NCBI GenBank assembly: GCA_038845865.1
Contig: JAWBQJ010000004.1
Location: forward strand, 1-64,000
Direction: 5' to 3'
DNA: 64,000 nt
DNA from: Desulfurococcaceae archaeon
GTDB taxonomy: Archaea; Thermoproteota; Thermoprotei_A; Sulfolobales; Desulfurococcaceae
Below are positions 1 through 64,000 of the stretch, piece by piece. Every line of letters starts with the position of its first letter. The first letter of the stretch is position 1. The notes beneath the pieces are model-generated. The model searched no databases and was not told the origin of the DNA. It was given only the letters and a program-made list of their open reading frames with translations. Position numbers and translations under genes: made by a program.

Positions 1-249
1 AGGTACGTTGAACAGGCTGTAGCATCCTACATAATTGCGAAGGAGGTCTTGCCAGGTGTTCGCAGGTTGAGGATCGAGGTGGAAGGTGTCGGGAGAACGC
101 TGGAATTGAACTGGGACCTCGTGAAAGAAGTAGAGGAAATTACGAAGAAAACCCAGGAGATAGTCTCAAAGGAAGCAAACCCGCCCAGGCCCTGGAATAG
201 CACCAAGTGCAGGAGCTGCTGGTATGGGAAGTTCTGCCCCCACCAGTGA
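1..249 (+). CDS. cas4: Cas4 family CRISPR exonuclease, C-terminal part (5' end outside window)
   Basis: The reading frame is open from base 1 and ends at a TGA at 247-249, so only the last 82 residues are visible. The C-terminus carries KCRSCWYGKFCP, a C-x2-C-x5-C cluster that in Cas4 proteins, together with an upstream cysteine, holds an iron-sulfur cluster. Cas4 is a RecB-type nuclease that trims prespacers and helps select PAM and orientation during CRISPR adaptation. The gene lies directly upstream of the CRISPR leader and reads toward the array, which fits an adaptation module. The nuclease core is not visible, so the subtype cannot be decided. An internal TTG at 49 is not a likely start because the homologous reading continues upstream of it. 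Confidence 0.75.
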   Translation, partial: RYVEQAVASYIIAKEVLPGVRRLRIEVEGVGRTLELNWDLVKEVEEITKKTQEIVSKEANPPRPWNSTKCRSCWYGKFCPHQ

Positions 250-532
250 ACACCTTGATCAAGCGGGGAAGATCCTAAACCCCGCGAAATAGCCTTAGAG
301 ACTAGGTCAAAACCAGTTGCTAGCCAGTGTTAAGCTCCATTGAGTAGATCGCAACCCACCCACTAGATCATCCCCAATCCAGGCAGGAACAAGGTAGATC
401 CCGCCGAGTTGAACCGGTTGATCAGAACCCCATGATCACCATGAAAAATCCCGGGGAAAATCAACATCAAAATATATAAACCCGAAGACACAATAAACAA
501 TATTGAAGGCAACACATAAAAGATCAGAAATA
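250..532 (+). promoter_or_regulatory. CRISPR leader with TATA box
   Basis: This is the 283-base stretch between cas4 and the first repeat, with no credible gene. It becomes AT-rich toward the array and holds a TATA element (AATATATAAA, 471-480). Transcription would start near 500-505, about 30 bases before repeat 1. The leader is placed on this side because repeats are identical here and degenerate at the far end of the array. Confidence 0.7.
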
Positions 533-1406
533 GAATACAATAGAAAGAATTGAAAGGTACAAGCTCAGCAGAGAGTTCCCAGAGCTATCGAGACTAGAAT
601 ACAATAGAAAGAATTGAAAGTCCAGCTGATCGGATTCAACCTCGTCTCTGTACGGAGCGGAATACAATAGAAAGAATTGAAAGGGACACGGGTGAAGCTC
701 GAAAATGGCAGTCAGCTAGCATGAAGAATACAATAGAAAGAATTGAAAGTAATGTCTCTTGACGGCAACTCCATTAATTCCATCATTTCCCTGAATACAA
801 TAGAAAGAATTGAAAGCAATAGCTGAAAACACTTCGCGAACGCTATGCACACGCGGGATCTGGAATACAATAGAAAGAATTGAAAGCTGTACCTCGCCAG
901 CTCAGGGTCCTGTGACGCGAGGACTCTATAGAATACAATAGAAAGAATTGAAAGGCGAGGAAGAGATAGCATTACGTACTGAGATAGCTGAGCTAGACAA
1001 GGGAATACAATAGAAAGAATTGAAAGTGCCGCTTGAAGACAGGAGCACGACGTGGCTGGTCAACAGGGGAATACAATAGAAAGAATTGAAAGGCTCACAA
1101 ATTAACGTTCGCGTGTTGGGGGGCGGGGGGGCGGATGGAATACAATAGAAAGAATTGAAAGCTCCTCCCACTCCACTCTCTCTACTCTCAAGCGTATCTC
1201 CTCGGAATACAATAGAAAGAATTGAAAGACCTCCCTGCCCGCATGGTGCTTGAACAAGTGTTCTCTAGAATACAATAGAAAGAATTGAAAGTCCAGCCGC
1301 GAACATCACTGTTGACTACGCTCTGACTGTAAGAGAGAATACAGTAGAAATATTGAAAGATTGTCATGTAGGCGTTTTTAAAGAATACAGGGTAAAGAAT
1401 TAAAAG
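533..1406 (+). CRISPR. CRISPR array, 14 repeats of 24 nt (12 identical, 2 degenerate) and 13 spacers
   Basis: The repeat begins GAATACAATAG and ends AAAGAATTGAAAG (24 nt in all, these two pieces being contiguous). Repeats start at 533, 597, 660, 726, 793, 863, 931, 1003, 1069, 1138, 1205 and 1268 and are identical. The copy at 1337-1359 has substitutions and one missing base, and the copy at 1383-1406 has several changes. Twelve spacers are 39-48 nt and all differ; the last is only 23 nt. The GAATTGAAAG end is typical of crenarchaeal CRISPR repeats. The decayed copies mark the old, leader-distal end, so transcription runs rightward from the TATA box near 475. The frames open on the opposite strand here are repeat-derived and are not genes. 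Confidence 0.98.
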
Positions 1407-1419
1407 GGCTTGTTGCTAG

Positions 1420-1935
1420 GTGAATGTAGTGCCTGTTGCTGAATATATTGATGTCCCCGCGTACGTGGTTCTGGTCGTACTCGGGGTCTTACTATGTTTC
1501 TGGGGTAGGCAGTTCGCGAGGGTTCTCTCATCTATAGCTTTTGCCGCCTTTTTGGGGTATACATCGTTCGTTTACAGTTTCAAGTTGTGGGGGAGTCTGG
1601 CTGTATCAATACCGCTAGCGTTCATCGCGGCGCTCATCGGTCTTTTCACGGGCTTTTTAATCTACAAACTGGCTCTATCCGTGGTTTTCTCGTACATTAT
1701 TGCGAGTACTCTAATCCGAGGAGGTGGGGCCCTGTTCATAGTACTTGTCATAGTGCTCACGGTTATAGTGTACATGCTGGGCAATTACGTGGTATCTGCG
1801 TTATTCGCGCTTACCGGGGCAACCATGATCTACAGGGGGGTCGTGGCGCTAGGCTTAAACGAGGTGATGGCGCTAGTACTGTGCACTGTGGTGTTTATAC
1901 TAGGGGTATACAACCAGGTTAGGGCCAAAACATAG
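1420..1935 (+). CDS. Small polytopic membrane protein, unknown function
   Basis: A 171-residue protein starting at GTG, 13 bases after the last degenerate CRISPR repeat. It is almost entirely hydrophobic, with about six predicted membrane helices (roughly residues 13-30, 33-50, 57-75, 80-100, 105-128 and 135-165) and very short loops. It contains no obvious catalytic residues and I do not recognise a family; the overall look resembles small TMEM198/DUF4203-like proteins, but this is weak. A second frame over the same bases lacks this hydrophobic pattern and is rejected. Whether the gene belongs functionally with the CRISPR locus cannot be told from the sequence. Confidence 0.6.
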   Translation: MNVVPVAEYIDVPAYVVLVVLGVLLCFWGRQFARVLSSIAFAAFLGYTSFVYSFKLWGSLAVSIPLAFIAALIGLFTGFLIYKLALSVVFSYIIASTLIRGGGALFIVLVIVLTVIVYMLGNYVVSALFALTGATMIYRGVVALGLNEVMALVLCTVVFILGVYNQVRAKT

Positions 1936-1988
1936 CAGAAACTACTACAAATATCACGAACGGCGTTGTAGGAGGCTTCAGCTTTAGA

Positions 1989-1999
1989 GGATATATAGG
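1989..1999 (+). promoter_or_regulatory. TATA box of the C/D box sRNA
   Basis: GGATATATAGG is a strong archaeal TATA element. It lies about 27 bases before the start of the sRNA terminal stem at 2024, the spacing expected between TATA box and transcription start. Confidence 0.65.
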
Positions 2000-2023
2000 T
2001 AAAAACGTTGTTTTAATTGGAGC

Positions 2024-2083
2024 GTGGTTGTGATGATGGCTTTTGGGCCTGAGCGGTGAAGACACGGTGGGTTTCTGAACCAC
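2024..2083 (+). ncRNA. C/D box sRNA (2'-O-methylation guide)
   Basis: All elements of an archaeal C/D guide RNA are present in order. Box C is GTGATGA (2030-2036), followed by a 12-nt D' guide (2037-2048), box D' CTGA (2049-2052), a 3-nt spacer, box C' GTGAAGA (2056-2062), a 12-nt D guide (2063-2074) and box D CTGA (2075-2078). A terminal stem pairs GTGGT (2024-2028) with ACCAC (2079-2083). Such RNAs bind L7Ae, Nop5 and fibrillarin and direct ribose methylation of rRNA or tRNA opposite the fifth guide base upstream of D or D'. The targets would contain the complements of TGGCTTTTGGGC and CACGGTGGGTTT; I did not identify them. The RNA ends exactly where the convergent pyrB coding region ends. 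Confidence 0.88.
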
Positions 2084-2995
2084 TCACAGTCCCAGTATTG
2101 CCTTTATTAACGCCATCCTGATGTACATGCCGTTCTTCGCCTGCTCGAAGTACATTGCTTGTGGTAGCACGTCAACATCTGGCGTAAGCTCCCAGACCCT
2201 TGGTAAGGGGTGTAGTATTATGGGTATTTTCTTGAACTTTTTGAGGTACTCGTAGGTGACCGTGTAGCTGCCTTTAAGCCTTTCGTACTCCTCCGGCTTC
2301 ATTCTCTCTTTCTGGAGCCTCGTAACGTAGAGGACATCTAGCTTCTCCATCACCTCTTCAGGCTTTTCGTGCAACTCGTACTTCGTTCTCCTCTGGTCAA
2401 GTACTTTAAGAATCTCTTCGCGCGGTTGCAGCTCCTTGGGCGATATGAAGTGTACTTCAACGTCTTGGAAGTTCGATAGCAAGTAGGAGAGGCTTGAAAT
2501 GGTCCTTCCATACTTTAGGTCACCCATCATTCCAACCTTAATCCCCTCTACCCTGCCGAGAACCCTCCAAATAGTGTAGACGTCTAGTAGTGCTTGTGTG
2601 GGGTGCTCGTTGTAACCGTCCCCGGCGTTTATTACAGGTGCTCTACATATCTGGGCCGCCTTAGCCGCGAAGCCTGGTTCTCTGTGCCTAACCACTATTA
2701 GGTCCGGCCCGTAACCGTCAACTGTTCTCAGGGTGTCTTCCGGGCTTTCCCCCTTAGCCATGCTGGTCACCTCCTCGGGGCCCAGGTCTATTACTGTGCC
2801 TCCTAGCTTCGACATTGCAAACTGAAAGCTAAGTCTCGTCCTGGTGCTCGGCTCGAAGAACGCGGTAAACATCGTCCTACCCTGCGCAATAAATAGTTTC
2901 TCGCCGCGTTCGTACACTTTCCGGAGCTCTTCTGCGATGCTAACAAGTACTTCAACATCGCTTCTCGAGAATTGGAGCGCCGATATTATGTCCAT
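2084..2995 (-). CDS. pyrB: Aspartate carbamoyltransferase catalytic subunit
   Basis: Catalyses condensation of carbamoyl phosphate with aspartate in de novo pyrimidine synthesis. The carbamoyl-phosphate motif STRTR (in FEPSTRTRLSF) and the HPLPRV motif near the C-terminus are intact, and the length of about 304 residues is normal for PyrB. The frame is open to a GTG at 3034, but family similarity begins at the ATG at 2995 (MDIISALQF), which I take as the start. TATA-like sequences at 3040-3050 and 3062-3071 allow either. The regulatory-subunit gene pyrI, often next to pyrB in archaea, is not adjacent here. The 3' end abuts the convergent C/D box sRNA. Confidence 0.95.
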   Translation of the reverse strand: MDIISALQFSRSDVEVLVSIAEELRKVYERGEKLFIAQGRTMFTAFFEPSTRTRLSFQFAMSKLGGTVIDLGPEEVTSMAKGESPEDTLRTVDGYGPDLIVVRHREPGFAAKAAQICRAPVINAGDGYNEHPTQALLDVYTIWRVLGRVEGIKVGMMGDLKYGRTISSLSYLLSNFQDVEVHFISPKELQPREEILKVLDQRRTKYELHEKPEEVMEKLDVLYVTRLQKERMKPEEYERLKGSYTVTYEYLKKFKKIPIILHPLPRVWELTPDVDVLPQAMYFEQAKNGMYIRMALIKAILGL

Positions 2996-3123
2996 ACCTT
3001 TAAACACGCACGTACACCCGAAACCCCGCCACACGCGTGCTATACTTAATAGCCGGACTGCACTTAAATATTAGTGCATTACTGAGCACTACGCGGCCAC
3101 TATGAGCGAGTAGGTGGCTTAGT

Positions 3124-3621
3124 GTGAGTAAGAAAAGAGCTAGAAAGCCACAGATGAGGAAGGCTTACCTCGCAATAATAGCTGGGATTGCCGTGCTCGC
3201 CATCACGCTAACGGCTTACCTAGTACTACACCAAGCACCTTCTGGTAGTGAATCCACGGGTGAGAAAGTGGACCTAGCCGAGCTCTACATTAGTGGTTCA
3301 TGGACGTTTACCTGCATCAACGAGACGTGCGACATCATGATACGCGTAACTAATACCGGAAACGCTAGCGTAGAGCTGCGTGCACTATCCATACTCGCCG
3401 TGTTAGGGGGGAGCCCTGAAATGGTGGGCAGTATCGTAATAAACGAAACGCTAGAACCCGGAGAAACGAAGACTATACATAGGCAGCTAGCGGGTGTTAC
3501 CGCGGAGAAGCTGAAAACGTTACTGGACTACATTTTCCAGGGCTACGTGATCGACTTATACGCGTATCTGGGAACCTCTATTGGTAGGGTACTGCTAGAA
3601 TTGCATTACATACCTGCATAG
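3124..3621 (+). CDS. Membrane-anchored exported protein, unknown function
   Basis: A 165-residue protein starting at GTG. A positively charged N-terminus (MSKKRARKPQMRK) precedes one hydrophobic segment at about residues 14-35, so the rest should lie outside the membrane. The external part has two close cysteines (CINETC, about residues 59-64) and a run with the look of a beta-sandwich (IRVTNTGNASVELRAL), as in CARDB-like or other Ig-like archaeal surface domains. No catalytic motif is visible. The neighbour on the right is a convergent MATE exporter, so context gives no function. Confidence 0.6.
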   Translation: MSKKRARKPQMRKAYLAIIAGIAVLAITLTAYLVLHQAPSGSESTGEKVDLAELYISGSWTFTCINETCDIMIRVTNTGNASVELRALSILAVLGGSPEMVGSIVINETLEPGETKTIHRQLAGVTAEKLKTLLDYIFQGYVIDLYAYLGTSIGRVLLELHYIPA

Positions 3622-3636
3622 CTTGCTCTACTGCAG

Positions 3637-5043
3637 TCACGTGAAAGCCCTTCTCCTAATAACGGGTTTAGTCCAGTTACCCCGCAATGCCCACGGCACT
3701 ATGGCGAGCCCTCCCACGAAATTGCTAAAAGCCATTGATGTCCAAAGCCCCAAAGTACCTATCTCAAGTACGAATGCTAATAGGTATCCAAGCCCTATTC
3801 TAAGGCCCCAAAGCCTGATTACGCCTATTATGGTCGGGTACAGTGTGTGCCCCGAACCCCTACCGATAGACATTCCTATGAAAAACACCGCAAAGAAGGC
3901 CAGCGTCGGCGCGAAGTATTGAACAAATAGATCTGCTTCTCGCGCGATCTCGGGCACATCCGTAAAAAACCCTATGAACAGGCTCCTGAACACCAATATT
4001 ACCGCGGAGCCGGTGAACGTGCAGGTACCGATGTATAGCATCGCCGTCTTGACCACTTTCCTCGCTCTTTCCTCTAAGTGAGCTCCGAGAGCCTGACCAA
4101 CCATCGTTGCAACCGACGATGTAAAACCCCAGAGAGCCGCGTCTGCTAAATCCATTAGTACAAAGCCTATGGCTGCCGCGGCTGTCACGTAAGCTCCAAA
4201 AGAATTAATTAGCCTATTTTGAAGCATAAACGCCATGCTGTTACTCATCATCATTAAGGCCACGGGCGCTCCTATTTTAACACTCCTGATCAACCACTCC
4301 CTTTCAATATTGAGCGTAAGTCTAGTCTTCAAGAACGGGTACCTTTTAAACAGCGCTCTCAGAACGATCAAGAAGCCGGTGAACCTGGAGAGCACTGTTG
4401 CCCACGCCGCTCCTGCAACGCCCATTTCGGGTACGAGGACATCATCACCATACCTAACACCGAAGATGAATAGGGGATCTAGGACGATGTTTATCAGTGA
4501 CGATACTATTCCCGCTCTAGATGGAGTTCTCGTGTCACCCATTGCTTGAAAGATCGTACTGTAGCACAGGTAAAGGCCTGACAAAAACAAGTCCAGCGAG
4601 ATTATGCTTGAATATGTGACCACGTAATTGTATATTTCGGGCGGGGTCACCATGACGTGCCTGTATACGTAAGGCCCTAAGAGCACGAATACCGTTACCG
4701 TGATCGTGTTTAGCACTAGCGTCGTGGTTACGAAAAAGGAAACTATCTTCTTCGCGTAGTCGTAATCCCTGGCGCCAATGGCCTGGCTTATGAAGGCCAT
4801 GTTCGCCGCTCCGAGACCCTGGACGAGCGCGTTTATGAACATGAAGAAAGGCCAGATCTGCCTTGGAGTGGCATACGCTACCTTACTGTACCTGCTTAGC
4901 CAGTATGCATCTGCAACATTGTAGGATACGTGGACTATTTGAACGATCATTAGGGGTAAGCCTAGCCATAAGAGCGTTCTACCAATAGGCCCATTTACCA
5001 CTCTTTCGCGGTATTCTTCAATTACTCCTATACTGTGCGCCAT
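3637..5043 (-). CDS. MATE family multidrug/cation antiporter
   Basis: A 468-residue protein with about twelve hydrophobic segments and the two-fold repeated layout of MATE (NorM/DinF) exporters. The N-terminal part has the family pattern PLMIVQIVHVSYNVADAYWL with GPIGRTLLWLGLP before it, and the repeat begins near residue 245 (KIGAPVALMMMSNSM). These proteins sit in the cytoplasmic membrane and export organic cations or other small molecules in exchange for sodium ions or protons. Substrate cannot be predicted. The gene is transcribed alone on the minus strand and ends 16 bases from the convergent gene at 3124. Confidence 0.88.
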   Translation of the reverse strand: MAHSIGVIEEYRERVVNGPIGRTLLWLGLPLMIVQIVHVSYNVADAYWLSRYSKVAYATPRQIWPFFMFINALVQGLGAANMAFISQAIGARDYDYAKKIVSFFVTTTLVLNTITVTVFVLLGPYVYRHVMVTPPEIYNYVVTYSSIISLDLFLSGLYLCYSTIFQAMGDTRTPSRAGIVSSLINIVLDPLFIFGVRYGDDVLVPEMGVAGAAWATVLSRFTGFLIVLRALFKRYPFLKTRLTLNIEREWLIRSVKIGAPVALMMMSNSMAFMLQNRLINSFGAYVTAAAAIGFVLMDLADAALWGFTSSVATMVGQALGAHLEERARKVVKTAMLYIGTCTFTGSAVILVFRSLFIGFFTDVPEIAREADLFVQYFAPTLAFFAVFFIGMSIGRGSGHTLYPTIIGVIRLWGLRIGLGYLLAFVLEIGTLGLWTSMAFSNFVGGLAIVPWALRGNWTKPVIRRRAFT

Positions 5044-5132
5044 TTCGTGTCACTATGCTAACTAAGTTAGTTACTAGCGCGCGTTCCAGGACTCTAATTA
5101 ACCGGAGCAAGGGGTTTTTATTTTTACTCAGC

Positions 5133-5621
5133 TCACTCCAAGAACAGAGTTGAAAGCACTTCTATGCCGAAATATGCAACCACAAACACGATTACAGACG
5201 CTATTAACACTCCGAGTTCTATAGCGAAGACCGCCTTTCTCCTCTCCAATCCAAGCACATACGCCACTAAGCTACCGGTCCAAGCGCCAGTTGCCGGTAG
5301 CGGTACGCCTACAAATAGCGTTAGTGCAATATAGCTTTCTTTCCTAATGCTCAGCGCTCTTTTCCTACCCAGGTCTAATAACCAGCTGTAAAGCCGCCTT
5401 ACAAAGCGGGGGGCGAGCCTGGACTTCATAAGAGCGTCTAACAGGTCTAGTAGCGTGTAGGCTATTAGCGGAACTAGCATGTTACAAAGTACAGAGATCA
5501 CTACACCCAGGAAAGCTAATGGGGTACCGCCGGCAGATACCATGACGTAGGGTATTGCTCCGCGTACTTCGCTAATAGGTAATAGTGCAAGCAAGCATGC
5601 TACAACGAGGTGCGTGCTCAT
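5133..5621 (-). CDS. Small multidrug export protein family (COG2426)
   Basis: Integral membrane protein with about four to five helices, matching the Sm_multidrug_ex family (COG2426) by its pattern of an N-terminal ISEVRGAIPYVM stretch and a C-terminal PLPATGAWTGSLVAYVLGLE stretch. The family name is a prediction; substrates are not established. The frame is open to 5729, but the hydrophobic homologous part begins at the ATG at 5621, and a TATA-like element on the minus strand (GGTTTTTAACTC, about 5662-5672) supports this start. Length from there is 162 residues, normal for the family. Confidence 0.75.
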   Translation of the reverse strand: MSTHLVVACLLALLPISEVRGAIPYVMVSAGGTPLAFLGVVISVLCNMLVPLIAYTLLDLLDALMKSRLAPRFVRRLYSWLLDLGRKRALSIRKESYIALTLFVGVPLPATGAWTGSLVAYVLGLERRKAVFAIELGVLIASVIVFVVAYFGIEVLSTLFLE

Positions 5622-5800
5622 GGCCGAAAACCACCTTGTAACGTTATCGGGAGGTTGAGTTAAAAACCTGCATACTTCAGGAAGCTGTTTAAGAGCGATT
5701 GATGTTAAGCGCGGTAAGCGGCTACTCAAAGTGGTATAATGGAATGGGGGCGAAACTATCGCAACAACTACTTGTAGGGGTAGAGCACGTCAAAGCACAC

Positions 5801-6643
5801 CTAGTCATAGGACTTAACCGGGCTTTTCACAGTGATGGTTTTCATAAAGCCTCTTTTAATAGTTAACTTTAACACCACGTTTTCGACACCGAGTAGTTGG
5901 GGCAACTGCTTAACCGAGTCTACGAGCTCTTCGAGCCCATTGCCATCTATGTGAGTAGTAATTACCTTTACGAGTACCGGGTAGCGGATTTTGCTCTCCA
6001 GCGTGCCCGGACCATCCATTTCAACGAGTACCATACATGCGCTCGTCCCCCGTTCTTCGTAGCACACTTCGGCTACGAGCCTTTCACGCGCTTCCCGAAC
6101 CGGTATGCGAACCCACTCAACCTTAGTTGTGATAAGTCCTGGTTTAAAGTAAGCATCTGCCCTTACAAACCCCTCTTCGTAGTAGAGTTGTACCTGTGAT
6201 GTTGCGTTGACGGTTTCCGTGTTAAGGCATGCTATTAAAGTGTCTTTAAATTCTCCACTAGTAATTCTCACGGCTGGTAGCACGGCGGTGAAGGTACCAC
6301 CTCCTTTCAACACTAGAGGGGGTTTCTGACACAAGTCCCTTAGTACGAGGTCATGTGCTTCTACGAGCACCTTACCGCCGTGCCACCTAACGTTCCAATG
6401 CCCCGTATACAGGTACCCTCTACTCAGAGTTCCTGTAACGATAACTGTGCCTGCTTCGAAGGTTTGCTTCGTGGGGAATGAAACCACGTTCTTGTCGAGC
6501 CTCGTGCTCAGCTTCAATCTAGCTACAGCGGCTCTTCTACGCGCACCACCTCGAACTCTACGTGTAGCGGCAAGCACTAGTAATAGGATCGTCAGTATCT
6601 GGATCAACATTGTTATGACTCCGGGCACCCATTGTAATGGCAA
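5801..6643 (-). CDS. Membrane-anchored protein with beta-rich external domain, unknown
   Basis: A 280-residue protein. One hydrophobic segment at residues 8-26 is followed by a basic stretch (RRVRGGARRR), so the topology is uncertain: by the positive-inside rule the rest could be cytoplasmic. Residues 50-280 alternate hydrophobic and polar residues as in beta-strands. Three cysteines occur at about residues 103-195 (RDLCQKP, IACLNTE, EVCYEERGTSAC). I do not recognise the family. It sits 13 bases downstream of the HD phosphohydrolase on the same strand and could be cotranscribed with it. Confidence 0.55.
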   Translation of the reverse strand: MPLQWVPGVITMLIQILTILLLVLAATRRVRGGARRRAAVARLKLSTRLDKNVVSFPTKQTFEAGTVIVTGTLSRGYLYTGHWNVRWHGGKVLVEAHDLVLRDLCQKPPLVLKGGGTFTAVLPAVRITSGEFKDTLIACLNTETVNATSQVQLYYEEGFVRADAYFKPGLITTKVEWVRIPVREARERLVAEVCYEERGTSACMVLVEMDGPGTLESKIRYPVLVKVITTHIDGNGLEELVDSVKQLPQLLGVENVVLKLTIKRGFMKTITVKSPVKSYD

Positions 6644-6655
6644 TTTAGCACCTAT

Positions 6656-8308
6656 TTAACTAGTCTCCGGGGCTTCTTTACGCCTACCCTTAATGGAATT
6701 TTCGATGACGCTTTCTGATATCTCTATTATCTCTTCGAGGTCTTTCCCGGACAGGTCTTTGTACTTGCCTCTACGCAGATATACCGATACCAAAGCCTCC
6801 GATTTAAGTCCATACTCGGTTGCGAAATCGTCGAATGGCATTGACTTTTCGTATACGACCTTACCATCCTTGACGTCGACGACCTCTATTGTATCTTCTA
6901 TTTCAGTACCCGCTGAGGGGAATACCTCGATCTTATCAACGAACACGTTCACGTCGCTCTCCAGGATTCCTTTACTTGAAAGCCTACTGGCCACCTCTTC
7001 CTTGATGCGCTCTTTAATAGCCTCTTGAACCCTTTCCCCGATCTCGCCAAACAGCACGTTGGCCGTTTCTAAATCATATGTAAATCTCTTCACAAGCTTC
7101 CACACAGGCTTTCTCTGGTAAAAGAGGCTTTCAAGGGCTATCCTGGCAAATGATTTATCCTCGCACTCGTACTCGTCTGGGCTTTTAACGAGTAGTTCCT
7201 GTAGCTTGGAGTAAAGGGAGTGGTCTGTTAGAGTAAAGTATTTTACTAGTCTCTCGGGTGACGTAAGCACCTCCTCTAGCACTCTTGCAATGTAGCTCTT
7301 AGTGCACTCCAGCAAAGACCCGATCGTCTCTATGAACGCGACGTTAACTGGGTGTAGGTAGACGTACTTGTACATTAACTTCCTCGCATCGAAAAGCCTC
7401 GAAACCTCGTCTAGGGCCTTCGAGGAAACAGCCAGCACTAGCTTATCGTCTTTCTCCAATATGAACGAGTTTCTGACGATCCAGTCATCGTTTATTTGTC
7501 CTATGGGAACGCCAGTAAAGTAGCTGTCTCTCTTCAAATAGTCCATTATGTCGCTCGTGTATATGTAATCCCTGATAACCATCCTCACTATTCTTTCGAA
7601 ACCGCTACTGCCCGCGGGCTTGTAGAAGTCCTTAATGCTTATTCTGCCTTTCGAGGAGAGGTCTGTGAAGTTCCTCACGCCTTGAGGTGGTTTCATACCG
7701 GCGTCCAGCAGGTCAAGCAGATAGTCCACCTCCACGCCGAGGTATGCCTTGTTCCTGAGCGCGATCTTCTCAATGAGCTCCTTGATGAAATCCCTGTAAA
7801 TGATGTACCCGACTACTTCGTGGTTTCCAACTCTATAGCCTAAAAACCTCCTTGTCCTGTAAACGTGCTTGTCGAAAGCGTGGCTAAAGGGACCGTGACC
7901 TATATCGTGAAGTAGCCCCAGTATCCGCGCGGCCAGTACTATCTCTTTGTACTTCTTACGCAGTTCCTCAACCGCCTTACTTGAGATAATCGAGGCGTAA
8001 ACCGACCTCAGGAGGAAGGTTATGTACTTGTAGGAGGAATACATCACCCCTAGTGAGTGGGAGAAACGAGTATGGGTTGCACCGGGATACACAAAATGAG
8101 CTGCCTGCAACTGGTAGATGTACCGTAACCTTTGGAGAACCCAGGAATCCATTATAACGCCTTCTAGTTCTTTAATGTAATCAATGTACCCGTATATGGG
8201 ATCCCTAACCTGCCCATTAAATGATGTAACGGTAAAATGCCCGTGTTCGCTCCACTTCTCCGAGACCATCGAATCACCTATGGATAAGAGATGCCCATTA
8301 CGGTACAC
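6656..8308 (-). CDS. HD superfamily phosphohydrolase (COG1078 type)
   Basis: The metal-binding HD signature is clear: YPGATHTRFSHSLGV (first His near residue 80) and LLHDIGHGPFSHAFD (HD pair near residue 135), as in COG1078 / SAMHD1-like dNTP triphosphohydrolases. These enzymes hydrolyse nucleotides or phosphate esters; the exact substrate is not predictable. At 550 residues it is longer than many relatives, with a C-terminal extension (about 430-550) of charged helices and strands. The start is GTG at 8308 or ATG at 8269; the conserved part (VRDPIYGYIDYI) begins after both. A zinc-ribbon gene lies 13 bases upstream on the same strand. Confidence 0.85.
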   Translation of the reverse strand: MYRNGHLLSIGDSMVSEKWSEHGHFTVTSFNGQVRDPIYGYIDYIKELEGVIMDSWVLQRLRYIYQLQAAHFVYPGATHTRFSHSLGVMYSSYKYITFLLRSVYASIISSKAVEELRKKYKEIVLAARILGLLHDIGHGPFSHAFDKHVYRTRRFLGYRVGNHEVVGYIIYRDFIKELIEKIALRNKAYLGVEVDYLLDLLDAGMKPPQGVRNFTDLSSKGRISIKDFYKPAGSSGFERIVRMVIRDYIYTSDIMDYLKRDSYFTGVPIGQINDDWIVRNSFILEKDDKLVLAVSSKALDEVSRLFDARKLMYKYVYLHPVNVAFIETIGSLLECTKSYIARVLEEVLTSPERLVKYFTLTDHSLYSKLQELLVKSPDEYECEDKSFARIALESLFYQRKPVWKLVKRFTYDLETANVLFGEIGERVQEAIKERIKEEVASRLSSKGILESDVNVFVDKIEVFPSAGTEIEDTIEVVDVKDGKVVYEKSMPFDDFATEYGLKSEALVSVYLRRGKYKDLSGKDLEEIIEISESVIENSIKGRRKEAPETS

Positions 8309-8321
8309 CCGACGCTCTAGA

Positions 8322-8618
8322 TCATGTAGAGTTATGTACTCGATTCCTATAAAGCATACCAGTACGAAGTTTGAAATAGGGGTCTTCCAGGAAGAAGCCT
8401 TGTTTACATCTCGGACATACTACTAGTACGGGTCTTTCGCGTTCTTCCTTCTCGACCTCGGAGTCTACGAGGTAGAGCGTTACTTCATATATATACGAAA
8501 AGTCCTCTCTACTGCCCTCAAAGCCGCAGAAAGGGCACTTTAAAACCTTGCACTCACTCAAACCAGGCCACCTAAAAGCAGCTTCGAATCGGGACGGTAA
8601 TATGTTATAGTAACTCAC
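8322..8618 (-). CDS. Small zinc-ribbon protein
   Basis: A 98-residue protein with two CxxC knuckles, CPFCGF at about residues 28-33 and CPRCKQ at about 68-73, separated by a charged segment of about 36 residues. This spacing fits a treble-clef or rubredoxin-like zinc ribbon. No catalytic domain is present, so a nucleic-acid-binding or protein-adaptor role is likely but not shown. It lies just upstream of the HD phosphohydrolase gene on the same strand (13-base gap), suggesting cotranscription. Confidence 0.65.
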   Translation of the reverse strand: MSYYNILPSRFEAAFRWPGLSECKVLKCPFCGFEGSREDFSYIYEVTLYLVDSEVEKEERERPVLVVCPRCKQGFFLEDPYFKLRTGMLYRNRVHNST

Positions 8619-8680
8619 TGCTAACCTATTGATTAATTTTTCAAATAATAATATTCGCGTAAGCTAATATAAAGTAATAC

Positions 8681-8689
8681 TTAAAAACC
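8681..8689 (+). promoter_or_regulatory. TATA box of peroxiredoxin gene
   Basis: ACTTAAAAA lies about 28 bases before the predicted GTG start at 8714, fitting a leaderless transcript. The whole 8619-8713 interval is AT-rich and holds no gene. Confidence 0.5.
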
Positions 8690-8713
8690 CCTCTCTTAAT
8701 ATTTGTAAACAGG

Positions 8714-9430
8714 GTGAGCGGGGTGCCAGGTACAATACCCCTTATAGGTGAAAGGTTCCCCGAAATAACCGTTGAAACAACTCACGGAGTGAAGAAGCTG
8801 CCAGAAGACTATAAGGGCAAGTGGCTAGTACTGTTCAGCCACCCCGCTGACTTCACACCCGTCTGTACTACCGAGTTCGTGGCATTCGCTAAGAGAGTAG
8901 AAGACTTCAAGAAGCTTAACGCCGAGCTACTAGGACACAGCGTGGACAGCGTCTACTCTCACATCAAGTGGGTTGAGTGGATTAAGGAGAAACTGGGCGT
9001 TGAGATACCTTTCCCCGTGATCGCGGACCCCAACGGCGAGGTGGCCAGGAAGCTGGGCTTCTTACACGCGCAAAGCGCTACCCACACCGTTAGAGCGGTC
9101 ATCTTAGTAGACCCTGAAGGCGTTATAAGAGCGGTGCTGTACTACCCCCAGGAGGCCGGTAGGAACATAGACGAGATCCTGAGGTTACTAAAGGCACTAC
9201 AAATAAACACTCAATATAGAAGAGCATTACCGGCTAACTGGCCGAATAACGAACTAGTAGGAGACGCCGTCATAGTGCCACCAGCGAGAACCGTCCAAGA
9301 AGCGCAGGAAAGGCCAAAGCGATTTAAGTGCTACGACTGGTGGCTTTGCTACGAAGAAGGAAAAATACCGCTGGAGGAAGTGGCTGAAGTTAGAAAATGG
9401 CTTGAAAGGGCCGCTAAACCCGTCCAATAA
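8714..9430 (+). CDS. Archaeal thioredoxin-type peroxiredoxin (Prx6-like)
   Basis: Reduces hydrogen peroxide and organic hydroperoxides with a cysteine thiol. The peroxidatic cysteine is C51 in the motif [10 protein letters not shown]. The C-terminal extension has C206 and C212 in CYDWWLC, the arrangement known from the Aeropyrum pernix peroxiredoxin, where the second of these cysteines resolves the peroxidatic one in a decameric ring. The length of 238 residues is normal. GTG at 8714 is the start, with no Shine-Dalgarno sequence but a well-placed TATA box, consistent with leaderless translation. Confidence 0.95.
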
Positions 9431-9436
9431 GCTACC

Positions 9437-9463
9437 TAGTTTTTCTTAACTTCTTTTTCCACC
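9437..9463 (+). terminator. Oligo-T terminator after peroxiredoxin gene
   Basis: Two T-runs (AGTTTTTCTTAACTTCTTTTTC) follow the stop codon at once on the coding strand, the usual form of intrinsic termination signal in archaea. No strong hairpin is needed or seen. Confidence 0.5.
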
Positions 9464-9476
9464 ATATCCGTAAAGG

Positions 9477-10994
9477 TTAAAACATCTCCTTATCCTGTTC
9501 GTACTCTCTACCTACTTTGAGCGAGATGCTGGCCTTGGCGAGCTCGTAGCCGAGGTAAAAGCAGTGCTCGTAAAGCGATACCAGGTTCCTTCTAATAACC
9601 TCCGCGAATATTGCGTAGGGGTCTCTCCCCCTGATCTCTAAACTAGGCTTCAGGGCCCCGGGCTCATAGTGCTGCAACAGTATCTCACCCTTTTCGTGGT
9701 TTACGGCGATCTTGAAGTACCCCCTAGGGTCGTGCCTAAGCGGTAGCCTCTCTACGGCGTTAACGATTACTTCGGCGCGTGGTAAGGGGGTAACCGCTCT
9801 TCTTTTACTCTTAGCTACAAGCATGTTTGTCGACAGGTCCTTTGGGGGCCTCTTCAGCTCTCTGGCTAGTACTGCCATGTCTAGTGCCTTCCTCAGCTCT
9901 TTCACTGATCCGCGCGTCTTCGCGCTTTCCTCCGTGGTCAAGTATAGTTCAATTCCAAGCTCGACTCCTATAAATGCCAGTAATGCATTCAACCCAATGC
10001 TATCAACGTCAACAAGCTCTGTGACATTGCCCGTACCCATGAGCACCGGTGTGTTAGGCATTTCGCGCTTAGCCAGGGCATATGCTTCGAGGGATTCTAC
10101 GAGGCCCTGTAGCGGCGGCATTAGGAGAGGATCTACTATGAGCTTCTCGAATCCCCTTTCTTCGAGGTGGGCAATGCGCTTTTTCAACAAATCTATGCGA
10201 TCGCGTGGAGATCCCGTCGTTGCCGTTAGTACTAGCGGCTTCTCCCTTATAAGGCTCCTGTAATCTACTAATCTCTCAGCGCTTTCGACGGGCACTCCAT
10301 TGATGAAATCGACGATCTCAGCTACCTTGATTACGAGATTAAAGTCTACCGAATCCACTCCTATGGGCTTCGCGAGGAGTTCACGCGCGTGCTTCACTAT
10401 TCTAACCGATTCTTCCACGTCAAACCCGTATGGAAAGCCCAGGGACACAGCATCGGCGTGTTTGAAAGCCTCCTTGTAACGCTCTAAGTCATCTGGGCTT
10501 TTTGCGTATGCTTCGAGAATTACTAGTGGGTAATCCGAGGTGACCCTTAAGCTCCCGATCGTGAATACCCCGGTCCCCTGCGCTCTAGCCTTGACTTTGT
10601 TGAGTATTTCTTGCTCGCGCTTCTCGGTGTACTCCCTTAAAACCTCGTCAGCAGGTATTACAGGCGAGAACTTTACCCCCTCAAGCAGAGCCTTAACCAT
10701 TAATGGTAGGTCATAGACGTAGCGAGGGCCCTTAATAACCGGTATGCCGAAAGAGCTTGAAACGCTTGACATGTCTCCATCAGCGTATCCGGGCACGATA
10801 ATGATGTCAACCCCACCGAGCCTGCTCCTGTGCCGGGGTAACTCCCTTAAGAGGTAGTTCACATTAATCATCGCTGCGACGGGTATAGGGAGCTCTAAAA
10901 CGTCCACCTCAACTCCGAGCTCCCTTCGCGTCTTCTCGGCTACCTCAACTACGTGTTTGTAAGCAAGCCTACCTGTTACTAATAGTAGCTTCAC
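9477..10994 (-). CDS. Dihydropteroate synthase-like protein (archaeal TIGR00284 type)
   Basis: A 505-residue protein with an N-terminal domain starting KLLLVTGRLAYKHV and a central TIM-barrel segment resembling dihydropteroate synthase (for example ILEAYAKSPDDLERYKEAF, SLGFPYGFDVEES and VLMGTGNVTELVDVDS). It matches the archaeal DHPS-related family linked to tetrahydromethanopterin-type cofactors. The actual reaction is not settled; classical p-aminobenzoate condensation is not expected in archaea that use ribofuranosylaminobenzene phosphate. It overlaps the upstream flavoprotein gene by 4 bases and is the last gene of a leftward operon with mptE and mptD, which strongly supports a pterin role. 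Confidence 0.85.
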   Translation of the reverse strand: MKLLLVTGRLAYKHVVEVAEKTRRELGVEVDVLELPIPVAAMINVNYLLRELPRHRSRLGGVDIIIVPGYADGDMSSVSSSFGIPVIKGPRYVYDLPLMVKALLEGVKFSPVIPADEVLREYTEKREQEILNKVKARAQGTGVFTIGSLRVTSDYPLVILEAYAKSPDDLERYKEAFKHADAVSLGFPYGFDVEESVRIVKHARELLAKPIGVDSVDFNLVIKVAEIVDFINGVPVESAERLVDYRSLIREKPLVLTATTGSPRDRIDLLKKRIAHLEERGFEKLIVDPLLMPPLQGLVESLEAYALAKREMPNTPVLMGTGNVTELVDVDSIGLNALLAFIGVELGIELYLTTEESAKTRGSVKELRKALDMAVLARELKRPPKDLSTNMLVAKSKRRAVTPLPRAEVIVNAVERLPLRHDPRGYFKIAVNHEKGEILLQHYEPGALKPSLEIRGRDPYAIFAEVIRRNLVSLYEHCFYLGYELAKASISLKVGREYEQDKEMF

Positions 10995-11584
10995 GCGGTA
11001 ACACCAAGTAATTCTTTGACCTGCTCGGGACGCGAAAGAACCGTGACCCCGGTAATGCTCTGCAGCTTCTTCACGATCTCGAGATAAAATGGAGCAGGCT
11101 TAACGACTATTTCAACGTTGAATTTCACCGCGCCGTGCGGGCACGCAGCTAAGCACGCGTAGCATCTATTGCACTTGATGACGTTAACCGCTACCTTGTA
11201 ATAAGGGTGCTCTCTTAATGCCCCCGTAGGACACGCGTTAGCGGCATAGCATAGATTGCACGGCCTACACCTCTCCCGGTCGATAACTAGGGGTACCGTG
11301 CTCTTAACCTCGTAGGCGTCTACTGGCAAAATGTAGAGTGGTGTTCTTGTTTTCAAAGCGTGCATTGCAAGCGTTGAAACCAAACTATCCGCCACTCCAT
11401 TAACTATCTTGCTCACAGTATTCATCGTCGCCGGTGACACGATTACACAAGAGTACGTGCCCAGGTAAAGTCTACCCGTAGAGGGGAACCCGGGCGGCTC
11501 CGAGCTCTCATATATGATTCCCGTTGGGTAATCCCCTACGAGTGCGTTTTCGAGCTTTCCGCGAAGACCGTACATCTCTAGCAC
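10991..11584 (-). CDS. Archaeoflavoprotein / dihydromethanopterin reductase-like protein with two 4Fe-4S clusters
   Basis: The region 10991-11584 begins at a GTG (MLEMYGLRGKL) and encodes the FMN-binding part of an AfpA/DmrX-type flavoprotein followed by a ferredoxin domain with CRPCNLCYAANACPTG and CNRCYACLAACPHG (two 4Fe-4S clusters). In relatives this protein reduces dihydromethanopterin to the tetrahydro form. Homologous coding clearly continues upstream in the same frame to the mptD stop at 11714-11716: it reads AWGITGAGALLEESV then KVIEELVIRGIKITAFVS, the typical FMN-fold N-terminus. No ATG, GTG or TTG lies in that stretch, so either a non-standard start is used, the mptD stop is read through, or a sequence error exists. 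The 3' end overlaps the DHPS-like gene by 4 bases. Confidence 0.85.
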   Translation of the reverse strand: MLEMYGLRGKLENALVGDYPTGIIYESSEPPGFPSTGRLYLGTYSCVIVSPATMNTVSKIVNGVADSLVSTLAMHALKTRTPLYILPVDAYEVKSTVPLVIDRERCRPCNLCYAANACPTGALREHPYYKVAVNVIKCNRCYACLAACPHGAVKFNVEIVVKPAPFYLEIVKKLQSITGVTVLSRPEQVKELLGVTA

Positions 11585-11713
11585 GGTCTCGCCTGCCTTA
11601 GAAACAAAGGCAGTAATCTTGATTCCACGAATTACGAGCTCCTCTATTACCTTAACACTCTCTTCGAGAAGTGCCCCGGCACCCGTTATGCCCCACGCTA
11701 CCGCGTTATGCGT

Positions 11714-12097
11714 TTAAACCACCTCTTCTACCTCTTCTATGTAGCCCAGAGTGTACTTTAGCTCGGGAATGTACCTCAACCTCGCTACAACTCTGCATTT
11801 TCCGTACCTCACTACGATCCTGGCGTCGACGTGCATAGATTTCAGTGTTACGTAGCTATATGGCGAGGTATTTCGCGGAAGCTCGACGTTTATTTTCACA
11901 TCCACTTCTTCTCTGAACGGTTGCGCCAGTAGAGACCTCTTAATAGCTTCCTCGAGTATTTTTAAATCCTCAGCGTTCCTGACTGGTATACCGGTGAACT
12001 GGTGTACGAGTGTGCCAATGGCTATTCCAGCCTCGAAGACTGCGCGATCCCTACTAGTAACCTTTGGAGAAAAGTACTTAGTGGCGGGGTCCTCCAA
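11714..12097 (-). CDS. mptD: Archaeal dihydroneopterin aldolase (MptD family)
   Basis: A 127-residue protein with the N-terminal signature RDRAVFEAGIAIGTLVHQFT followed by GIPV, which matches the archaeal DUF381/MptD family. MptD converts 7,8-dihydroneopterin to 6-hydroxymethyl-7,8-dihydropterin and glycolaldehyde. The gene overlaps the end of mptE by 20 bases and is followed, directly after its TAA, by flavoprotein coding sequence in the same frame. Identification rests on remembered family motifs, strongly supported by the mptE neighbour. Confidence 0.82.
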   Translation of the reverse strand: MEDPATKYFSPKVTSRDRAVFEAGIAIGTLVHQFTGIPVRNAEDLKILEEAIKRSLLAQPFREEVDVKINVELPRNTSPYSYVTLKSMHVDARIVVRYGKCRVVARLRYIPELKYTLGYIEEVEEVV

Positions 12098-12851
12098 TCA
12101 CTTCACCTAAGGTCAGTACCTCCATACCTTTATCTCTAAGTAGTGAAATGAGCATCCTGGCGATGCCGAGCTTCACTGACTTGATCGCCGGGTTTCCGGC
12201 TACCTTTCCGGGGCAACTATGTGGTTTTTCGAAGTCAAACCCAACTAGTATAGCCCTTCTATACCCGGCACAGTAGAGTAGGAAAAGCGCCCGATCGCCG
12301 TCTGTAAAACCACCAAAATTGTATACTAAAGGCCTCGGCTCGACTTGTGTGGAGCCTATTAAAGGACCTTTAAAAGCCGTGATGTAGTCGAGCCTATCTA
12401 TGTTATCCCCGTGAGCATGAACAACTAAGATTGAGCCCTTACTAGAGGACTCTACTAGGGAGCGCAGCTCCGCGTCCAGGTCCGTTGCCACGACGTCAGG
12501 TACCAACCCCGCATCCAGCAGTATTCCCGCCGCCCCGTCAGCGGCAACTAAGAGTAACTCGCGTCTATGGTAATGTGCCTTGACGTACTCTAGTTCGAGG
12601 TATGCGTTTTTCCCACAACCAACGACAACTGTAACCTCCCTACCAGCAATCTTCTCGAAGAGGTACTCAGCTTCCATGCCTTTACTCGTTTTCAGCAAAA
12701 TACTACTCAGAAGATCAGCTGCTTCTTGGTCTTTTTCAAAGTTCAAACCCGGAAGCCTGCTACTGATGTACCTGTAAATTTTTACCCACTCGTTTCTGTC
12801 TATGAACCAGGCCAACAAATCACCACTCTTTAATTGAGCTATAGTAACCAT
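12078..12851 (-). CDS. mptE: 6-hydroxymethyl-7,8-dihydropterin pyrophosphokinase (MptE-like, DUF115)
   Basis: A 257-residue protein with the DUF115 pattern: VVGCGKNAYLELEYVK (about residues 83-98), LLVAADGAAGILLDAGLVPD, VVATDLDAE, HAHGDN and, near the C-terminus, AILVGFDFEKP. MptE transfers pyrophosphate from ATP to 6-hydroxymethyl-7,8-dihydropterin, replacing FolK in archaea. It is the first gene of the leftward operon mptE-mptD-flavoprotein-DHPS-like. The ATG at 12849-12851 lies about 25 bases after a TATA box at 12871-12881 on the minus strand, so the transcript is probably leaderless. Confidence 0.88.
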   Translation of the reverse strand: MVTIAQLKSGDLLAWFIDRNEWVKIYRYISSRLPGLNFEKDQEAADLLSSILLKTSKGMEAEYLFEKIAGREVTVVVGCGKNAYLELEYVKAHYHRRELLLVAADGAAGILLDAGLVPDVVATDLDAELRSLVESSSKGSILVVHAHGDNIDRLDYITAFKGPLIGSTQVEPRPLVYNFGGFTDGDRALFLLYCAGYRRAILVGFDFEKPHSCPGKVAGNPAIKSVKLGIARMLISLLRDKGMEVLTLGEVIGGPRH

Positions 12852-12870
12852 TATCTAGTTTAGTAGTGAA

Positions 12871-12881
12871 TGATATATAAG
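12871..12881 (-). promoter_or_regulatory. TATA box of the pterin operon
   Basis: On the minus strand this reads CTTATATATCA, about 25 bases before the mptE ATG. The same short interval (12852-12901) must also hold the promoter of the divergent padR gene. Confidence 0.65.
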
Positions 12882-12901
12882 TTACTTAGCTAAATAAATT
12901 A

Positions 12902-13291
12902 ATGGTGTGTACCATGTGTCATCACCATCACCACCACGAACACCACTGGAGGCACCCGGAATTCCCGAGAACGAGGTTTGGCTTTCCACTCCGGGGACTC
13001 CTCCATTTAATCATCTTAAAGGCCCTTGGAGAGAAGCCGATGAGGGGTATTGACGTACAAAAGTATATCAAAGAGAAATTCGATTTTGACATTCCAAGCG
13101 CCGCCGTGTACGTGATCTTGAAAGGCCTCGAGGAGAAGGGCCTCGTATACTCTAAGTGGGATAAAGATGCTGAAGGATCTCCAGTAAAACTATACTACGC
13201 AACGGGCGAAGGCAAGGACTACTTAAAGGATAAAATAGAGGCCATCAAGTCCCTTAAGAAGGTATTAGACTATCTAACAACGAGCACTTAA
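12902..13291 (+). CDS. PadR family transcriptional regulator with His-rich N-terminus
   Basis: Residues 25-128 form a PadR-type winged helix: GLLHLIILKALGEKPMRGID, then SAAVYVILKGLEEKGLVYSK and LYYATGEGKDYLKDKIEAIK. PadR proteins are dimeric repressors that bind operator palindromes and respond to ligands. The N-terminus is unusual: MVCTMCHHHHHHEHHWRH has nine histidines and two cysteines within 18 residues, so metal binding is a reasonable inference. The start is ATG 12902 or ATG 12914; both keep the His run. It is divergent from mptE and lies upstream of the phosphate permease gene; its own target is unknown. Confidence 0.88.
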   Translation: MVCTMCHHHHHHEHHWRHPEFPRTRFGFPLRGLLHLIILKALGEKPMRGIDVQKYIKEKFDFDIPSAAVYVILKGLEEKGLVYSKWDKDAEGSPVKLYYATGEGKDYLKDKIEAIKSLKKVLDYLTTST

Positions 13292-13318
13292 GCGAGTTTA
13301 CAGCTCACATTCACCATA

Positions 13319-13333
13319 CATTACTTTTTTATT
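13319..13333 (+). terminator. Oligo-T terminator after padR
   Basis: The run ATTACTTTTTTATTT lies about 30 bases after the padR stop codon on the coding strand and fits archaeal oligo-T termination. Confidence 0.45.
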
Positions 13334-13359
13334 TGAACCCGAAGCATTAGTTGTAAGTT

Positions 13360-13371
13360 CACGTTAACGTG
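13360..13371. promoter_or_regulatory. Perfect 12-bp palindrome between padR and the phosphate permease gene
   Basis: CACGTTAACGTG is a perfect palindrome about 60 bases upstream of the permease TATA box. It could be an operator or enhancer-type site, possibly for the adjacent PadR protein; position this far upstream of the TATA box would suit an activator better than a repressor. Confidence 0.35.
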
Positions 13372-13428
13372 CAGGTTCATCTGAAAAGCTTTTAAACCCA
13401 ATTTAGCTACCTTAAGAATAATGCTGGC

Positions 13429-13435
13429 TATATAA
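13429..13435 (+). promoter_or_regulatory. TATA box of phosphate permease gene
   Basis: TATATAA at 13429-13435 predicts a start of transcription near 13458, just before the TTG start at 13464. Two further TATA-like runs follow at 13440-13453, so the exact start is uncertain. Confidence 0.5.
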
Positions 13436-13463
13436 TTCTATATAGTTTATATAGGTGTAGCCG

Positions 13464-14648
13464 TTGCTAGCGGTGCTCATCGCCATAATCGCGGCGGGTT
13501 TTACGCTTTCATTATTAAATGGAGCTAATTGTGCGGGTAACGTAGTTGGCTTGGTTTCAGGCTTCAGGGGGAAGAGTGCCAAGATCGTCACTCTACTCAG
13601 CCCATTGTCCATATTTACCGGGGCTTTAATGGCGGGGAGCTTCGTGTCTCACACATTCATTGAAGGCATACTAGACTACACTACGGGTAGCCAGGGGCTT
13701 GTAGCTAAGACGGTCTTCTCCGTTTTCCTTTCAACTCTTACCTGGACCTTGATAGCACTAGTGCGCAAAGCACCTATTAGCGTGAGCCAGGTAGCTGTAG
13801 GTAGCATGCTGGGCTCAGCGTTTTCTCTATGTAGGCTATCATGCGTGAACTGGACGAACGTGGTTTTCATTGTGGTATCGTGGCTTCTAACTCCCTTAAC
13901 CTCGATGTCCATTTCACTGGTGCTCTACAGGGTACACGTGCGCATGAAGGAGGATCGCGGTGACCTTTACGCGGTAATTGGGGCTTCGCTGTACCTCTTT
14001 GCCGTATTAGCGATTGTACAGTACCTCTTATACGCAAACGTCATCGAGAGGCTGCTGGCCACTGTAACCTCGTTGATAACGTCGTCAATCGCGTCTACTT
14101 CGCATGCCGTATACGTGTATTTGGGACGAAGGGGAAAAGGCGATTTCCGCGGCCGTGCGTATAGAATCGCTGTACTTACCATCTCTTTCATGGTCGCGTT
14201 TATTTACGGTGCGCACGATGTTGCAAACGTGGCCGGCCCACTCTCAGTAGTTCTCCTTAAAACCACGCGAGAGGGCACTAACGACGTTCACACCACTTTA
14301 CCAGTAGCCTTGGCTATATCGGCTACAGGGCTCTCTCTAGGAGCTTTTCTGTGGGGTTATCGGGTAGCTGAAACCATTGGTGCCAAGATAACACCACTGA
14401 CCATGGAGTCGGGTCTCCTAGCGCAACTGAGCACTTTCCTCACTGTAGCCGTACTAGTAGTTCTAGGCATACCCAGTTCCGTCACGCTCGCGGTGATAGG
14501 CTCGGTGACTGGTATAGGTTGTGCTCGAGGCTTGGAATACGTCGATTGGAAGACGTTTTTCAAAGTAATTGTAACGTGGATTCTCGGGGTGCCGGTCACG
14601 ATTCTACTCTCAGCTATATCGCTTACGGTCTTGAAAACAGCTTCATGA
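13464..14648 (+). CDS. Inorganic phosphate transporter, PiT family
   Basis: A 394-residue membrane protein with about ten helices and the duplicated PiT signature: LNGANCAGNVVGLVSG near residue 18 and YGAHDVANVAGPLSVV near residue 250, both variants of the GANDVANAxGxxVG motif. PiT proteins are phosphate symporters coupled to protons or sodium. The N-terminal copy has cysteine in place of the usual aspartate (GANC versus GAND), and the second has GAHD. The TTG start at 13464 follows a good TATA box and gives a first helix at once. The 3' end overlaps the convergent prepilin peptidase gene by 26 bases. Confidence 0.88.
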   Translation: MLAVLIAIIAAGFTLSLLNGANCAGNVVGLVSGFRGKSAKIVTLLSPLSIFTGALMAGSFVSHTFIEGILDYTTGSQGLVAKTVFSVFLSTLTWTLIALVRKAPISVSQVAVGSMLGSAFSLCRLSCVNWTNVVFIVVSWLLTPLTSMSISLVLYRVHVRMKEDRGDLYAVIGASLYLFAVLAIVQYLLYANVIERLLATVTSLITSSIASTSHAVYVYLGRRGKGDFRGRAYRIAVLTISFMVAFIYGAHDVANVAGPLSVVLLKTTREGTNDVHTTLPVALAISATGLSLGAFLWGYRVAETIGAKITPLTMESGLLAQLSTFLTVAVLVVLGIPSSVTLAVIGSVTGIGCARGLEYVDWKTFFKVIVTWILGVPVTILLSAISLTVLKTAS

Positions 14649-15447
14649 GCAGGTGAACGAGGGGGACATCACCGAGAACAAGCAGTAGTAGCACGCCGAG
14701 AAATAGGTGGAATATGAATGGTATTCCCGGCGATACCCAAATGTAGGTTTCCTCGCTCAGTACGCCCTGGTCCACGAGCTTTCTGAGTACACTTGCCTGG
14801 TCTTCATCTATCCTCGCTAGGAGTCTATACCTGACTAGAACCTCTGTACCCGAAACAGTGAACTCCTGTACTGGAAAATGGTGTTTAAGCACACCATTAA
14901 GGTACTCGCGTAACTTAACAGGTCTACTCACGAATGGCAAAATGATCTTGTATTTAGTGCTCAGCGCGCTGAGCACGCCTCTATACTTAGCGAGGACCCT
15001 AACAGCATTTACGAGCATCAAGAACATGGATGTCAACGCAGCGTAGAATATCGCTACTAGTGAAGGCGGTAACATGCCTTCTAGAGGTAGAGTAAACCTG
15101 TAAATCGATGGGTAGAAAAGTGCTAGGCCAAGTGCGATTGCCACGTACACGTCACCATCACCCACGAGGCCGAGTTTATAGAGTGATGTGAAGAGGCCTG
15201 CAGACACTAGTAGGGAAAACGCAGCGTAAACCACGAGGAGAGTAAATGATCCACTACCCGTTATAAACGACACGATGAAAAGGGCCGTGGTAACTGCAAG
15301 ATACGCGTGGACTATTCGAGCGCTCAGCTCTCTTGTTCTTAGATCCTCTATGCTGAGCACTCCCAGAGCCAGTAGCGTGGCGGCGACCCTAACCGCATCT
15401 ACTAAGAGGCTCAAATTAAGCCACATGAACCGCACCTTCACTAACAT
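14623..15447 (-). CDS. pibD: Archaeal prepilin/preflagellin peptidase (A24 aspartic membrane protease)
   Basis: Cleaves class III signal peptides of archaeal pilins and archaellins. The two catalytic aspartates are visible: one in VLSIEDLRTREL after the first helix, the other in the GxGD motif GLVGDGDVYVAI. About six to seven membrane helices are predicted, with a soluble domain before the last one. The frame is open to 15513, but the TATA box at 15460-15467 would place transcription start near 15440, so ATG 15447 (MLVKVRFMWLN) or ATG 15426 is the likely start. A matching pilin and pilus ATPase lie at 46.7-54.1 kb. The 3' end overlaps the convergent permease gene. Confidence 0.87.
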   Translation of the reverse strand: MLVKVRFMWLNLSLLVDAVRVAATLLALGVLSIEDLRTRELSARIVHAYLAVTTALFIVSFITGSGSFTLLVVYAAFSLLVSAGLFTSLYKLGLVGDGDVYVAIALGLALFYPSIYRFTLPLEGMLPPSLVAIFYAALTSMFLMLVNAVRVLAKYRGVLSALSTKYKIILPFVSRPVKLREYLNGVLKHHFPVQEFTVSGTEVLVRYRLLARIDEDQASVLRKLVDQGVLSEETYIWVSPGIPFIFHLFLGVLLLLVLGDVPLVHLLMKLFSRP

Positions 15448-15458
15448 ACATCTCCAGG

Positions 15459-15468
15459 AGTATAAATA
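15459..15468. promoter_or_regulatory. Single TATA element shared by two divergent genes
   Basis: AGTATAAATAAT reads as a TATA box on the plus strand and as ATTATTTATACT on the minus strand. It is the only TATA-like sequence between the prepilin peptidase gene (leftward) and the coiled-coil gene (rightward), so it may serve both. Confidence 0.45.
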
Positions 15469-15507
15469 ATGGTAATACTTGGAGCCTTGCTTTATCAGTA
15501 TAGGATA

Positions 15508-16140
15508 ATGCATGAACGTTCCGGGATTTACGTGGGCCCTTTCTCGAGCTTTCTCGTTAAGTGGAAAACCAGGAACAACGTACTAGAGGAAGGAGACAAG
15601 GTTAAGAAGTCCATCGAGGAACTAAGTAAGGGGCTTGACGAGGTCAAGAAAACCACTTTAGCGCTTGCCGAGAAAGTGGACAAGTTAAACAAGTCCCTGG
15701 CAGACCTTTCACGAGAGGTTGGTAAATTAAGTGACTCCTTCGGCTTCATAGTAGAAGACGTTGCCCGGAGCCTTTTACCGACATGGCTCCACGTAAACAT
15801 GGGCATACTCGTCAAGAACCTTAGTAGAGCATTCTTTGACCTGGGTAACAAGGTGGTAGAGGTGGATTTCTACGGTGAGGGCGTTGACGTTAATGGAGAT
15901 AGCGTAGTAGTTTTCGGAGAGGCCAAGGCCAGAATCCATGGAGAAGACGTTAAGGCATTTTACGACAAGGTACAGCAGGTCTTAAGGCAGAAAAGCCGCT
16001 CTAAGTACACGTTGCTAATGTATGGGCTTTATGTACACCCCTCAGCGGTACAAGAAGCACTTCAACGAGAAATAGTGGTAGTATCACCGTACACCGTTGT
16101 ATCACGATACAGTGCGAACGGGACCTCACGCGCTCCGTAA
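15508..16140 (+). CDS. Coiled-coil protein with PD-(D/E)XK nuclease-like domain
   Basis: The frame is open from ATG 15469, but the TATA box at 15460-15467 places the transcription start near 15490, so ATG 15508 is more likely. The first 75 residues from there contain a heptad-rich coiled coil (KSIEELSKGLDEVKKTTLAL and on to REVGKLSDSF). The second half has a PD-(D/E)XK-like core: KVVEVDFYGEGVDV followed by VVVFGEAKARI, giving an acidic residue and an E-x-K pair, then a helix DVKAFYDKVQQVLRQ. This is the layout of archaeal DUF3782-type proteins, which are predicted nucleases of unknown role. A structured RNA candidate lies 160 bases downstream on the same strand. Confidence 0.7.
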   Translation: MHERSGIYVGPFSSFLVKWKTRNNVLEEGDKVKKSIEELSKGLDEVKKTTLALAEKVDKLNKSLADLSREVGKLSDSFGFIVEDVARSLLPTWLHVNMGILVKNLSRAFFDLGNKVVEVDFYGEGVDVNGDSVVVFGEAKARIHGEDVKAFYDKVQQVLRQKSRSKYTLLMYGLYVHPSAVQEALQREIVVVSPYTVVSRYSANGTSRAP

Positions 16141-16274
16141 TACAATAGCATTTAATGACAAATGTATTACTCGAACAGTGTTATACAAAAGTGGGACCCA
16201 CGTACTTCCCAAAATTACATGCAAGAAGATAATGATACAAAACAAATTCCTTAACTAGAAGACACGATACAAGT

Positions 16275-16282
16275 GTATAAAG
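16275..16282 (+). promoter_or_regulatory. TATA box before the structured RNA candidate
   Basis: GTATAAAG centred at 16278 predicts transcription start near 16302, which coincides with the first base of the 34-bp stem at 16301. Confidence 0.6.
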
Positions 16283-16300
16283 GACGCCGGCCCAGCCCGG

Positions 16301-16445
16301 CTTAGAGAGTATTAGTATAGGCATGTCTATGCAGCGCGCGAGGTGGAGATCGGGGGTCAGCGCTCACCCGGGACACCGGGTGGGTGTTGATCTCTGATCT
16401 CGCTTCGTGCACTGTATAGACATGCTTATACTAACTCTCTCTAAG
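16301..16445 (+). ncRNA. Candidate structured non-coding RNA with a 34-bp stem
   Basis: Bases 16301-16334 pair with 16412-16445: 32 of 34 positions pair, two as G-U on the plus strand, with one 2-base internal loop. Inside, GCGAG (16338-16342) pairs with CTCGC (16399-16403), GAGATC (16346-16351) pairs with GATCTC (16389-16394), and CACCCGG (16365-16371) pairs with CCGGGTG (16376-16382) around a GACA loop. The result is a nearly continuous rod of about 145 nt. The G-U pairs become A-C mismatches on the other strand, so a plus-strand RNA is favoured. A TATA box is correctly placed upstream and a pyrimidine-rich stretch (16478-16500) follows. No SRP, RNase P, tRNA or C/D hallmark is present; the function is unknown. 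Confidence 0.65.
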
Positions 16446-16477
16446 CGAGGGGTAAACGGCTGCTCCTCTCCCCAAAT

Positions 16478-16500
16478 AACTAACTTTTATACTCTTTCTG
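16478..16500 (+). terminator. Pyrimidine-rich terminator candidate after the structured RNA
   Basis: The run AACTTTTATACTCTTTCTG follows the stem by about 35 bases and could end the RNA. The rest of 16141-16300 and 16446-16540 holds no other feature I can see. Confidence 0.35.
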
Positions 16501-16540
16501 CTTAGTTTGCTTGGTAGCCTAAAATGCCTCTCATTACCGG

Positions 16541-17029
16541 CTACGCGCTGTCCTGCGGTTTAAGCCTCAATACTTCTATGAAGTTATTTGGCCATGGTGC
16601 AAGCGTGTACTTTTCGAGCCATTCATTATCGAAGTTCACGCTTTTCACGGTTTCAATGATCTGCTTCACCAGCCCCTCGGGTAGCTTACCTTCTCTTACA
16701 GCAGGACACTCTAAGTCTAAGTAGATTATTCTTTCCCGTGTTTTGAAGTCTACGTAAACGAGTACCGGCCAAAGCCTGCAGTCTAATGGCCGTTTTTCGT
16801 ATACAGTACAGTGGCCTTCTTTACTGAGGTAGGGGCACGGATTTCCCCCACGAGAACCAATGCACTTAACTACACCGCGCTCGGTTTCTATTTCGAATGC
16901 AACATCGCTGAAATCTTCTTCCTCCTCTGGTAAGAGGACTGCGTAGAAGCGTAAGCAGCAGTTCTCTTTACATTCGCTACATATTCTCTTAAAGTCCACG
17001 AAGTTGAACTTGTACGCGAGCCTACTCAT
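16541..17029 (-). CDS. YkgJ-type cysteine cluster protein (UPF0153)
   Basis: A 162-residue protein with the YkgJ/CxxCxxCC pattern: CSECKENCCLRFYAV near residue 17, GNPCPYLSKEGHCTVYEKRP near residues 62-82, and DCRLWPV. These conserved cysteines are predicted to bind zinc or iron. The family is widespread but its biochemical role is not established, although some members are placed with metal or RNA-modification genes. ATG at 17029 gives a normal length. It is transcribed alone on the minus strand. Confidence 0.8.
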   Translation of the reverse strand: MSRLAYKFNFVDFKRICSECKENCCLRFYAVLLPEEEEDFSDVAFEIETERGVVKCIGSRGGNPCPYLSKEGHCTVYEKRPLDCRLWPVLVYVDFKTRERIIYLDLECPAVREGKLPEGLVKQIIETVKSVNFDNEWLEKYTLAPWPNNFIEVLRLKPQDSA

Positions 17030-17197
17030 ACGGGTCCTCTTACATCTCCGCTTTCATAGTCCAGTGTGCGGGGTTTAAAAACAAGAACCGCTAGCTAAGC
17101 CATGATCGGATTGCTGGGACGAGCTACCGCGCGCCCTAGAACGCGGATTAAGCCCTCTCGCTGGTTTGCGAGTTGTTGCCACTTTGCTTCCCTTTCA

Positions 17198-17428
17198 CTA
17201 TACCCCTTTCGAGCCTCCACCAGGCTCAAGTATAAAGCACTCACCTAGACCTTGCTTCGCGACCCGCATGACACAAATCTCCAGGACAAGTGAGCGGAAA
17301 GAGGAATGGAGCCAACTAATGTAAACTACAAAGAGCCATGCGAAGCAAACCGCAATTCCGGCAAGCGGATCGGGCCAAGCGCCTTTGTTAGTAAGTAGAA
17401 GAGCGCTCGTCGGTTTGTCATGATCCAC
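17198..17428 (-). pseudogene. Possible fragment of a CDF cation-efflux transporter
   Basis: A 76-residue frame reads LLTNKGAWPDPLAGIAVCFA and then WLFVVYISWLHSSFRSLVLE, which resembles the helix 5-6 region of cation diffusion facilitators (the ADPIAGI motif). Full-length CDF proteins are about 290 residues, and no homologous sequence is visible on either side, so this looks like a remnant. The flanking parts of 17030-17481 contain no other recognisable gene. Chance resemblance is possible. Confidence 0.35.
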
Positions 17429-17481
17429 GCTATTTAAGCCTCCTACTATAATAATCTATTCTCGGCTAGCGGGTTGGCGAG

Positions 17482-17745
17482 ATGCTCTCGTTAGTACTTT
17501 TCATGCTGGCGCTGATAATCGTACTGGTTGGCATGCTACTAATAGTGCTCTCCATTATAGGCAGGAGCGAGGAAATCGAGCGTGGTGAGAAGCGTGTAGA
17601 GGGTGGAGGAGTCATAATTGTGGGCCCACTACCAATCGTTATAGGTACAAGCCAGAGAGCAGCGCTTGCACTAATCATACTCGCACTGGTACTCTTCGTA
17701 GTAGTTGTTGCGACGTTCATACTACTAGCTAGGTGGACTCCATGA
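17482..17745 (+). CDS. DUF131 family membrane protein, first copy
   Basis: An 87-residue protein with two hydrophobic helices (about 1-25 and 60-85) on either side of a conserved loop, RVEGGGVIIVGPLPIVIGTS, the hallmark of archaeal DUF131 (TIGR00304). The function of the family is unknown. Its stop codon overlaps the start of a second DUF131 gene as ATGA, so the two are translated from one message. Confidence 0.78.
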   Translation: MLSLVLFMLALIIVLVGMLLIVLSIIGRSEEIERGEKRVEGGGVIIVGPLPIVIGTSQRAALALIILALVLFVVVVATFILLARWTP

Positions 17746-18020
17746 ACCTCCTTAAACTAGGCGTAGTGCTCGTGTTCGTGGGCATGATCTTAGCCGTAAT
17801 CGCGACGTTCCTACAAGCACTAGGAGGGATCTCGGTATCCGGTGGAGGGTGCATAGTAGTGGGCTTTATACCGGTATGTTTCGGTGTAGGCGAGCACGCC
17901 TTACCAGCAATAATGATAGTGCTCGTGCTAGCAATAGCACTAGTGGTCATTAGCCTGTTATTTATGACCTACGTGCATAGAAGAATTAAGGAAACAATCC
18001 CACATGGCGTAGCTACCTAG
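17742..18020 (+). CDS. DUF131 family membrane protein, second copy
   Basis: A 92-residue protein with the same build as the preceding gene: helix at about 5-25, loop SGGGCIVVGFIPVCFGVG, helix at about 58-82. ATG 17742 overlaps the stop of the first copy (ATGA); a GTG at 17733 is a less likely start. The two proteins are only moderately similar outside the loop, so the duplication is old. The pair may form a heteromeric membrane complex, which is inference. Confidence 0.75.
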   Translation: MNLLKLGVVLVFVGMILAVIATFLQALGGISVSGGGCIVVGFIPVCFGVGEHALPAIMIVLVLAIALVVISLLFMTYVHRRIKETIPHGVAT

Positions 18021-18133
18021 CATTTATTCTCAGTTACCTAAAAGCCGGTAGAGCCGCGGAAAGCCGCCCAAGAAGAGGCTCGTAAACTGTGAGGTTCAAA
18101 ACGGGTCGAGTCACGCGCACAGCAGGGTTTACG

Positions 18134-18245
18134 AGTATAAAAGCCCTATTCACTGTACATGTTGATAGAGGCTCCGGCGAGAAGCCGCGTGTCACGCGGT
18201 CCTATGAACCGGAGCGGGTCCCCCGGTTCCCTGCATACTTCAATA
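18134..18245 (+). mobile_element. Possible IS605-type right end with structured RNA
   Basis: A TATA box (AGTATAAAA, 18134-18142) is followed by closely packed hairpins: CCGCGT/ACGCGG (18185-18199) and GAACCGG/CCGGTTC (18206-18229). The sequence then runs into CATACTTCAA. Right ends of IS605-family elements, which also encode the omega RNA of TnpB, have this look. No tnpB reading frame survives upstream, although one frame ends with a TnpB-tail-like stretch (RGPMNRSGSP). I cannot prove that it belongs to a former element. Confidence 0.4.
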
Positions 18246-18289
18246 ATCACCCAGAGAGGAAACTGACCTCCTCCCCGCCCTTGAGGTAG

Positions 18290-18460
18290 TTCACCACGTA
18301 GGCTGGGGATAGCCGTGGAGGGCATGAGCAGAACACGTGGACATGGCCTGGTAGAACCTCGATAGCTATAGGTTCACAGCCGAGCTCAAGCAGTATCTGC
18401 TCCAACACTTCTCTAGCGTATTCAGCAACCCGCCTACAAGAACGTCTCTACGGCGTCAGC
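18290..18460 (-). pseudogene. tnpA: Decayed IS200/IS605 TnpA transposase
   Basis: On the minus strand the sequence reads RRVAEYAREVLEQILLELG, then CEPIAIEVLPGHVHVFCSCP and PRLSPAYVVNYLKGGEEV. The HVH pair is the HUH metal-binding motif of Y1 transposases, and PRLSPAYVVNYLKG is the typical stretch after it. A one-base deletion near 18435 separates this from an upstream RRDVLVG piece, and the C-terminal part with the catalytic tyrosine is lost. The gene is not functional. Confidence 0.75.
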
Positions 18461-18510
18461 ATCGTAACTCACCGGTGCGTTACTAATGTCAATACTAGGG
18501 AGGATCGCGT

Positions 18511-18600
18511 GTGGAACTAAAAGGGTTCCTCAAAGTTAAATTAAAATACGTTGAAGAAGTCCAGAAGCGAATAGCGGAGAAAGCAGTAGGGTGGTGTTAA
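18511..18600 (+). CDS. Short open frame in the decayed region, doubtful
   Basis: A 29-residue frame from GTG 18511 to TAA 18600 encodes a charged helix-like peptide ending KRIAEKAVGWC. It has no recognised relative and may be a remnant of a larger gene. The rest of 18601-18864 shows no gene, only AT-rich sequence before hypD. Confidence 0.2.
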   Translation: MELKGFLKVKLKYVEEVQKRIAEKAVGWC

Positions 18601-18936
18601 AGGTGATGCTGGTTTTAGACTTACAAGCAAATTATGCGTTAAAATGAACATCGGTAATGCAGGAAAAACTACGGCAAAGGATAAGACATCACCTATGAAA
18701 GAAGACTATAAAACTCTGTTAATAATGCACCCTAAACGGTATTAATCTCAATCAAAGCCAGTATCTTTCCCTGATATCCCCCCTCTCGCGGACATCTCTA
18801 CACGCTTTCAATCCTTATCTATCCTTCAAAGAATAACTCAGAGTCCTTTTCTTGATGTGTAAGCATGTATAGGTCTCTAGAGGTCTCCGTGGAGCTATGG
18901 CATGTATTTAATCTACTTTCTAAAGTAGTTTTCGTA

Positions 18937-20154
18937 GTGGCTAGCCGGGTAGGTGTTTACTTGGGCTTCAAGGTCTTCAGGGAGCTTGAAAGCGCGCTAA
19001 GGTACGACCGCGAGCTTGCAAGTGCTATCGTCAAGAAGATTGGCGAGTACTGGGAACTGTGTAGAAGGGCGGTGTGGGAGGAGAAGCTGAAAGTCATGGA
19101 TTTTTGCGGCACTCACGAGTGGACCATAACACACTACGGTATCAGAGGCCTTGTACCGGAGGGCTTAGAGCTCGTTGCCGGTCCCGGGTGCCCGGTCTGC
19201 GTCACTCCATCGCACTACGTAGAGGAGCTCTTAAAGTTGGCACTTGACGGCTTAGTAATATATGCTTATGGCGACGTCTACAGGCTCAGGGCCCACAAGG
19301 ACGTTAGAGGAGCGCGCTCGCTGAGCGATGCCCGCGCGCTAGGTGCCGATGTGAGAGTGGTCCCGGACATCCTAACGGCTATTAGAGACGCGGTGAAACA
19401 TGGAAAGCCTTCAGTATTCGCCGGTATAGGTTTTGAGACGGTGGCACCTGGCTACGCGCAAGCCATTTTAAAAGCCCACTTACCCGGGAACTTAAAGCTA
19501 CTAAGCCTCGTCAAGTTAACACCACCAGCAATGTTCTACTCGCTTGAAGTGTCGAGGGAGAAGCCAATCGAGCCGCCCATCATGGGGGTAATAGCCCCGG
19601 GGCACGTCTCGACGATTACTGGTGCTAAGGCCTGGGAGCCGGTTGCAGAGAACTACGAAATACCCGTGGTTGTCTCGGGTTTCGAGCCCGTGGACGTGCT
19701 TATCTCCATACTGGAGATCCTAAAGCAGCTCGTGCGGGGAGAGCACAAGGTGACGATCGAGTATGTGAGGGCTGTCACGTGGCACGGGGACCTGAGCGCG
19801 CAGAACAGTATTATGCGTGTTTTCGAGGTGATCGATGATGCTTGGAGAGGTATAGGTTTTCTACCGAAAAGTGGCTTAAGGCTCAGAGAGCGCTACAAAA
19901 AACACGACGCGTTTTACGAGTATGGAATATCCGAGCTCAAAGCAGGTGGTGAGAATGACATGCCAGCGGGGTGTAGGTGTGCTGAAATAGTGCTAGGCAA
20001 GGCCTATCCCTCCCAGTGCCCGCTATTCCTCAAGACATGTACCCCTCAGAAACCCGTAGGGCCCTGCATGGTTTCAAGCGAAGGTACATGCGCTATATGG
20101 GCTAAATACGGTTCAAGGGAATTATTAGTAAGGTTAGCGCACGAACTAAAGTAA
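18937..20154 (+). CDS. hypD: [NiFe] hydrogenase maturation protein HypD
   Basis: HypD is a 4Fe-4S protein that, with HypC, holds the iron atom while the CN and CO ligands of the hydrogenase active site are added. The motifs MDFCGTHEWTI, GPGCPVCVTP, GFETVAP and, near the C-terminus, the cysteine-rich MPAGCRCAEIV ... CPLFLKTC are all present. The frame is open to an ATG at 18865, but the TATA-like TATTTAATC at 18905 predicts transcription from about 18934, so GTG 18937 is the likely leaderless start; TTG 18961 is an alternative. From there the length (405 residues) is close to the family norm. It is the first gene of a five-gene operon. Confidence 0.94.
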   Translation: MASRVGVYLGFKVFRELESALRYDRELASAIVKKIGEYWELCRRAVWEEKLKVMDFCGTHEWTITHYGIRGLVPEGLELVAGPGCPVCVTPSHYVEELLKLALDGLVIYAYGDVYRLRAHKDVRGARSLSDARALGADVRVVPDILTAIRDAVKHGKPSVFAGIGFETVAPGYAQAILKAHLPGNLKLLSLVKLTPPAMFYSLEVSREKPIEPPIMGVIAPGHVSTITGAKAWEPVAENYEIPVVVSGFEPVDVLISILEILKQLVRGEHKVTIEYVRAVTWHGDLSAQNSIMRVFEVIDDAWRGIGFLPKSGLRLRERYKKHDAFYEYGISELKAGGENDMPAGCRCAEIVLGKAYPSQCPLFLKTCTPQKPVGPCMVSSEGTCAIWAKYGSRELLVRLAHELK

Positions 20155-20177
20155 GAGGAGGTCCGGGGCTTGCGACC

Positions 20178-20477
20178 GTGTGCATAGGTACACCTGCTAT
20201 TATTCTAGACGTAGACTACGGTAACATGACGGCTACAGTTGATTACGGGGACGGCGTTCCAAGGTCGGTTTTAATAGGCATATCCGAGGAAAAGGTCAAG
20301 CGAGGCGATATAGTAGTAGTTCACGCAGGCGTTGTGGTGTCAAGAATGAGCGAAGATGAGATATTGGAGCAGATCAGGTTCTTCAAGGAAGCACTCGGAG
20401 AAGAGTTTGTAAGCATCGCCTCCACATACATCTCGCTCTTGGAGAAGTCCCGTGTAATTAAAGGGAACGAGGTGTAG
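20178..20477 (+). CDS. hypC: [NiFe] hydrogenase maturation chaperone HypC
   Basis: A 99-residue HypC/HupF protein starting with MCIGTPAIIL; the second-position cysteine is the one that binds iron and the hydrogenase large subunit. The small OB-fold is followed by a C-terminal helix that binds HypD. It starts at GTG, 23 bases after hypD, with a purine-rich GAGGAGGT as a ribosome binding site. The next gene, hypE, begins 3 bases after its stop. Confidence 0.95.
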   Translation: MCIGTPAIILDVDYGNMTATVDYGDGVPRSVLIGISEEKVKRGDIVVVHAGVVVSRMSEDEILEQIRFFKEALGEEFVSIASTYISLLEKSRVIKGNEV

Positions 20478-20480
20478 GTT

Positions 20481-21527
20481 GTGGAGCGCGTTACGTTAGC
20501 TCACGGTGCAGGAGGAGCTGAAATGTTAGAACTACTGGAGAGGCTTTTCTTTAAACGAGTTGAAAGTAGATTGAAGCGCGTCGAGGGTGGTATAGGCATA
20601 GATGTCGCAGATGATGCGGCTGCTGTACCCCTGCAAGATGGCAGCTACCTAGTGGTCTCGACAGACTCTTACACGGTGAACCCGCTTTTCTTCCCCGGGG
20701 GTAATATAGGTACGTTAGCTGCGGCCGGTTCCATTAACGACGTATTAATGCTCGGTGGTAGGCCCTTAGCCATGCTGGACTCCGTGGTCGTCGAAGAAGG
20801 GTTCTCTCTGAGAGATCTGGAAACCATAGTTAACTCCATGCTCGAAGTCCTGAAAGCTGAGGGCATCGCGTTGATCGGCGGTGACTTCAAGGTTATGCCT
20901 CGAGGACAGGTAGACAAGCTCATCATTACCACGACGGCCCTGGGTATAGCCGAGAAGCCCATTGTTGATAGGCCCGTGCCAGGGGATAGGATTTTCGTGA
21001 GCGACTTCGTGGGCGATCACGGTGCCGTTATACTGTTAGCACAGACCGGCCTGGCGGATAGCGTGGAGGAGTTATCTAAAGGGCTATTAAAGAGCGATGT
21101 TAAACCATTAACAAAGCTCATGCTTCCCTTGATATCAAAATATAGGGACTGCATCACGGCTGCGAGAGACCCCACACGGGGAGGGCTCGCAGGCGTGTTA
21201 AATGAGTGGGCTGAAAGAAACGGCGTGCTAATAGTTATTAGGGAAGAAGACATCCCCGTAAAGGAACCTGTAAGGAGGTATGCTGAAGCGCTCGGAGTAG
21301 ACCCGCTGTACCTCGCTAGTGAGGGGGTGGCAGTACTTTCCCTGAGGCCAGAGTGCGCGGAGGAGGTTGTTAAATATGCTAGGGGCTTGGGATTCGTAAA
21401 TGCCAGGATCATAGGTGACGTCAGGGAAACGGACATGTTTAGAGGTTACGTAGCAGCGGAAACCAGTATTGGTGGTTTAAGGCTGGTGGAGCCTCCGCGC
21501 GGAGAGCTAGTACCGAGAATATGTTGA
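20481..21527 (+). CDS. hypE: [NiFe] hydrogenase maturation protein HypE
   Basis: HypE dehydrates a carbamoyl group on its C-terminal cysteine to thiocyanate, the source of the cyanide ligands. The protein ends in VPRIC, the conserved PRIC tail, and starts with the characteristic AHGAGGAEMLEL glycine-rich segment. The AIRS/PurM-like ATP-binding fold is complete (GVDPLYLASEG near residue 272). HypF, which supplies the carbamoyl group, is not encoded in this window. The MBL gene follows with no spacing (TGAGTG). Confidence 0.95.
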   Translation: MERVTLAHGAGGAEMLELLERLFFKRVESRLKRVEGGIGIDVADDAAAVPLQDGSYLVVSTDSYTVNPLFFPGGNIGTLAAAGSINDVLMLGGRPLAMLDSVVVEEGFSLRDLETIVNSMLEVLKAEGIALIGGDFKVMPRGQVDKLIITTTALGIAEKPIVDRPVPGDRIFVSDFVGDHGAVILLAQTGLADSVEELSKGLLKSDVKPLTKLMLPLISKYRDCITAARDPTRGGLAGVLNEWAERNGVLIVIREEDIPVKEPVRRYAEALGVDPLYLASEGVAVLSLRPECAEEVVKYARGLGFVNARIIGDVRETDMFRGYVAAETSIGGLRLVEPPRGELVPRIC

Positions 21528-22136
21528 GTGTCTGCGTTGCCCAGGAAGCTGGTCTTAAAAAACGTGGCGATTTCGAGAAAAGGCTTCGCGGGAGTTCAGC
21601 TCGAGTACAGGGGGACAACATACTGCATAGACCCGGGTAGCCCCGAGGGCTGCGAATACGTTTTCTGTACTCATTTTCATAAAAGGCACTGTAACGAAGA
21701 CTCCGTCAAGGTGTCCTACGGGAGGCTCATTTCACCGAGTGCTGGCATGCTCGTAAAACCCGGTAGCGTGCTCCAACTCCATGATCTAGTTATAGAGGCC
21801 GTTGAAGCCTACAACGTACCTGGGCTCTACAGTAACAACCCCCCACACCCTAGGGGGCTAGGCGTCGGCTACTTACTCGTATTTCCAGGTAATCTCGTAG
21901 TTTACTATACGGGTGATACTAACCTCGTGGAAGAGGTCATCGGGGTCTCGAGGAGGCCTACCGTGCTGGTTCTACCCATAGGCGGGCACTGTGTCATGAC
22001 ACCGGAGGAGGCTTTAGAAGCCGTCATGAGCCTTAGGCCCCAAATTACCATACCAGTGCATTTTGATGGTATAGAGCAGTACTACAAGTTCAGGGACATG
22101 GCACAGCCGTATACGCAGGTGGTTCTACTGAGATGA
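21528..22136 (+). CDS. Metallo-beta-lactamase-fold protein with altered metal motif
   Basis: A 202-residue MBL-fold protein resembling the UPF0173 group: metal-site region FCTHFHKRHC (residues 46-55), GDTNL near 128, PIGGHCVMTPEEALEA near 147 and IPVHFDG near 174. In active enzymes the first motif is HxHxDH; here it is HFHKRH, with arginine where the second-metal aspartate should be. It may therefore bind one metal or none, or use the neighbouring cysteines. It starts at GTG directly after the hypE stop and overlaps the next gene by 4 bases, so it is part of the hyp operon. A role in ligand synthesis or protection is conceivable but not shown. Confidence 0.82.
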   Translation: MSALPRKLVLKNVAISRKGFAGVQLEYRGTTYCIDPGSPEGCEYVFCTHFHKRHCNEDSVKVSYGRLISPSAGMLVKPGSVLQLHDLVIEAVEAYNVPGLYSNNPPHPRGLGVGYLLVFPGNLVVYYTGDTNLVEEVIGVSRRPTVLVLPIGGHCVMTPEEALEAVMSLRPQITIPVHFDGIEQYYKFRDMAQPYTQVVLLR

Positions 22137-24013
22137 CGGTACGTCCCTTAGAAAAACTCTTAGAAAACCTGGTTTCACGCGAAAGAGTAGTACCGCCCTC
22201 CATGAAGTGGAAGGCCGTTATACTCGAGGAATACCGGGAAGTATACGAAGAGAGCTTAAAGAACTACACTGCGTTCTGGGAGCGGGAGGCAAGACGGCTC
22301 AAGTGGACTACTCCCTGGTTCAGCGTCGTTGAAGGTGCCCCGCCACGCGTGAGGTGGTTCGCAGGAGGTGGTCTTAGTGCATACTACAATGTAGTGGGTA
22401 AGCACGTAGATACCTGGATCTGGAGTAAACCAGCAGTGATTTGGGAAGGCGAAGAAGGCGACGCGAAAGTGTTACTGTACAGTGAACTAGACGAGCTCGC
22501 TGGGAAAATCGCTTCCGGCTTGATGGCTCTCGGCGTGAAACCAGGGGATTGGATTACCCTGTACGTACCTCCACTGGTGGAGTCCATTGCGGTGATGCTC
22601 GCTGCCATAAGAATAGGCGCAGTATTCGAACCCGTATTCACCGGGTTTGGTTACTGGGAACTCGCGAGGAGAATCCATCGGAGAAAACCCAAGGTGGTAT
22701 TCGTGGCTGACGGCTTCTATAGACGCGGTAAACAGGTGGACACGCTCGAGACAGCCCGGAGGTCGTTCGAGTATGCTAACTATAAAGCAACGTTAGTGGT
22801 CCTCGAGAGGTTGGGAGCCCGTTCTCTTAGAGAGAACGAGCTTTCATTCGATGATTTGACCGGATTAACGCGCAAGAAAGTAGATGACTACGTGGCCGAG
22901 AGCACGCACCCTCTCTTCGGACTACACAGCGGTTATCTCGAGGACTTTAAACCAATAACCCATCCAACAGGCGGATTCCTGGTCCAAGTATATGCTACCA
23001 GCAGGTGGATTGGACTTAGACCCCACGACACCTACTTCTGCACTGTATGGCCCGGCTGGATCACGAGCGTGAGTTACGGTTTTCTCGGACCCTTAATGTT
23101 GGGTTCCACCTTGCTACTATACGACGGTAGCTTTGACCACCCCTCACACGAACGGGTATGGAGCCTCGTGGAGGACTATGCCATTACCTTGCTACTAACA
23201 ACTAGTAGTTTACTCAGAATTCTGAGTAAGAGAGGAGAGGCGGTGTTGCGCTATAACATGGATACGCTGAGGGCGGTCATGGTCACCGCCGAACCGCTGG
23301 AACCGGAAACGTGGTGGTGGGTTTACAGAGCCGTTGGCACTGGTAGAAGCCCCCTAATAACTTCCGTACCCGAGAAACTTACTGGGAGAATACCGGTGAT
23401 AAGCCTCTACATCGTGAGCGAAATAGGGACCTTCGTGGCGGGTAATCTCGTGAATTACACATTCCCACCAATAGCGCCGGGTTCTGTAGGCCTCCCAATA
23501 CCCGGCTTCTACGTCGATGTTGTAAACGATGCAGGTATCAGCGTCAAGGAAATGATCGGCAGGGTCATTTTGAGGAGGCCGTGGCCTTCAATGCCCGTAG
23601 AATACTCCGAAGAGTATGCTAAGAAATGGGTTAACGGCTACTACGAGGTGGGGGATTACGGCTACATTTCACGAGATGGCTACCTCTACGTACTCGGTAG
23701 AAATGATGGCGTTGCGAAAAGCAGTGGCTTCAGGTTAAGCCCTGGAGCCGTGTCCAAGGCGTTGAAAGAGCACTTAAATATAGAGTCAACGGTGGTCAGG
23801 TGCCGCGACCCCGAGAGGCTGGAGCAGCTGGCATTGATCTACGCCGGTGCGGTGAGCAGCCAGGTCGTAAGAAACGCGATCAGGCTTCTTTTAGGCCCCA
23901 TAACGGAACCCCATTTAATCGTCAACGCGAATACCGAAGTGGTTAAGCGAATACCTCTCGGCTTACTGGTGGAGGAGTGTTCGGAAAAGGGGCTCGGTCC
24001 CTACATTAATTGA
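22133..24013 (+). CDS. Acetyl-CoA-synthetase-like protein with degenerate ATP motif
   Basis: A 626-residue member of the AMP-binding (ANL) superfamily, closest to acetyl-CoA synthetases: an ACAS N-terminal region (YTAFWEREARRLKWTTPW), then WPGWITSVSYGFLGPLM near 304 and YEVGDYGYISRDGYLYVLGR near 505. Two catalytic motifs are damaged. The P-loop-like A3 motif (YTSGTTGKPKG in active enzymes) reads LHSGYLEDFKPITH. The C-terminal A10 lysine motif (PKTRSGK) reads NTEVVKRIPLG. Normal adenylation activity is therefore doubtful. The gene overlaps the MBL gene (ATGA) and ends the hypDCE operon, suggesting a specialised or structural role there. Confidence 0.8.
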   Translation: MTVRPLEKLLENLVSRERVVPPSMKWKAVILEEYREVYEESLKNYTAFWEREARRLKWTTPWFSVVEGAPPRVRWFAGGGLSAYYNVVGKHVDTWIWSKPAVIWEGEEGDAKVLLYSELDELAGKIASGLMALGVKPGDWITLYVPPLVESIAVMLAAIRIGAVFEPVFTGFGYWELARRIHRRKPKVVFVADGFYRRGKQVDTLETARRSFEYANYKATLVVLERLGARSLRENELSFDDLTGLTRKKVDDYVAESTHPLFGLHSGYLEDFKPITHPTGGFLVQVYATSRWIGLRPHDTYFCTVWPGWITSVSYGFLGPLMLGSTLLLYDGSFDHPSHERVWSLVEDYAITLLLTTSSLLRILSKRGEAVLRYNMDTLRAVMVTAEPLEPETWWWVYRAVGTGRSPLITSVPEKLTGRIPVISLYIVSEIGTFVAGNLVNYTFPPIAPGSVGLPIPGFYVDVVNDAGISVKEMIGRVILRRPWPSMPVEYSEEYAKKWVNGYYEVGDYGYISRDGYLYVLGRNDGVAKSSGFRLSPGAVSKALKEHLNIESTVVRCRDPERLEQLALIYAGAVSSQVVRNAIRLLLGPITEPHLIVNANTEVVKRIPLGLLVEECSEKGLGPYIN

Positions 24014-24102
24014 TGTTCTCCTGCACGGCTTCGGACCTGCATCAACGACCCTGTAAGTAAGCGAGGACCCTGCCCTTAAGGGTGTGGAGAGAGTTAGCAC
24101 GG

Positions 24103-24112
24103 TGTTTTATAA
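24103..24112 (+). promoter_or_regulatory. TATA box of the DUF763 gene
   Basis: GTTTTATAAG is about 30 bases before GTG 24140. The preceding interval also has the perfect palindrome CCCTTAAGGG (about 24073-24082), of unknown meaning. Confidence 0.5.
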
Positions 24113-24139
24113 GCTGCGATTTTAGAATAGTTTATTGAA

Positions 24140-25351
24140 GTGATCCGCGTGGTACTGGAGGGCGTTGCCGAGCTACCGCTACATGAAGGTAGGGTTCCCG
24201 CATACTTGTTGAGGAGAATGAAGACCTTAGGGTCTCTAATAGCCAGGTATATTGTTGAAGCACGTGGTCCCCGCGAACTGCTGATCAGGCTCTCAGATCC
24301 CTTCTGGTTCCAAGCATTTAACAACGTTATAGGTATGGACTGGGATAGTAGCGGTTCAACAACGGTCGTTCTCTACGTTTTGAAGTCGGCATTTCCAGCT
24401 AGTAGTTTAAGGGATGAGGGCATAACCGTTCTCGGCGGTAAGGGTAGAGACGCTGTGAACGTAGATAAGGAAATAAGGTTGGTTTCAGACGTTGTAGACG
24501 CGGAGAGGCTCATACTAGCAAGTAAGCTAGCCGCAAAAGTAGACTCCGTGGCGTTGCAAGACGGTTACGCACTTTACATTCACGGGCTTCTAGCCTCGGG
24601 CGATGGAGACTTACTGGTTATACAGCAAGGTATGAACCTGAGCACGAGAACGGCGAGGAGATATCACCTACGCGGAGAGGGACTTAGGCTACTGGCTGCT
24701 GAGGAAGACCCTCACACGGGTGTAGCGTGCAATAGGCTATCTCCAGCTTTAAATCTAGTGGATGCTAGGTCTAGTAGTTCGAGGAGGGCAGTACTAGATA
24801 TCGTGACATCAACACCCCCAAATACCCTCATTGAAGAGGTTTACCAGGTTAATAGGTCGTTAAAGAGGCTGCCGCCGATAACGATTTACGTTACGGGCTC
24901 TAGGTCTGCCGAGGCAAGTGCGGGAGGCATTGTCGAGAAGGCCTCTAAGTGCCCGTCATTCTACAGGCCTGTAACAGACGTTAAGAGGGTGGCCCGTATC
25001 GCGGAGAAGATCAAGGAGCACGCACCGAGAGAGTTTAAAGAACTTCTACTGATCGAAGGCGTGGGGCCCGAGACGGTGAGAGCGCTGGTGTTAGTAGCCG
25101 ACCTGATATACGGCTATGAGCCTTCATTCAAAGACCCCACAACGCACCCGCTAGACCCGTTTCTCTACGCCTACGCCCACGGCGGAAAGGACGGTGTACC
25201 TTACAGGATCAAGGCCGGGCAGGTCGATAAGACTATAGAGTTCTTCGCCGAAGTAGTAGACGGCTTACGTGCTGGTAACCGCGAGAAGGAAGTACTGTTA
25301 CGTAATTTATCAAGGTTTGCAGCGCGAATTAAGCGAACGATCGACGCGTGA
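24140..25351 (+). CDS. DUF763 family protein
   Basis: A 403-residue protein with the DUF763 N-terminal signature AELPLHEGRVPAYLLRRMKT and SDPFWFQAFNNVIGMDWDSS, followed by VLGGKGRDA. Near residue 300 a helix-hairpin-helix-like stretch (LLIEGVGPETVRALVLVADL) suggests DNA binding. DUF763 occurs in many archaea and some bacteria and has no established activity; a DNA-repair role is often guessed. The GTG start is supported by the TATA box. The 3' end lies 2 bases from the convergent Fe-ADH gene. Confidence 0.85.
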   Translation: MIRVVLEGVAELPLHEGRVPAYLLRRMKTLGSLIARYIVEARGPRELLIRLSDPFWFQAFNNVIGMDWDSSGSTTVVLYVLKSAFPASSLRDEGITVLGGKGRDAVNVDKEIRLVSDVVDAERLILASKLAAKVDSVALQDGYALYIHGLLASGDGDLLVIQQGMNLSTRTARRYHLRGEGLRLLAAEEDPHTGVACNRLSPALNLVDARSSSSRRAVLDIVTSTPPNTLIEEVYQVNRSLKRLPPITIYVTGSRSAEASAGGIVEKASKCPSFYRPVTDVKRVARIAEKIKEHAPREFKELLLIEGVGPETVRALVLVADLIYGYEPSFKDPTTHPLDPFLYAYAHGGKDGVPYRIKAGQVDKTIEFFAEVVDGLRAGNREKEVLLRNLSRFAARIKRTIDA

Positions 25352-25353
25352 GG

Positions 25354-26517
25354 TCATAGCGCCTTCTTCACCACTTCTTCGATCAGTTGGCGAGTAACCG
25401 GGAACGGTATATTCGCGCTGAATCTCTCGACGATTGTCTGCTCGATGAAATTTAACACCCGCTCTAAATCTGACTCTACTATGCCGTAATCTCCCAGCCT
25501 TTTGTTAAACCCATGGGCTTCCTGGAATTTCCTCACAGTCTCCATGGCCTTCTCGGCGTCGTCACTAATAGGCTTAATCTCGGGGTTTAGGTGTTGGAGC
25601 AACCTAGCAGATGCTTTGGGGACCGCTTTATGGGTATGGTAGACTATTAGTGGACCGAGTATAGCCAAGCCAGCACCGTGAGGTAGCTCCGGTTTTAAAC
25701 CGCTGAATCCGTGTTCCATTGCGTGAACTAAGTGCGATCCGCCTGCCATATCAATACACATACCTGCGAGCATTGAAGCGTACATGAGCATCGTCCTAGC
25801 TTCTAGGTCGCCAGGGCTTGTTAGAGCCTTTTCCAGGTACTTCGTAACAAGGCCTACTACCTCCTCTGCGAGGGTTTGCACTAGCAGATTTGTTCTCTTG
25901 GAGGTAGCCGATTCGTATGCGTGGTAGAACGCATCTAGTGACGTGTATAACGTCTGTTCTTTACTTAAAGTAATGGTATACACAGGATCATCGAAACTCG
26001 CGTCAGGGTATCTGGCTATGAAGCCCCTCTTTTCAATGGTGCCATCTATCGTCAGTACGGCAAATCTGTTCACCTCGGAGCCGGTGCCGTGAGTTAGGTT
26101 AACTACTACTAGCTTAACTCCACGGGAACACGGCCTCCTACCTAGTACGAGGTCACTCGCCTTGAACCCCGTACTTATTAGCATGGATACCGCTTTTGAA
26201 ACATCTATCACGCTTCCGCCTCCAATGGCTATTACCGCGTCTACGGCTACCTCCTCTGCAACCTTGACTGCTTCGTCGACGACGCTCGTGTAGGGGTTAG
26301 GTGTGACTTTACCGTAAACCACGTATTCCGATTTCTGTTTTTCAAGCATTTCTATAACATCGCTGAGTGCACCGGATGTCCTCGCTGCACTCTTAGATGT
26401 AATTATTAGAACTCTGCGGCAACCCTGTAGGCGCCCTGAAAGATTATCTCGGAGACTTTTGGGGCCGAAGTAAACTTCTACATCGCCGTACTTGAACTTG
26501 AAGTTTACATTCCACAC
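25354..26517 (-). CDS. Iron-containing alcohol dehydrogenase family protein
   Basis: A 387-residue group III Fe-ADH. The NAD(P)-binding motif GGGSVIDVSKAV is near residue 100. Metal ligands are visible as an aspartate in SLDAFYHAYES and histidines in GGSHLVHAMEHGFSG and LPHGAGLAIL. Such enzymes interconvert alcohols and aldehydes or ketones; the substrate is not predictable from sequence. It is followed downstream by nothing in the same direction, and a GT2 gene lies 12 bases upstream on the same strand, so the two could be cotranscribed. Confidence 0.88.
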   Translation of the reverse strand: MWNVNFKFKYGDVEVYFGPKSLRDNLSGRLQGCRRVLIITSKSAARTSGALSDVIEMLEKQKSEYVVYGKVTPNPYTSVVDEAVKVAEEVAVDAVIAIGGGSVIDVSKAVSMLISTGFKASDLVLGRRPCSRGVKLVVVNLTHGTGSEVNRFAVLTIDGTIEKRGFIARYPDASFDDPVYTITLSKEQTLYTSLDAFYHAYESATSKRTNLLVQTLAEEVVGLVTKYLEKALTSPGDLEARTMLMYASMLAGMCIDMAGGSHLVHAMEHGFSGLKPELPHGAGLAILGPLIVYHTHKAVPKASARLLQHLNPEIKPISDDAEKAMETVRKFQEAHGFNKRLGDYGIVESDLERVLNFIEQTIVERFSANIPFPVTRQLIEEVVKKAL

Positions 26518-26529
26518 TGTGACGCCCCC

Positions 26530-27642
26530 TTAGTTCTTATCTATTACCACGAATCCGTTCACGTGTATTAAACCGTATAGTCTCGAAGAAGCCTCTATGA
26601 AGCCGAAGAACGGTAAGAGAAGTAGCAAGTAGGGCTTCTTCGACTTATAGACGCCATACGTGTACGTGCTCATATAATAAATTCCACTAGGTACCGCGAA
26701 GAGCAAGTAGCCCATGTACGACATCAATGGTAACAGTATGATTAAGAGTAGGAAGCCGGCGCTGAAGGTGAAGCTCCTGAGGATCACTACTATCTTCATG
26801 TATAGTGGGCACCGCTTAATGCCGCTGACTATTCCCTTAAACCACCTGCCTCTTTGTAGGATCAAGTCCGCTACGCTATTGGGGCTTCTAATAGACACTC
26901 TGGTAGCCGATTGCCACGTCTTATAACCGCGTTTAACCAGTTCAGATGCGAATTCGAAATCCTCTGTAAGTGTTTTCCGGGTAAACCCCACCTCTCTGAG
27001 CACGCTTCCCTTTACTATTAGAAGGTCACCGTGTAACCCTAAAAGAGGCTTACCCAGCAGGCCTGTAAAGAACCTGTATATCAGGATGTCATCCATAAAC
27101 CTGATCCAGTCCATGACATACGCGACATTGCTTCTACCAGGACGCGGTACGAGGACCCCGTTCGCGGCAACGCAACCTTCACTCTCATAAACTGGAATTT
27201 CATATAGAAACGAGTCATCTAGTACGAGGTTATCATCATCTATGAGTACGTACCATTTGTTATCATCCACGCAGCAGTCTACGAAATACTGAAGTGCCCG
27301 TCCCTTACCAATGAGGTCTCGCCTATAACCGGATGGTACTTCTACCAGCTTGACCCCCTTGGTTTTCCTGAGTAAACTAGAAAGCGGTGCGCCTTCATCT
27401 ACTACAACCACTACTCTGCCGTACTTCTCCACGTGGTACTTGACCACTTCGAGAAGGCTGTTTTTAACCCTGTGATCCGCTTTGGATACAACGATTATTT
27501 CAACGTTTTCAGCCTTCTTATCACCCCGTCTCGGTTTGTACACAGCATAGCCGATCACGCCAAGGGTTACAAGGATGGAATACGTGATTACCCCTACCAG
27601 TGCGACGTTCACTAGCTCGTCTACTATTACGTTTTCATTCAA
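26530..27642 (-). CDS. Membrane-bound family 2 glycosyltransferase
   Basis: A 370-residue processive-type GT2. One helix at residues 10-33 precedes the catalytic domain, which has YVLIDDDNLVLDD (nucleotide-sugar and metal binding), TLTEDFEFASELVKRG (catalytic ED) and LQRGRWFKG (QxxRW). Two or three helices follow from residue 285 to 350. This is the layout of cellulose-synthase-like and ceramide-glucosyltransferase-like enzymes acting on lipid or surface polysaccharide acceptors. It may serve lipid glycosylation or the N-glycan; the acceptor is unknown. Confidence 0.85.
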   Translation of the reverse strand: MNENVIVDELVNVALVGVITYSILVTLGVIGYAVYKPRRGDKKAENVEIIVVSKADHRVKNSLLEVVKYHVEKYGRVVVVVDEGAPLSSLLRKTKGVKLVEVPSGYRRDLIGKGRALQYFVDCCVDDNKWYVLIDDDNLVLDDSFLYEIPVYESEGCVAANGVLVPRPGRSNVAYVMDWIRFMDDILIYRFFTGLLGKPLLGLHGDLLIVKGSVLREVGFTRKTLTEDFEFASELVKRGYKTWQSATRVSIRSPNSVADLILQRGRWFKGIVSGIKRCPLYMKIVVILRSFTFSAGFLLLIILLPLMSYMGYLLFAVPSGIYYMSTYTYGVYKSKKPYLLLLLPFFGFIEASSRLYGLIHVNGFVVIDKN

Positions 27643-27710
27643 TACTCACACCGTCATTACTAGATATGCTCCTTCTCTCTTTAATAAAATTAGCACGTAT
27701 AGCACGAGTT

Positions 27711-28184
27711 CTACTTACCTAGGAGCCTGTTGTAGATCTCCCTGAAGAGCTCTTCGCCCGCGAATACTATTTCAATGGTGTCACTGTACTTTTTAACCAC
27801 CACTCCTTCTAGAGGGTTGTGAGGCGGATCTGGTAGTTCATGCAAGGGCTTGTCTTTTCCGACGTATATCCACTTAAGCTTACCTGCAGGATCCCTTTCT
27901 AGCCTATACCAGTACCTACCGTAGTAGTAGTACTTGATGACTGCCCCGTCTTGTAGCCTACGCGTAGATATGTGAACGGGTTTTAAGTAGAAACCGGTGT
28001 GCTTTATCTTATTGTTGTACTCGTAGAAAACAGGAAGGAGTTCTCCAATAATTAGGTTCAGTTTTACGAGTATACTCTTAGATTCCCTTATCGTTACCTT
28101 ACCTCTCCTCGTACTACTAGTGAACATGTTGAGGTCAGCCCATGGGAGTCTAATCATCTCCTCATATACCACTATCTTCTTCAT
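27711..28184 (-). CDS. Conserved-looking hypothetical protein
   Basis: A 157-residue soluble protein rich in tyrosine and lysine, with YYYYGRYWYRLERDPAGKLK in the middle and a C-terminal AGEELFREIYNRLLGK helix. I do not recognise a family. The fold looks mixed alpha/beta. It begins 10 bases after the mevalonate kinase coding region ends, on the same strand, so it is probably read from the same message. Confidence 0.5.
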   Translation of the reverse strand: MKKIVVYEEMIRLPWADLNMFTSSTRRGKVTIRESKSILVKLNLIIGELLPVFYEYNNKIKHTGFYLKPVHISTRRLQDGAVIKYYYYGRYWYRLERDPAGKLKWIYVGKDKPLHELPDPPHNPLEGVVVKKYSDTIEIVFAGEELFREIYNRLLGK

Positions 28185-28194
28185 CCCTAAGTAT

Positions 28195-29145
28195 TTAAAT
28201 GTATAGCGGTTCCTCTAAATTACAAGCTCGTACCCCTGTATAGTCGGGCTTTACAGCAAAGCATTCGAACCCCATTCCACGAAGAGCGCTCTCTATCATA
28301 TTAACCCTTTCAACATCGGCCACGCCTACCACTACTCCCCCCCTTCCAGCACCACTCACCTTTCCCCCATATGCGCCATTCCTCACCAGCTCGTAGACGG
28401 CCTTGTCGCAGATTTCAGCTGAAGCGCCCATAGCCCAGAGCAACCCGTGGTTTACAAGCATTAACTCGCCAAGCGACTTCATGTCACCTGCTCTGAGAAA
28501 TTCGATTGCCATTTCAACGACTTCTTCGGCTGCATCGTATATGAGCTTTCCCGCACTACCTAGGCGCTCGTATCTCTCCAAGACCTCCCGTACAACCTGG
28601 CCTGTTGACCTCTCAACGCGAGTATTGATCACCAGGATCGCCACGTTTGCTGGTAGTTTTAAATCAAGTTTCCTAAACACTCCCTGCCTGTAATGTAATA
28701 GGCCGCCATGAGTGGCCAGCGTGGTGTCAACCCCGCTAGGCTGGTAGTGTACCACTTTTTCGGCTTCGTGCGCGATTTCCCGCACATCTTCACGTGTAAA
28801 GTTTACCCCAATGTAGGATAGTAGGGCGTGTGCTAGCGCAACGGCTACCGAGGCTGAAGACCCCATCCCAGCTGCTATTGGTATTTGAGAGTCTATTTCG
28901 ACATCAACTGATGGCACGTCACCATACCTATCCTTTATACTTTTGAGCAGTGTGCCGATCAACTTCCAGTGCCTCGAGCCTTCTTTTATGAGCCCCAGTT
29001 GTTTTGAATAGACCCTACCTGTGCCGGGCTTAACGCACACGTTCGCGTACATCGTAATGGCAAGCCCGAGCGCGGGTTTTCCCTTCACGACGAAGTGCTC
29101 TCCGAATAGTAGTACTTTACCCGGCGCAATACTGCATTTCTTCAA
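28195..29145 (-). CDS. mvk: Mevalonate kinase
   Basis: A GHMP kinase that phosphorylates mevalonate in isoprenoid (archaeal lipid) synthesis. The ATP loop PIAAGMGSSASVAVALAHAL is at residues 89-108, preceded by the substrate-binding start APGKVLLFGEHFVVKGKPAL (7-26), and KVSGAGRGGVVVG near 258 is the third GHMP motif. The length of 316 residues is normal. The promoter region has a 19-bp inverted repeat at the predicted transcription start. An HMG-CoA reductase gene lies at 56.9 kb. Confidence 0.94.
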   Translation of the reverse strand: MKKCSIAPGKVLLFGEHFVVKGKPALGLAITMYANVCVKPGTGRVYSKQLGLIKEGSRHWKLIGTLLKSIKDRYGDVPSVDVEIDSQIPIAAGMGSSASVAVALAHALLSYIGVNFTREDVREIAHEAEKVVHYQPSGVDTTLATHGGLLHYRQGVFRKLDLKLPANVAILVINTRVERSTGQVVREVLERYERLGSAGKLIYDAAEEVVEMAIEFLRAGDMKSLGELMLVNHGLLWAMGASAEICDKAVYELVRNGAYGGKVSGAGRGGVVVGVADVERVNMIESALRGMGFECFAVKPDYTGVRACNLEEPLYI

Positions 29146-29160
29146 GTTTGTAACCCCGTT

Positions 29161-29179
29161 CCCTACTATTTTAGTAGGG
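29161..29179. promoter_or_regulatory. Inverted repeat at the mevalonate kinase promoter
   Basis: CCCTACTATTTTAGTAGGG has perfect 8-bp arms around a 3-base centre. It lies between the mvk start (29145, leftward) and a bidirectional TATA region (TGTATATTAA, about 29190-29199), overlapping the predicted mvk transcription start near 29168. A repressor bound here would block mvk and perhaps affect the divergent mrp gene. Confidence 0.55.
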
Positions 29180-29220
29180 CGTGTGCTTTTGTATATTAAT
29201 GCCGAGACGGGGTAGACACC

Positions 29221-30069
29221 GTGAATAGCCGTGAAAAAAAGGTGAGGTTTACACCTCCATTTACTCTAATAAACAGGGCTAGGGAAAAGCTCAGTGCGTA
29301 TAAGTACAGGATACTAGTAATGAGCGGTAAAGGAGGCGTTGGAAAGTCATTCGTGTCCTCGATGCTAGCTCTCGGCTTAGCATTAAAGAACAGGAAGGTT
29401 GCATTACTAGACGCGGATATACACGGCTCATCAATACCGATTCTATTGGGCCTGCAGGGTAAAAGGCACTACGCGAATGAAGAAGGCGAAATACTTCCCG
29501 TGGAAGGCCCCTGGGGACTTAAAGTCGTAGCTGTAAACTTAATGCTCGACTCGCCGGATACCCCCCTAGCGTGGAGGGGGCCTCTCATAGCTAAGGCCAT
29601 AATCGAGTTAGCTGCGAAAGCGGTATGGGGTACCGGGGATTACCTCATCGTGGACATGCCGCCCGGTACCGGTGACGCGCCGTTAACGGCGGTTCAAGTA
29701 CTTTCGCCAATAACTGGGATGGTACTAGTAACATCACCTAATACGTTGAGCGAAACGATCGTGGCTAAGGCGGCAAACTTCGCAGTATCTACCGGTATAA
29801 GGTTGCTCGGTATAGTTGAAAACATGAGCTATTTCAAATGCCCTCACTGCGGCAAGGTGACTAGCATCATGGGCACCATGGTTGGAGAACGCCTTGCCGC
29901 CAAGTATGGAACTGCTTTACTGGGTAAAATACCCCTAGACCCGGGAGTGAACGAGGCAGTTGATAAGGGAATGCCCTACCTGCTAACTAACGCTAATGAT
30001 GGGGTTTCAAAGGCAATTATGGAAATCGTTAATAGGGTAATAAGCATTGTTGAGAATAGTGGTAACTAG
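29221..30069 (+). CDS. Mrp/NBP35-type iron-sulfur cluster carrier ATPase
   Basis: A 282-residue SIMIBI P-loop NTPase. The deviant Walker A motif is VMSGKGGVGKSFVSS (residues 33-47), followed by LLDADIHGSSIPILLGL and DMPPGTGDAPLT. The C-terminal CPHCGK (about residue 205) supplies the CxxC that binds a bridging 4Fe-4S cluster between two subunits. These proteins deliver clusters to apo-proteins. Start is GTG at 29221, about 27 bases after the TATA region shared with mvk. A second Mrp-like protein at 55.8 kb is the HypB partner of HypA and lacks the CxxC. Confidence 0.92.
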   Translation: MNSREKKVRFTPPFTLINRAREKLSAYKYRILVMSGKGGVGKSFVSSMLALGLALKNRKVALLDADIHGSSIPILLGLQGKRHYANEEGEILPVEGPWGLKVVAVNLMLDSPDTPLAWRGPLIAKAIIELAAKAVWGTGDYLIVDMPPGTGDAPLTAVQVLSPITGMVLVTSPNTLSETIVAKAANFAVSTGIRLLGIVENMSYFKCPHCGKVTSIMGTMVGERLAAKYGTALLGKIPLDPGVNEAVDKGMPYLLTNANDGVSKAIMEIVNRVISIVENSGN

Positions 30070-30105
30070 GATACTCCCCGATTCAAGAGAGGGACGTGAT
30101 GGCAG

Positions 30106-30792
30106 GTGTATACCTTGAATACTGAAGAGGAGGTTGGTAAAAAGCCCAACTGGGTTCTCCTTAAAGAAGCCGCCGAATCGCTATATAGGAGCGGTAAAGT
30201 ATACTTTACGAGAAAGGAGCTTGTAGCTGAGGTCAAAAAAAGAGATCACGCCAGGTCCGAGGAGAGCCTCGACTTCGAGATAGACCTAGTCACCGTTAAC
30301 AGTAATAGTAGAGATAAGTACAGAGACCCCGAAAAGCTGTTTCTATACAGAATAGAGCGGGGTAAGTACACACTATACAATCCCGAGGAGCACGGCGAGC
30401 TCGAAAAGTACATAGGCACTCAAAGGCTAATAGCAACGAGGAAGAGGCTCGTCGAAGAAGTCGTTAAGCTGCTAGAAGAAAGGGGGTTTGACGTATCGCC
30501 TAGCAGGTCTAATAAACCACTTGAACCAGACATGGTTGCCGAGAAAAGTGAAAACGAAGAAGCCATTGGCGTCTGGATAATAGACCCTTCAGCCCCCCTA
30601 TCAACGCAGTACAGGTACATAGCCTACATCATTGGGTCTTGTATGCTTAACAGGGAGTACTCTGAATACCTCGTCCTAGTGCCCGGCGAGCTCTACAAGA
30701 GAATACCACAAGAAGTAGTGAACGTGCTTGACAAGCTCAACGTCAAGTTAGCCATTATAAGGGAAGAACGCAAATACACTATACAGATCTAA
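30106..30792 (+). CDS. Winged-helix-like protein with C-terminal domain of unknown function
   Basis: A 228-residue protein. Residues 15-95 look like a winged helix domain: LLKEAAESLYRSGKVYFTRK and then DPEKLFLYRIERGKYTLYN. This resembles domains found in restriction-associated and helicase-associated proteins (DUF7669-like). The C-terminal half (about 105-228) has EEVVKLLEERGFDVSPSRS, then KPLEPDMVAEKS and VWIIDPSAPLS, which might be a diverged PD-(D/E)XK fold, without a clear E-x-K. The 3' end overlaps the convergent CdvB-like gene by 4 bases. Function is unknown. Confidence 0.55.
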   Translation: MYTLNTEEEVGKKPNWVLLKEAAESLYRSGKVYFTRKELVAEVKKRDHARSEESLDFEIDLVTVNSNSRDKYRDPEKLFLYRIERGKYTLYNPEEHGELEKYIGTQRLIATRKRLVEEVVKLLEERGFDVSPSRSNKPLEPDMVAEKSENEEAIGVWIIDPSAPLSTQYRYIAYIIGSCMLNREYSEYLVLVPGELYKRIPQEVVNVLDKLNVKLAIIREERKYTIQI

Positions 30793-31322
30793 GTCACCGG
30801 TTCCAGCCGCTTCCTAAGAGCTTCTCGCGCTTCTTCAATTATTGCTTTTACTTCGCTACTGCCAGGAGGAGAGTAGCTTAAACCGGCCCCATGGCCAGCG
30901 ATAGATATCTCTGAGAGCTCTCTCACGCTCTCTTCAAGCTCGAGGAATAGTATACTCAGGTCCGGTAACTTTGTCTCGGGCAGGTTTACTAAGTCCCTGA
31001 CTAGGTCTCTCAGCTCCGTTGCAATCAGGTTAAATTCCCTGAGCACTATTGCGTGCTGTAAAGCGAGGTCCACCTTGTCTACTATGAGTAGCAGTATAGC
31101 GAGCTTCCTCGAGAGGTCCCGGAGCTTAGCTACCTCCTCCGCGTATCTCTTAGCCAAGTAGCCCTCGCCGCGTGATTCAAGATCGGTGAGCCTCTTAGTG
31201 AGATCGCCTGCCCTTTCATCAATCCTACTCTGCAGTTTGCTAATTCTGTCCTTGATCAGCCTTACGGAGTAGAGTACTTCGAAGCTTTTTCTCAACGGAT
31301 CTCTTTTCCTAAACACGTACAA
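30789..31322 (-). CDS. ESCRT-III (Snf7/CdvB) family protein
   Basis: A 177-residue, highly charged helical protein with the CdvB/Snf7 pattern: SVRLIKDRISKLQSRIDERA, an ESRGEGYLAKRYAEEVAKLR stretch and KLAILLLIVDKVDLALQHAI. ESCRT-III proteins of this type polymerise on membranes during crenarchaeal cell division and vesicle release. There is no C-terminal MIM2 or winged-helix domain of the main CdvB, so this is more like the short paralogues (CdvB1-B3). The cdvA and cdvC genes are not nearby. Its presence is a useful lineage marker, because Thermoproteales lack ESCRT-III. Confidence 0.75.
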   Translation of the reverse strand: MYVFRKRDPLRKSFEVLYSVRLIKDRISKLQSRIDERAGDLTKRLTDLESRGEGYLAKRYAEEVAKLRDLSRKLAILLLIVDKVDLALQHAIVLREFNLIATELRDLVRDLVNLPETKLPDLSILFLELEESVRELSEISIAGHGAGLSYSPPGSSEVKAIIEEAREALRKRLEPVT

Positions 31323-31405
31323 CCCCGTACTGGTAATACCGTGTTCAATGACTTAAAAACCGCTACCTTAATGCCTAAGGTACTGGAGATCTACCAAGCC
31401 GTTCT

Positions 31406-31440
31406 CCATTCCAAGGTTTTTGTTGGTTTCCTTGGGATGG
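31406..31440 (+). other. Hairpin with 11-bp arms in the aglB-cdvB intergenic region
   Basis: CCATTCCAAGG (31406-31416) pairs with CCTTGGGATGG (31430-31440), with one T-G wobble and a 13-base loop. The interval 31323-31554 holds no gene I can support. The hairpin lies about 115 bases past the aglB stop. It could be a 3'-end or processing signal for aglB, but the wobble pairs only on the plus strand. Confidence 0.4.
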
Positions 31441-31554
31441 TTCATCACGGTTTCCCTGAGCCCTCTCCCCCACGAACAGTTCCCTAGGCCTGTAGAGGTG
31501 CCGGAAGCAATGAGCGGTTTGCACCTCATTAAGCTTTCAGCGAGGTTTGAGGAT

Positions 31555-34134
31555 TTAGGGTATGTACGTGAACTTGTATATTATTATCACACTGTACAGT
31601 ATCCCGATTCGTCGGTCCGGTGTATACAGTTCGAGCGGTTTCCCCGTATTGGGGTCGATGAAGGGCTCTGCGATTACAGCGTGAGGTTGGAGTATTGTAT
31701 CGTTTATTAAAGGCCTCTCAGTAATATTTGAGATGTCCATGATCGGTACTTCCCTACTCACGTTTATTCCCACTCTATTTCTTACCTCGTTTCTAACGGT
31801 TACTGATGCTGCCTGCTCAGAGCCTGAAAACCAGTAGAATATTCCCTTCTTCCCCCTTGTCTCGGCCCAGTAAAGCATTCCGTCAACTACTAACCTATAT
31901 ATTAACGGCGTTCTTTCAGGCTGGCTTAAAGGCGGGCAGAGGATGATGAGCTCGAGTGCTGTTCGCCCACTATAGGGGTCTTGGGCATACGCCGTGTACG
32001 CGTACATGTATTCCGCCGAGTCTATGTAGTTCACATTTATACCCTTTCTGCGAAGTTCGTCAACAACAGAATTACCTATCCTAAACATCCACATGCTCTT
32101 CGGCCAGTCCACTAAGCCGGGGATTCGTATATCCAGTACACCGGGCTGACCGAAATCTACGATGGGCCATATAGCTACTGTATCGTTCTGCTCGGAGACA
32201 AGCACGCCCTCTATGATCATGAGGTACGTCTCGTTTGGTTTTACGTTAAATAGCTTGGCGAGGTGTGCTGCCTGATCCGTTGTATTGGACCACATCAGTA
32301 GCCCGATAATGCCGATCTGCGTGTTGTTAAGCGTTGATCCATCCGCAACCGATATCCTGCCACCGGGAACGCTTATACCGTAACCGTAATCCCACCACGC
32401 TATGACTACGGAGTTTTCGGGAAGAGATCTCAACAGGTCAACCGTTTTGTACCAGCTGTCGCTGTATAAGTAGGCCAGGCCCGATACCCCTGCCCTAAAG
32501 GTATAGACCATTGCAGAGTTACCTTCGTACTCCGCCTTCGCGGTGTACGCGAAGTTAGTAAATATGGCCACTAGTAGGATCAGCGTAATTATCCTCGTAG
32601 CTGTGCCGACTTCCGTGGTGGTTCTTCGAGCAGCTCTAGTACCCCTTCTTCTCGCCGTGAGCCATATTACGTATGGAAACGCTTTGTTAGCTACTAAAGC
32701 AACGATTGCAGCTATGATGATGACGCCGAAGTAGGCTGCAGCGCCGATCATGTATACTGCGTTTAAGTACGAATAAAATGACACGCCGAATGCCACTCCC
32801 ACGTATACTTTCTCAGGGGTACCCTTGTAGAGCAGGTATACTATACCTACGATACCGGCGGAGAGTAGGTACAGTATCCCCAACACGATCGCGAGCTCGG
32901 GTGACGCTTCAGCTAGCGGTATAAAGTAAGTACCCCACGAGTGTAGCATGTTCCTAATCGTACCTAAGCTTGTAAGCGGGGATTGGTGCTCAGCGATGCT
33001 TTCGACCAGTGGTTCTGCCCCTATAAACCTCAATCCGAGAGCCCATGCAAGCCTGCCGCCAATAGGCAGTATGCCCATGGCCGTGAATACCACGCCGGCA
33101 ATAAGTAGCCCTCCCACTAGTAGAATGTACCTACCAGTATTTAGTACGGGCTTCCTGAAGCCCATTTTCCTGTACTCCATCCCGGCATAGTAGAATATTA
33201 CTGGTAGCATCGATGCTCCCACCAGTAACCAGCTGAGTCCGCGCGGTGAGAAGGGGTATATGCCGAGGGTCCTCGCGTTGGCGGGCGATGGCGTAACAAA
33301 CAGCATCGTGAGCAGTATTAAGAGAATATTACAGGTTATGAAGCTCCTTGAAAGGTACTTTCTAACCAGTATAGGCGACAAGACGAAGTATAGGACGACC
33401 GTACCTAGCAGAAATACGTAACCGCCCCAGAGCCAACCAACCATTGCGAGGAATAGTGCAGCTAGAACCGTATACTTAAACCAGCCTTTACCCGTACTGT
33501 ACACGGTCTTCAGACACCTCGCGTAGAAGTATACGAACAAAAACACGAATACCGCCGCAACGCCTTCTTTCTCCACGTAACCTATTACGGATCGTTCTAC
33601 TGCCGCTGGTAAGACAGCGTAAAATAGCGCCGCTAATACGCCCACTAAGCGGCTACCTGACGCCTCCGTTGCTGCGAGGTACGCCGCGACAGTAGCTATC
33701 GCGGCGAAGATTACTGGTTGCAGTGCCGCCCACTGGTGTAAGTCCAGGCTGAAGTGTTTAACAATGTGATATGTCATACCAGTCCATATTGGTAGAAACG
33801 GGTAGCTTGTGTATATGAAGTCCCTGCCCCACGGGTACCAGAAGATGTGGGTATCGGGGTTTTCCCGTGTCAGAGTGTACCAGGCTAGGGGGCCGTGCTC
33901 ATGTACGTAAGCTGCCTGCCAGTACTCGATGTAGCTGTCGAACTCGAAGAACTCGTACTCGTTTAGCTTGAATGGGGCAACCCTTATGACGACTCCAAGC
34001 ATGACGGCTACTAGTATTAGTGCGCCGATCACTAATTTAAGTCTAAGGGGTTGCGATGATAACCCACTAATTACTGCAAGTAGCTTGCTGTCTACCCTTC
34101 TTATAGCGTACTTCACGTTCATGAACGCCAACAC
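31555..34134 (-). CDS. aglB: Archaeal oligosaccharyltransferase AglB (STT3 family)
   Basis: Transfers the assembled glycan from a dolichol phosphate or pyrophosphate carrier to asparagine in surface proteins. The catalytic WWDYGYG motif is present near residue 580 after about thirteen membrane helices. The first external loop contains FFEFDSYIEYWQAA (an aspartate of the DxD-type metal site) near residue 62. At 859 residues the length fits crenarchaeal AglB. The C-terminal globular domain follows the WWDYG region. Partner genes in the window are a GPT (59.5 kb) and perhaps the GT2 (26.5 kb). Confidence 0.93.
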   Translation of the reverse strand: MLAFMNVKYAIRRVDSKLLAVISGLSSQPLRLKLVIGALILVAVMLGVVIRVAPFKLNEYEFFEFDSYIEYWQAAYVHEHGPLAWYTLTRENPDTHIFWYPWGRDFIYTSYPFLPIWTGMTYHIVKHFSLDLHQWAALQPVIFAAIATVAAYLAATEASGSRLVGVLAALFYAVLPAAVERSVIGYVEKEGVAAVFVFLFVYFYARCLKTVYSTGKGWFKYTVLAALFLAMVGWLWGGYVFLLGTVVLYFVLSPILVRKYLSRSFITCNILLILLTMLFVTPSPANARTLGIYPFSPRGLSWLLVGASMLPVIFYYAGMEYRKMGFRKPVLNTGRYILLVGGLLIAGVVFTAMGILPIGGRLAWALGLRFIGAEPLVESIAEHQSPLTSLGTIRNMLHSWGTYFIPLAEASPELAIVLGILYLLSAGIVGIVYLLYKGTPEKVYVGVAFGVSFYSYLNAVYMIGAAAYFGVIIIAAIVALVANKAFPYVIWLTARRRGTRAARRTTTEVGTATRIITLILLVAIFTNFAYTAKAEYEGNSAMVYTFRAGVSGLAYLYSDSWYKTVDLLRSLPENSVVIAWWDYGYGISVPGGRISVADGSTLNNTQIGIIGLLMWSNTTDQAAHLAKLFNVKPNETYLMIIEGVLVSEQNDTVAIWPIVDFGQPGVLDIRIPGLVDWPKSMWMFRIGNSVVDELRRKGINVNYIDSAEYMYAYTAYAQDPYSGRTALELIILCPPLSQPERTPLIYRLVVDGMLYWAETRGKKGIFYWFSGSEQAASVTVRNEVRNRVGINVSREVPIMDISNITERPLINDTILQPHAVIAEPFIDPNTGKPLELYTPDRRIGILYSVIIIYKFTYIP

Positions 34135-34210
34135 CGCTGAATACGCTTGAGAGATAGATATGAACGTATCGGGTTAAATAAACGATAGTGGGCTGGGAAC
34201 GAAGACGTCA

Positions 34211-35149
34211 TTACGGTATCGTGAGGGCTAGTAGCGCTTTCTGAGCGTGCTTTCTATTTTCAGCCTGGTCCCAGACAACGCTCCATTTACCGTCTATTAC
34301 CTCGTCTACGACCTCTTCTCCGCGCTTTGCTGGAAGGCAGTGCATGAATATGGCGTCCGGCTTCGCCTTCTTCATCAGGTCTACTGTAACCCTATATGGT
34401 GTTAAGTCGCGAATACGTCTTTCCCGTTCCCTTTCCTGGCCCATGCTAACCCAAACATCCGTGTAGACTACGTCTGCATTTTCTACTGCCTTGTAGGGAT
34501 CTCTTTCAATCTCGTAACCTCCTGTGGCGTTCTCGTTGAAGAGCTTGATCACGCTCGGGTGGGGGTCGTAACCTGGTGGTGATGATATCACTATTCTACC
34601 TCCGAGTATTCCTACAGCGAGCATTAAGCTGTGCAACACGTTGTCTCCTCCATCACCGATGAACACGATCTTAAGCTTTTCAAAGCCTCTACCCTTTTTC
34701 TCCATGATCGTGAAAACATCGCTGAGTGCCTGGCACGGGTGATGCAGGTCACTAAGTCCATTTATGACTGGTACACGGCTATACTGCGCCAGCTTCTCAA
34801 GCTTCCAGTGCTCGTATACACGAGCCATTATTCCATCAACGTAGCGTGAAAGCACTCTAGCCGTGTCCTCGATCGTTTCACCTCTAGCTAGTTGCAGTTC
34901 ACTGGCACTCAAGTAGATGGCATCGCCGCCCAGCTCTTTCATTGCTGTTTCGAAGCTAACCCTGGTTCTAGTGCTAGGCTTCTCGAATATCATTGCTAAG
35001 TGTCTACCAACCAGCACCGGTATTACGCGTTCACCGGCGAGAAACCTCTGCTTGAGCTGAAACGCCGTTTCAACGATGAAAAACACCTCCTCTCTATTGA
35101 ATTCCGTGAGAGTTAGGCAGTGCCTTCCCTTGAGGCTCGTAACCAACAT
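34211..35149 (-). CDS. argF: Ornithine carbamoyltransferase
   Basis: A 312-residue transcarbamylase with FEKPSTRTRVSFETAM (carbamoyl phosphate site), DLHHPCQALSD (HPxQ motif) and FMHCLPAKRGEEV, the HCLP motif typical of ornithine rather than aspartate carbamoyltransferase. It makes citrulline in arginine synthesis, or runs the reverse direction in arginine breakdown. No other arg genes are adjacent. A minus-strand TATA element (TTTTTATAGAG, about 35173-35183) lies about 28 bases before the start. Confidence 0.93.
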   Translation of the reverse strand: MLVTSLKGRHCLTLTEFNREEVFFIVETAFQLKQRFLAGERVIPVLVGRHLAMIFEKPSTRTRVSFETAMKELGGDAIYLSASELQLARGETIEDTARVLSRYVDGIMARVYEHWKLEKLAQYSRVPVINGLSDLHHPCQALSDVFTIMEKKGRGFEKLKIVFIGDGGDNVLHSLMLAVGILGGRIVISSPPGYDPHPSVIKLFNENATGGYEIERDPYKAVENADVVYTDVWVSMGQERERERRIRDLTPYRVTVDLMKKAKPDAIFMHCLPAKRGEEVVDEVIDGKWSVVWDQAENRKHAQKALLALTIP

Positions 35150-35195
35150 ACCACCCCGTGTAACTATGGAAAGCCTCTATAAAAACGGTGCCAGA

Positions 35196-36362
35196 TTACA
35201 GCCCCAGCGCCATACTGATATTACTCTCAGTTATCACCGACTCGAGGAAATCTCTCGCGCTTATACTGGGATACCTGTACTTTGGTAGCTGAATTGGTTC
35301 CTCGACGAAGCCCATGTCCCTCATGGTGTCAAGTATGTACTTCTTACCGCGCTCGTCCGGTAACCGTGAGTGGTATATCGTGGAGAGGCTTTCTAAGATC
35401 ATCCCCGCGACGTGAGCCTCTCCTTTCTCGGCATGTATGTGTGGGCTTAGAGACTCCACCTGGTATATTTCAATGTTCTCGGGCAGTGCTGGACAACGTC
35501 CCTTCTCCAAGTCAACGTAGCACTTTTCGAGTATGCTTATGAGCTCTTGCGTCTCTACCGAGAAGCCACTACCGTACTCTATTTCCCTCGCGAACTCCAT
35601 GCTCATTGCGTGTTCCCCGCTGTTAGACGTCTTGATGATATCCGTTTCAACCCTTCTCTTATATGAAAGAACCCTATTGAACACCGTGTTAACCACCGCG
35701 GATACCCTGCCGAACCTCCTAAAGTAGAAGTCCTCTGCTGTAGACCACGCCTTATGACCCCATGAAATCCTCGCCATCCTATACTTCGACTCGCTTGACC
35801 CGAGCACAGTATAGAATATTAGCGCGTACTCGAGGGCGACGCTTGGAACGTAATTGTCGGCGTCTAGGAACGCTACATTGCGTGCTTTAAGCCCGTCGGC
35901 CAGGACCGTTCCTATTAAAATTCCCTCTCCTTTCCCGTTTCTAACCAAGGACTCTTCATCCAGTATTTCGGGTAACACGTCTCTGAGCTTCTCTGCTACT
36001 ACTTTATCTTTCTGGTGGACGACCAGCACCGTCCTACCCGTTGTTTTATACACTATCTTGGCTATATCCACTTCAATCTTGTACATGTTAAGGGGGTGCA
36101 TGCTAGAGTTAGAGATAATGATTACCGGTGACTGGCAGGGTATGGCTTTAAGAACCCCTTCCAGCGATAAGGGCTCTTCGTCCCTAACCGGGATCACGAA
36201 CACCGTGGAGTACGCGACGTCTTCCAGGTCCCTAAAGCCCGATAAGCCGAGAACGCCGGGTTTGCTTTCAAAGCCATATGCAAATAACGAGTGTATTTTC
36301 ACGAGCTCGTATATTTTTACGGCACCGAAAATCTCGAACCTTGCTGGGTAATTTATGTACAT
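35196..36362 (-). CDS. mpgS: Mannosyl-3-phosphoglycerate synthase
   Basis: A family GT55 glycosyltransferase that transfers mannose from GDP-mannose to 3-phosphoglycerate, the first step to mannosylglycerate, a compatible solute of hyperthermophiles. Recognisable parts are FEIFGAVKIYELVKIHSL at the N-terminus, VFVIPVRDEEPLSLEGVL, NGKGEGILIG and VAFLDADNYVPSVALEYAL (the DxD-like metal site), then ISWGHKAW. The frame is open to GTG 36389, but ATG 36362 matches the family start. The MPG phosphatase gene is not adjacent. Confidence 0.92.
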   Translation of the reverse strand: MYINYPARFEIFGAVKIYELVKIHSLFAYGFESKPGVLGLSGFRDLEDVAYSTVFVIPVRDEEPLSLEGVLKAIPCQSPVIIISNSSMHPLNMYKIEVDIAKIVYKTTGRTVLVVHQKDKVVAEKLRDVLPEILDEESLVRNGKGEGILIGTVLADGLKARNVAFLDADNYVPSVALEYALIFYTVLGSSESKYRMARISWGHKAWSTAEDFYFRRFGRVSAVVNTVFNRVLSYKRRVETDIIKTSNSGEHAMSMEFAREIEYGSGFSVETQELISILEKCYVDLEKGRCPALPENIEIYQVESLSPHIHAEKGEAHVAGMILESLSTIYHSRLPDERGKKYILDTMRDMGFVEEPIQLPKYRYPSISARDFLESVITESNISMALGL

Positions 36363-36455
36363 TAAAAACACCCAGATCGGCAGGAGCACCTCTTAAGTAC
36401 CTAAATGTTTTATAGCTTACCGAATTATAAATTTATTAGTAAAGTGGTGTTCCCG

Positions 36456-37094
36456 TTGGAGAAGTTAATAGTGGAGGTGCTACTGCTAGCATTAAAAGCT
36501 ATTGGCACCGCGTGTGCTGTGTGGATCGTTGGCTGGCTCGTGGGACAGGTCGTCAAGTACATGGTTACAAAACTCCTTGGTAAAATAGGGCTTGATGAGT
36601 GGATGAGGAGACTGAGCGTTGGCAGGGCAATTAGGAGAACGGGCTACTCCGCGCACGAATTCATGGGTATTCTAGCTGCGTGGCTTATGTATGCAATCTT
36701 CGGAGTGCTCGGAATTTACGCGTCCGGTTACGTAGCCGGGTGGGAGGACCTCACGTTGTACGCTTACACAGCTCTCGTGGTTTACATTGGTGGTTTTATC
36801 AAGCTTCTGCTTATCGTTATAGCAGGATTCATTCTAGCTGATGTCTTCGTCGGTTACATCTATAGAAGCACCGAACTACGCTCTGAAATGCAGATGCTGT
36901 ACCCGCTCGCAGAATACTTAAGGATAGTGCTTTACATAGCGATAGTGGTATTCGGGGTTGAACAGAGCGGCCTTGGAGTCGGCGTGTTACCCCAGCTTCT
37001 CCAACCAATTATATGGGGGGTAACAGCAATAGTGGTGCTATTCATGGTTTACTTAATAGTCCAGAGCACCAAGGCGCCGAGACAACCTGTATAG
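36456..37094 (+). CDS. Multi-helix membrane protein, possible mechanosensitive-channel relative
   Basis: The frame is open from ATG 36405, but a TATA box (ATTATAAATTTA, about 36424-36435) lies inside it and predicts transcription from about 36455, so TTG 36456 (MEKLIVEVLLLALK) is the likely leaderless start, giving 212 residues. There are four or five helices and a VVKYMVTKLLGKIGLDEWMR segment after the first, a pattern seen in the conserved TM-helix repeat of bacterial and archaeal small mechanosensitive channels. No channel beta domain follows. The nikR gene begins 11 bases downstream on the same strand. Confidence 0.6.
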   Translation: MEKLIVEVLLLALKAIGTACAVWIVGWLVGQVVKYMVTKLLGKIGLDEWMRRLSVGRAIRRTGYSAHEFMGILAAWLMYAIFGVLGIYASGYVAGWEDLTLYAYTALVVYIGGFIKLLLIVIAGFILADVFVGYIYRSTELRSEMQMLYPLAEYLRIVLYIAIVVFGVEQSGLGVGVLPQLLQPIIWGVTAIVVLFMVYLIVQSTKAPRQPV

Positions 37095-37105
37095 CGTGAA
37101 CCGCT

Positions 37106-37507
37106 GTGAAAGGGCGCAAAGTCGGGGTATACATTCCGCCAGATCTCGAGAAGCCCCTCGAAGCCTACATGAAAGAGCGCGGAGTCAGGAACATCAGTCG
37201 AGTAGTTCAAGAAGCCCTAAGGCTCTATTTATCGGAGGTTTTCAGGGAAAAGTGCACTCTCGCGGGCTTCATAAATGTTCTCTACAACCACGAAGTGGGA
37301 GGAATCGATACCGCGTTAACCGATCTACAGCACGATTACATGGACGTGGTGGTGGTGTCTAACCACGTGCATGTGAGTGAAGAGCAATGCCTTCTATCCA
37401 TAGCTGTCAAGGGCGATAGTTCGAGGATCCTAGAGTTCGTTTCTAGGTTACACTCTCTACATGGAGTTCTCTTAGTTAAGCCCATGCTACTGTGTACTGA
37501 GACGTGA
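37106..37507 (+). CDS. nikR: Nickel-responsive regulator NikR
   Basis: A 133-residue protein with an N-terminal ribbon-helix-helix (RKVGVYIPPDLEKPLEAYMK) and a C-terminal ACT-like metal domain. The four nickel ligands of Escherichia coli NikR, H76, H87, H89 and C95, are all present at the same numbering (QHD, NHVHVSEEQC). NikR binds palindromic operators when loaded with nickel and represses nickel uptake. The gene follows a membrane protein by 11 bases. Hydrogenase nickel-insertion genes at 56 kb and hypDCE at 19-21 kb fit a nickel-dependent metabolism. Confidence 0.88.
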   Translation: MKGRKVGVYIPPDLEKPLEAYMKERGVRNISRVVQEALRLYLSEVFREKCTLAGFINVLYNHEVGGIDTALTDLQHDYMDVVVVSNHVHVSEEQCLLSIAVKGDSSRILEFVSRLHSLHGVLLVKPMLLCTET

Positions 37508-37516
37508 AGGGTAGGG

Positions 37517-38890
37517 CTACCTGGAAAGCCTTGAAATAGATTCTACGAAATCCGCGAACACGTTAATTAGGAACTCCACCTCGCCTTTTCCATGTATTAG
37601 TGATGGTAGGAAGTGAGCTAGTCTTTCACTTGCATATATTGCCCCTCTAACTCTGCTGTACAGGTTAAACGCCCGTTCAACGAGTTTACTCCACCTGTAC
37701 TCGTAAACTTCTCGCGCGTTTCTAGGTCTTTTCCTGGTAAAGTGTATACTACTGAGGCTCCCATCACCCGTACTCCAGCACTCTACTCCGTGCTCTAAGC
37801 ATACACTTTCCACTTTTTTCCTGAAGAAGCCCCACAGGCTGTTAGAGGCTTCGTATATTCCCCTGTTCTCGGCGAGGTGCTTAACCAACGCGTACCCGGC
37901 CTTAACCACGATGGGGTTTGCCACGAAGGTGCCTCCATGGAATACCCTGGTTTCCGTTTCCCGGTATTTTATGTGGTCTAGTAACTCCATAATCTCCTCT
38001 CGCGCGCCGAAAGCGCCTATTGCTCCAGCGCCTCCCCCAATGGCCTTACCGTACACGACCACGTCTGCTTTAACATTGTAATACTCCTGTGCACCACCAA
38101 GTGCAAGTCTGAAGCCAGTTATAACCTCGTCAAATACTAACAGCACGTCGTGCTCATCTACAATACGTCTAACTTCTTTCAAGTAGCCTTTTTCAGGCTC
38201 GATGCACCCAGCTGCACCCATTACGGGCTCCAAGAAAACTGCTGCTACGTCATGTGATTTTAGAGTCTTTTCAAGCGATTCAACATCATTGAAGGGCACT
38301 ACGAGCGTGTACTTGTATACGTCTTCGAGTAGACCCGCCGATTCCGGTTGTCTATACGGATAAGTAACGCCTACGTGGAGCACGTCCACTCCACCATGCC
38401 ATCCACCTTCCATTTTGACTATATACTTTTTCTTGGTATATGCCCTAGCTAACCTTACAGCGTACATGTTAGCCTCAGAACCGCTATTAGTGAACCTTAG
38501 CATTTCAACCCCTGGAAGGACCCTTCTAAGTAGCTCCAAGTACTCGAGTACATAGGGGTGTTCGAAGCCTAGGTGGGTTCCGATGTCGAGAGCTTCCTTG
38601 ACGGCTCCTAGCACGACATCTGACAAATGTCCGAGCACGTGGGCTCCGTGGCCCATCCAGTAGTCGATATACTCGTTGCCGTCTACGTCCCACACCCTTG
38701 TACCTTTCGCCTTAACTATGTATGGTGGGTACGGGGAAAAGTACCGTATAGAGTACGTTACTCCGCCTGGCGTTAGCTTTGCTGCCTTACTGTACAGTTC
38801 TCTACTCTTCTTCGTTTTACTGAAGTAGTCTAGTTCAACCTTTTTAACCCATTCTTCTAGCTTCTCGTCGAGTGTGCTCATCGGCTTCAC
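37517..38890 (-). CDS. Glutamate-1-semialdehyde 2,1-aminomutase-like PLP enzyme
   Basis: A 457-residue class III aminotransferase-fold protein. The N-terminal LTPGGVTYSIRYFSPYPPYI resembles HemL; the PLP site includes LVFDEVITGFR and the lysine motif VVVYGKAIGGGAGAIGAFG. HemL makes 5-aminolevulinate, but no other haem-synthesis genes are present, and the tight coupling (4-base overlap) with a diaminopentanoate-dehydrogenase-like gene suggests another amino-group migration. I therefore give no gene symbol. The start has two ATG codons at MKPMSTLDEKLEEWVKK. Confidence 0.82.
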   Translation of the reverse strand: MKPMSTLDEKLEEWVKKVELDYFSKTKKSRELYSKAAKLTPGGVTYSIRYFSPYPPYIVKAKGTRVWDVDGNEYIDYWMGHGAHVLGHLSDVVLGAVKEALDIGTHLGFEHPYVLEYLELLRRVLPGVEMLRFTNSGSEANMYAVRLARAYTKKKYIVKMEGGWHGGVDVLHVGVTYPYRQPESAGLLEDVYKYTLVVPFNDVESLEKTLKSHDVAAVFLEPVMGAAGCIEPEKGYLKEVRRIVDEHDVLLVFDEVITGFRLALGGAQEYYNVKADVVVYGKAIGGGAGAIGAFGAREEIMELLDHIKYRETETRVFHGGTFVANPIVVKAGYALVKHLAENRGIYEASNSLWGFFRKKVESVCLEHGVECWSTGDGSLSSIHFTRKRPRNAREVYEYRWSKLVERAFNLYSRVRGAIYASERLAHFLPSLIHGKGEVEFLINVFADFVESISRLSR

Positions 38891-39876
38891 ACCGAGAAGC
38901 GGATCTTAAATGGTAAGAGTTCTGTCATAAGCCTCAGACCGGGTGGTAAGTAAGGGGCCTTCTCCGCTACGTTGAGAACGACGGTAACCGTTCCGAGATC
39001 TCCCGGGGTACCAGTACTTCTCCACGTTGTGGTGTAATCCTTACCTTCAATTACTATTTCTTCATACTCTGGTGCACCAGCATACGCGTGAAACTCCAAC
39101 CTGATGACCTCTCTGTCTTTAATGTAGCCTACTCCATACCCAGTTATACCCTTATTGAAGCCCCTCTCCACGCGGATACCGGCAGATTCTATGGTTTCCT
39201 CTGCGGGAACGGGGCTTTGCCGCTCTTCAACCCGCGTAAGCTCCAAGTCCCCTGCGTAGGCTATCAAGTAGACTGACTCGGCATAGCCGACGTGGCCCGT
39301 AATCTCCCCTTTCAGTAACTTTTGCCTTACTAGTTCGGGGTCTTCACCTAGACCTATTTTCTTCCTAAATGGTTCCCTCCGCTTAGCCGCGTCGAGACTC
39401 CTAACAGCCCTTATCCTCTTAACCGAGGTGACCGCGGATGACAGCGTTACCACTAAGGTGTCTAGGAGGAACCCCGGATTTATGCCTGTACCGATGACCA
39501 CTACACCGTACATTCTAGCAAGCTCGTCCAGCTTCTTGGCCAGGACGGGATACCGGTAATAGGGGTATGCAAGGGTCTCTGATGTTGAAACGACATTAAC
39601 TCCTCTCTCAATGATGCTGACTACCTGGTCGAATACCCTGTCAAGGTATGAACCGGTAGCGTGGACGACTACATCGGCGTTTTCCAGCCCCGCAAGAGAG
39701 CTGGAGACGTTAACTCCGAGCCTACCAATTCCGGCGACCTCGCCGGCGTCCTTACCGACTACCTTCTCGTCAATATCTACCACGGAGACTACTTCATGTC
39801 CGCGCTCAACGGCCAGTTTAAGTACTAGTCTACCGATAGCCCCGAAACCACATATTCCAAGCCTCAAATGCTTCAC
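38887..39876 (-). CDS. 2,4-diaminopentanoate dehydrogenase-like oxidoreductase
   Basis: A 329-residue NAD(P)-dependent enzyme with an N-terminal Rossmann motif LGICGFGAIGRLVLK and the segment VVIGTGINPGFLLDTLVVTL near residue 125, characteristic of the dihydrodipicolinate-reductase-like group that includes 2,4-diaminopentanoate dehydrogenase of ornithine fermentation. It would deaminate an amino acid oxidatively or reduce an imine. The gene is cotranscribed with and overlaps the downstream aminomutase-like gene. Substrate is not established. Confidence 0.75.
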   Translation of the reverse strand: MKHLRLGICGFGAIGRLVLKLAVERGHEVVSVVDIDEKVVGKDAGEVAGIGRLGVNVSSSLAGLENADVVVHATGSYLDRVFDQVVSIIERGVNVVSTSETLAYPYYRYPVLAKKLDELARMYGVVVIGTGINPGFLLDTLVVTLSSAVTSVKRIRAVRSLDAAKRREPFRKKIGLGEDPELVRQKLLKGEITGHVGYAESVYLIAYAGDLELTRVEERQSPVPAEETIESAGIRVERGFNKGITGYGVGYIKDREVIRLEFHAYAGAPEYEEIVIEGKDYTTTWRSTGTPGDLGTVTVVLNVAEKAPYLPPGLRLMTELLPFKIRFSV

Positions 39877-39941
39877 CGGGTAGTAGTAATCTCCGCGGGA
39901 GTATAAATAAAAACTTGGCGCATTAAAGCTGCGTGCTTACA

Positions 39942-40370
39942 TCACTCTTCGCTGTGTACTATCTTCTCGTATAGGCGTACAATGGTGAACAGCACCGCAA
40001 ACCCTACTAGCAATATTACCAGTGGTCTGAACACCAACTCGCCCCTTACTTGGAGCTCGCCGGCTCTGTGCACTACCTCGACGCGGCCGGCCTCCATGGT
40101 GCCAAATACCAACTCAAGCACTATTAGTAGGCCTAGAAGGGATGAGAGCGCATCGAATACTATGCCTATTTGGGGCTTAACGTTGGATGACGTGGTGTTT
40201 AGGGCTACGAAAACACCGAAAATAACGGCAACCTCCAAAGGCTTTACCGGCGTCACGGGAACCTTCAAGTAGTCTGTAAGTATGAGAAGTGGAATTCTGA
40301 AGTATACGAGGTACTCTACAAATCCCCGTATAACCCCTAGGATAACGTTTAAAACTATTTTCTTAAGCAC
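39942..40370 (-). CDS. Small membrane protein, third of a three-gene operon
   Basis: A 142-residue protein with about four hydrophobic helices (roughly 4-32, 43-60, 68-88 and 110-132) and a short external beta-like loop (RVEVVHRAGELQVRGELVF). I do not recognise the family. It follows a 122-residue gene by 4 bases on the same strand, and all three genes 39942-41035 read leftward from one promoter. Confidence 0.5.
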   Translation of the reverse strand: MLKKIVLNVILGVIRGFVEYLVYFRIPLLILTDYLKVPVTPVKPLEVAVIFGVFVALNTTSSNVKPQIGIVFDALSSLLGLLIVLELVFGTMEAGRVEVVHRAGELQVRGELVFRPLVILLVGFAVLFTIVRLYEKIVHSEE

Positions 40371-40374
40371 CCGA

Positions 40375-40743
40375 TCACCTGTACTCCAACACCACTCTGT
40401 AGAGCCCCCCGATCTTAAATTCCACCTTCACGATGCCCACTTCGAGATCACCACGGGAAAGCACCACTTCCTTTACTACTTTACCCGCCTTGACCTCCTC
40501 GATGCCGATCTCCCGATCGCTGAGCTGGATCTTGAGGTCTTTTAACGGCACTTCCGAGCAGTAGTTGACTTCCAGGACCGCTTTAATGGTATCTTCGCTC
40601 ACCTGCCCTAGAGGCCTTATTTCGAGCCCAATGCACTCCGGGTTTTCGAGTACGTCGTGTATAAAGAGCACAAATGGAGCTACGAACAACACCAGCACGG
40701 ATACTAGTGCAATTACCAGTGCGTACTTTAAGGTGGCAAACAC
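40375..40743 (-). CDS. Membrane-anchored small protein, second of the three-gene operon
   Basis: A 122-residue protein with one helix at residues 5-30 and an external domain of alternating strands containing two cysteines (NPECIG and NYCSEV). Its shape resembles a small Ig-like surface domain. No family is recognised. Neighbours are packed within 4 bases on both sides. Confidence 0.5.
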   Translation of the reverse strand: MFATLKYALVIALVSVLVLFVAPFVLFIHDVLENPECIGLEIRPLGQVSEDTIKAVLEVNYCSEVPLKDLKIQLSDREIGIEEVKAGKVVKEVVLSRGDLEVGIVKVEFKIGGLYRVVLEYR

Positions 40744-40744
40744 C

Positions 40745-41035
40745 TTAACTACCCTGTTTGCTAGGTGGGGACTCTACCTTAAACGACTGGATACCATACC
40801 TTAACAGTACGCTACCAGCCCACACAATTACTCCGAGGAAGCCCAGTCTCACCGCTATTTCCACGAGGGCATTTATAAGCCGTGTAATGGACTCCTCTAG
40901 TGACCCGTAAATCGAGGGTAGTGTGTAGTTGTAAAACGAGTAGTATGCAGTTATGACAGCCAGTATTACTATGATCGTGCCGGCCGCTACGAGCGCTATG
41001 CCTATGTACCTGTGTACGGGCTTATCAGGCGACAA
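40745..41035 (-). CDS. Small membrane protein, first of the three-gene operon
   Basis: A 96-residue protein starting at TTG with two helices (about 10-33 and 52-75). The family is not recognised. Upstream on the minus strand are a TATA box (GGTATATTAA, about 41069-41078) and a perfect 14-bp palindrome at the predicted transcription start. Confidence 0.5.
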   Translation of the reverse strand: MSPDKPVHRYIGIALVAAGTIIVILAVITAYYSFYNYTLPSIYGSLEESITRLINALVEIAVRLGFLGVIVWAGSVLLRYGIQSFKVESPPSKQGS

Positions 41036-41047
41036 GGCGACCTCCGA

Positions 41048-41061
41048 CTAGTACGTACTAG
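41048..41061. promoter_or_regulatory. Perfect 14-bp palindrome at the start of the membrane operon
   Basis: CTAGTACGTACTAG lies between a minus-strand TATA box (41069-41078) and the TTG start at 41035, at the expected transcription start. This is a classic position for a repressor operator. Confidence 0.55.
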
Positions 41062-41100
41062 ACATGAGTTAATATACCTTGCACCGCCATTACGAGGGGG

Positions 41101-42441
41101 CTAAGAGACCAGGTCCAAGAACTTTTTAACGGCGTCAGGAGCGGTCTTGCCCAGAAGCCTGATCATCGCTTCTTTGCCGACGTCTCCCACGTCATATATA
41201 GCGTCTGGTGTTTTCGTGGCCTTGCTAAATGCTTCTCTAACTATCCAGGGTATGCTCGCACCTTCAACCCTCCTAATTTCCTCCGGTTCCAGCCTTCTAT
41301 CTACGAACACGACTACATAGCCCTTCGCGATCGCCTTTTCTACGAGTTCCTTACTGTACTTAACGTTAACGGCCGCCCTTATTTCGGGGTCGTACTTCAT
41401 TACTTCGAGGACCAGCCTAGCTACGTGACTCGATGCACCGAACTCTACCGGCCCTACAGCTACTAGTTTCTTACCCGCTTTGACTATTCTACCAACCACT
41501 CCTGCTACATCGTCTACGCTACTAGCATATTTACTATCAATGGCCTCCACCACGTTCAACCCGACTTCTGGCACGTGTTGGAGAACCGTGCCGGAATTCT
41601 TAAGGAGAAGTTCAACTGCTTCTTTAACCTCATTGAGAACCCTGTACTTCTCCGCTGGTATTTCAAGCCATGCCACCGGGTTTACCGGGCAGTGCCCTCT
41701 CCCGACTCTTACCCCGTAGCGTATCGCGTGGGTAATAAAGTCTTTCGCCTTGGCCACAGACTCCACGACATTAAGGCCCTTAGCCAAGTACGCCGTTATT
41801 GCCGCGGAGTAGCTGCACCCACCTCCGTGATGGCAACCCTCAACCCTCTCGGACTCGAAACGGTAATACCTTCCACGGTAGTAGAGGACATCTACTACCT
41901 TACCCCCTTCTAAGTGGCCTCCCTTAACCACGACTGCTTCGGGACCGTACTTCTCCGCCACGATCTTAGCCGCTCTTTCCATGTCCTCCACAGAGCGCAC
42001 CTTCATGCCACTGAGCACTTCAGCCTCGGGTATGTTCGGGGTGACAACCCTTGCTAGCGGTAGTATTTCCTTTACGAGAGCTTCCACGGCTTCTTCCTTG
42101 AGCAGTCTCGCACCTGACTTAGCGACCATTACGGGGTCCACTACGAGCGGTATGCTGTACTCGCGCACGGCTCTCGCCACGTGATTTATTATGTCGCTGT
42201 TACTGAGCATCCCCGTCTTCGCAGCGTGTACGCCTATGTCCTCAACCACCACTCTTATCTGCTCGTAGACAAACCACCCTGGAAGGTCGTGTATTGCAGT
42301 TACTTCGCGCGTGTTCTGCGCCGTTAAACTAGTAATTGCCGTGGTCCCGTAAACTCCGAGCGCGCTGAAGGTCTTGAGGTCTGCTTGTATACCGGCGCCT
42401 CCACCCGAATCACTGCCCGCAATAGTCATTGCAACGGGCAT
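41101..42441 (-). CDS. thiDN: Bifunctional HMP-phosphate kinase ThiD and thiamine-phosphate synthase ThiN
   Basis: The N-terminal 265 residues are ThiD ([20 protein letters not shown], then VPVV-like [15 protein letters not shown] and [19 protein letters not shown]), which phosphorylates hydroxymethylpyrimidine twice. The C-terminal 180 residues are ThiN ([33 protein letters not shown]), the archaeal thiamine-phosphate synthase that replaces ThiE. The fusion is known in archaea. The frame is open to GTG 42459, but a TATA box at 42468-42477 predicts transcription from about 42446, so ATG 42441 (or 42429) is the likely start. A palindrome lies at that point. Confidence 0.93.
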
Positions 42442-42453
42442 CCTACGCGTAGG
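42442..42453. promoter_or_regulatory. Perfect 12-bp palindrome at the thiDN transcription start
   Basis: CCTACGCGTAGG directly precedes ATG 42441 and lies about 25 bases after the minus-strand TATA box (GATATAATT, 42468-42477). It would be a good operator for a thiamine-responsive repressor. Confidence 0.55.
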
Positions 42454-42500
42454 CGCCACCTGCCAAGAATTATATCGCCTGGAACTAAATATCCTATTTT

Positions 42501-43085
42501 GTGGTAAAATTGATTACTTGTAAAGAGCTCGTGGAGCTCTTAAACGTGGCACGAAACATAGGGATTGAATTTAGGGAATTTCTCGGTGTTAGCCTGCTAC
42601 TGAAGGAAGGCTACGGTAGAGTCGCCATAGCCAAGAGACTCAAATTCCGGGAGAGGCTAGTGAGGGGGGTTATTGAGGGCTTGAAGAAAAACGGCATTGA
42701 GGAGCTCGTGGTTAGGACTATTGGAATGCTTAGTAGAGCGCTCATCAACGCACCCTGGTTAGGCTGTAAACCAGTTGTTTATGGCAACATCGACGAAGAG
42801 CTACTTGGCCGCGTGTTAACCCATATCGTATCCATGAGAGACTACATCGTAATAAACTCCGGAAATCCCGACAAAGTCGAGGTCATAGGGGTTTTGAGGT
42901 CCAGTGTACTGGAGTACCCTGGACTTCCACAAGAACTACTACAGCCGTACGTTAAAGTAGCAAGGCTTGTAGGGGCCGCCAACGGCATCCTCGTTTGCTG
43001 GAAGGACTACGTTGATTACTTCGATGACGCGGTTTTCCTGGCATCACTCACCAACATGTGCTTTAAGAGCACTATACAGCGGTAG
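42501..43085 (+). CDS. Probable HTH transcriptional regulator next to thiDN
   Basis: A 194-residue protein starting at GTG. Residues 25-70 read [20 protein letters not shown] and [20 protein letters not shown], typical of a winged helix. The remaining part (about 75-194) has [20 protein letters not shown] and looks like a ligand-binding alpha/beta domain that I do not recognise; it is not an evident ThiN domain. Being divergent from thiDN across a palindrome, it is a candidate thiamine regulator. Its last 42 bases overlap the convergent ABC ATPase gene. Confidence 0.6.
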
Positions 43086-43832
43086 TAGTACTACGCGGTC
43101 ACCGAGCTCCACCCTAGTAAACCCAATACCGTAAGCTTTTTCTAGGAAGGTGGCGTTATTTATCAAGTCCTCGTATGGGCCCGAGTAAAGTAGTTTCCCG
43201 TGCGAAAGCACTATGAAGTAGTCGCAAGTATGGAACGCGAAGATCGGGTCATGCGTGGATAGTACTACCGTGGACCCCTCCGAGAGCTTCTTCAAGTAGA
43301 GGGAAAGCCACGGCTTCAAAGCAACGTCAAGGTGGCTATCAGGCTCGTCAAGTAGCAAAATCCGCGGCCTCCTCACCAGCGCGGACGCCAGCACTACTCT
43401 TTGGAGCTCGCCGGAGCTGAGCTCGCCGATTCTTCTCGTGAGCAAGTGCTCGATGCCGAGCGATCGTGAGACTTCGTAGATGCCCTCAAGGTCTTCTTCG
43501 CTGTCAGCTAAACCACGGGAAATGGGGTACCTGGATGTTAAAAGCACATCTATTACCCTAACACCCAGGAGCTCATTCACACTCACGTGCGACGTATAAG
43601 CCAAGATCCTCCTCAAGGCTTTGCCCAGCTCGCTGATATCCCTACCTTCTATGAAGATCGCGCCGTCGTATTCTACTAGCCTAGCTATTGCTTTAAGTAA
43701 CGTTGTCTTCCCAGCCGCGTTGGGACCTACGATGCACGTGGTTGTTCTCTGCGGAATCTCCACGGAAACGTCGCTAATGGCCTCGATGCGGGAAGGTCTA
43801 TACGTTACTCTGAGCGCTTTCGTTGAAATCAC
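43044..43832 (-). CDS. ABC transporter ATPase, iron/cobalamin type (BtuD/FecE-like)
   Basis: A 262-residue ATPase with Walker A GPNAAGKTTLLKAIA (residues 36-50), signature LSSGELQRVVLASAL and Walker B PRILLLDEPDSHLD, followed by the switch histidine in STHDP. It is the third gene of a leftward importer operon and overlaps the permease gene by 4 bases. The closest relatives energise uptake of iron-siderophores, haem or cobalamin. The 3' end overlaps the convergent regulator gene by 42 bases. Confidence 0.9.
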   Translation of the reverse strand: MISTKALRVTYRPSRIEAISDVSVEIPQRTTTCIVGPNAAGKTTLLKAIARLVEYDGAIFIEGRDISELGKALRRILAYTSHVSVNELLGVRVIDVLLTSRYPISRGLADSEEDLEGIYEVSRSLGIEHLLTRRIGELSSGELQRVVLASALVRRPRILLLDEPDSHLDVALKPWLSLYLKKLSEGSTVVLSTHDPIFAFHTCDYFIVLSHGKLLYSGPYEDLINNATFLEKAYGIGFTRVELGDRVVLLPLYSALKAHVGE

Positions 43833-44788
43833 AGCTTACCCCTTTTAAACCTCTTAACGATAAGGAGCAGGAAGAAGGGTGCCCCGAAAACCGATACGAT
43901 AGCGCCCGCCGGTACCTCGCCCATAACCGGCGTCGTAACGGCTCTGGAAAACGCGTCGGCCACGTACAGTATGGACGCGCCAATAGTAGCTGCCATGGGT
44001 ACGACCACCCGGTTATCGCTTGTTCTGAGTAGGAGCCTGGAGATGTGGGGAGCAACGATACCGGTAAACCCTATAAGGCCAAATAATGAAACAAGTACGC
44101 TCGCCGAGGTCCCCGAGGTAATGGATGCTACTAATCTAGTAAGCTTGGGGTTTACGCCTAGCTGAGCTGCGTACTCGTCACCGAGTAGTAAGGCATTGAG
44201 CCTCCTAGATAGCACGAAGTGAGTGGCATATGTGAGTATAAATGCTGCGGCGACATAGACGAGCTTATCCCGCGTGGCAAGGATGAAGCTACCAACAAGC
44301 ATTAAACTAGCATAGGGATACCTCGTTAGAGCATAGTACGATAACAGCGCCGAGAGGCCCGAGAAAAGGCTCGTAATGCCTATGCCCGAGAGCACGTATG
44401 CCACATCGCTACCGGAAATCCTTTCAGCCACGATTACCGTGAGCGCGAGCGCGAATAGCCCGCCCATGGCAGCCGATAATGCCACTATTAACGGCCTGTA
44501 CTCGTACAGTATTACTGTAAGGTATAGCGCGAATAAAGCTCCACTGCCCACACCCAGAATGTAATGGTCGATTAATGGATTTCTAAGCGTTGACTGCAGG
44601 AAGCAACCAGCTATTGCGAGAGCGCTACCCGCCATTAACGTGTAGAGTGTCCTGTAGAACCTGTATTCTGCGAGGTAGCCCCCAACGCCCTGGCCGGTGT
44701 TTACTACGTGTGTGAGCGCGCAAGTACAGGTGATCATTATTAGAGGGAGCGCAGAAAAAAAGAACAGTGCTTTGCGGTTAACGAGCAA
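43829..44788 (-). CDS. ABC transporter permease, FecCD/BtuC family
   Basis: A 319-residue membrane protein with about ten helices. FecCD hallmarks are AIAGCFLQSTLRNPLIDHYI (near residue 60), LLGDEYAAQLGVNP (near 205) and LIGFTGIVAPHISRLLL (near 240). It forms the translocation pore with the ATPase encoded next and overlaps that gene by 4 bases. The substrate-binding protein gene ends 4 bases upstream. Confidence 0.92.
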   Translation of the reverse strand: MLVNRKALFFFSALPLIMITCTCALTHVVNTGQGVGGYLAEYRFYRTLYTLMAGSALAIAGCFLQSTLRNPLIDHYILGVGSGALFALYLTVILYEYRPLIVALSAAMGGLFALALTVIVAERISGSDVAYVLSGIGITSLFSGLSALLSYYALTRYPYASLMLVGSFILATRDKLVYVAAAFILTYATHFVLSRRLNALLLGDEYAAQLGVNPKLTRLVASITSGTSASVLVSLFGLIGFTGIVAPHISRLLLRTSDNRVVVPMAATIGASILYVADAFSRAVTTPVMGEVPAGAIVSVFGAPFFLLLIVKRFKRGKL

Positions 44789-44792
44789 GCTC

Positions 44793-45839
44793 TTACCTCT
44801 TCTTCCTTAAACCAACGTAATACCCTATTACTCCACTAACCAGGGCTACTAACGGCGCCGCCACGTATAGCTCTAAGGGTGCACTAGTTACTAGTGGGGC
44901 TTGTTGAGGGGTTCTCGGGGTTGTCGTGGTCCTATTTGCTAGTCCTTGAACTAGTGCATGATATATTACTTGGGGTGCATACGCGAGTAGCGGTCCCGGC
45001 CTCATTAGTACATCTACCTCAGTTGTGTTCAGTAGCACTAGGGGCTTGCCCAGCTGAGGTAGCCCCGACTGTTCTACCGCTTCCTGCGACGCGTAAGGAC
45101 AGGCCACTATCACTATGTCGGGGTTCCACTCGGTAATCGCCTCGATGCCTACAACGCTCCAGCCAATTGTTACCGCCGCGTTCACTAGCCCGAGCCTCGC
45201 GAGCAGGTCATCTATAAATGTTGCCTTACCAGCAACCCATATTCCCTGCCAGAAGTCTATTACTATGAGTACCTTTACGCCTTCATAACCCTTGAGCAGC
45301 TCCTTTCCGCTCTGTAGTGTAGACTCTATCGACCTGATGAGGTTTTCGGCTTCACCGGTCTTGTTGAAGATCAAGCCAACGGTGTATATGTCGTTGTATA
45401 CGTCGTTAATGCTCCTGGCCGATCCGAGGTACACGACCGTTAAGTTGTACGCTTCAAACGCTTCAAGTAGTTGCCTGTGAGCCCCCCTATCAGCCAGTAT
45501 GAGGTCTGGATTTAACTCTAGGATTTTTTCAACACTTATGGTGCTCCACCAGTAACCGCCGACTTCAACTACGCCGCGCGACTTCAATCTTTCCCCAATA
45601 TCCATGTACCAGCTACTAAGGGAGAAGCTATCGGCCCCTACAACGCTACTTTCCACGCCTAGCGATGCCAGTATTTCCGTTATAGATGGTGCTAGCGAAA
45701 CCACTCTACGAGGATAGGCCGTTAACGTAACGCTACGCCCTAAGGCATCGATTACCTGCTGCTCGGCAAGTGCCGGTAAACCACTTAGAACTACGAAAAT
45801 CGCCATGAAGAGGCACATTTGCTTGGACAAGTTGTCCAA
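44793..45839 (-). CDS. ABC transporter substrate-binding protein, BtuF/FhuD-like, membrane-anchored
   Basis: A 348-residue protein. A signal peptide (FMAIFVVLSGLPALA) is followed by RRVVSLAPSITEILASLGVE, the standard start of class III metal-chelate binding proteins, and by LNPDLILAD. A C-terminal helix (residues 322-342, ending GLRKKR) anchors it to the membrane, a usual replacement for lipidation in archaea. Between them is a Thr/Pro-rich linker (TTTTPRTPQQ). The TTG start at 45839 lies inside a palindrome; ATG 45818 is an alternative. Ligand could be cobalamin, haem or an iron chelate. Confidence 0.88.
   Translation of the reverse strand: MDNLSKQMCLFMAIFVVLSGLPALAEQQVIDALGRSVTLTAYPRRVVSLAPSITEILASLGVESSVVGADSFSLSSWYMDIGERLKSRGVVEVGGYWWSTISVEKILELNPDLILADRGAHRQLLEAFEAYNLTVVYLGSARSINDVYNDIYTVGLIFNKTGEAENLIRSIESTLQSGKELLKGYEGVKVLIVIDFWQGIWVAGKATFIDDLLARLGLVNAAVTIGWSVVGIEAITEWNPDIVIVACPYASQEAVEQSGLPQLGKPLVLLNTTEVDVLMRPGPLLAYAPQVIYHALVQGLANRTTTTPRTPQQAPLVTSAPLELYVAAPLVALVSGVIGYYVGLRKKR
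45823..45839. promoter_or_regulatory. 17-bp inverted repeat at the start of the importer operon
   Basis: TTGGACAAGTTGTCCAA has perfect 8-bp arms around one base. A minus-strand TATA box (TTTATAAACC, 45871-45880) predicts transcription from about 45848, so the repeat covers the first transcribed bases and the possible TTG start codon. This fits a metal- or ligand-responsive repressor site. Confidence 0.55.
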
Positions 45840-45925
45840 CGTATCACCGGGTGTGAGTATTACCGAGCTGGGTTTATAAACTTATACCCCGGGGCTGGAG
45901 CTACGCGAGACGCGACTTCTTGATA

Positions 45926-46408
45926 CTACTTGACGTCAAAGGAGAGTACAAGGGTACCCTTATCGAAGAGCAATAGTGCCTGGTATGTTTTACCGGTGGT
46001 GAAGTATGCGCGGGGAATGTCTACTACCACGTGCGCGGTGGCCCCTGAAAGCAGTACCTTGCCGTTTACTAAACCATATATAGTCGCGCTCTGCACTACT
46101 TCACCGTGACTATTTATCACCGCCGTTGAAGAAGAGTTTACTACTAGGGTTTCCCCTTCAGCATAGATACGCATTTGTACCAGCTCCACGGGTTCTCCCC
46201 GTTCATTACTAACAGTTATCACTAACCTCATCCACTGGGTGGAGTTGTAGGCTACACTATAGACTTCAACACCACCGTTAAGTACTGGCACCTTCCTCAG
46301 CTCGCTGATCACGTGTAAATATAGGAAAAGCGATGCTGATACCACGACGAGAAACGCAACACTCGCTATGGTAACGAGCACTGGGTATTCAAGTCCCACC
46401 ACGACCAC
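45926..46408 (-). CDS. Small exported or pilin-like protein
   Basis: A 160-residue protein starting at GTG with a single N-terminal helix (about residues 8-32, PVLVTIASVAFLVVVSASLF) and an external beta-rich domain with several N-x-S/T sequons (NST, NSSS). The short hydrophilic N-terminus followed by a long helix resembles archaeal pilins, although a clear class III cleavage site is not visible. A minus-strand TATA box (GTATATAAG, about 46440-46448) lies upstream. The pilus locus follows on the right. Confidence 0.5.
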   Translation of the reverse strand: MVVVGLEYPVLVTIASVAFLVVVSASLFLYLHVISELRKVPVLNGGVEVYSVAYNSTQWMRLVITVSNERGEPVELVQMRIYAEGETLVVNSSSTAVINSHGEVVQSATIYGLVNGKVLLSGATAHVVVDIPRAYFTTGKTYQALLLFDKGTLVLSFDVK

Positions 46409-46683
46409 TCTTCATCATTTAAATCTCCACCTACTAGACTTATATACGTGCTCGTAGCCCGGGCAAACCCACGTCATGGCAGTTCACCGCGTAGCTTCTC
46501 CCTTGACATGATCGATACCAAGAAGGTAGCGGTCGCTCCTGACCATTTAAGATCAGTAGTGAGTTGTCTGGTGACTTTCATTTTTTACTTGAACGCGCCT
46601 TGTGCTTACTACTAACTTCTCATCGCGCTTGATCCGCTACACTGCGAACTCTACCGTAGCTTTGAAGCTGTTTTAGTTAGAGC

Positions 46684-46697
46684 GAAGAAAAAATAGG
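46684..46697 (-). terminator. Oligo-T terminator after the pilin gene
   Basis: On the minus strand this reads CCTATTTTTTCTTC, just after the pilin stop codon. The remainder of 46409-46683 contains no gene that I can support. Confidence 0.45.
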
Positions 46698-46701
46698 GCT
46701 T

Positions 46702-47151
46702 CTACTTAGGCCACACAATGCTCGCCGTAAACGAGTACGTGCCGAGATCCGTGAGGATCGCGCCGTCGACTGCCAGGGTGCCGGGAGGTATAGGCCTATT
46801 GACTGAGTTCACCTCTACAAGGATGTCTACTGAGCTTCCCGCCACTACTTTCGAGGAATTGTTGCTGTTAAAGTAGGGTGTTACGACCTGTTTAATCGTG
46901 ACGTCTGCGTTGCCTACGTTCTTGACGGACAGCACGAGCGCGCCTTTTACACAATTACCGCCATCATCTAGTTCCTCGCATATGAATGTCGGCATACCCA
47001 GTACTTGTAATACGCCTGCCCTGCCCGCTTGTGGCGCGAACCACCAAAACCACGCAAGTAACACCAGTCCAGCGGCTATGATGCCAATGGTAACTATTAT
47101 TGCTAGCACAGGTGCGCTTAGGTCTCCTCTCATCCTCCCCATCCATACCAC
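46702..47151 (-). CDS. Archaeal type IV pilin with class III signal peptide
   Basis: A 149-residue protein beginning MVWMGRMRGDLSAPVLAIIV. The pattern of basic residues, glycine, then a negatively charged residue and a long helix (about residues 12-36) is the class III signal peptide, with predicted cleavage by PibD after RMRG. The external part has CEELDDGGNC (a likely disulfide) and VLSVKNVGNADVTIKQV, a common archaeal pilin/flagellin-type beta strand pattern. ATG at residue 4 is an alternative start. A TATA box (TTTATAAAG, about 47178-47186) precedes it. The prepilin peptidase is at 14.6 kb and assembly genes begin at 47.9 kb. Confidence 0.8.
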   Translation of the reverse strand: MVWMGRMRGDLSAPVLAIIVTIGIIAAGLVLLAWFWWFAPQAGRAGVLQVLGMPTFICEELDDGGNCVKGALVLSVKNVGNADVTIKQVVTPYFNSNNSSKVVAGSSVDILVEVNSVNRPIPPGTLAVDGAILTDLGTYSFTASIVWPK

Positions 47152-47346
47152 CCATTTTCATATTTATATTTAGGTCTTTATAAATATTTACAACATTTAC
47201 AACATATACTAAGGCGCTTGAACGGGTCCTCGAGCCCGCGAAATACCCTCCTGAAAGAGTCCCAGTAGCATCTTGCCGCGATTATTTAAATGTCCTGGCA
47301 GGCCACCCATTAGCCAAAACTCTAACGAGGGAAGGTAATACCAAGA

Positions 47347-47356
47347 CTTATATACT
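47347..47356 (+). promoter_or_regulatory. TATA box upstream of the 117-residue gene
   Basis: CTTATATACT predicts transcription from about 47380, some 80 bases before ATG 47459. This leaves an unusually long leader for this genome, with a possible 15-codon frame (47398-47445) inside it. The rest of 47152-47346 holds only the pilin promoter. Confidence 0.45.
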
Positions 47357-47458
47357 GTAAAGGCATTAAGATACTTGTGTAAACGGGCTTACCGGTGATG
47401 CCTGTGATTCCGTCAACACCTCATAATGTAATGTACTCACCATGATATCGGTGTTCAC

Positions 47459-47812
47459 ATGAATGTCGGGGACTTATCTACCCTAAAGTCCCACTTACAG
47501 GAATTCCTGGTAAAGAAGGTTCCCGGCATGTTGAGCTTCCTAAACATGCTTTGTACGCTGATACACAGGGTAGACTGCATAACCCTCTTCTTAACGTCTC
47601 CCAGTAAGCTCTACTTAGTTATACTAACCCATTACCGCGGAGACACCGTTACAGCTGATTACACATTCACGTTAATGTTCTTAAACCCACTAGTCGCTTA
47701 CTTAAAGGCACCTGAACTAGCACAACAACTACTAGAGTACGTAAAGACGGGCAGAGATAACGAGTTCATTGAAATCGTGATGAAAGTCTTGGTTAAAGGG
47801 GTGTCAGCTTGA
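47459..47812 (+). CDS. Hypothetical protein upstream of the KaiC-like gene
   Basis: A 117-residue protein with hydrophobic, helix-rich composition (FLNMLCTLIHRVDCITLFLT, then FTLMFLNPLVAYLKAPELAQ) and two or three cysteines. It could be a small Roadblock-like or regulatory domain, but I do not recognise it. It is on the same strand as the KaiC-like ATPase, 151 bases upstream, with a T-rich hairpin between them. Confidence 0.5.
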   Translation: MNVGDLSTLKSHLQEFLVKKVPGMLSFLNMLCTLIHRVDCITLFLTSPSKLYLVILTHYRGDTVTADYTFTLMFLNPLVAYLKAPELAQQLLEYVKTGRDNEFIEIVMKVLVKGVSA

Positions 47813-47877
47813 CTCACACTAACCGGTTCTCGGCAGATACCACCACTTTAAACCCTCCTATAACAGTTATTAAGGAG

Positions 47878-47895
47878 CCCCTGTTTTTTGAGGGG
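47878..47895 (+). terminator. Hairpin with T6 in the loop
   Basis: CCCCT (47878-47882) pairs with AGGGG (47891-47895) around GTTTTTTG. It lies between the stop at 47812 and the KaiC-like start at 47964 and may end the first message. Confidence 0.4.
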
Positions 47896-47963
47896 TGAGT
47901 AAGTGGGTTAAAGGTAAAAGGTAATTAGTTTATGTATTACTCATTGGTAGCGATATCTAGAAG

Positions 47964-49376
47964 GTGCAGGGTGTTCGGCACGTGAGTAGCCACTTTGAAG
48001 AAAAGACGTTTACTACCGGGATAGAGAGCTTAGATAGGCTTATCGGTGCTATACGCGCACCCTACACTATTCTCGTAGCCGGGCATCCAGGCGCGGGGAA
48101 GACCACTCTCGCGTCAACTATATGCTACCACAATGCCCTCAAGGGGAGGAAGTGTCTGTACGTAACGTTTTACGAGGACAAGGACAAGCTTTATAGTTAC
48201 ATGAAGAAGCTTGGAATGCCGCTTTCGGAGGTTGAATCCAAGGGGTTAATGAGGTTTCTCAAGCTCCCCGCCATCCACGACGTTGACAGCGTAGTAGATG
48301 TGCTAAACAAGAACGTCATAGAAGGCTTTGACTTAATAGTAATAGACTCGATAACCGTGCTCCTAGAAGCCGTGAAGGACCACACGGAAAAGAGGGCCTG
48401 GCTACTAAACTACTTTTACCAGCTACCTATACTAGTTAACGGGCTACTAGTACTCGTATCCGAACTACCATTCGGAGAGGAAAGGCTGGGGCTGGGCTCA
48501 ATAGAGTTCGTCGTTGACGCGATACTAATACTAAAGCACAGAGTGGAAGACCGCTTGTTGTTGAGGTTGCTAGAAATAAGGAAAGCCCGCGGTGCGCCAA
48601 TACACGTAGCTGAAGTACCATTTACAATAGCTGAAGGTAGGGGTCTACTAGTATACACGCAACCAGTGCTAGAGGAGCTACCCCCCGAAAGGGAAGCAAT
48701 CGAGCTGACGTGTAGTGCGTTGAGGAGCCGAGTTGGACACGTCCACAAAGACTTCTTCATAAACATATTCTACCCGCCCGAGACCGTTTACGGTGAAAGG
48801 GCCTTGATAATGCTACTAGCTCAAGCAATTAAGTACAACCTAAAAATACTCGTTGTAAGCTACATTTCATCACCAGAACTATTGAGGGAGCTACTTCTAT
48901 GGATTCTCGAAGAGCGCGGACTCAGCCGCGATGTCGTAGAGAAGGTTATCGATAGGTACCTAGTTTTCAGGGGAATAAACCCGTTTGCCTACAACGTGCA
49001 CGAACTCGTAATGAAAGAACTAGCGCTGGTGGAGGAGGTTAAACCGGATATAGTGGTGTTTCACGGCGTGCAGGTAGTGGAAGTCCCCATCTACCACTTT
49101 AAGGAACTGTACAAGCAGGTACTTTACCTCAAGTCAAGAGGTATAGGCATTGTTAGGGTGGGTAGCTGTATAAACGACGTAGTCTGCGACAGCGTAGCAT
49201 CTATAGCCGATTTAACGCTCAAAGTGAAACGAGAATACAGGGAAAAACACGTAGACACCAGAGTGATAGTGCTCAGGAGATTTCACCCACCATCAATAAT
49301 AACTGGTGAGGAGGACTTAGAGTGCTTCGAGGAGAACATTAACACGATAGTACAAGAGGTCTCCAAGCAGGCTTAG
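47964..49376 (+). CDS. KaiC/FlaH-like RecA-superfamily ATPase, two domains
   Basis: A 470-residue protein. Domain 1 (about residues 10-235) has Walker A VAGHPGAGKTTLAST, FYEDKDKLYSYMKKLGM and Walker B GFDLIVIDSITVLLEAV, as in KaiC, FlaH/ArlH and archaeal RadA-like ATPases. Domain 2 (about 245-470) repeats the fold (ILVVSYISSPELLRELLLWI, PDIVVFHGVQVVEVP) but lacks a Walker A motif. FlaH-type proteins regulate the archaellum motor ATPase; here the gene faces and overlaps by 4 bases the pilus membrane protein gene, which suggests a comparable regulatory role for the pilus. Start is GTG 47964 or GTG 47982. Confidence 0.78.
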   Translation: MQGVRHVSSHFEEKTFTTGIESLDRLIGAIRAPYTILVAGHPGAGKTTLASTICYHNALKGRKCLYVTFYEDKDKLYSYMKKLGMPLSEVESKGLMRFLKLPAIHDVDSVVDVLNKNVIEGFDLIVIDSITVLLEAVKDHTEKRAWLLNYFYQLPILVNGLLVLVSELPFGEERLGLGSIEFVVDAILILKHRVEDRLLLRLLEIRKARGAPIHVAEVPFTIAEGRGLLVYTQPVLEELPPEREAIELTCSALRSRVGHVHKDFFINIFYPPETVYGERALIMLLAQAIKYNLKILVVSYISSPELLRELLLWILEERGLSRDVVEKVIDRYLVFRGINPFAYNVHELVMKELALVEEVKPDIVVFHGVQVVEVPIYHFKELYKQVLYLKSRGIGIVRVGSCINDVVCDSVASIADLTLKVKREYREKHVDTRVIVLRRFHPPSIITGEEDLECFEENINTIVQEVSKQA

Positions 49377-51202
49377 AACGGTGTAATAGTTAACAGGTAC
49401 TTGGATACCGTGTAGAGGACTAGCATCGACACCAACGCTCTATAGCAGTACACCACCGACCCGCCTCGGACCTTACCTACGAATAGTGAAGTGAAGAGCA
49501 GGGATAGGAGGGACAGCGTGCTGAGCAGGCCGTATATCCTTGGATCATAAGCAAACACTATCGTGGAGGCCCCCAGAGGCCCCGCTACCCGGATTAAACC
49601 GGCTATGTACTCGTAGACCTTGTCAATGAACGCTAAGAACCCGCCAATTACTGCCGAGAGCCCCACCATCAATACTTCGAGCGTCCTGGCTAGGCTCTTT
49701 ACCCTCGAGAAAAGCACGTTAAGCCTTTCATAGCTAGAAGAAAAGGCCCGCATCATGTCAGGGGTAGATCCGAGCCTCAGCATTACAACCAGGGTCTCTA
49801 TGAACGATGCGTGGTACGTGCTCGGGGCTCTGGATATTATGGCTTTTTTAAGGGGCTCAGACAGGTATCCAGCCAGTATGCTCCTAGTAAGCCTTACTAC
49901 CCCCTTGCTGTACTTTCTCGAAGACCTCTCTAAGACCAGTGCAATGTTTTCACCGGTAGTTGCCGCCAAGGATACGGCATCAGACGCCATTCTAACGAAT
50001 GCGTCGTACAGGCCTACACGTCTTAGAGCCCTTTCCGCGACTATGAGGGGAGGAGTTAGTAAACCCAGCACTATGAGTGAAAGCGTGTACTCACTTAGCT
50101 GAGGGAGTTGCACCGGTGCCTCAGCCACGTGAGAAAACATTGCGTAGATCAGCAGTGCGAATGAGGCGCCTAGGGAAACCGCCGAAACGGCTAAGAGTGT
50201 GCCGGGCGGCCTCATAACCAGGCTTGAGGGGTAGAAACTGGTGATGAGGGCGTAGAGCAGGAAGAAGAGGAAGCACTGCATACTGAGCGTCAAGCCGAGT
50301 ACAGCCAGCAAGTTACCGCCTATTACGGGTACCAAGGCTGCTACTATCACCGGGATGAAGAGGTACGCGAAAAGCGCCGAGCCCACTATTATAGTAAACT
50401 TCTCGGAAAGGCCGGCCACCTTGGACTCGAACCACGAGTATACGCTGTCAAAAACCCTTTCCACCACGTTCCTCACATCGCTCATGGATATGGCCGCGAG
50501 CACGACTCTCCTAAAGAGCTCCCTGATTTTCTCGGAGGGGTGATTGGTGCAGACCATGTCCATTGCCGATAAGAAGGATACGGATGTTAAGGTAGCCACC
50601 TTCCTCGCGAACCTGACCTCTCTTGCGGATGCTGGTAGCGCAGTACTACCCTCTATAACAGTGAACATGTCGTATAGCGGTAGCTTCAACGACGCCATTA
50701 CCCGAAAGAGTATGAGCAGGTACGGTAGTTCCACTTCAATATCGGTTTTCCTCTGAGAAGCCCATAAACCAACTAAGATTCTAGGCATGAAGTAGAGGAA
50801 GAGAGAGGTCGTGGTAGCGATTAACGCCAATATGATGAACTCCACTCTAGGGTGGGAGACGAGCGTGCACGTTACAGCGTGGCTTGTGAACAGCAGGGTA
50901 AGTGCTATCGAGAGCTGGAAGAAAAACCTAGAAGCCCTTAAACCGCGCGAGCTAAGCCCCTTACCAGTTCTTAGCAGGTTCTCGACCATTAGCCTGCGGT
51001 TTTGTTCTTCGAACTTCTCAAATATGGATGAACCGGCTAGGAGTGCTAGGAGCGCAGGTGCTGGAGACGCATAGACAGCTATGTGGTATAGTCCGGTGGT
51101 GCTAACTAGTACAAGGTAGATTACGAGCACCGGTACGGTTGCGATCATGCTAAGCATAAGGGGGCTATCTACGCCTTTGGACGTGGCAACTACCACCCGC
51201 AT
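49373..51202 (-). CDS. Type IV pilus assembly membrane protein (TadC/GspF family)
   Basis: A 609-residue polytopic protein with two T2SSF-type segments (RVMASLKLPLYDMFTVIEGS near 165 and LVLERSSRKYSKGVVRLTRS near 425), each followed by pairs of membrane helices. In archaeal pili and archaella (ArlJ) this protein forms the platform turned by the assembly ATPase. The duplicated T2SSF domain is typical of archaeal TadC/FlaJ proteins. The gene for the ATPase lies 113 bases upstream on the same strand, and a TATA-like CCACTTAAAC (51214-51223) may give the TadC gene its own transcript. Confidence 0.85.
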   Translation of the reverse strand: MRVVVATSKGVDSPLMLSMIATVPVLVIYLVLVSTTGLYHIAVYASPAPALLALLAGSSIFEKFEEQNRRLMVENLLRTGKGLSSRGLRASRFFFQLSIALTLLFTSHAVTCTLVSHPRVEFIILALIATTTSLFLYFMPRILVGLWASQRKTDIEVELPYLLILFRVMASLKLPLYDMFTVIEGSTALPASAREVRFARKVATLTSVSFLSAMDMVCTNHPSEKIRELFRRVVLAAISMSDVRNVVERVFDSVYSWFESKVAGLSEKFTIIVGSALFAYLFIPVIVAALVPVIGGNLLAVLGLTLSMQCFLFFLLYALITSFYPSSLVMRPPGTLLAVSAVSLGASFALLIYAMFSHVAEAPVQLPQLSEYTLSLIVLGLLTPPLIVAERALRRVGLYDAFVRMASDAVSLAATTGENIALVLERSSRKYSKGVVRLTRSILAGYLSEPLKKAIISRAPSTYHASFIETLVVMLRLGSTPDMMRAFSSSYERLNVLFSRVKSLARTLEVLMVGLSAVIGGFLAFIDKVYEYIAGLIRVAGPLGASTIVFAYDPRIYGLLSTLSLLSLLFTSLFVGKVRGGSVVYCYRALVSMLVLYTVSKYLLTITPF

Positions 51203-51315
51203 CTCCCACGTGAATTGCTAGTTTAAGTGGTAAGCGGTGCTACCACACCTCCACAATGCTTACGCATGCTACCAGCTAATAACCATGTTTATCGAGCTGG
51301 TTGGGGGCATATTCC

Positions 51316-54150
51316 TCACGCGTGAGTGTACGAGCGGAGCTTCCCCTCCAGCCTTCTGTACAGGATTTCTGGTAGTTCCTTGTATGTGGGTGTTTCAAGC
51401 GTGGGATCCCTTTCCAGCGCCTCTCTATAGGTCTCTTTAATGGTTTCCACCATTGCCTGGTACTCTCTTTCAAGGACCTCTTTTGGTACCCTGTGAGCAA
51501 GGACTATTCTATCGATGAACCTAAATGCTCTTATTGGGTTCTCTATTTGCGTGTTCATGACGATCTTGTCGGTTTTCGGATCATAAATGAACAGGGGCAC
51601 CGTGATGTTCTCTTCCACGATATGAACTTCATGTCTAAAAGTCCGCTTACCGCCCCTTTCAAACACGTTTGTTTTAACGAACACGTTAAGAAGCTTTAGG
51701 ACTTGCGGATCCACGGATATCGGTGGCGATACCAGCCTGAGAAGGGCGGCTTCAGGGCTTTCCGCGTGAAAAGTTGTATTGTGCGTCACTATTAGTCCAC
51801 CCGATATGGTGTACATGTGGGGAGCGGGCACTTCCACATCGTAGAGGGCCGAGTCCTTTTCAACTACTTCTATTTTTTCGACGGGGTATAACAGGTAGTT
51901 TCCATTATCCGTTACCTTCGAATGGTCCTTAGACTTTCCTCTAACCCCCATTACTCGTAAAAACCTCTCTTTACCCCTAGTAATTCTAATCACGTACGTT
52001 GCCCTGTTACCTCTTCCATTTAACCCCTTACCGCTACTGGCCACCTTGACGCCGGCATCAATTCCAAGGGATCTAAGCACTACAACCAGGGATTCCGCTA
52101 ACTTCCTGTTAGGAGCCTTGGCTATCGTTCTAAAGCGCCCTTTTCCATCTCTAAGTACTAATCCGCAACCCTCCCAAAATCCCTTTATCAAGCCCTCTCT
52201 AAATCCTTCAGGCGCCCTCAATGCCAAGTCTAGTGGAATCGACCTCTCACCGTACCTCGTCCTGCCTTCAAGCACCTCGTACACCAGTGTTGCAAAGATC
52301 TTTGAACCGACCACCACTTTCAAGCCCCTCGCGCTACTGGTCTTCTCTATCCTTACGGCTTCCCGCCTCACTCCCACCTCTTCGAGGCTTCTCGTAATCC
52401 TCCTCGCGCTATTTTCGCCGATCTTCGCACGGAACACTATTTCGTTGGGAAGCCCATCCCCTGGATCGTACCTCATCGTGCCGCGTGCTAGGAACAAGCC
52501 TATCAGGTACCCAAGCCGCCTTGATAGCGGTATTCTGTAGGGTAGCTTGCACTTACCTCTAGTTCCGAACGTTACTGCTGAGCCTTCTAAGTCCTCTCTA
52601 GAAACGACGTTAACCTTTACGAGCTCTAATGCCTTAGCCGCCGGTACCGCTGAACCCCGTAACCAGCTGTACGCCCTGTGATAGGGTACCCCGGCTACTT
52701 TGCTGATCCTGGGGGCGCCCACCTTCTTCAACGGGCCGGAAAGCCCGTGTACGTAGAGCCTGTTAACGTACTTCTTAAGCACACTAAAAACGTCTATGCT
52801 CGTCAACGCACTTCCTGAGGGTATCGGCGGCAGGTACTTCACGGCCACCAGGAGATCTCCGGGCTCCAGTTCTTTGGCCTTCTTACATGCAAGCCCATTG
52901 TTCTTGTAGATCACCACTAAGTGGTCTTCGTGCACCTCGTGTACCACTCCCCCCGTACTCGTTATTCTCACAAAGCGGTTACTTCCGTTTTTAACGACTG
53001 TCCCGCTAACCTCCACCCATTCGGGCCTGCCTTCTCGATTCAGCGCAATTACCTTTACACTCCTATACTTACCCACCTGCACTCCACTCACCACGGCACC
53101 TACCTCATAGAGGTCGACCTTCCCATCAACCATCATCAGTACTAGCTGATCTCCGGGTAGGCACACCGCGCCATGCCCTAGTAGTATTGCGTGCGCCCAT
53201 TCGCGGGCTTCTTCGCCACGTATTTCACCGACTATTACGTAGTCTACAGACAGCCTCACGCCGGTCTTTATCAGGTCGAAATACGTTATTTTGTATTCTC
53301 CAAACTCTCTCGTGGTTGTCCTCGTCCAGTACTTTGCGGGTATTCTAAACTCCGGCGTATCTTCGGCAGTTAAGACTCTTGATTCCGGGGGTACAAGCGC
53401 CATTAATGCGGCGGCTACCGTTGTTTTACCGCTCATTAGCTCGCCAACTATTATTATTGGAACCTTGTATTTCACCATCAGCCAGAGGAAGGCCGCTTCT
53501 TCGATGCTCAGCGTACCGAAGTGTATGAGCTTTAGTATCGTCCACGGGTTTTCGGGCAACTTCCTTATGTCGATCGTCATATCACGCCTCATGGTGACGT
53601 CGGACATGTATACGAGCGAAACTCGTGCCTCGTATCGTGGCTCGATAAAACTCGCAAGTGGTAGTGCTTCTGAGAGAGGTTTACCGGCAGCTGCAGCGAG
53701 CCTCATGGCCAGCTCCTTGGCTTCTTCGGACGAGAACGCCAGGTTCGTGTACAGCCTGCCATAAAACCTGTGCAATACCTGTGCGGGCCTCCCCACCATT
53801 ACGTGCACGTTCACTATGTCGGGGTCCATGAAGAAGGGTTCGAGGAAGCCGTAACCGGTAAACTGCCTCTCCACCACGTGCCTCAATTTAGGGTCTTTTA
53901 TTTTGCCGATTCTCTCAACAAGGGATTCGTCACCTACAATAATGTTATAGAGCTCCTTTTCCAGCCTTGAGACCTCCTTTAACAGCTTCGGATCTGCCGC
54001 GACGACATCGTACACTATATAAGTGTCATTAGTTATGCAAACGTGGTACAGCGGCTCTCCACCACGCGGAATTGCGTACTGCTCAATACACTTAAACTCC
54101 CCTTTAGGCTTCTCCAGGAGACGTAGTTTAACCTCGATCTTGGCCGCCAA
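51316..54150 (-). CDS. Type II/IV secretion-type pilus assembly ATPase (TadA/GspE) with intein
   Basis: The 944-codon gene encodes a 482-residue ATPase interrupted by a 462-residue intein. The extein has Walker A IIVGELMSGKTTVAAA (residues 234-248), the Asp box VDYVIVGEIRGEEARE and, after splicing, the His-box region HAILLGHGAVTTFHAESPEA. It powers pilus assembly from the cytoplasmic side of the TadC-like protein. The N-terminal domain (1-200) is of the archaeal FlaI/GspE2 type. Protein function requires splicing at C330 and N791. The gene starts at ATG 54150 and is followed by the tadC-like gene on the same strand. Confidence 0.92.
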   Translation of the reverse strand: MAAKIEVKLRLLEKPKGEFKCIEQYAIPRGGEPLYHVCITNDTYIVYDVVAADPKLLKEVSRLEKELYNIIVGDESLVERIGKIKDPKLRHVVERQFTGYGFLEPFFMDPDIVNVHVMVGRPAQVLHRFYGRLYTNLAFSSEEAKELAMRLAAAAGKPLSEALPLASFIEPRYEARVSLVYMSDVTMRRDMTIDIRKLPENPWTILKLIHFGTLSIEEAAFLWLMVKYKVPIIIVGELMSGKTTVAAALMALVPPESRVLTAEDTPEFRIPAKYWTRTTTREFGEYKITYFDLIKTGVRLSVDYVIVGEIRGEEAREWAHAILLGHGAVCLPGDQLVLMMVDGKVDLYEVGAVVSGVQVGKYRSVKVIALNREGRPEWVEVSGTVVKNGSNRFVRITSTGGVVHEVHEDHLVVIYKNNGLACKKAKELEPGDLLVAVKYLPPIPSGSALTSIDVFSVLKKYVNRLYVHGLSGPLKKVGAPRISKVAGVPYHRAYSWLRGSAVPAAKALELVKVNVVSREDLEGSAVTFGTRGKCKLPYRIPLSRRLGYLIGLFLARGTMRYDPGDGLPNEIVFRAKIGENSARRITRSLEEVGVRREAVRIEKTSSARGLKVVVGSKIFATLVYEVLEGRTRYGERSIPLDLALRAPEGFREGLIKGFWEGCGLVLRDGKGRFRTIAKAPNRKLAESLVVVLRSLGIDAGVKVASSGKGLNGRGNRATYVIRITRGKERFLRVMGVRGKSKDHSKVTDNGNYLLYPVEKIEVVEKDSALYDVEVPAPHMYTISGGLIVTHNTTFHAESPEAALLRLVSPPISVDPQVLKLLNVFVKTNVFERGGKRTFRHEVHIVEENITVPLFIYDPKTDKIVMNTQIENPIRAFRFIDRIVLAHRVPKEVLEREYQAMVETIKETYREALERDPTLETPTYKELPEILYRRLEGKLRSYTHA
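51778..53163 (-). other. Intein in the pilus ATPase (462 residues, LAGLIDADG type)
   Basis: The intein starts at C330 (AV before CLPGDQLV) and ends at N791 (GLIVTHN), with threonine 792 as the first C-extein residue. Block A is CLPGDQLV, block B around VVHEVHEDHLVV, block F VEVPAPHMYTI and block G GLIVTHN with the penultimate histidine. A DOD homing endonuclease domain occupies the middle. Its two LAGLIDADG helices read LIGLFLARG and LIKGFWEGCG: the catalytic acidic residue is arginine in the first and cysteine in the second. The intein should splice but probably cannot cut DNA. It sits next to the His box of the ATPase, a highly conserved site as is usual for inteins. Confidence 0.93.
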
Positions 54151-54326
54151 TACGCACCGACCCTCTCACCCTAGTGGAATACTGTCATCGCTCCTCGCGA
54201 GCCGCCTTGAAGCCTCCAGATAATACTATGTCTCATCAGACCCATAATAATCCTAACCGGGGACGATGCCTATGACTTTACACGTTCCTACACGTAGACA
54301 CGCGTAGAATTATAGTTAATAAAAAG

Positions 54327-55694
54327 CTAATGCATAGTTAGGTAGGAGGTGTCTACTATTCCTGGCTCAAAGTCGTCCAGCCGGTTTTCAAGGTGTTCTT
54401 GGTACCCTGAAAGGTCTAATAAACCGTGCCCACTCATGTTGAATAGTATGATCGCGTTCTCACCTCTTCTCCTAGCTTCGAGCGCGATGCTGATTGCCGC
54501 TTTGACGGCGTGGGCTGATTCAGGCGCGGGCACAACGCCTTCGAGCTTTGCAAATAGCTGTGCAGCCTGAAAGACTTCTCTCTGCCCGTAAGCCACAGGC
54601 CTAACGATGCCATTTTTAACTAGTAAGGCTAGCGTAGGTGCAATGCCGTGGTACCTTAGCCCGCCGGCGTGTATTGGTGGGGGAACGTACTTGTGCCCTA
54701 GCGTGTACATTTTAAGTAGTGGGGTCAGGCCTGCAGTGTCACCGTGATCGTAGGTGTACACGCCCCTAGTCATTGAGGGTACCGCTTTAGGTTCTACCGC
54801 TATGAATTTTGTACTCTCCTTCCTCTTCATTACTAGTGCTTCGTGGTATAGCGGGTAAGCCAGTCCTGCAAAGTTACTTCCACCACCTACACAACCCACC
54901 ACGTAGTCCGGCAGGTCTTCGCCTAGTAGTTCAAGCTGTTTCAAAGCCTCTAGTCCTATAACTGTTTGGTGTAAAAGAACATGGTTTAGTACTGATCCGA
55001 GGCTATACTTCGTCCTCGGGTTACTGGTGGCATCTTCTATAGCCTCGCTGATGGCTATGCCCAGAGATCCCGGGTGGTCAGGATCTTCTTTTAACACCCT
55101 GCGCCCGAACTCCGTGTAGTGGCTGGGACTGGGTACGACCTCGGCGCCGTAGAGCTGCATTAGTACTCTCCTATAAGGCTTTTGATTATAGCTGGCTTTC
55201 ACCATGTAGACTCTGATCCTCAGGCCGAACAGGGCTCCTGCCAATGCTAACGCGGAACCCCACTGCCCCGCACCGGTCTCGGTTACCAGCCTTTCCACGC
55301 CCTCAGCCGCGTTAAAGTATGCTTGGGCAACAGCGGTGTTTACCTTGTGCGACCCCGTTGGCAGAACTCCTTCGTACTTGTAGTATATCTTTGCCGGCGT
55401 TTTCAGGTACTCTTCAAGCCTCCGAGCCCTGAGCAGCGGTGTCGGCCTACCGAGCTCTACGTAGAGTTCTCTCAACTCACCAGGTATTTCGACGAATCTC
55501 TCAGTGGAGAACTCCTGTTCAATGAGCTTTTTGGGAAATACTGCTTCCAGTTCATGCGGCTTGACGGCCTCTCCACTCGGTTTCAACATTGGTGGTAGTT
55601 GTTCAGGAAGGTCGGGGACAACGTTATACCAGTATTTGGGCACTATCTCGGCTAGTTGGGGGGCTCTAGCGTATTTGGGCGTTTTTAAATCCAT
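54327..55694 (-). CDS. trpB2: Tryptophan synthase beta-like protein TrpB2
   Basis: A PLP enzyme of the TrpB2 group (TIGR01415). The lysine motif is [16 protein letters not shown], the phosphate-binding loop [15 protein letters not shown], and the region [16 protein letters not shown] is typical. TrpB2 proteins convert indole and serine, or O-phosphoserine, to tryptophan and often stand apart from trpA, as here. The frame is open to GTG 55730, but a minus-strand TATA box (CTTTATAAACC, about 55737-55747) predicts transcription from about 55715, so ATG 55694 ([12 protein letters not shown]) is the likely start. Length from there, 455 residues, matches the group. Confidence 0.93.
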
Positions 55695-55760
55695 TGGGAC
55701 ATGGAGGCCACCCCGTGACGCTCTAATCACGATCGGGTTTATAAAGGTTTTCTAGGCTAC

Positions 55761-56495
55761 TCACCGTGGTAGTAGTTTGCTTAAAATATACCTGGCCGAG
55801 TCCTCTACATCTAATCCTAGTAGCTTGTCTAGGCTACCGGTTGCTGTCTCCAGCCTTGTAGAGTGGGGTATGTAGCCGAGGTACGTTACTCCAAGCTCCT
55901 TGGCATAGTCTACTAGCTTACCGTCTCCCATGTTTTCAACGAAGTACAGGTCAGCGTAACCGCATTCCCTCAGTATGTGGATGACCTTCTTCACCACGCT
56001 CATGGAGAGGGGGTTAGGGGTAGACACCACGATAGGCCTGATAACGCCCCGTAGCTTGTATGCCAATTCAAGGTGCTCATCGCCAATACCTGGTGGCGTG
56101 TCTACGAAAACGACGTCGAGAACACCCCAGTTCACAGTGGAAAGCACTTCCCACAAGGCGTCGCGCGCGGCACGACCTCTAAGAGCCATGGGCCTGTCGC
56201 CGGTATACGCCACTACGGTGAAGTAATGCAGGTTACCAATTCTCAACGGTAGTACCCCGTGGTGTTCACTGTACTTTAAGTGCTCTGGTCTTAGGCCTAG
56301 AACCACGTGCGTAGAGGGGTTGACGAGGTCTAGGTCTAGTAACCCCGTTGAGTAACCTAGTTTAGCGGAGTATAGGGCTAGTAAAGTCGTAACGGTCGTC
56401 TTACCTACGCCGCCCTTGTTGCTAATGACGGCGTACACTCTGCGCGGCTTCTTAAGGTTCTCGACCGCCTTTAGTACTCTCGGGTCTTCACTCAT
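55761..56495 (-). CDS. hypB: Archaeal HypB: Mrp/MinD-type ATPase for nickel insertion
   Basis: A SIMIBI ATPase with the deviant Walker A ISNKGGVGKTTVTTLLA and LLDLDLVNPSTHVVLGL, VFVDTPPGIGDEHLE. It overlaps hypA by 8 bases. In Thermococcus kodakarensis the functional HypB is of this Mrp/MinD type and works with HypA to load nickel into the hydrogenase large subunit; classical GTPase HypB is absent. The C-terminal part lacks a CxxC iron-sulfur motif, unlike the Mrp protein at 29.2 kb. I take ATG 56495 as start; an upstream ATG at 56525 lies inside hypA. Confidence 0.85.
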   Translation of the reverse strand: MSEDPRVLKAVENLKKPRRVYAVISNKGGVGKTTVTTLLALYSAKLGYSTGLLDLDLVNPSTHVVLGLRPEHLKYSEHHGVLPLRIGNLHYFTVVAYTGDRPMALRGRAARDALWEVLSTVNWGVLDVVFVDTPPGIGDEHLELAYKLRGVIRPIVVSTPNPLSMSVVKKVIHILRECGYADLYFVENMGDGKLVDYAKELGVTYLGYIPHSTRLETATGSLDKLLGLDVEDSARYILSKLLPR

Positions 56496-56880
56496 AACCC
56501 TCAACCACCACTCCCGACAAACCACGGCCTTTCACGATCTCGAAGTCTATGCTACGGCAATTAGGGCACTTGAAGTAAGCGTACGCAGCTTCGGGGAGGA
56601 AGTGCACTGCTTCGCGAACGGGTTCTTCGACCTCTGACATGTTCAAGCTCCATGTGTACCCGCATATGTGGCACTTGAAAACGGGCTCTTCGTCGACCAC
56701 CTCAACTTCACCTATTTCCAGCCCATATTCTTTGGAGAGCTCTCTTACCGCGAACACTAGTATGTCCTTGTCTATTGACTGGAGTACTCCGATCTTGACG
56801 GCTACCTTCTTAGCCTTCTTAATCCCTCTACTCAAGACGTATAGCACTATCGATTCAGCTAAAGCCCACTCGTGAACCAT
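56488..56880 (-). CDS. hypA: Hydrogenase/urease nickel incorporation protein HypA
   Basis: A 130-residue HypA. Nickel binding uses the N-terminal Met-His-Glu; here the protein reads MVHEWALAES, with a valine between Met and His. Zinc is bound by CHICGY (about residues 73-78) and CPNC (about 110-113). The central insertion (VDEEPVFKCHICGYTWSL and EEPVREAVHFLPEAAYAY) is typical of archaeal HypA. It is the first gene of a hypAB pair, divergent from hmgA, with a TATA-like AGCTTAAAAG at about 56897-56906. Confidence 0.9.
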   Translation of the reverse strand: MVHEWALAESIVLYVLSRGIKKAKKVAVKIGVLQSIDKDILVFAVRELSKEYGLEIGEVEVVDEEPVFKCHICGYTWSLNMSEVEEPVREAVHFLPEAAYAYFKCPNCRSIDFEIVKGRGLSGVVVEGYE

Positions 56881-56911
56881 GAGCGCTACACCAAAGTCTT
56901 TTAAGCTTTAT

Positions 56912-56922
56912 CCTCGGTTTTA
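56912..56922 (+). promoter_or_regulatory. TATA box of hmgA
   Basis: TCGGTTTTAAA lies about 25 bases before ATG 56942, consistent with a leaderless message divergent from hypA. Confidence 0.5.
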
Positions 56923-56941
56923 AACACACGTGGTGTAGGCG

Positions 56942-58228
56942 ATGGCGCGGCAACCTAGGAGTAGCCGCATTGAGGGTTTTTACAAGCTACCCCTCGAGGA
57001 GAGGGTGAGAATCGTTAAGGAATGGGCGGACTTAACGGACGACGAAGTGAAGGTACTCCTCAACTTCGGTAACCTCTCCAGGGAGATAGCGGAAAGAATG
57101 ATTGAAAACGTAATCGGGTGCATGGCGTATCCATTCGCCGTGGCGGTGAACTTTCTCGTAAATGGGAAAGACTACCTCGTCCCAATGGTCATAGAAGAAG
57201 CGAGCGTCGTAGCCGCTGCAAGCAATGCCGCGAAAATGCTACGTTACGGAAAGGGCATAATAGCGGAAGCCGGCCCCCAAGAAATGATCGGCCAGGTGCA
57301 CGTAGTCAACGTAACGGCGCCTTACGCCAAAGTCACCAGGATACTAGAGCGCAAGCAGGAAATACTAGAACATGCAGCGCAGCAGGACCCCACCCTGATC
57401 AAGCTTGGCGGGGGTCCACGAGACTTGGAAATCAGAGTCATTGAAACGAGTAAGGGCCCCGTAATAGTGGTTCACCTAGTCGTAGATGTAAGAGATGCCA
57501 TGGGCGCTAACGCCGTTAATACCATGGTAGAGGCGATCGCGCCCATCTTGGAAAGAATTACAGGGGGGCAGGCGAGGCTTAGAATAATATCAAACCACGC
57601 GACAAGGCGAATTGTTAGAGCATGGGCTAGGACACCGGCCGAAAACCTAGGCGGACTTGAAACCGCGAAGAGGATTGAAGAGGCCAGCGTACTGGCGGAA
57701 GTAGACCCTTACAGAGCTGTAACGCACAATAAGGGCATTATGAATGGTATCATAGCCGTGGCGCTTGCTACGGCACAAGATCACAGGGCTATCGAAGCGG
57801 GCGCACACGCATACGCGTGTAAAGCAGGTGTGTATAAGCCGCTGAGCACCTGGGAGGTGGACGAAGAGGGCTTTCTCAACGGTTACCTCGAACTACCGCT
57901 ACAAGTAGGTATAGTGGGGGGCGCGACGCGAGTACACCCGGTTGCGAGGATAGCACTGAAAATACTCGGAGTTTCCTCCGCCAAGGAGCTCGCCGAGGTA
58001 ATGGCGGCCGTCGGCTTAGCGCAAAACCTCGCAGCGCTCAGAGCCCTAGTTACCGAAGGCATTCAAAAGGGTCACATGAGATTACACGCTAGGAACCTAG
58101 CAATAATGGCAGGCGCTACCGGAGACCTAGTAGACAGGGTGGCAGAGAGGATGGTTAAGGAAGGTAAAGTGAGGTACGACTACGCCAAGGAGCTCGTAGA
58201 AAAAGCACTTCGCGGAGAACCGGTCTGA
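56942..58228 (+). CDS. hmgA: Class II 3-hydroxy-3-methylglutaryl-CoA reductase
   Basis: A 428-residue HMG-CoA reductase of the class II (Pseudomonas mevalonii, NAD(H)-type) group. Recognisable parts are SRIEGFYKLPLEERVRIVKE, RMIENVIGCMAYPFAVAV (ENVIG), EEASVVAAASNAAKMLRYG, RDAMGANAVNTMVEAIAP (dinucleotide site) and GGATRVHP. It makes, or in bacteria breaks down, mevalonate. Most crenarchaeal HMG-CoA reductases are class I, so a class II enzyme may reflect transfer. Mevalonate kinase is at 28.2 kb, supporting a biosynthetic role. Base composition does not differ visibly from the neighbours. Confidence 0.93.
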   Translation: MARQPRSSRIEGFYKLPLEERVRIVKEWADLTDDEVKVLLNFGNLSREIAERMIENVIGCMAYPFAVAVNFLVNGKDYLVPMVIEEASVVAAASNAAKMLRYGKGIIAEAGPQEMIGQVHVVNVTAPYAKVTRILERKQEILEHAAQQDPTLIKLGGGPRDLEIRVIETSKGPVIVVHLVVDVRDAMGANAVNTMVEAIAPILERITGGQARLRIISNHATRRIVRAWARTPAENLGGLETAKRIEEASVLAEVDPYRAVTHNKGIMNGIIAVALATAQDHRAIEAGAHAYACKAGVYKPLSTWEVDEEGFLNGYLELPLQVGIVGGATRVHPVARIALKILGVSSAKELAEVMAAVGLAQNLAALRALVTEGIQKGHMRLHARNLAIMAGATGDLVDRVAERMVKEGKVRYDYAKELVEKALRGEPV

Positions 58229-58258
58229 AGATAATTAAGATAACGCACATCAGTATAC

Positions 58259-59563
58259 GTGACTCTTCTCCCGAGGAAAGCCCAGGCTATGAAGCTCTCG
58301 AAGACTATTACCGCGTTCGCGGAGAGCATCGCGGATTTGAAGGAAGTTTTTAAAGGCAATGTAGGGGTAATCGCCCTATCCTGGTTCCTCTTCTCTCTGA
58401 CGGGCTCGCTAGTGAACCCCTTTTTCGCTAAATACGCTAAGGACTTAGGGGCCTCAGACCTACATGTAGCGGTAATGCGAAGTCTCGGCATGCTTGCCTT
58501 GGCCCTCTCGACAATTCCCGGCGGCCTGCTGACAGACTATCTTGGCAGGGTAAAGGTTATATTGATTGGAACGGCGTGCATATCGGTAGCCCAGTTCCTC
58601 TACGCGGTGGCACCTGACTGGAGGTTCCTAACAGCCATATTCGTTTTCGACTATGCAGTACACTTCTACCAACCAGCGCTAACAGCAATAGTCATGGATT
58701 CCCTGCAACGCGGAGAAGAGTTTAAAGGCTTCCTAGGCCTGAACATCGTGATGGCTATTCCAGGCCTCTTCATGCCGGTCATCGGTGGAGTGCTCTATGA
58801 CACGCTAGGAGTCACTGGTATTAGACTGGGCTTCGCGCTACAGGGCATTGTATCAATAACGGTATTCGTCATGAGAGCTAAGGCACTGAAAGAGACCTTT
58901 AAGCCACGTGATAAAGACCTCGGCAAGATCATCTTCGAGCTGTCCGGCTACCGTGCCGTCTTATTCAGAGCCCTCAAGTTGTACCTTTTTACCTCCATTC
59001 TCTGGCAGGTCTCGCTAGGGGTGACTAACACGTACCTGGCAATATATGTGCTCGACGTACTGGGGTTGTCGAAACCCATGTGGGGGCTTTTAAGCGCGAT
59101 CTCCACCACGGGTACTATTTGTGCGTCGTTAATTTTGCTGAGAACCAACCCGAGACCTGAGCGCGCCGCACTATACTCGGCTGTTGTGGTTTCCGCGGTA
59201 CAGATCACACTAGCGCTACCGTACCACGTAAGGCATATGACTATAACCACTGCTACATTGCTCGCCGCGTCGCTGGTAATGGGCCTCGCATCAAACATCT
59301 TAAACTCAGCGCTATCCACAATACTGACTAGAACCCTACCAGTTGAAATACGTGGAAGGGCTATAGGTATTCAAAGGCTACTGGATAACTTCGGCGCCTC
59401 GGCCGCGTCTTTAGTTGCAGCCACTTTATACCTGGGAGTGGGCTACGCCGAGTCTTTCCTGGTGTCAAGTACTGTGGGGCTACTGAGCTCTCTCTACCTC
59501 TACACTATACTGCTAAGAAGGTGGCCGAAAGAGCGAGAGCGCAGACTACGGCTTGAAGAGTGA
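58259..59563 (+). CDS. Major facilitator superfamily transporter
   Basis: A 434-residue, twelve-helix MFS protein. The loop 2-3 motif appears as GGLLTDYLGRVKVILIG (about residues 88-104) and the N-terminal ALSWFLFSLTGSLVNPFFAK is typical. The second half begins near residue 225 (ALKLYLFTSILWQVSLGVTN). Substrate is not predictable. The gene follows hmgA by 30 bases on the same strand and its 3' end overlaps the convergent GPT gene by 59 bases. ATG at residue 11 (AMKLSKTI) is an alternative start. Confidence 0.85.
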   Translation: MTLLPRKAQAMKLSKTITAFAESIADLKEVFKGNVGVIALSWFLFSLTGSLVNPFFAKYAKDLGASDLHVAVMRSLGMLALALSTIPGGLLTDYLGRVKVILIGTACISVAQFLYAVAPDWRFLTAIFVFDYAVHFYQPALTAIVMDSLQRGEEFKGFLGLNIVMAIPGLFMPVIGGVLYDTLGVTGIRLGFALQGIVSITVFVMRAKALKETFKPRDKDLGKIIFELSGYRAVLFRALKLYLFTSILWQVSLGVTNTYLAIYVLDVLGLSKPMWGLLSAISTTGTICASLILLRTNPRPERAALYSAVVVSAVQITLALPYHVRHMTITTATLLAASLVMGLASNILNSALSTILTRTLPVEIRGRAIGIQRLLDNFGASAASLVAATLYLGVGYAESFLVSSTVGLLSSLYLYTILLRRWPKERERRLRLEE

Positions 59564-60515
59564 CGATGACCTTAATGGCATCGGTTTCGTAGCACTTACC
59601 TTTAAGCTTTATCACGAGCTTTATGACCAGGTGCGTTACGCTATAGGACTTCTCGTAGGGGGGCAGTAAGCTACCATCTGCTTGAACGCGCCCAAAGTTC
59701 TCCTTGTACACGCCGTCTAGTAGTCCACGCACGAACAGTACCAGTTCTAGGAAGTAGAGGGCGTAGGAGTAAATGGCGTACTTCTCGAAGTTCCAGTATA
59801 TCGCTAGCGAGGCGTAGAAAGCCCCAATACCGTAAGTAAAGGAGTTTCCTGGGAACATCTTAGCCGGGTACCGGTTGTAAAGTAAGTAAAATACCGTTAT
59901 TGAGGAGATCACGGGTAGGGCAACGCAGACGGCATCTAAGTTGCGCCTGACTACCAAAAGTAGCGAAGCAGAGAGTAAAAGAGTTAACCCTTGAAGCGCT
60001 TCGAGGCCGTTGTAACCGGCAATCATGTTGAAGGCGTTACTAGCACCCACGACACCGGCCGGTACCACTAGCAGTGAGTACGCTAACCCCAGGTCTAGAG
60101 TGCCAATCACAGGTAGCTCGACCACGCTATGGCCGGCCTTAACAGCGACTAGTGGAAGGGATATCGGAAGGGTAAACAACACGCGCTTAATGGGGTTTAT
60201 ACCCCTTTTCCAGCCGAGTATGTCATCGAAGAACCCCAGCAAGCCGGCCATCAGTAGAGTTAAAGCTATTGAAAGCAACGGTATCACATCCACCCTCCTG
60301 TCGGTGTAAACCTCTATCGCTATGTAGAGGAGCACTCCGAACCCCGACGACAATACAACCCATATGCCGCCGGCCTCGGCTACCATGCGTTCTCCAGGTT
60401 TGTTCATGTCCCTGCCGGCGAAGCCGAGCCTTAAGGCCGCGGTAAGCCACCAGCTCAGTAGAGTCCTAGCTACTATGGCGGAGACGAGCCCTGGCAGTAC
60501 TAGTTCTAAGCTCAT
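59505..60515 (-). CDS. Glycosyl-1-phosphate transferase of the MraY/WecA/GPT family
   Basis: A 336-residue membrane enzyme with about ten helices that transfers a sugar-1-phosphate from a UDP-sugar to a polyprenyl or dolichol phosphate. Catalytic motifs are LGFFDDILGWKRGINPIKR (DD plus KR), NAFNMIAGYNGLEALQG (NxxN..D-type loop) and the N-terminal RMVAEAGGIWVV. This is the probable first step of N-glycan assembly before AglB. The gene overlaps xpf by 4 bases and is last in a leftward operon. The last 59 coding bases overlap the MFS gene. Confidence 0.88.
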   Translation of the reverse strand: MSLELVLPGLVSAIVARTLLSWWLTAALRLGFAGRDMNKPGERMVAEAGGIWVVLSSGFGVLLYIAIEVYTDRRVDVIPLLSIALTLLMAGLLGFFDDILGWKRGINPIKRVLFTLPISLPLVAVKAGHSVVELPVIGTLDLGLAYSLLVVPAGVVGASNAFNMIAGYNGLEALQGLTLLLSASLLLVVRRNLDAVCVALPVISSITVFYLLYNRYPAKMFPGNSFTYGIGAFYASLAIYWNFEKYAIYSYALYFLELVLFVRGLLDGVYKENFGRVQADGSLLPPYEKSYSVTHLVIKLVIKLKGKCYETDAIKVIVTLQAVVCALALSATFLAV

Positions 60516-61243
60516 ACCTGCTCTCCTAGCCCTGGTTCATGCCACGGTGTGTTAAAGATGGCATATATTTCCTGGGCACGCTTTTCCCCAATACCTTCGA
60601 CGCTCATCAACTCATAGGTGGATGCGTTTGCGACGTTCTTGAGGGTTTTGAACCTTGCGAGAAGCCTCCTGGCGAGTGTCGGGCCCACCAGCCCTTCCGT
60701 GACGTAGAGTACTCTCTCTTCGATGCTTAAAGGCTTTTTCTCAACCCTCATTTTCACGACCCTCTTCTCCTCAGTTTTACCGAGGTTCTTCGCCTTGGCG
60801 ATGATCCAGGCTATTGTGGCGTCTTTATGAGGCGTGTACAGTATTGGTATGTTCATGTCGAGCACCAGCGTGTCGATAACGCGCAGAATGCTCTGCACCC
60901 TCCAGTTACGGTATTTTTCCAGTTTCTCTAGGGAGCCTTCGATTACTATTAGCGGTCGGTGCCCTTCTTGTAAAGCCGCTTCTTGTAGTAGCTTGCTCTG
61001 CTCCCAGATCCTCCCGTCCCTGATGCTGTTAGCGAAATCATCAGCTGTTTTCCTCTCTACTAGTATGCTTTGCTTTCTCCCGGGAGGTGCAAGTAGTAGG
61101 AAGTCGCCTGCGGGGAGCTCTTGCACAGCTACCCGTAAGCCCTCTCTCGCGATCTTAACCTTGAATTCGGGGTGCTTAGAGTCCTCCCTGCTATCGATGA
61201 TTACATCTACCGGCGTCAATAGCTTAACCGCCATTCTAACCAC
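60512..61243 (-). CDS. xpf: XPF/ERCC4-type structure-specific endonuclease (short crenarchaeal form)
   Basis: A 243-residue nuclease with no helicase domain, the form found in Crenarchaeota. The nuclease core has VDVIIDSRED, ELPAGDFLLLA and the ERKTADDFANSI motif (ERKxxxD active site, residues 60-70). A tandem helix-hairpin-helix domain follows (about 165-235, VTEGLVGPTLARRLLARFKT and LMSVEGIGEKRAQEIYAIF). It cuts 3' flaps and branched DNA, usually with PCNA. The C-terminal tail does not show a clear PIP box. It overlaps the GNAT gene by 8 bases and the GPT gene by 4. Confidence 0.93.
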   Translation of the reverse strand: MVRMAVKLLTPVDVIIDSREDSKHPEFKVKIAREGLRVAVQELPAGDFLLLAPPGRKQSILVERKTADDFANSIRDGRIWEQSKLLQEAALQEGHRPLIVIEGSLEKLEKYRNWRVQSILRVIDTLVLDMNIPILYTPHKDATIAWIIAKAKNLGKTEEKRVVKMRVEKKPLSIEERVLYVTEGLVGPTLARRLLARFKTLKNVANASTYELMSVEGIGEKRAQEIYAIFNTPWHEPGLGEQV

Positions 61244-61703
61244 GCTGATCCAATTCCTTGACCATCACGTAAGCGTCTTCAACTCCATAATAACCCTTGA
61301 TAACCCCTATAACTTGAAAGCCCGCTTTAAGGTACATTTCCAGAGCGGGCTGGTTGCTGGTAGCAACCTCCAGGTAAGCCCTCCTGGCGCCGAGCCCCTT
61401 ACACTCCGCGAGCGCGCGGTCTAGTAGCGTTGAACCAATACCCATTCTCCTGTACATGCGCCTCACAGCTATGGACACGACGTGGCAGAGCGAGTCTTCG
61501 ATATCTGCGATAACGTAACCCGCAATGACCCCGCCGCACTCTGCAACTTTGAAGATCGAGCCGCGCTGGTAGTAGTAATTGAAGACTTCTTCACTGTACC
61601 TCACACTGGAGTTAAAGCACTCGCTTTCAATTTCCACTATCTCGTTCATGTAGCTTAAATCGAAATCCTTCACGAAGACGTCTCTGCAACTACCTGTTTT
61701 CAT
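61236..61703 (-). CDS. GNAT N-acetyltransferase, RimI/Ard1-like
   Basis: A 155-residue GNAT with acetyl-CoA binding motif A SIAVRRMYRRMGIGSTLLDR (R/QxxGxG) and motif B YLEVATSNQPALEMYLKAGF. This is the RimI/Ard1 pattern, so protein N-terminal acetylation is likely; in archaea such enzymes show broad specificity. The N-terminal part (FDLSYMNEIVEIESECFNSS) is typical as well. It overlaps xpf by 8 bases and follows the nnr gene by 9. Confidence 0.88.
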   Translation of the reverse strand: MKTGSCRDVFVKDFDLSYMNEIVEIESECFNSSVRYSEEVFNYYYQRGSIFKVAECGGVIAGYVIADIEDSLCHVVSIAVRRMYRRMGIGSTLLDRALAECKGLGARRAYLEVATSNQPALEMYLKAGFQVIGVIKGYYGVEDAYVMVKELDQRG

Positions 61704-61712
61704 CGGCGACCA

Positions 61713-63356
61713 CTATATTTCCTTGGGCATGTAATTCTCGACTATGTACCCGGGGTTCTCGCGTAGGAGCTTCATAGCCTGTGGTAAGTACTCCAATACG
61801 GTATCGGGCGTAATACCATCTTCTCCCAGGTCTTTCGCGGCAAGGTCTCCTGCAAGCCCGTGCACCAGCGTGCCCATGCGTGCAGCTTCGCCGCAGTCCC
61901 TAAGACCTATTCCATAGAGGGCAGCTATGGCACCGTTAAGCACGTCCCCCATGCCTGCCTTAGCCATGCCCGGGTTACCGGTCATATTTACGTATACACG
62001 GCCATCTGGATAAGCTATCAATGAGTGTGCTCCTTTCAACACAATGTAGGAGTTTAACTCGATTGATGCCTTCCGAGCATGGTTTACGGGGTCTTCCTGG
62101 ACCTCACTCACTCCAACCCCCATTAACCTCGAAAACTCGACTAAATGTGGTGTCAGTATGGTGGGGCTCTTTCTCTGCTTAAGAATTTCCGGGTTTTTCG
62201 AAATGGCGGTAATGCCATCGCCGTCTATTATGACCGGCTTGTCTACCCCTTCCGCCAGCCTCCTGACGAGTTCTTGTGTTTCTTCGTTTAGGGAGGTGCC
62301 TGGGCCTAGTATGACCATGTCCACTCCATGATCTCTCACGATCTCCAGTATTTTCTCGTAGCTCGAAAGCGCGAGCGTGCCCTCCTCGGTCTCGTCCATT
62401 GGGTGGTAGACGACCTCACCACACCTGGCTGCTAGCACCGGTATGACGCTTTTAGGCGCAGCCAACCTAGAGTACCCTCCACCCGCTTTCAGGAACGAGT
62501 ATGAGCTGTAGTATGGTGCACCGTAGTAATACCTAGCACCTGCCACGGAGAGTAGCTTTCCGAAAGCACCCTTATGACCCCATTTAACGCGCTCCGGTAG
62601 CGGCACCGGGACATTGAGCTCTACCTTGACTTCCTCGGAGTACAAGAGTTCCGGCGGGTATGAGAGCCTCGACACGTAGAGCTTTCCACAGTAGTGGTAG
62701 CCTGGGTAGAGTACGTTACCGTACTTCGGTAGGCCGAAGGTGACGGTGTACGTGGACTTGATCGCAACTCCACGCACCTTGCCGTTGTTACCGTCAATAC
62801 CCGATGGTATGTCGACGCTTACCACAGTTTTACCGTGCTCGTTGATAAGCTTTATGACGTCTCTGTAGAGCCCTGTAACCTCTCCTTTTAGACCAGTACC
62901 GATTAAGCCGACCACGACTACATCGCTTCCCTTAATGGACTCCGCGAGCTTCTCAAGGTCTTCCACCCCCCTAACTACTTCCACTTTAATGCCCATCTTC
63001 GTAATTATTTCGTACATTGTCCTGGCGGGTTCGCGATACCTGTTCGGATCTCCTACAATGAACACTTCCACGTTCCCGCCAGTTGCACGGATCCTCCTAG
63101 CCGCTACCAAGGCATCACCGCCATTGTTACCTGTCCCAGCTACGACTACGAAGCGCTTTCCACGTACACCTACTTCTAGCATTATAACGGTGTATACTGC
63201 TGTACCGGCATCCTCCATTAAGAGCAGTTGGGTTACTCCCTGCTTAGACGCCTCTTCATCGATCTTTCTCATTTCTTCGACACTACAGACCTTAAATGCG
63301 CTAAACCCCACCGGATACCCCCTGAACTGTAAACGCTGTACGGGTAAATAATGCAT
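61713..63356 (-). CDS. nnr: Bifunctional NAD(P)H-hydrate epimerase / ADP-dependent dehydratase
   Basis: Repairs hydrated NAD(P)H. The N-terminal domain (NnrE, about residues 20-235) has VVAGTGNNGGDALVAARRI and SVDIPSGIDGNNGKV. The C-terminal domain (NnrD, about 245-530) has VILGPGTSLNEETQELV, TPHLVEFSRLMG and the AGMGDVLNGAIAALYG motif (AGxGDVL). Hyperthermophiles need this because NADH hydration rises with heat. It is the first gene of the leftward operon nnr-rimI-xpf-GPT. ATG at 63356 is used; a TATA region (about 63357-63370) is shared with the divergent M32 gene. Confidence 0.93.
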   Translation of the reverse strand: MHYLPVQRLQFRGYPVGFSAFKVCSVEEMRKIDEEASKQGVTQLLLMEDAGTAVYTVIMLEVGVRGKRFVVVAGTGNNGGDALVAARRIRATGGNVEVFIVGDPNRYREPARTMYEIITKMGIKVEVVRGVEDLEKLAESIKGSDVVVVGLIGTGLKGEVTGLYRDVIKLINEHGKTVVSVDIPSGIDGNNGKVRGVAIKSTYTVTFGLPKYGNVLYPGYHYCGKLYVSRLSYPPELLYSEEVKVELNVPVPLPERVKWGHKGAFGKLLSVAGARYYYGAPYYSSYSFLKAGGGYSRLAAPKSVIPVLAARCGEVVYHPMDETEEGTLALSSYEKILEIVRDHGVDMVILGPGTSLNEETQELVRRLAEGVDKPVIIDGDGITAISKNPEILKQRKSPTILTPHLVEFSRLMGVGVSEVQEDPVNHARKASIELNSYIVLKGAHSLIAYPDGRVYVNMTGNPGMAKAGMGDVLNGAIAALYGIGLRDCGEAARMGTLVHGLAGDLAAKDLGEDGITPDTVLEYLPQAMKLLRENPGYIVENYMPKEI

Positions 63357-63399
63357 GTTCTTATAAGCTCAGCCACGTTATCACTAACAGGGTGTTAGC

Positions 63400-64000
63400 G
63401 TGGTCTTCGAAAACCCCGTTATAAAGGAGGTCCTCGAGAAGTACCGTACTATATGGGCAATAGGCCATGCAATAGCGCTCATGAGCTGGGACAGCGAGAC
63501 GTACATGCCGCGCGAAGGCGTGAGGGACCGCGCGGTTGCCAGGGCCGAGCTGGAGCTACTGAGGCAGAACCTGCTTTTAAGGCCCGAGTTCGTGGAGCTC
63601 GTCGAGAAGGCCGATCGTGCCGAGGGGTTGAACGACTACGAACGGGGCGTTGTGAGGGTTTTGAAAAGAGCCATGAGAATAGCCAAGGCGCTGCCACCGT
63701 GGCTCGTAGCGGAGAGGGCTAAGGTCACCCAAGAAGCCATGATCGTGTGGAGGGAGGCGAAGGCGAAGAACAACTTCGAGATGTTTAAGCCGTATCTAGA
63801 GAGGGTGTTTGAGCTGGCTAGAAAAGCCGCTGACTATCTCGGCTGGGAAAAGCACCCGTACGACGCGCTACTTGACCTATTCGAGGAGGGCTTGAAGACG
63901 GAGGACGCTGATAGGATACTGGGCAGACTGAAGAGAGAGTTGAAGTTCATAATAGAAAAAGTCCTCTCCGAGGGCAGGTATCCGCGAGAACACCCGTTAG
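63400..64000 (+). CDS. M32 family metallocarboxypeptidase, N-terminal part (3' end outside window)
   Basis: The frame starting at GTG 63400 (MVFENPVIKEVLEKYRTIW) is open to the window end, giving 200 residues. The stretch AIGHAIALMSWDSETYMPRE is the N-terminal hallmark of M32 carboxypeptidases (carboxypeptidase Taq), as are the ALPPWLVAERAKVTQEAM and FEMFKPYLERVFELARKAAD segments. The zinc-binding HEXXH site lies beyond the window, so activity cannot be judged. A TATA box (CTTATAAGC, 63360-63368) lies about 35 bases upstream. Confidence 0.9.
   Translation, partial: MVFENPVIKEVLEKYRTIWAIGHAIALMSWDSETYMPREGVRDRAVARAELELLRQNLLLRPEFVELVEKADRAEGLNDYERGVVRVLKRAMRIAKALPPWLVAERAKVTQEAMIVWREAKAKNNFEMFKPYLERVFELARKAADYLGWEKHPYDALLDLFEEGLKTEDADRILGRLKRELKFIIEKVLSEGRYPREHPL

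What the first reader, a model, noticed from the sequence alone, without database searches (positions are those of the whole stretch)
16275..16500. Candidate new structured RNA with a 34-bp stem and its own promoter
Two 34-base segments 77 bases apart pair almost perfectly, with G-U pairs that only work as plus-strand RNA. The stem is capped by three more nested helices. A TATA box sits exactly where needed for a transcript starting at the stem base, and a pyrimidine tract follows. It carries none of the marks of SRP RNA, RNase P RNA, tRNA or box C/D RNA. It lies downstream of, and on the same strand as, a predicted coiled-coil nuclease, so an RNA-protein pair (defence or toxin-antitoxin) is a possible, untested idea.
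Basis: partly seen in the sequence, partly recalled or inferred. Interest (0 to 1): 0.75.

Follow-up and report, generated by a model that had tools for sequence, protein, structure and literature searches.

The report
Nuclease-linked fixed-length hairpin RNA in archaea
A heat-loving archaeon carries an undescribed RNA that folds into a rod of about 70 base pairs; nine related species keep the rod, its length and its two ends but not its letters, and always directly behind the same small nuclease gene, so the two look like the halves of one unknown molecular device.

Summary
The hairpin is real and far beyond chance: 68-70 bp, -120.6 kcal/mol, z = -15, by far the strongest fold in the window. 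It matches no Rfam family at the curated thresholds and is single-copy. The 218-aa coiled-coil PD-(D/E)XK nuclease just upstream has eight close relatives in Desulfurococcaceae (same genus, and Thermogladius). All nine have a hairpin on the same strand, 100-144 nt after the nuclease stop. Between non-sister species the arm sequences are almost randomised, yet pairing (about 95%), arm length (72-77 nt), basal internal loop and GNRA-like cap persist. G-U pairs occur 102 times on the plus strand against 28 on the minus strand, so the constraint is on plus-strand RNA. In 214 genomes of the order, RNA and nuclease clade occur in exactly the same nine. The nine nucleases form one clade; none of 27 relatives in its sister group has such a hairpin. 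The pair sits at several unrelated sites, with an uninterrupted equivalent site in two relatives. Best reading: a two-part nuclease/RNA module, the RNA probably binding and restraining the nuclease. Transcription, binding and activity are untested.

The parts
16280..16465 (+). Candidate RNA gene, about 185 nt: basal helix, internal loop, ~70-bp rod, tetraloop
   Evidence: Covariance-model match 16283-16465, 127.8 bits on + against 52.8 on - (the window was in the training set). A model built without the window finds 16281-16464 at E = 3.8e-13.
16296..16371 (+). 5' arm of the rod (76 nt)
   Evidence: Fold and structural alignment; 72-77 nt in all nine relatives.
16372..16375 (+). Terminal loop GACA, GNRA-like; GAUAA, GAAA, AAAA, GUGAA, GCGAA or GCCA in relatives
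   Evidence: the closing CGG/CCG pairs are invariant.
16376..16450 (+). 3' arm of the rod (75 nt)
16286..16295 (+). 5' side of basal helix and internal loop (GCCGGCCCAG)
   Evidence: Conserved across both genera.
16449..16460 (+). 3' side of basal internal loop and helix (GGGGTAAACGGC; GGGGATAAnC in most relatives)
   Evidence: GGG.TAA.C invariant in nine sequences.
15469..16140 (+). Partner gene: N-terminal coiled coil plus PD-(D/E)XK nuclease domain; start codon uncertain (15469, 15487 or 15508)
   Evidence: Pfam DUF3782 and RmuC below cut-off; AlphaFold2 model with an 88-residue helix then a nuclease fold, nearest PDB folds EndoMS/NucS, NucC, Card1; D120, E138, K140 (numbered from 15508) invariant in nine.
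16234..16257 (+). Putative promoter of the RNA: GATACAAAAC, then CTTAACTA (TTAAATA/TTTAAATA in most same-genus relatives)
   Evidence: Conserved upstream of the hairpin in the six same-genus loci; inferred, not shown.
16164..16190 (+). Conserved element GTATTACTCGAACAGTGTTATACAAAA between nuclease stop and RNA; role unknown
   Evidence: Recognisable in all nine relatives; one copy in the own genome.
16461..16500 (+). Pyrimidine-rich and T-rich stretch, possible archaeal terminator
   Evidence: Sequence; inferred.

Best explanation
It is a gene for a small non-coding RNA that forms, with the nuclease gene just upstream, a two-part mobile module. Supported by sequence analysis: the RNA is a rod of 66-71 bp whose length, basal internal loop and capped end are selected while its base sequence drifts freely, and it is inherited and moved with one clade of coiled-coil PD-(D/E)XK nucleases. 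Inferred: the RNA has its own promoter, and the nuclease binds the rod without regard to its sequence, guided by the conserved ends, with rod length setting how many nuclease subunits, or which spacing, fit. Inferred and less sure: in a healthy cell the abundant RNA holds the nuclease inactive; when the RNA is lost or displaced (virus take-over, plasmid loss, transcription stop) the nuclease is freed and cuts nucleic acid, as in RNA-neutralised toxin systems. The confidence given is for the whole statement; for the first part alone (a real RNA-level element coupled to this nuclease) it is about 0.93.
For: Nine of nine close nuclease homologues carry the hairpin downstream on the same strand, gap 100-144 nt. 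RNA and nuclease clade occur in the same 9 of 214 genomes of the order. Selection on pairing: 88.8% of cells paired against 69.2% in shuffles, covariation score 0.665 against 0.274, 0 of 500; in close and middle-distance pairs 67-88% of changed pairs remain paired against 38-42% expected, four of five comparisons above the 97.5% limit. Plus-strand selection: 102 against 28 G-U, p about 6e-8 with six lineages only. Fixed arms of 72-77 nt despite nearly randomised sequence. One nuclease clade, support 94/94. The pair sits at several unrelated sites; at the window's site the two flanking genes adjoin directly in G036 and G034, which carry the pair elsewhere. Catalytic residues intact in all nine.
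Against: No transcript, binding or toxicity data. The neutralising step rests on analogy with type III toxin-antitoxin and AbiF systems. The RNA lies downstream of the nuclease, whereas antitoxin genes usually come first. PD-(D/E)XK enzymes usually cut DNA, so why the partner should be dsRNA is unexplained. No defence-island context. Distant homologues do without such an RNA.
Confidence: 0.42

Rival explanations
1. The RNA is an obligate scaffold or activator, not an inhibitor: the rod lines up nuclease subunits, or serves as a sensor that switches the nuclease on, giving an RNA-dependent effector.
For: Fixed rod length with free sequence and two conserved ends suits a scaffold or ruler; strict co-inheritance; related folds include Card1 and NucC, which are switched on by ligands (ligand activation from general knowledge).
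Against: No activating ligand or guide sequence is apparent; nothing here separates activation from inhibition.
Confidence: 0.27
2. The hairpin is a cis-acting 3' element of the nuclease mRNA: it ends or stabilises the transcript, or the nuclease cuts or binds it to control its own expression.
For: Always same strand and 100-144 nt downstream of the nuclease stop in nine of nine; co-transcription cannot be excluded.
Against: TATA-like boxes directly upstream of the hairpin in the genus; a simple terminator or stabiliser would not need a fixed 70-bp length, a conserved basal loop and a GNRA-like cap.
Confidence: 0.17
3. The rod is a precursor that is diced into small guide RNAs, for example for an Argonaute, aimed at invaders, which would explain fast sequence change.
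For: Nearly randomised arm sequences between species; an Argonaute nuclease is described from Thermogladius calderae (PMC13204829).
Against: No match of the hairpin in phage or plasmid records; two 20-mers from the arms absent from viral contigs; G-U-rich drift that keeps pairing is what a pairing-only constraint gives. The match searches have low power for archaeal viruses.
Confidence: 0.06
4. It is a DNA element: a transposon-derived palindrome, a cruciform, or a single-strand DNA hairpin, with no RNA function.
For: Near-palindromic; the locus moves between genomic sites; some insertion-sequence ends lie near.
Against: Single copy in the own genome; G-U pairs favoured on one strand, 102 against 28; the covariance model always scores higher on the nuclease strand; stepwise G-U intermediates between close relatives, where template-switch repair of a palindrome would restore perfect pairs.
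Confidence: 0.05

Closest known systems
Type III toxin-antitoxin systems (ToxIN, CptIN, TenpIN/AbiQ)
   Same: Two-gene protein-RNA module in which a nuclease pairs with an adjacent small non-coding RNA; found at varied genomic places.
   Different: Those antitoxins are upstream, in short repeats that fold as pseudoknots and are cut by the toxin, an endoribonuclease (PMC5086642). Here one long hairpin lies downstream, without repeats, and the protein has a PD-(D/E)XK fold with a coiled coil.
AbiF/Abi_2 with its non-coding RNA (RCd22)
   Same: A toxic protein neutralised by direct binding of an adjacent structured RNA (PMC12373285).
   Different: [quoted passage not shown] no sequence or structural resemblance to the nuclease or the rod was found here.
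DUF3782 coiled-coil PD-(D/E)XK endonucleases of Crenarchaeota
   Same: The partner protein is a distant relative: coiled-coil stalk plus nuclease, the crenarchaeal group discussed in PMC4786415.
   Different: This clade scores below the Pfam cut-off and is the only one found with a hairpin RNA; 27 relatives of the sister group lack it.
Retrons, TnpB/IscB omega-RNA and other RNA-dependent nucleases (from general knowledge)
   Same: Small nuclease or polymerase systems with a dedicated neighbouring structured RNA.
   Different: No reverse transcriptase, no RuvC or HNH nuclease, no guide segment; Rfam gives no match at its curated thresholds.

Membership tests
Type III toxin-antitoxin | RNA antitoxin made of short tandem repeats | tested here: not met
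   One hairpin with no tandem units in the fold or alignments.
Type III toxin-antitoxin | Antitoxin upstream of toxin in one operon with a terminator between | tested here: not met
   RNA is downstream of the nuclease in nine of nine.
Type III toxin-antitoxin | Pseudoknotted RNA | tested here: inconclusive
   A simple rod explains almost all bases; pseudoknots involving the loops were not modelled.
Type III toxin-antitoxin | ToxN/CptN/TenpN-type endoribonuclease | tested here: not met
   Profiles show coiled coil and weak DUF3782/RmuC; nearest PDB folds are PD-(D/E)XK nucleases.
Type III toxin-antitoxin | Protein toxic alone and neutralised by the RNA | not testable with these tools
   Needs expression tests.
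Structured non-coding RNA family | Compensatory changes that keep a common structure | tested here: met
   44 of 57 pairs with changes on both sides; 0 of 500 shuffles as high; sliding the partners by 1-3 columns destroys the signal.
Structured non-coding RNA family | Transcribed as RNA | not testable with these tools
   No transcript data on hand; G-U strand bias is indirect support.
Known Rfam family | Match above the curated threshold | tested here: not met
   None in the window; sub-threshold matches are mostly microRNA precursors, generic hairpin likeness.
PD-(D/E)XK nuclease (partner) | D...(E)xK catalytic residues on an alpha-beta core | tested here: met
   D120, E138, K140 invariant; model and fold search, mean pLDDT 76.8, E about 7e-4.
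DUF3782 (PF12644) | Score above the Pfam gathering cut-off | tested here: not met
   19.1 bits against 24.4 for the window protein; eight of nine members match at a permissive threshold.
Transposon-derived palindrome or MITE | Many copies in the genome | tested here: not met
   One copy in 1.45 Mb.

The most novel reading that the evidence does not exclude
A new class of RNA-nuclease device in which a hairpin of fixed length and freely drifting sequence acts as a molecular ruler: sequence-blind dsRNA with two marked ends assembles and controls a DNA- or RNA-cutting coiled-coil nuclease, carried as a mobile module in hyperthermophilic archaea.
Probability: 0.5. Interest if true: 0.88.

Novelty: categorically new. 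Interest (0 to 1): 0.78.

Why it matters
An RNA family in which length and ends, but not sequence, are conserved would be missed by sequence-based RNA discovery, and here it is tied to one nuclease clade. If the pair is an RNA-controlled nuclease, it adds to archaea a module with no recognised counterpart and a clear design question: how a sequence-blind dsRNA rod of about 70 bp controls an enzyme. It is directly testable, because one carrier (genome G023, complete and 1,356,318 bp) appears to be the cultured Thermogladius calderae.

Tried and rejected
Rfam at a permissive threshold gave mainly microRNA precursors, a generic effect of long hairpins. A single-sequence scan of genome contigs with the nuclease found nothing; the profile scan found seven loci. 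Blastn of the hairpin against relatives gave only short chance matches, because the arms do not keep their sequence; synteny and folding found the relatives. Viral contigs have no nuclease relative and neither two 20-mers from the arms nor the upstream element; phage and plasmid records have no match to the hairpin. No comparable hairpin beside the more distant homologues. A bacterial-type promoter and terminator scan was uninformative. A model without the window sequence got a partly wrong automatic structure yet still found the window; any long hairpin gains some score from such a model, so the exact co-occurrence counts for more than the E-values. Literature searches found no description, in an open-access library only.

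Full report
1. Observation. As RNA, 16300-16446 forms 68 bp (70 with the basal pairs), -120.6 kcal/mol; the 226-nt region has z = -15.2 against shuffles. In a 160-nt scan of both strands of the window it stands at -120 where everything else is at -65 or weaker. The minus strand makes only 58 pairs at -81.3. There is one copy in the 1.45-Mb genome, no tRNA and no Rfam match at the curated thresholds.

2. Relatives. The nuclease-like protein at 15469-16140 has close relatives in five genomes of the same genus and three of another genus of the family. Records found by profile search are named Desulfurococcaceae, Thermosphaera and Thermogladius; the complete genome G023 (1,356,318 bp) belongs to the Thermogladius group and by its size is probably T. 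calderae 1633 (identification from general knowledge). In all eight, a hairpin of 66-71 bp between basal loop and cap lies downstream on the same strand, 100-144 nt after the nuclease stop.

3. What is conserved. Not the arm sequence: 5'-arm identity between non-sister species is 0.49-0.60, against 0.46-0.53 for shuffled arms, while the proteins are 37-60% identical. On an alignment made without structure, RNAalifold finds 57 pairs, 44 of them with changes on both sides; paired cells are 88.8% against 69.2% in shuffles, and sliding the partners by one column drops this to 42-49%. Because the arms are nearly randomised, column homology inside the stem is uncertain between distant members, so pairs of closer relatives matter more: among changed pairs, 74-88% still pair in the four comparisons with enough changes, against 38-42% expected; the closest pair, G033/G035, has too few changes to tell.

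4. Strand. G-U pairs number 102 on the plus strand against 28 on the minus strand over nine sequences, and 70 against 20 when only six lineages are used (p about 6e-8). The covariance model scores the plus strand higher in every genome, 127.8 against 52.8 bits in the window. This is the signature of selection on RNA from one strand, and argues against a purely DNA-level palindrome.

5. Link to the nuclease. Across 214 genomes of the order, the RNA model hits nine genomes and no other, and these are exactly the nine with the close nuclease clade; the class adds none. The model was trained on these nine; the information lies in the absence elsewhere. In a tree of 47 homologues the nine form one group (94/94) next to a sister group of 27, none of which has a comparable hairpin in the flanks fetched, about 1.5 kb or less on each side. 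The simplest reading is that the RNA partner arose or was captured once.

6. Mobility. The pair lies between an A24 peptidase and a CxxCxxCC gene in the window and G031, beside an amidohydrolase in G034 and G036, near a phosphoribosyltransferase-like gene in G033 and G035, and between a nucleotidyltransferase-like gene and an Mre11-like gene in Thermogladius. In G036 and G034 the A24 and CxxCxxCC genes adjoin directly, and in G031 and G035 the amidohydrolase directly follows another gene. So nuclease plus RNA behave as a unit of about 1.1 kb. No transposase or terminal repeats of the unit were identified.

7. The protein. AlphaFold2 on eight sequences gives an 88-residue helix (coiled coil) followed by a mixed alpha/beta domain, mean pLDDT 76.8; the nearest solved folds are EndoMS/NucS, Cas4 SSO0001, NucC and Card1, all PD-(D/E)XK or closely related. 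D120, E138 and K140 are invariant, so an active enzyme is likely. Pfam DUF3782 matches weakly in eight of nine, below its cut-off in the window protein; PMC4786415 describes crenarchaeal PD-(D/E)XK endonucleases with such coiled coils.

8. Promoter. In the genus, an ATACAAAAC or TTACAAAAC string and a TTAAATA-type box precede the hairpin so that a start would fall at the foot of the basal helix. A second element, GTATTACTYGAACA..GTTATACAAAA, right after the nuclease stop is well conserved and of unknown role.

9. Mechanism. Shown: a structured, plus-strand-selected element of fixed length co-inherited and co-moved with one nuclease clade. Inferred: it is an independent RNA; it binds the nuclease; binding ignores stem sequence and reads ends and length. 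Least certain: the RNA restrains the nuclease until it is lost or displaced. Activation or scaffolding by the RNA is the main alternative, and a cis-acting mRNA element the next.

10. Place among known systems. It resembles type III toxin-antitoxin and AbiF modules in composition but fails the defining features of type III that could be tested (repeats, gene order, toxin family). The novelty rating concerns the composition, a fixed-length, sequence-free rod plus a coiled-coil PD-(D/E)XK nuclease; function is unproven, and if the RNA proves to be a plain antitoxin, 'new variant of a known kind' would be the better label.

Noticed in passing
18233-18300 (-), and L113 about 6913: Sequence GGCGGGGAGGAGGTC, which resembles the end of crenarchaeal IS200/IS605 elements (from memory), with what looks like a decayed transposase next to it in the window; a similar end lies just downstream of the hairpin in G035.
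   Followed up: partly
16138-16170: GTAATAC...GTATTAC inverted repeat, about 20 nt apart, over the nuclease stop codon, also in several same-genus relatives; possible operator or small terminator.
   Followed up: no
16164-16190: Highly conserved element between nuclease and RNA in both genera although its distance to the hairpin differs; one copy in the genome.
   Followed up: partly
G031 hairpin (L054 about 2293-2476): The same GGGAUAACC string occurs in the terminal loop and in the 3' strand of the basal internal loop, as if both ends of the rod carried one recognition motif.
   Followed up: no
L057-L059 (Thermogladius): Internal loop in the middle of the rod whose two strands are each locally self-complementary, so a four-armed form is possible.
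   Followed up: no
12902-13291: PadR-like regulator with a natural histidine-rich N-terminus (CHHHHHHEHHW), probably metal binding.
   Followed up: no
15508-16137: Weak PADLOC match (C3a181, labelled diadenylate cyclase, E = 0.0018) of the nuclease; probably coiled-coil or nuclease-fold likeness.
   Followed up: no
G030 and G032: Two genomes of the same genus have neither nuclease nor RNA, consistent with a dispensable, mobile module (G032 is only 78% complete).
   Followed up: partly
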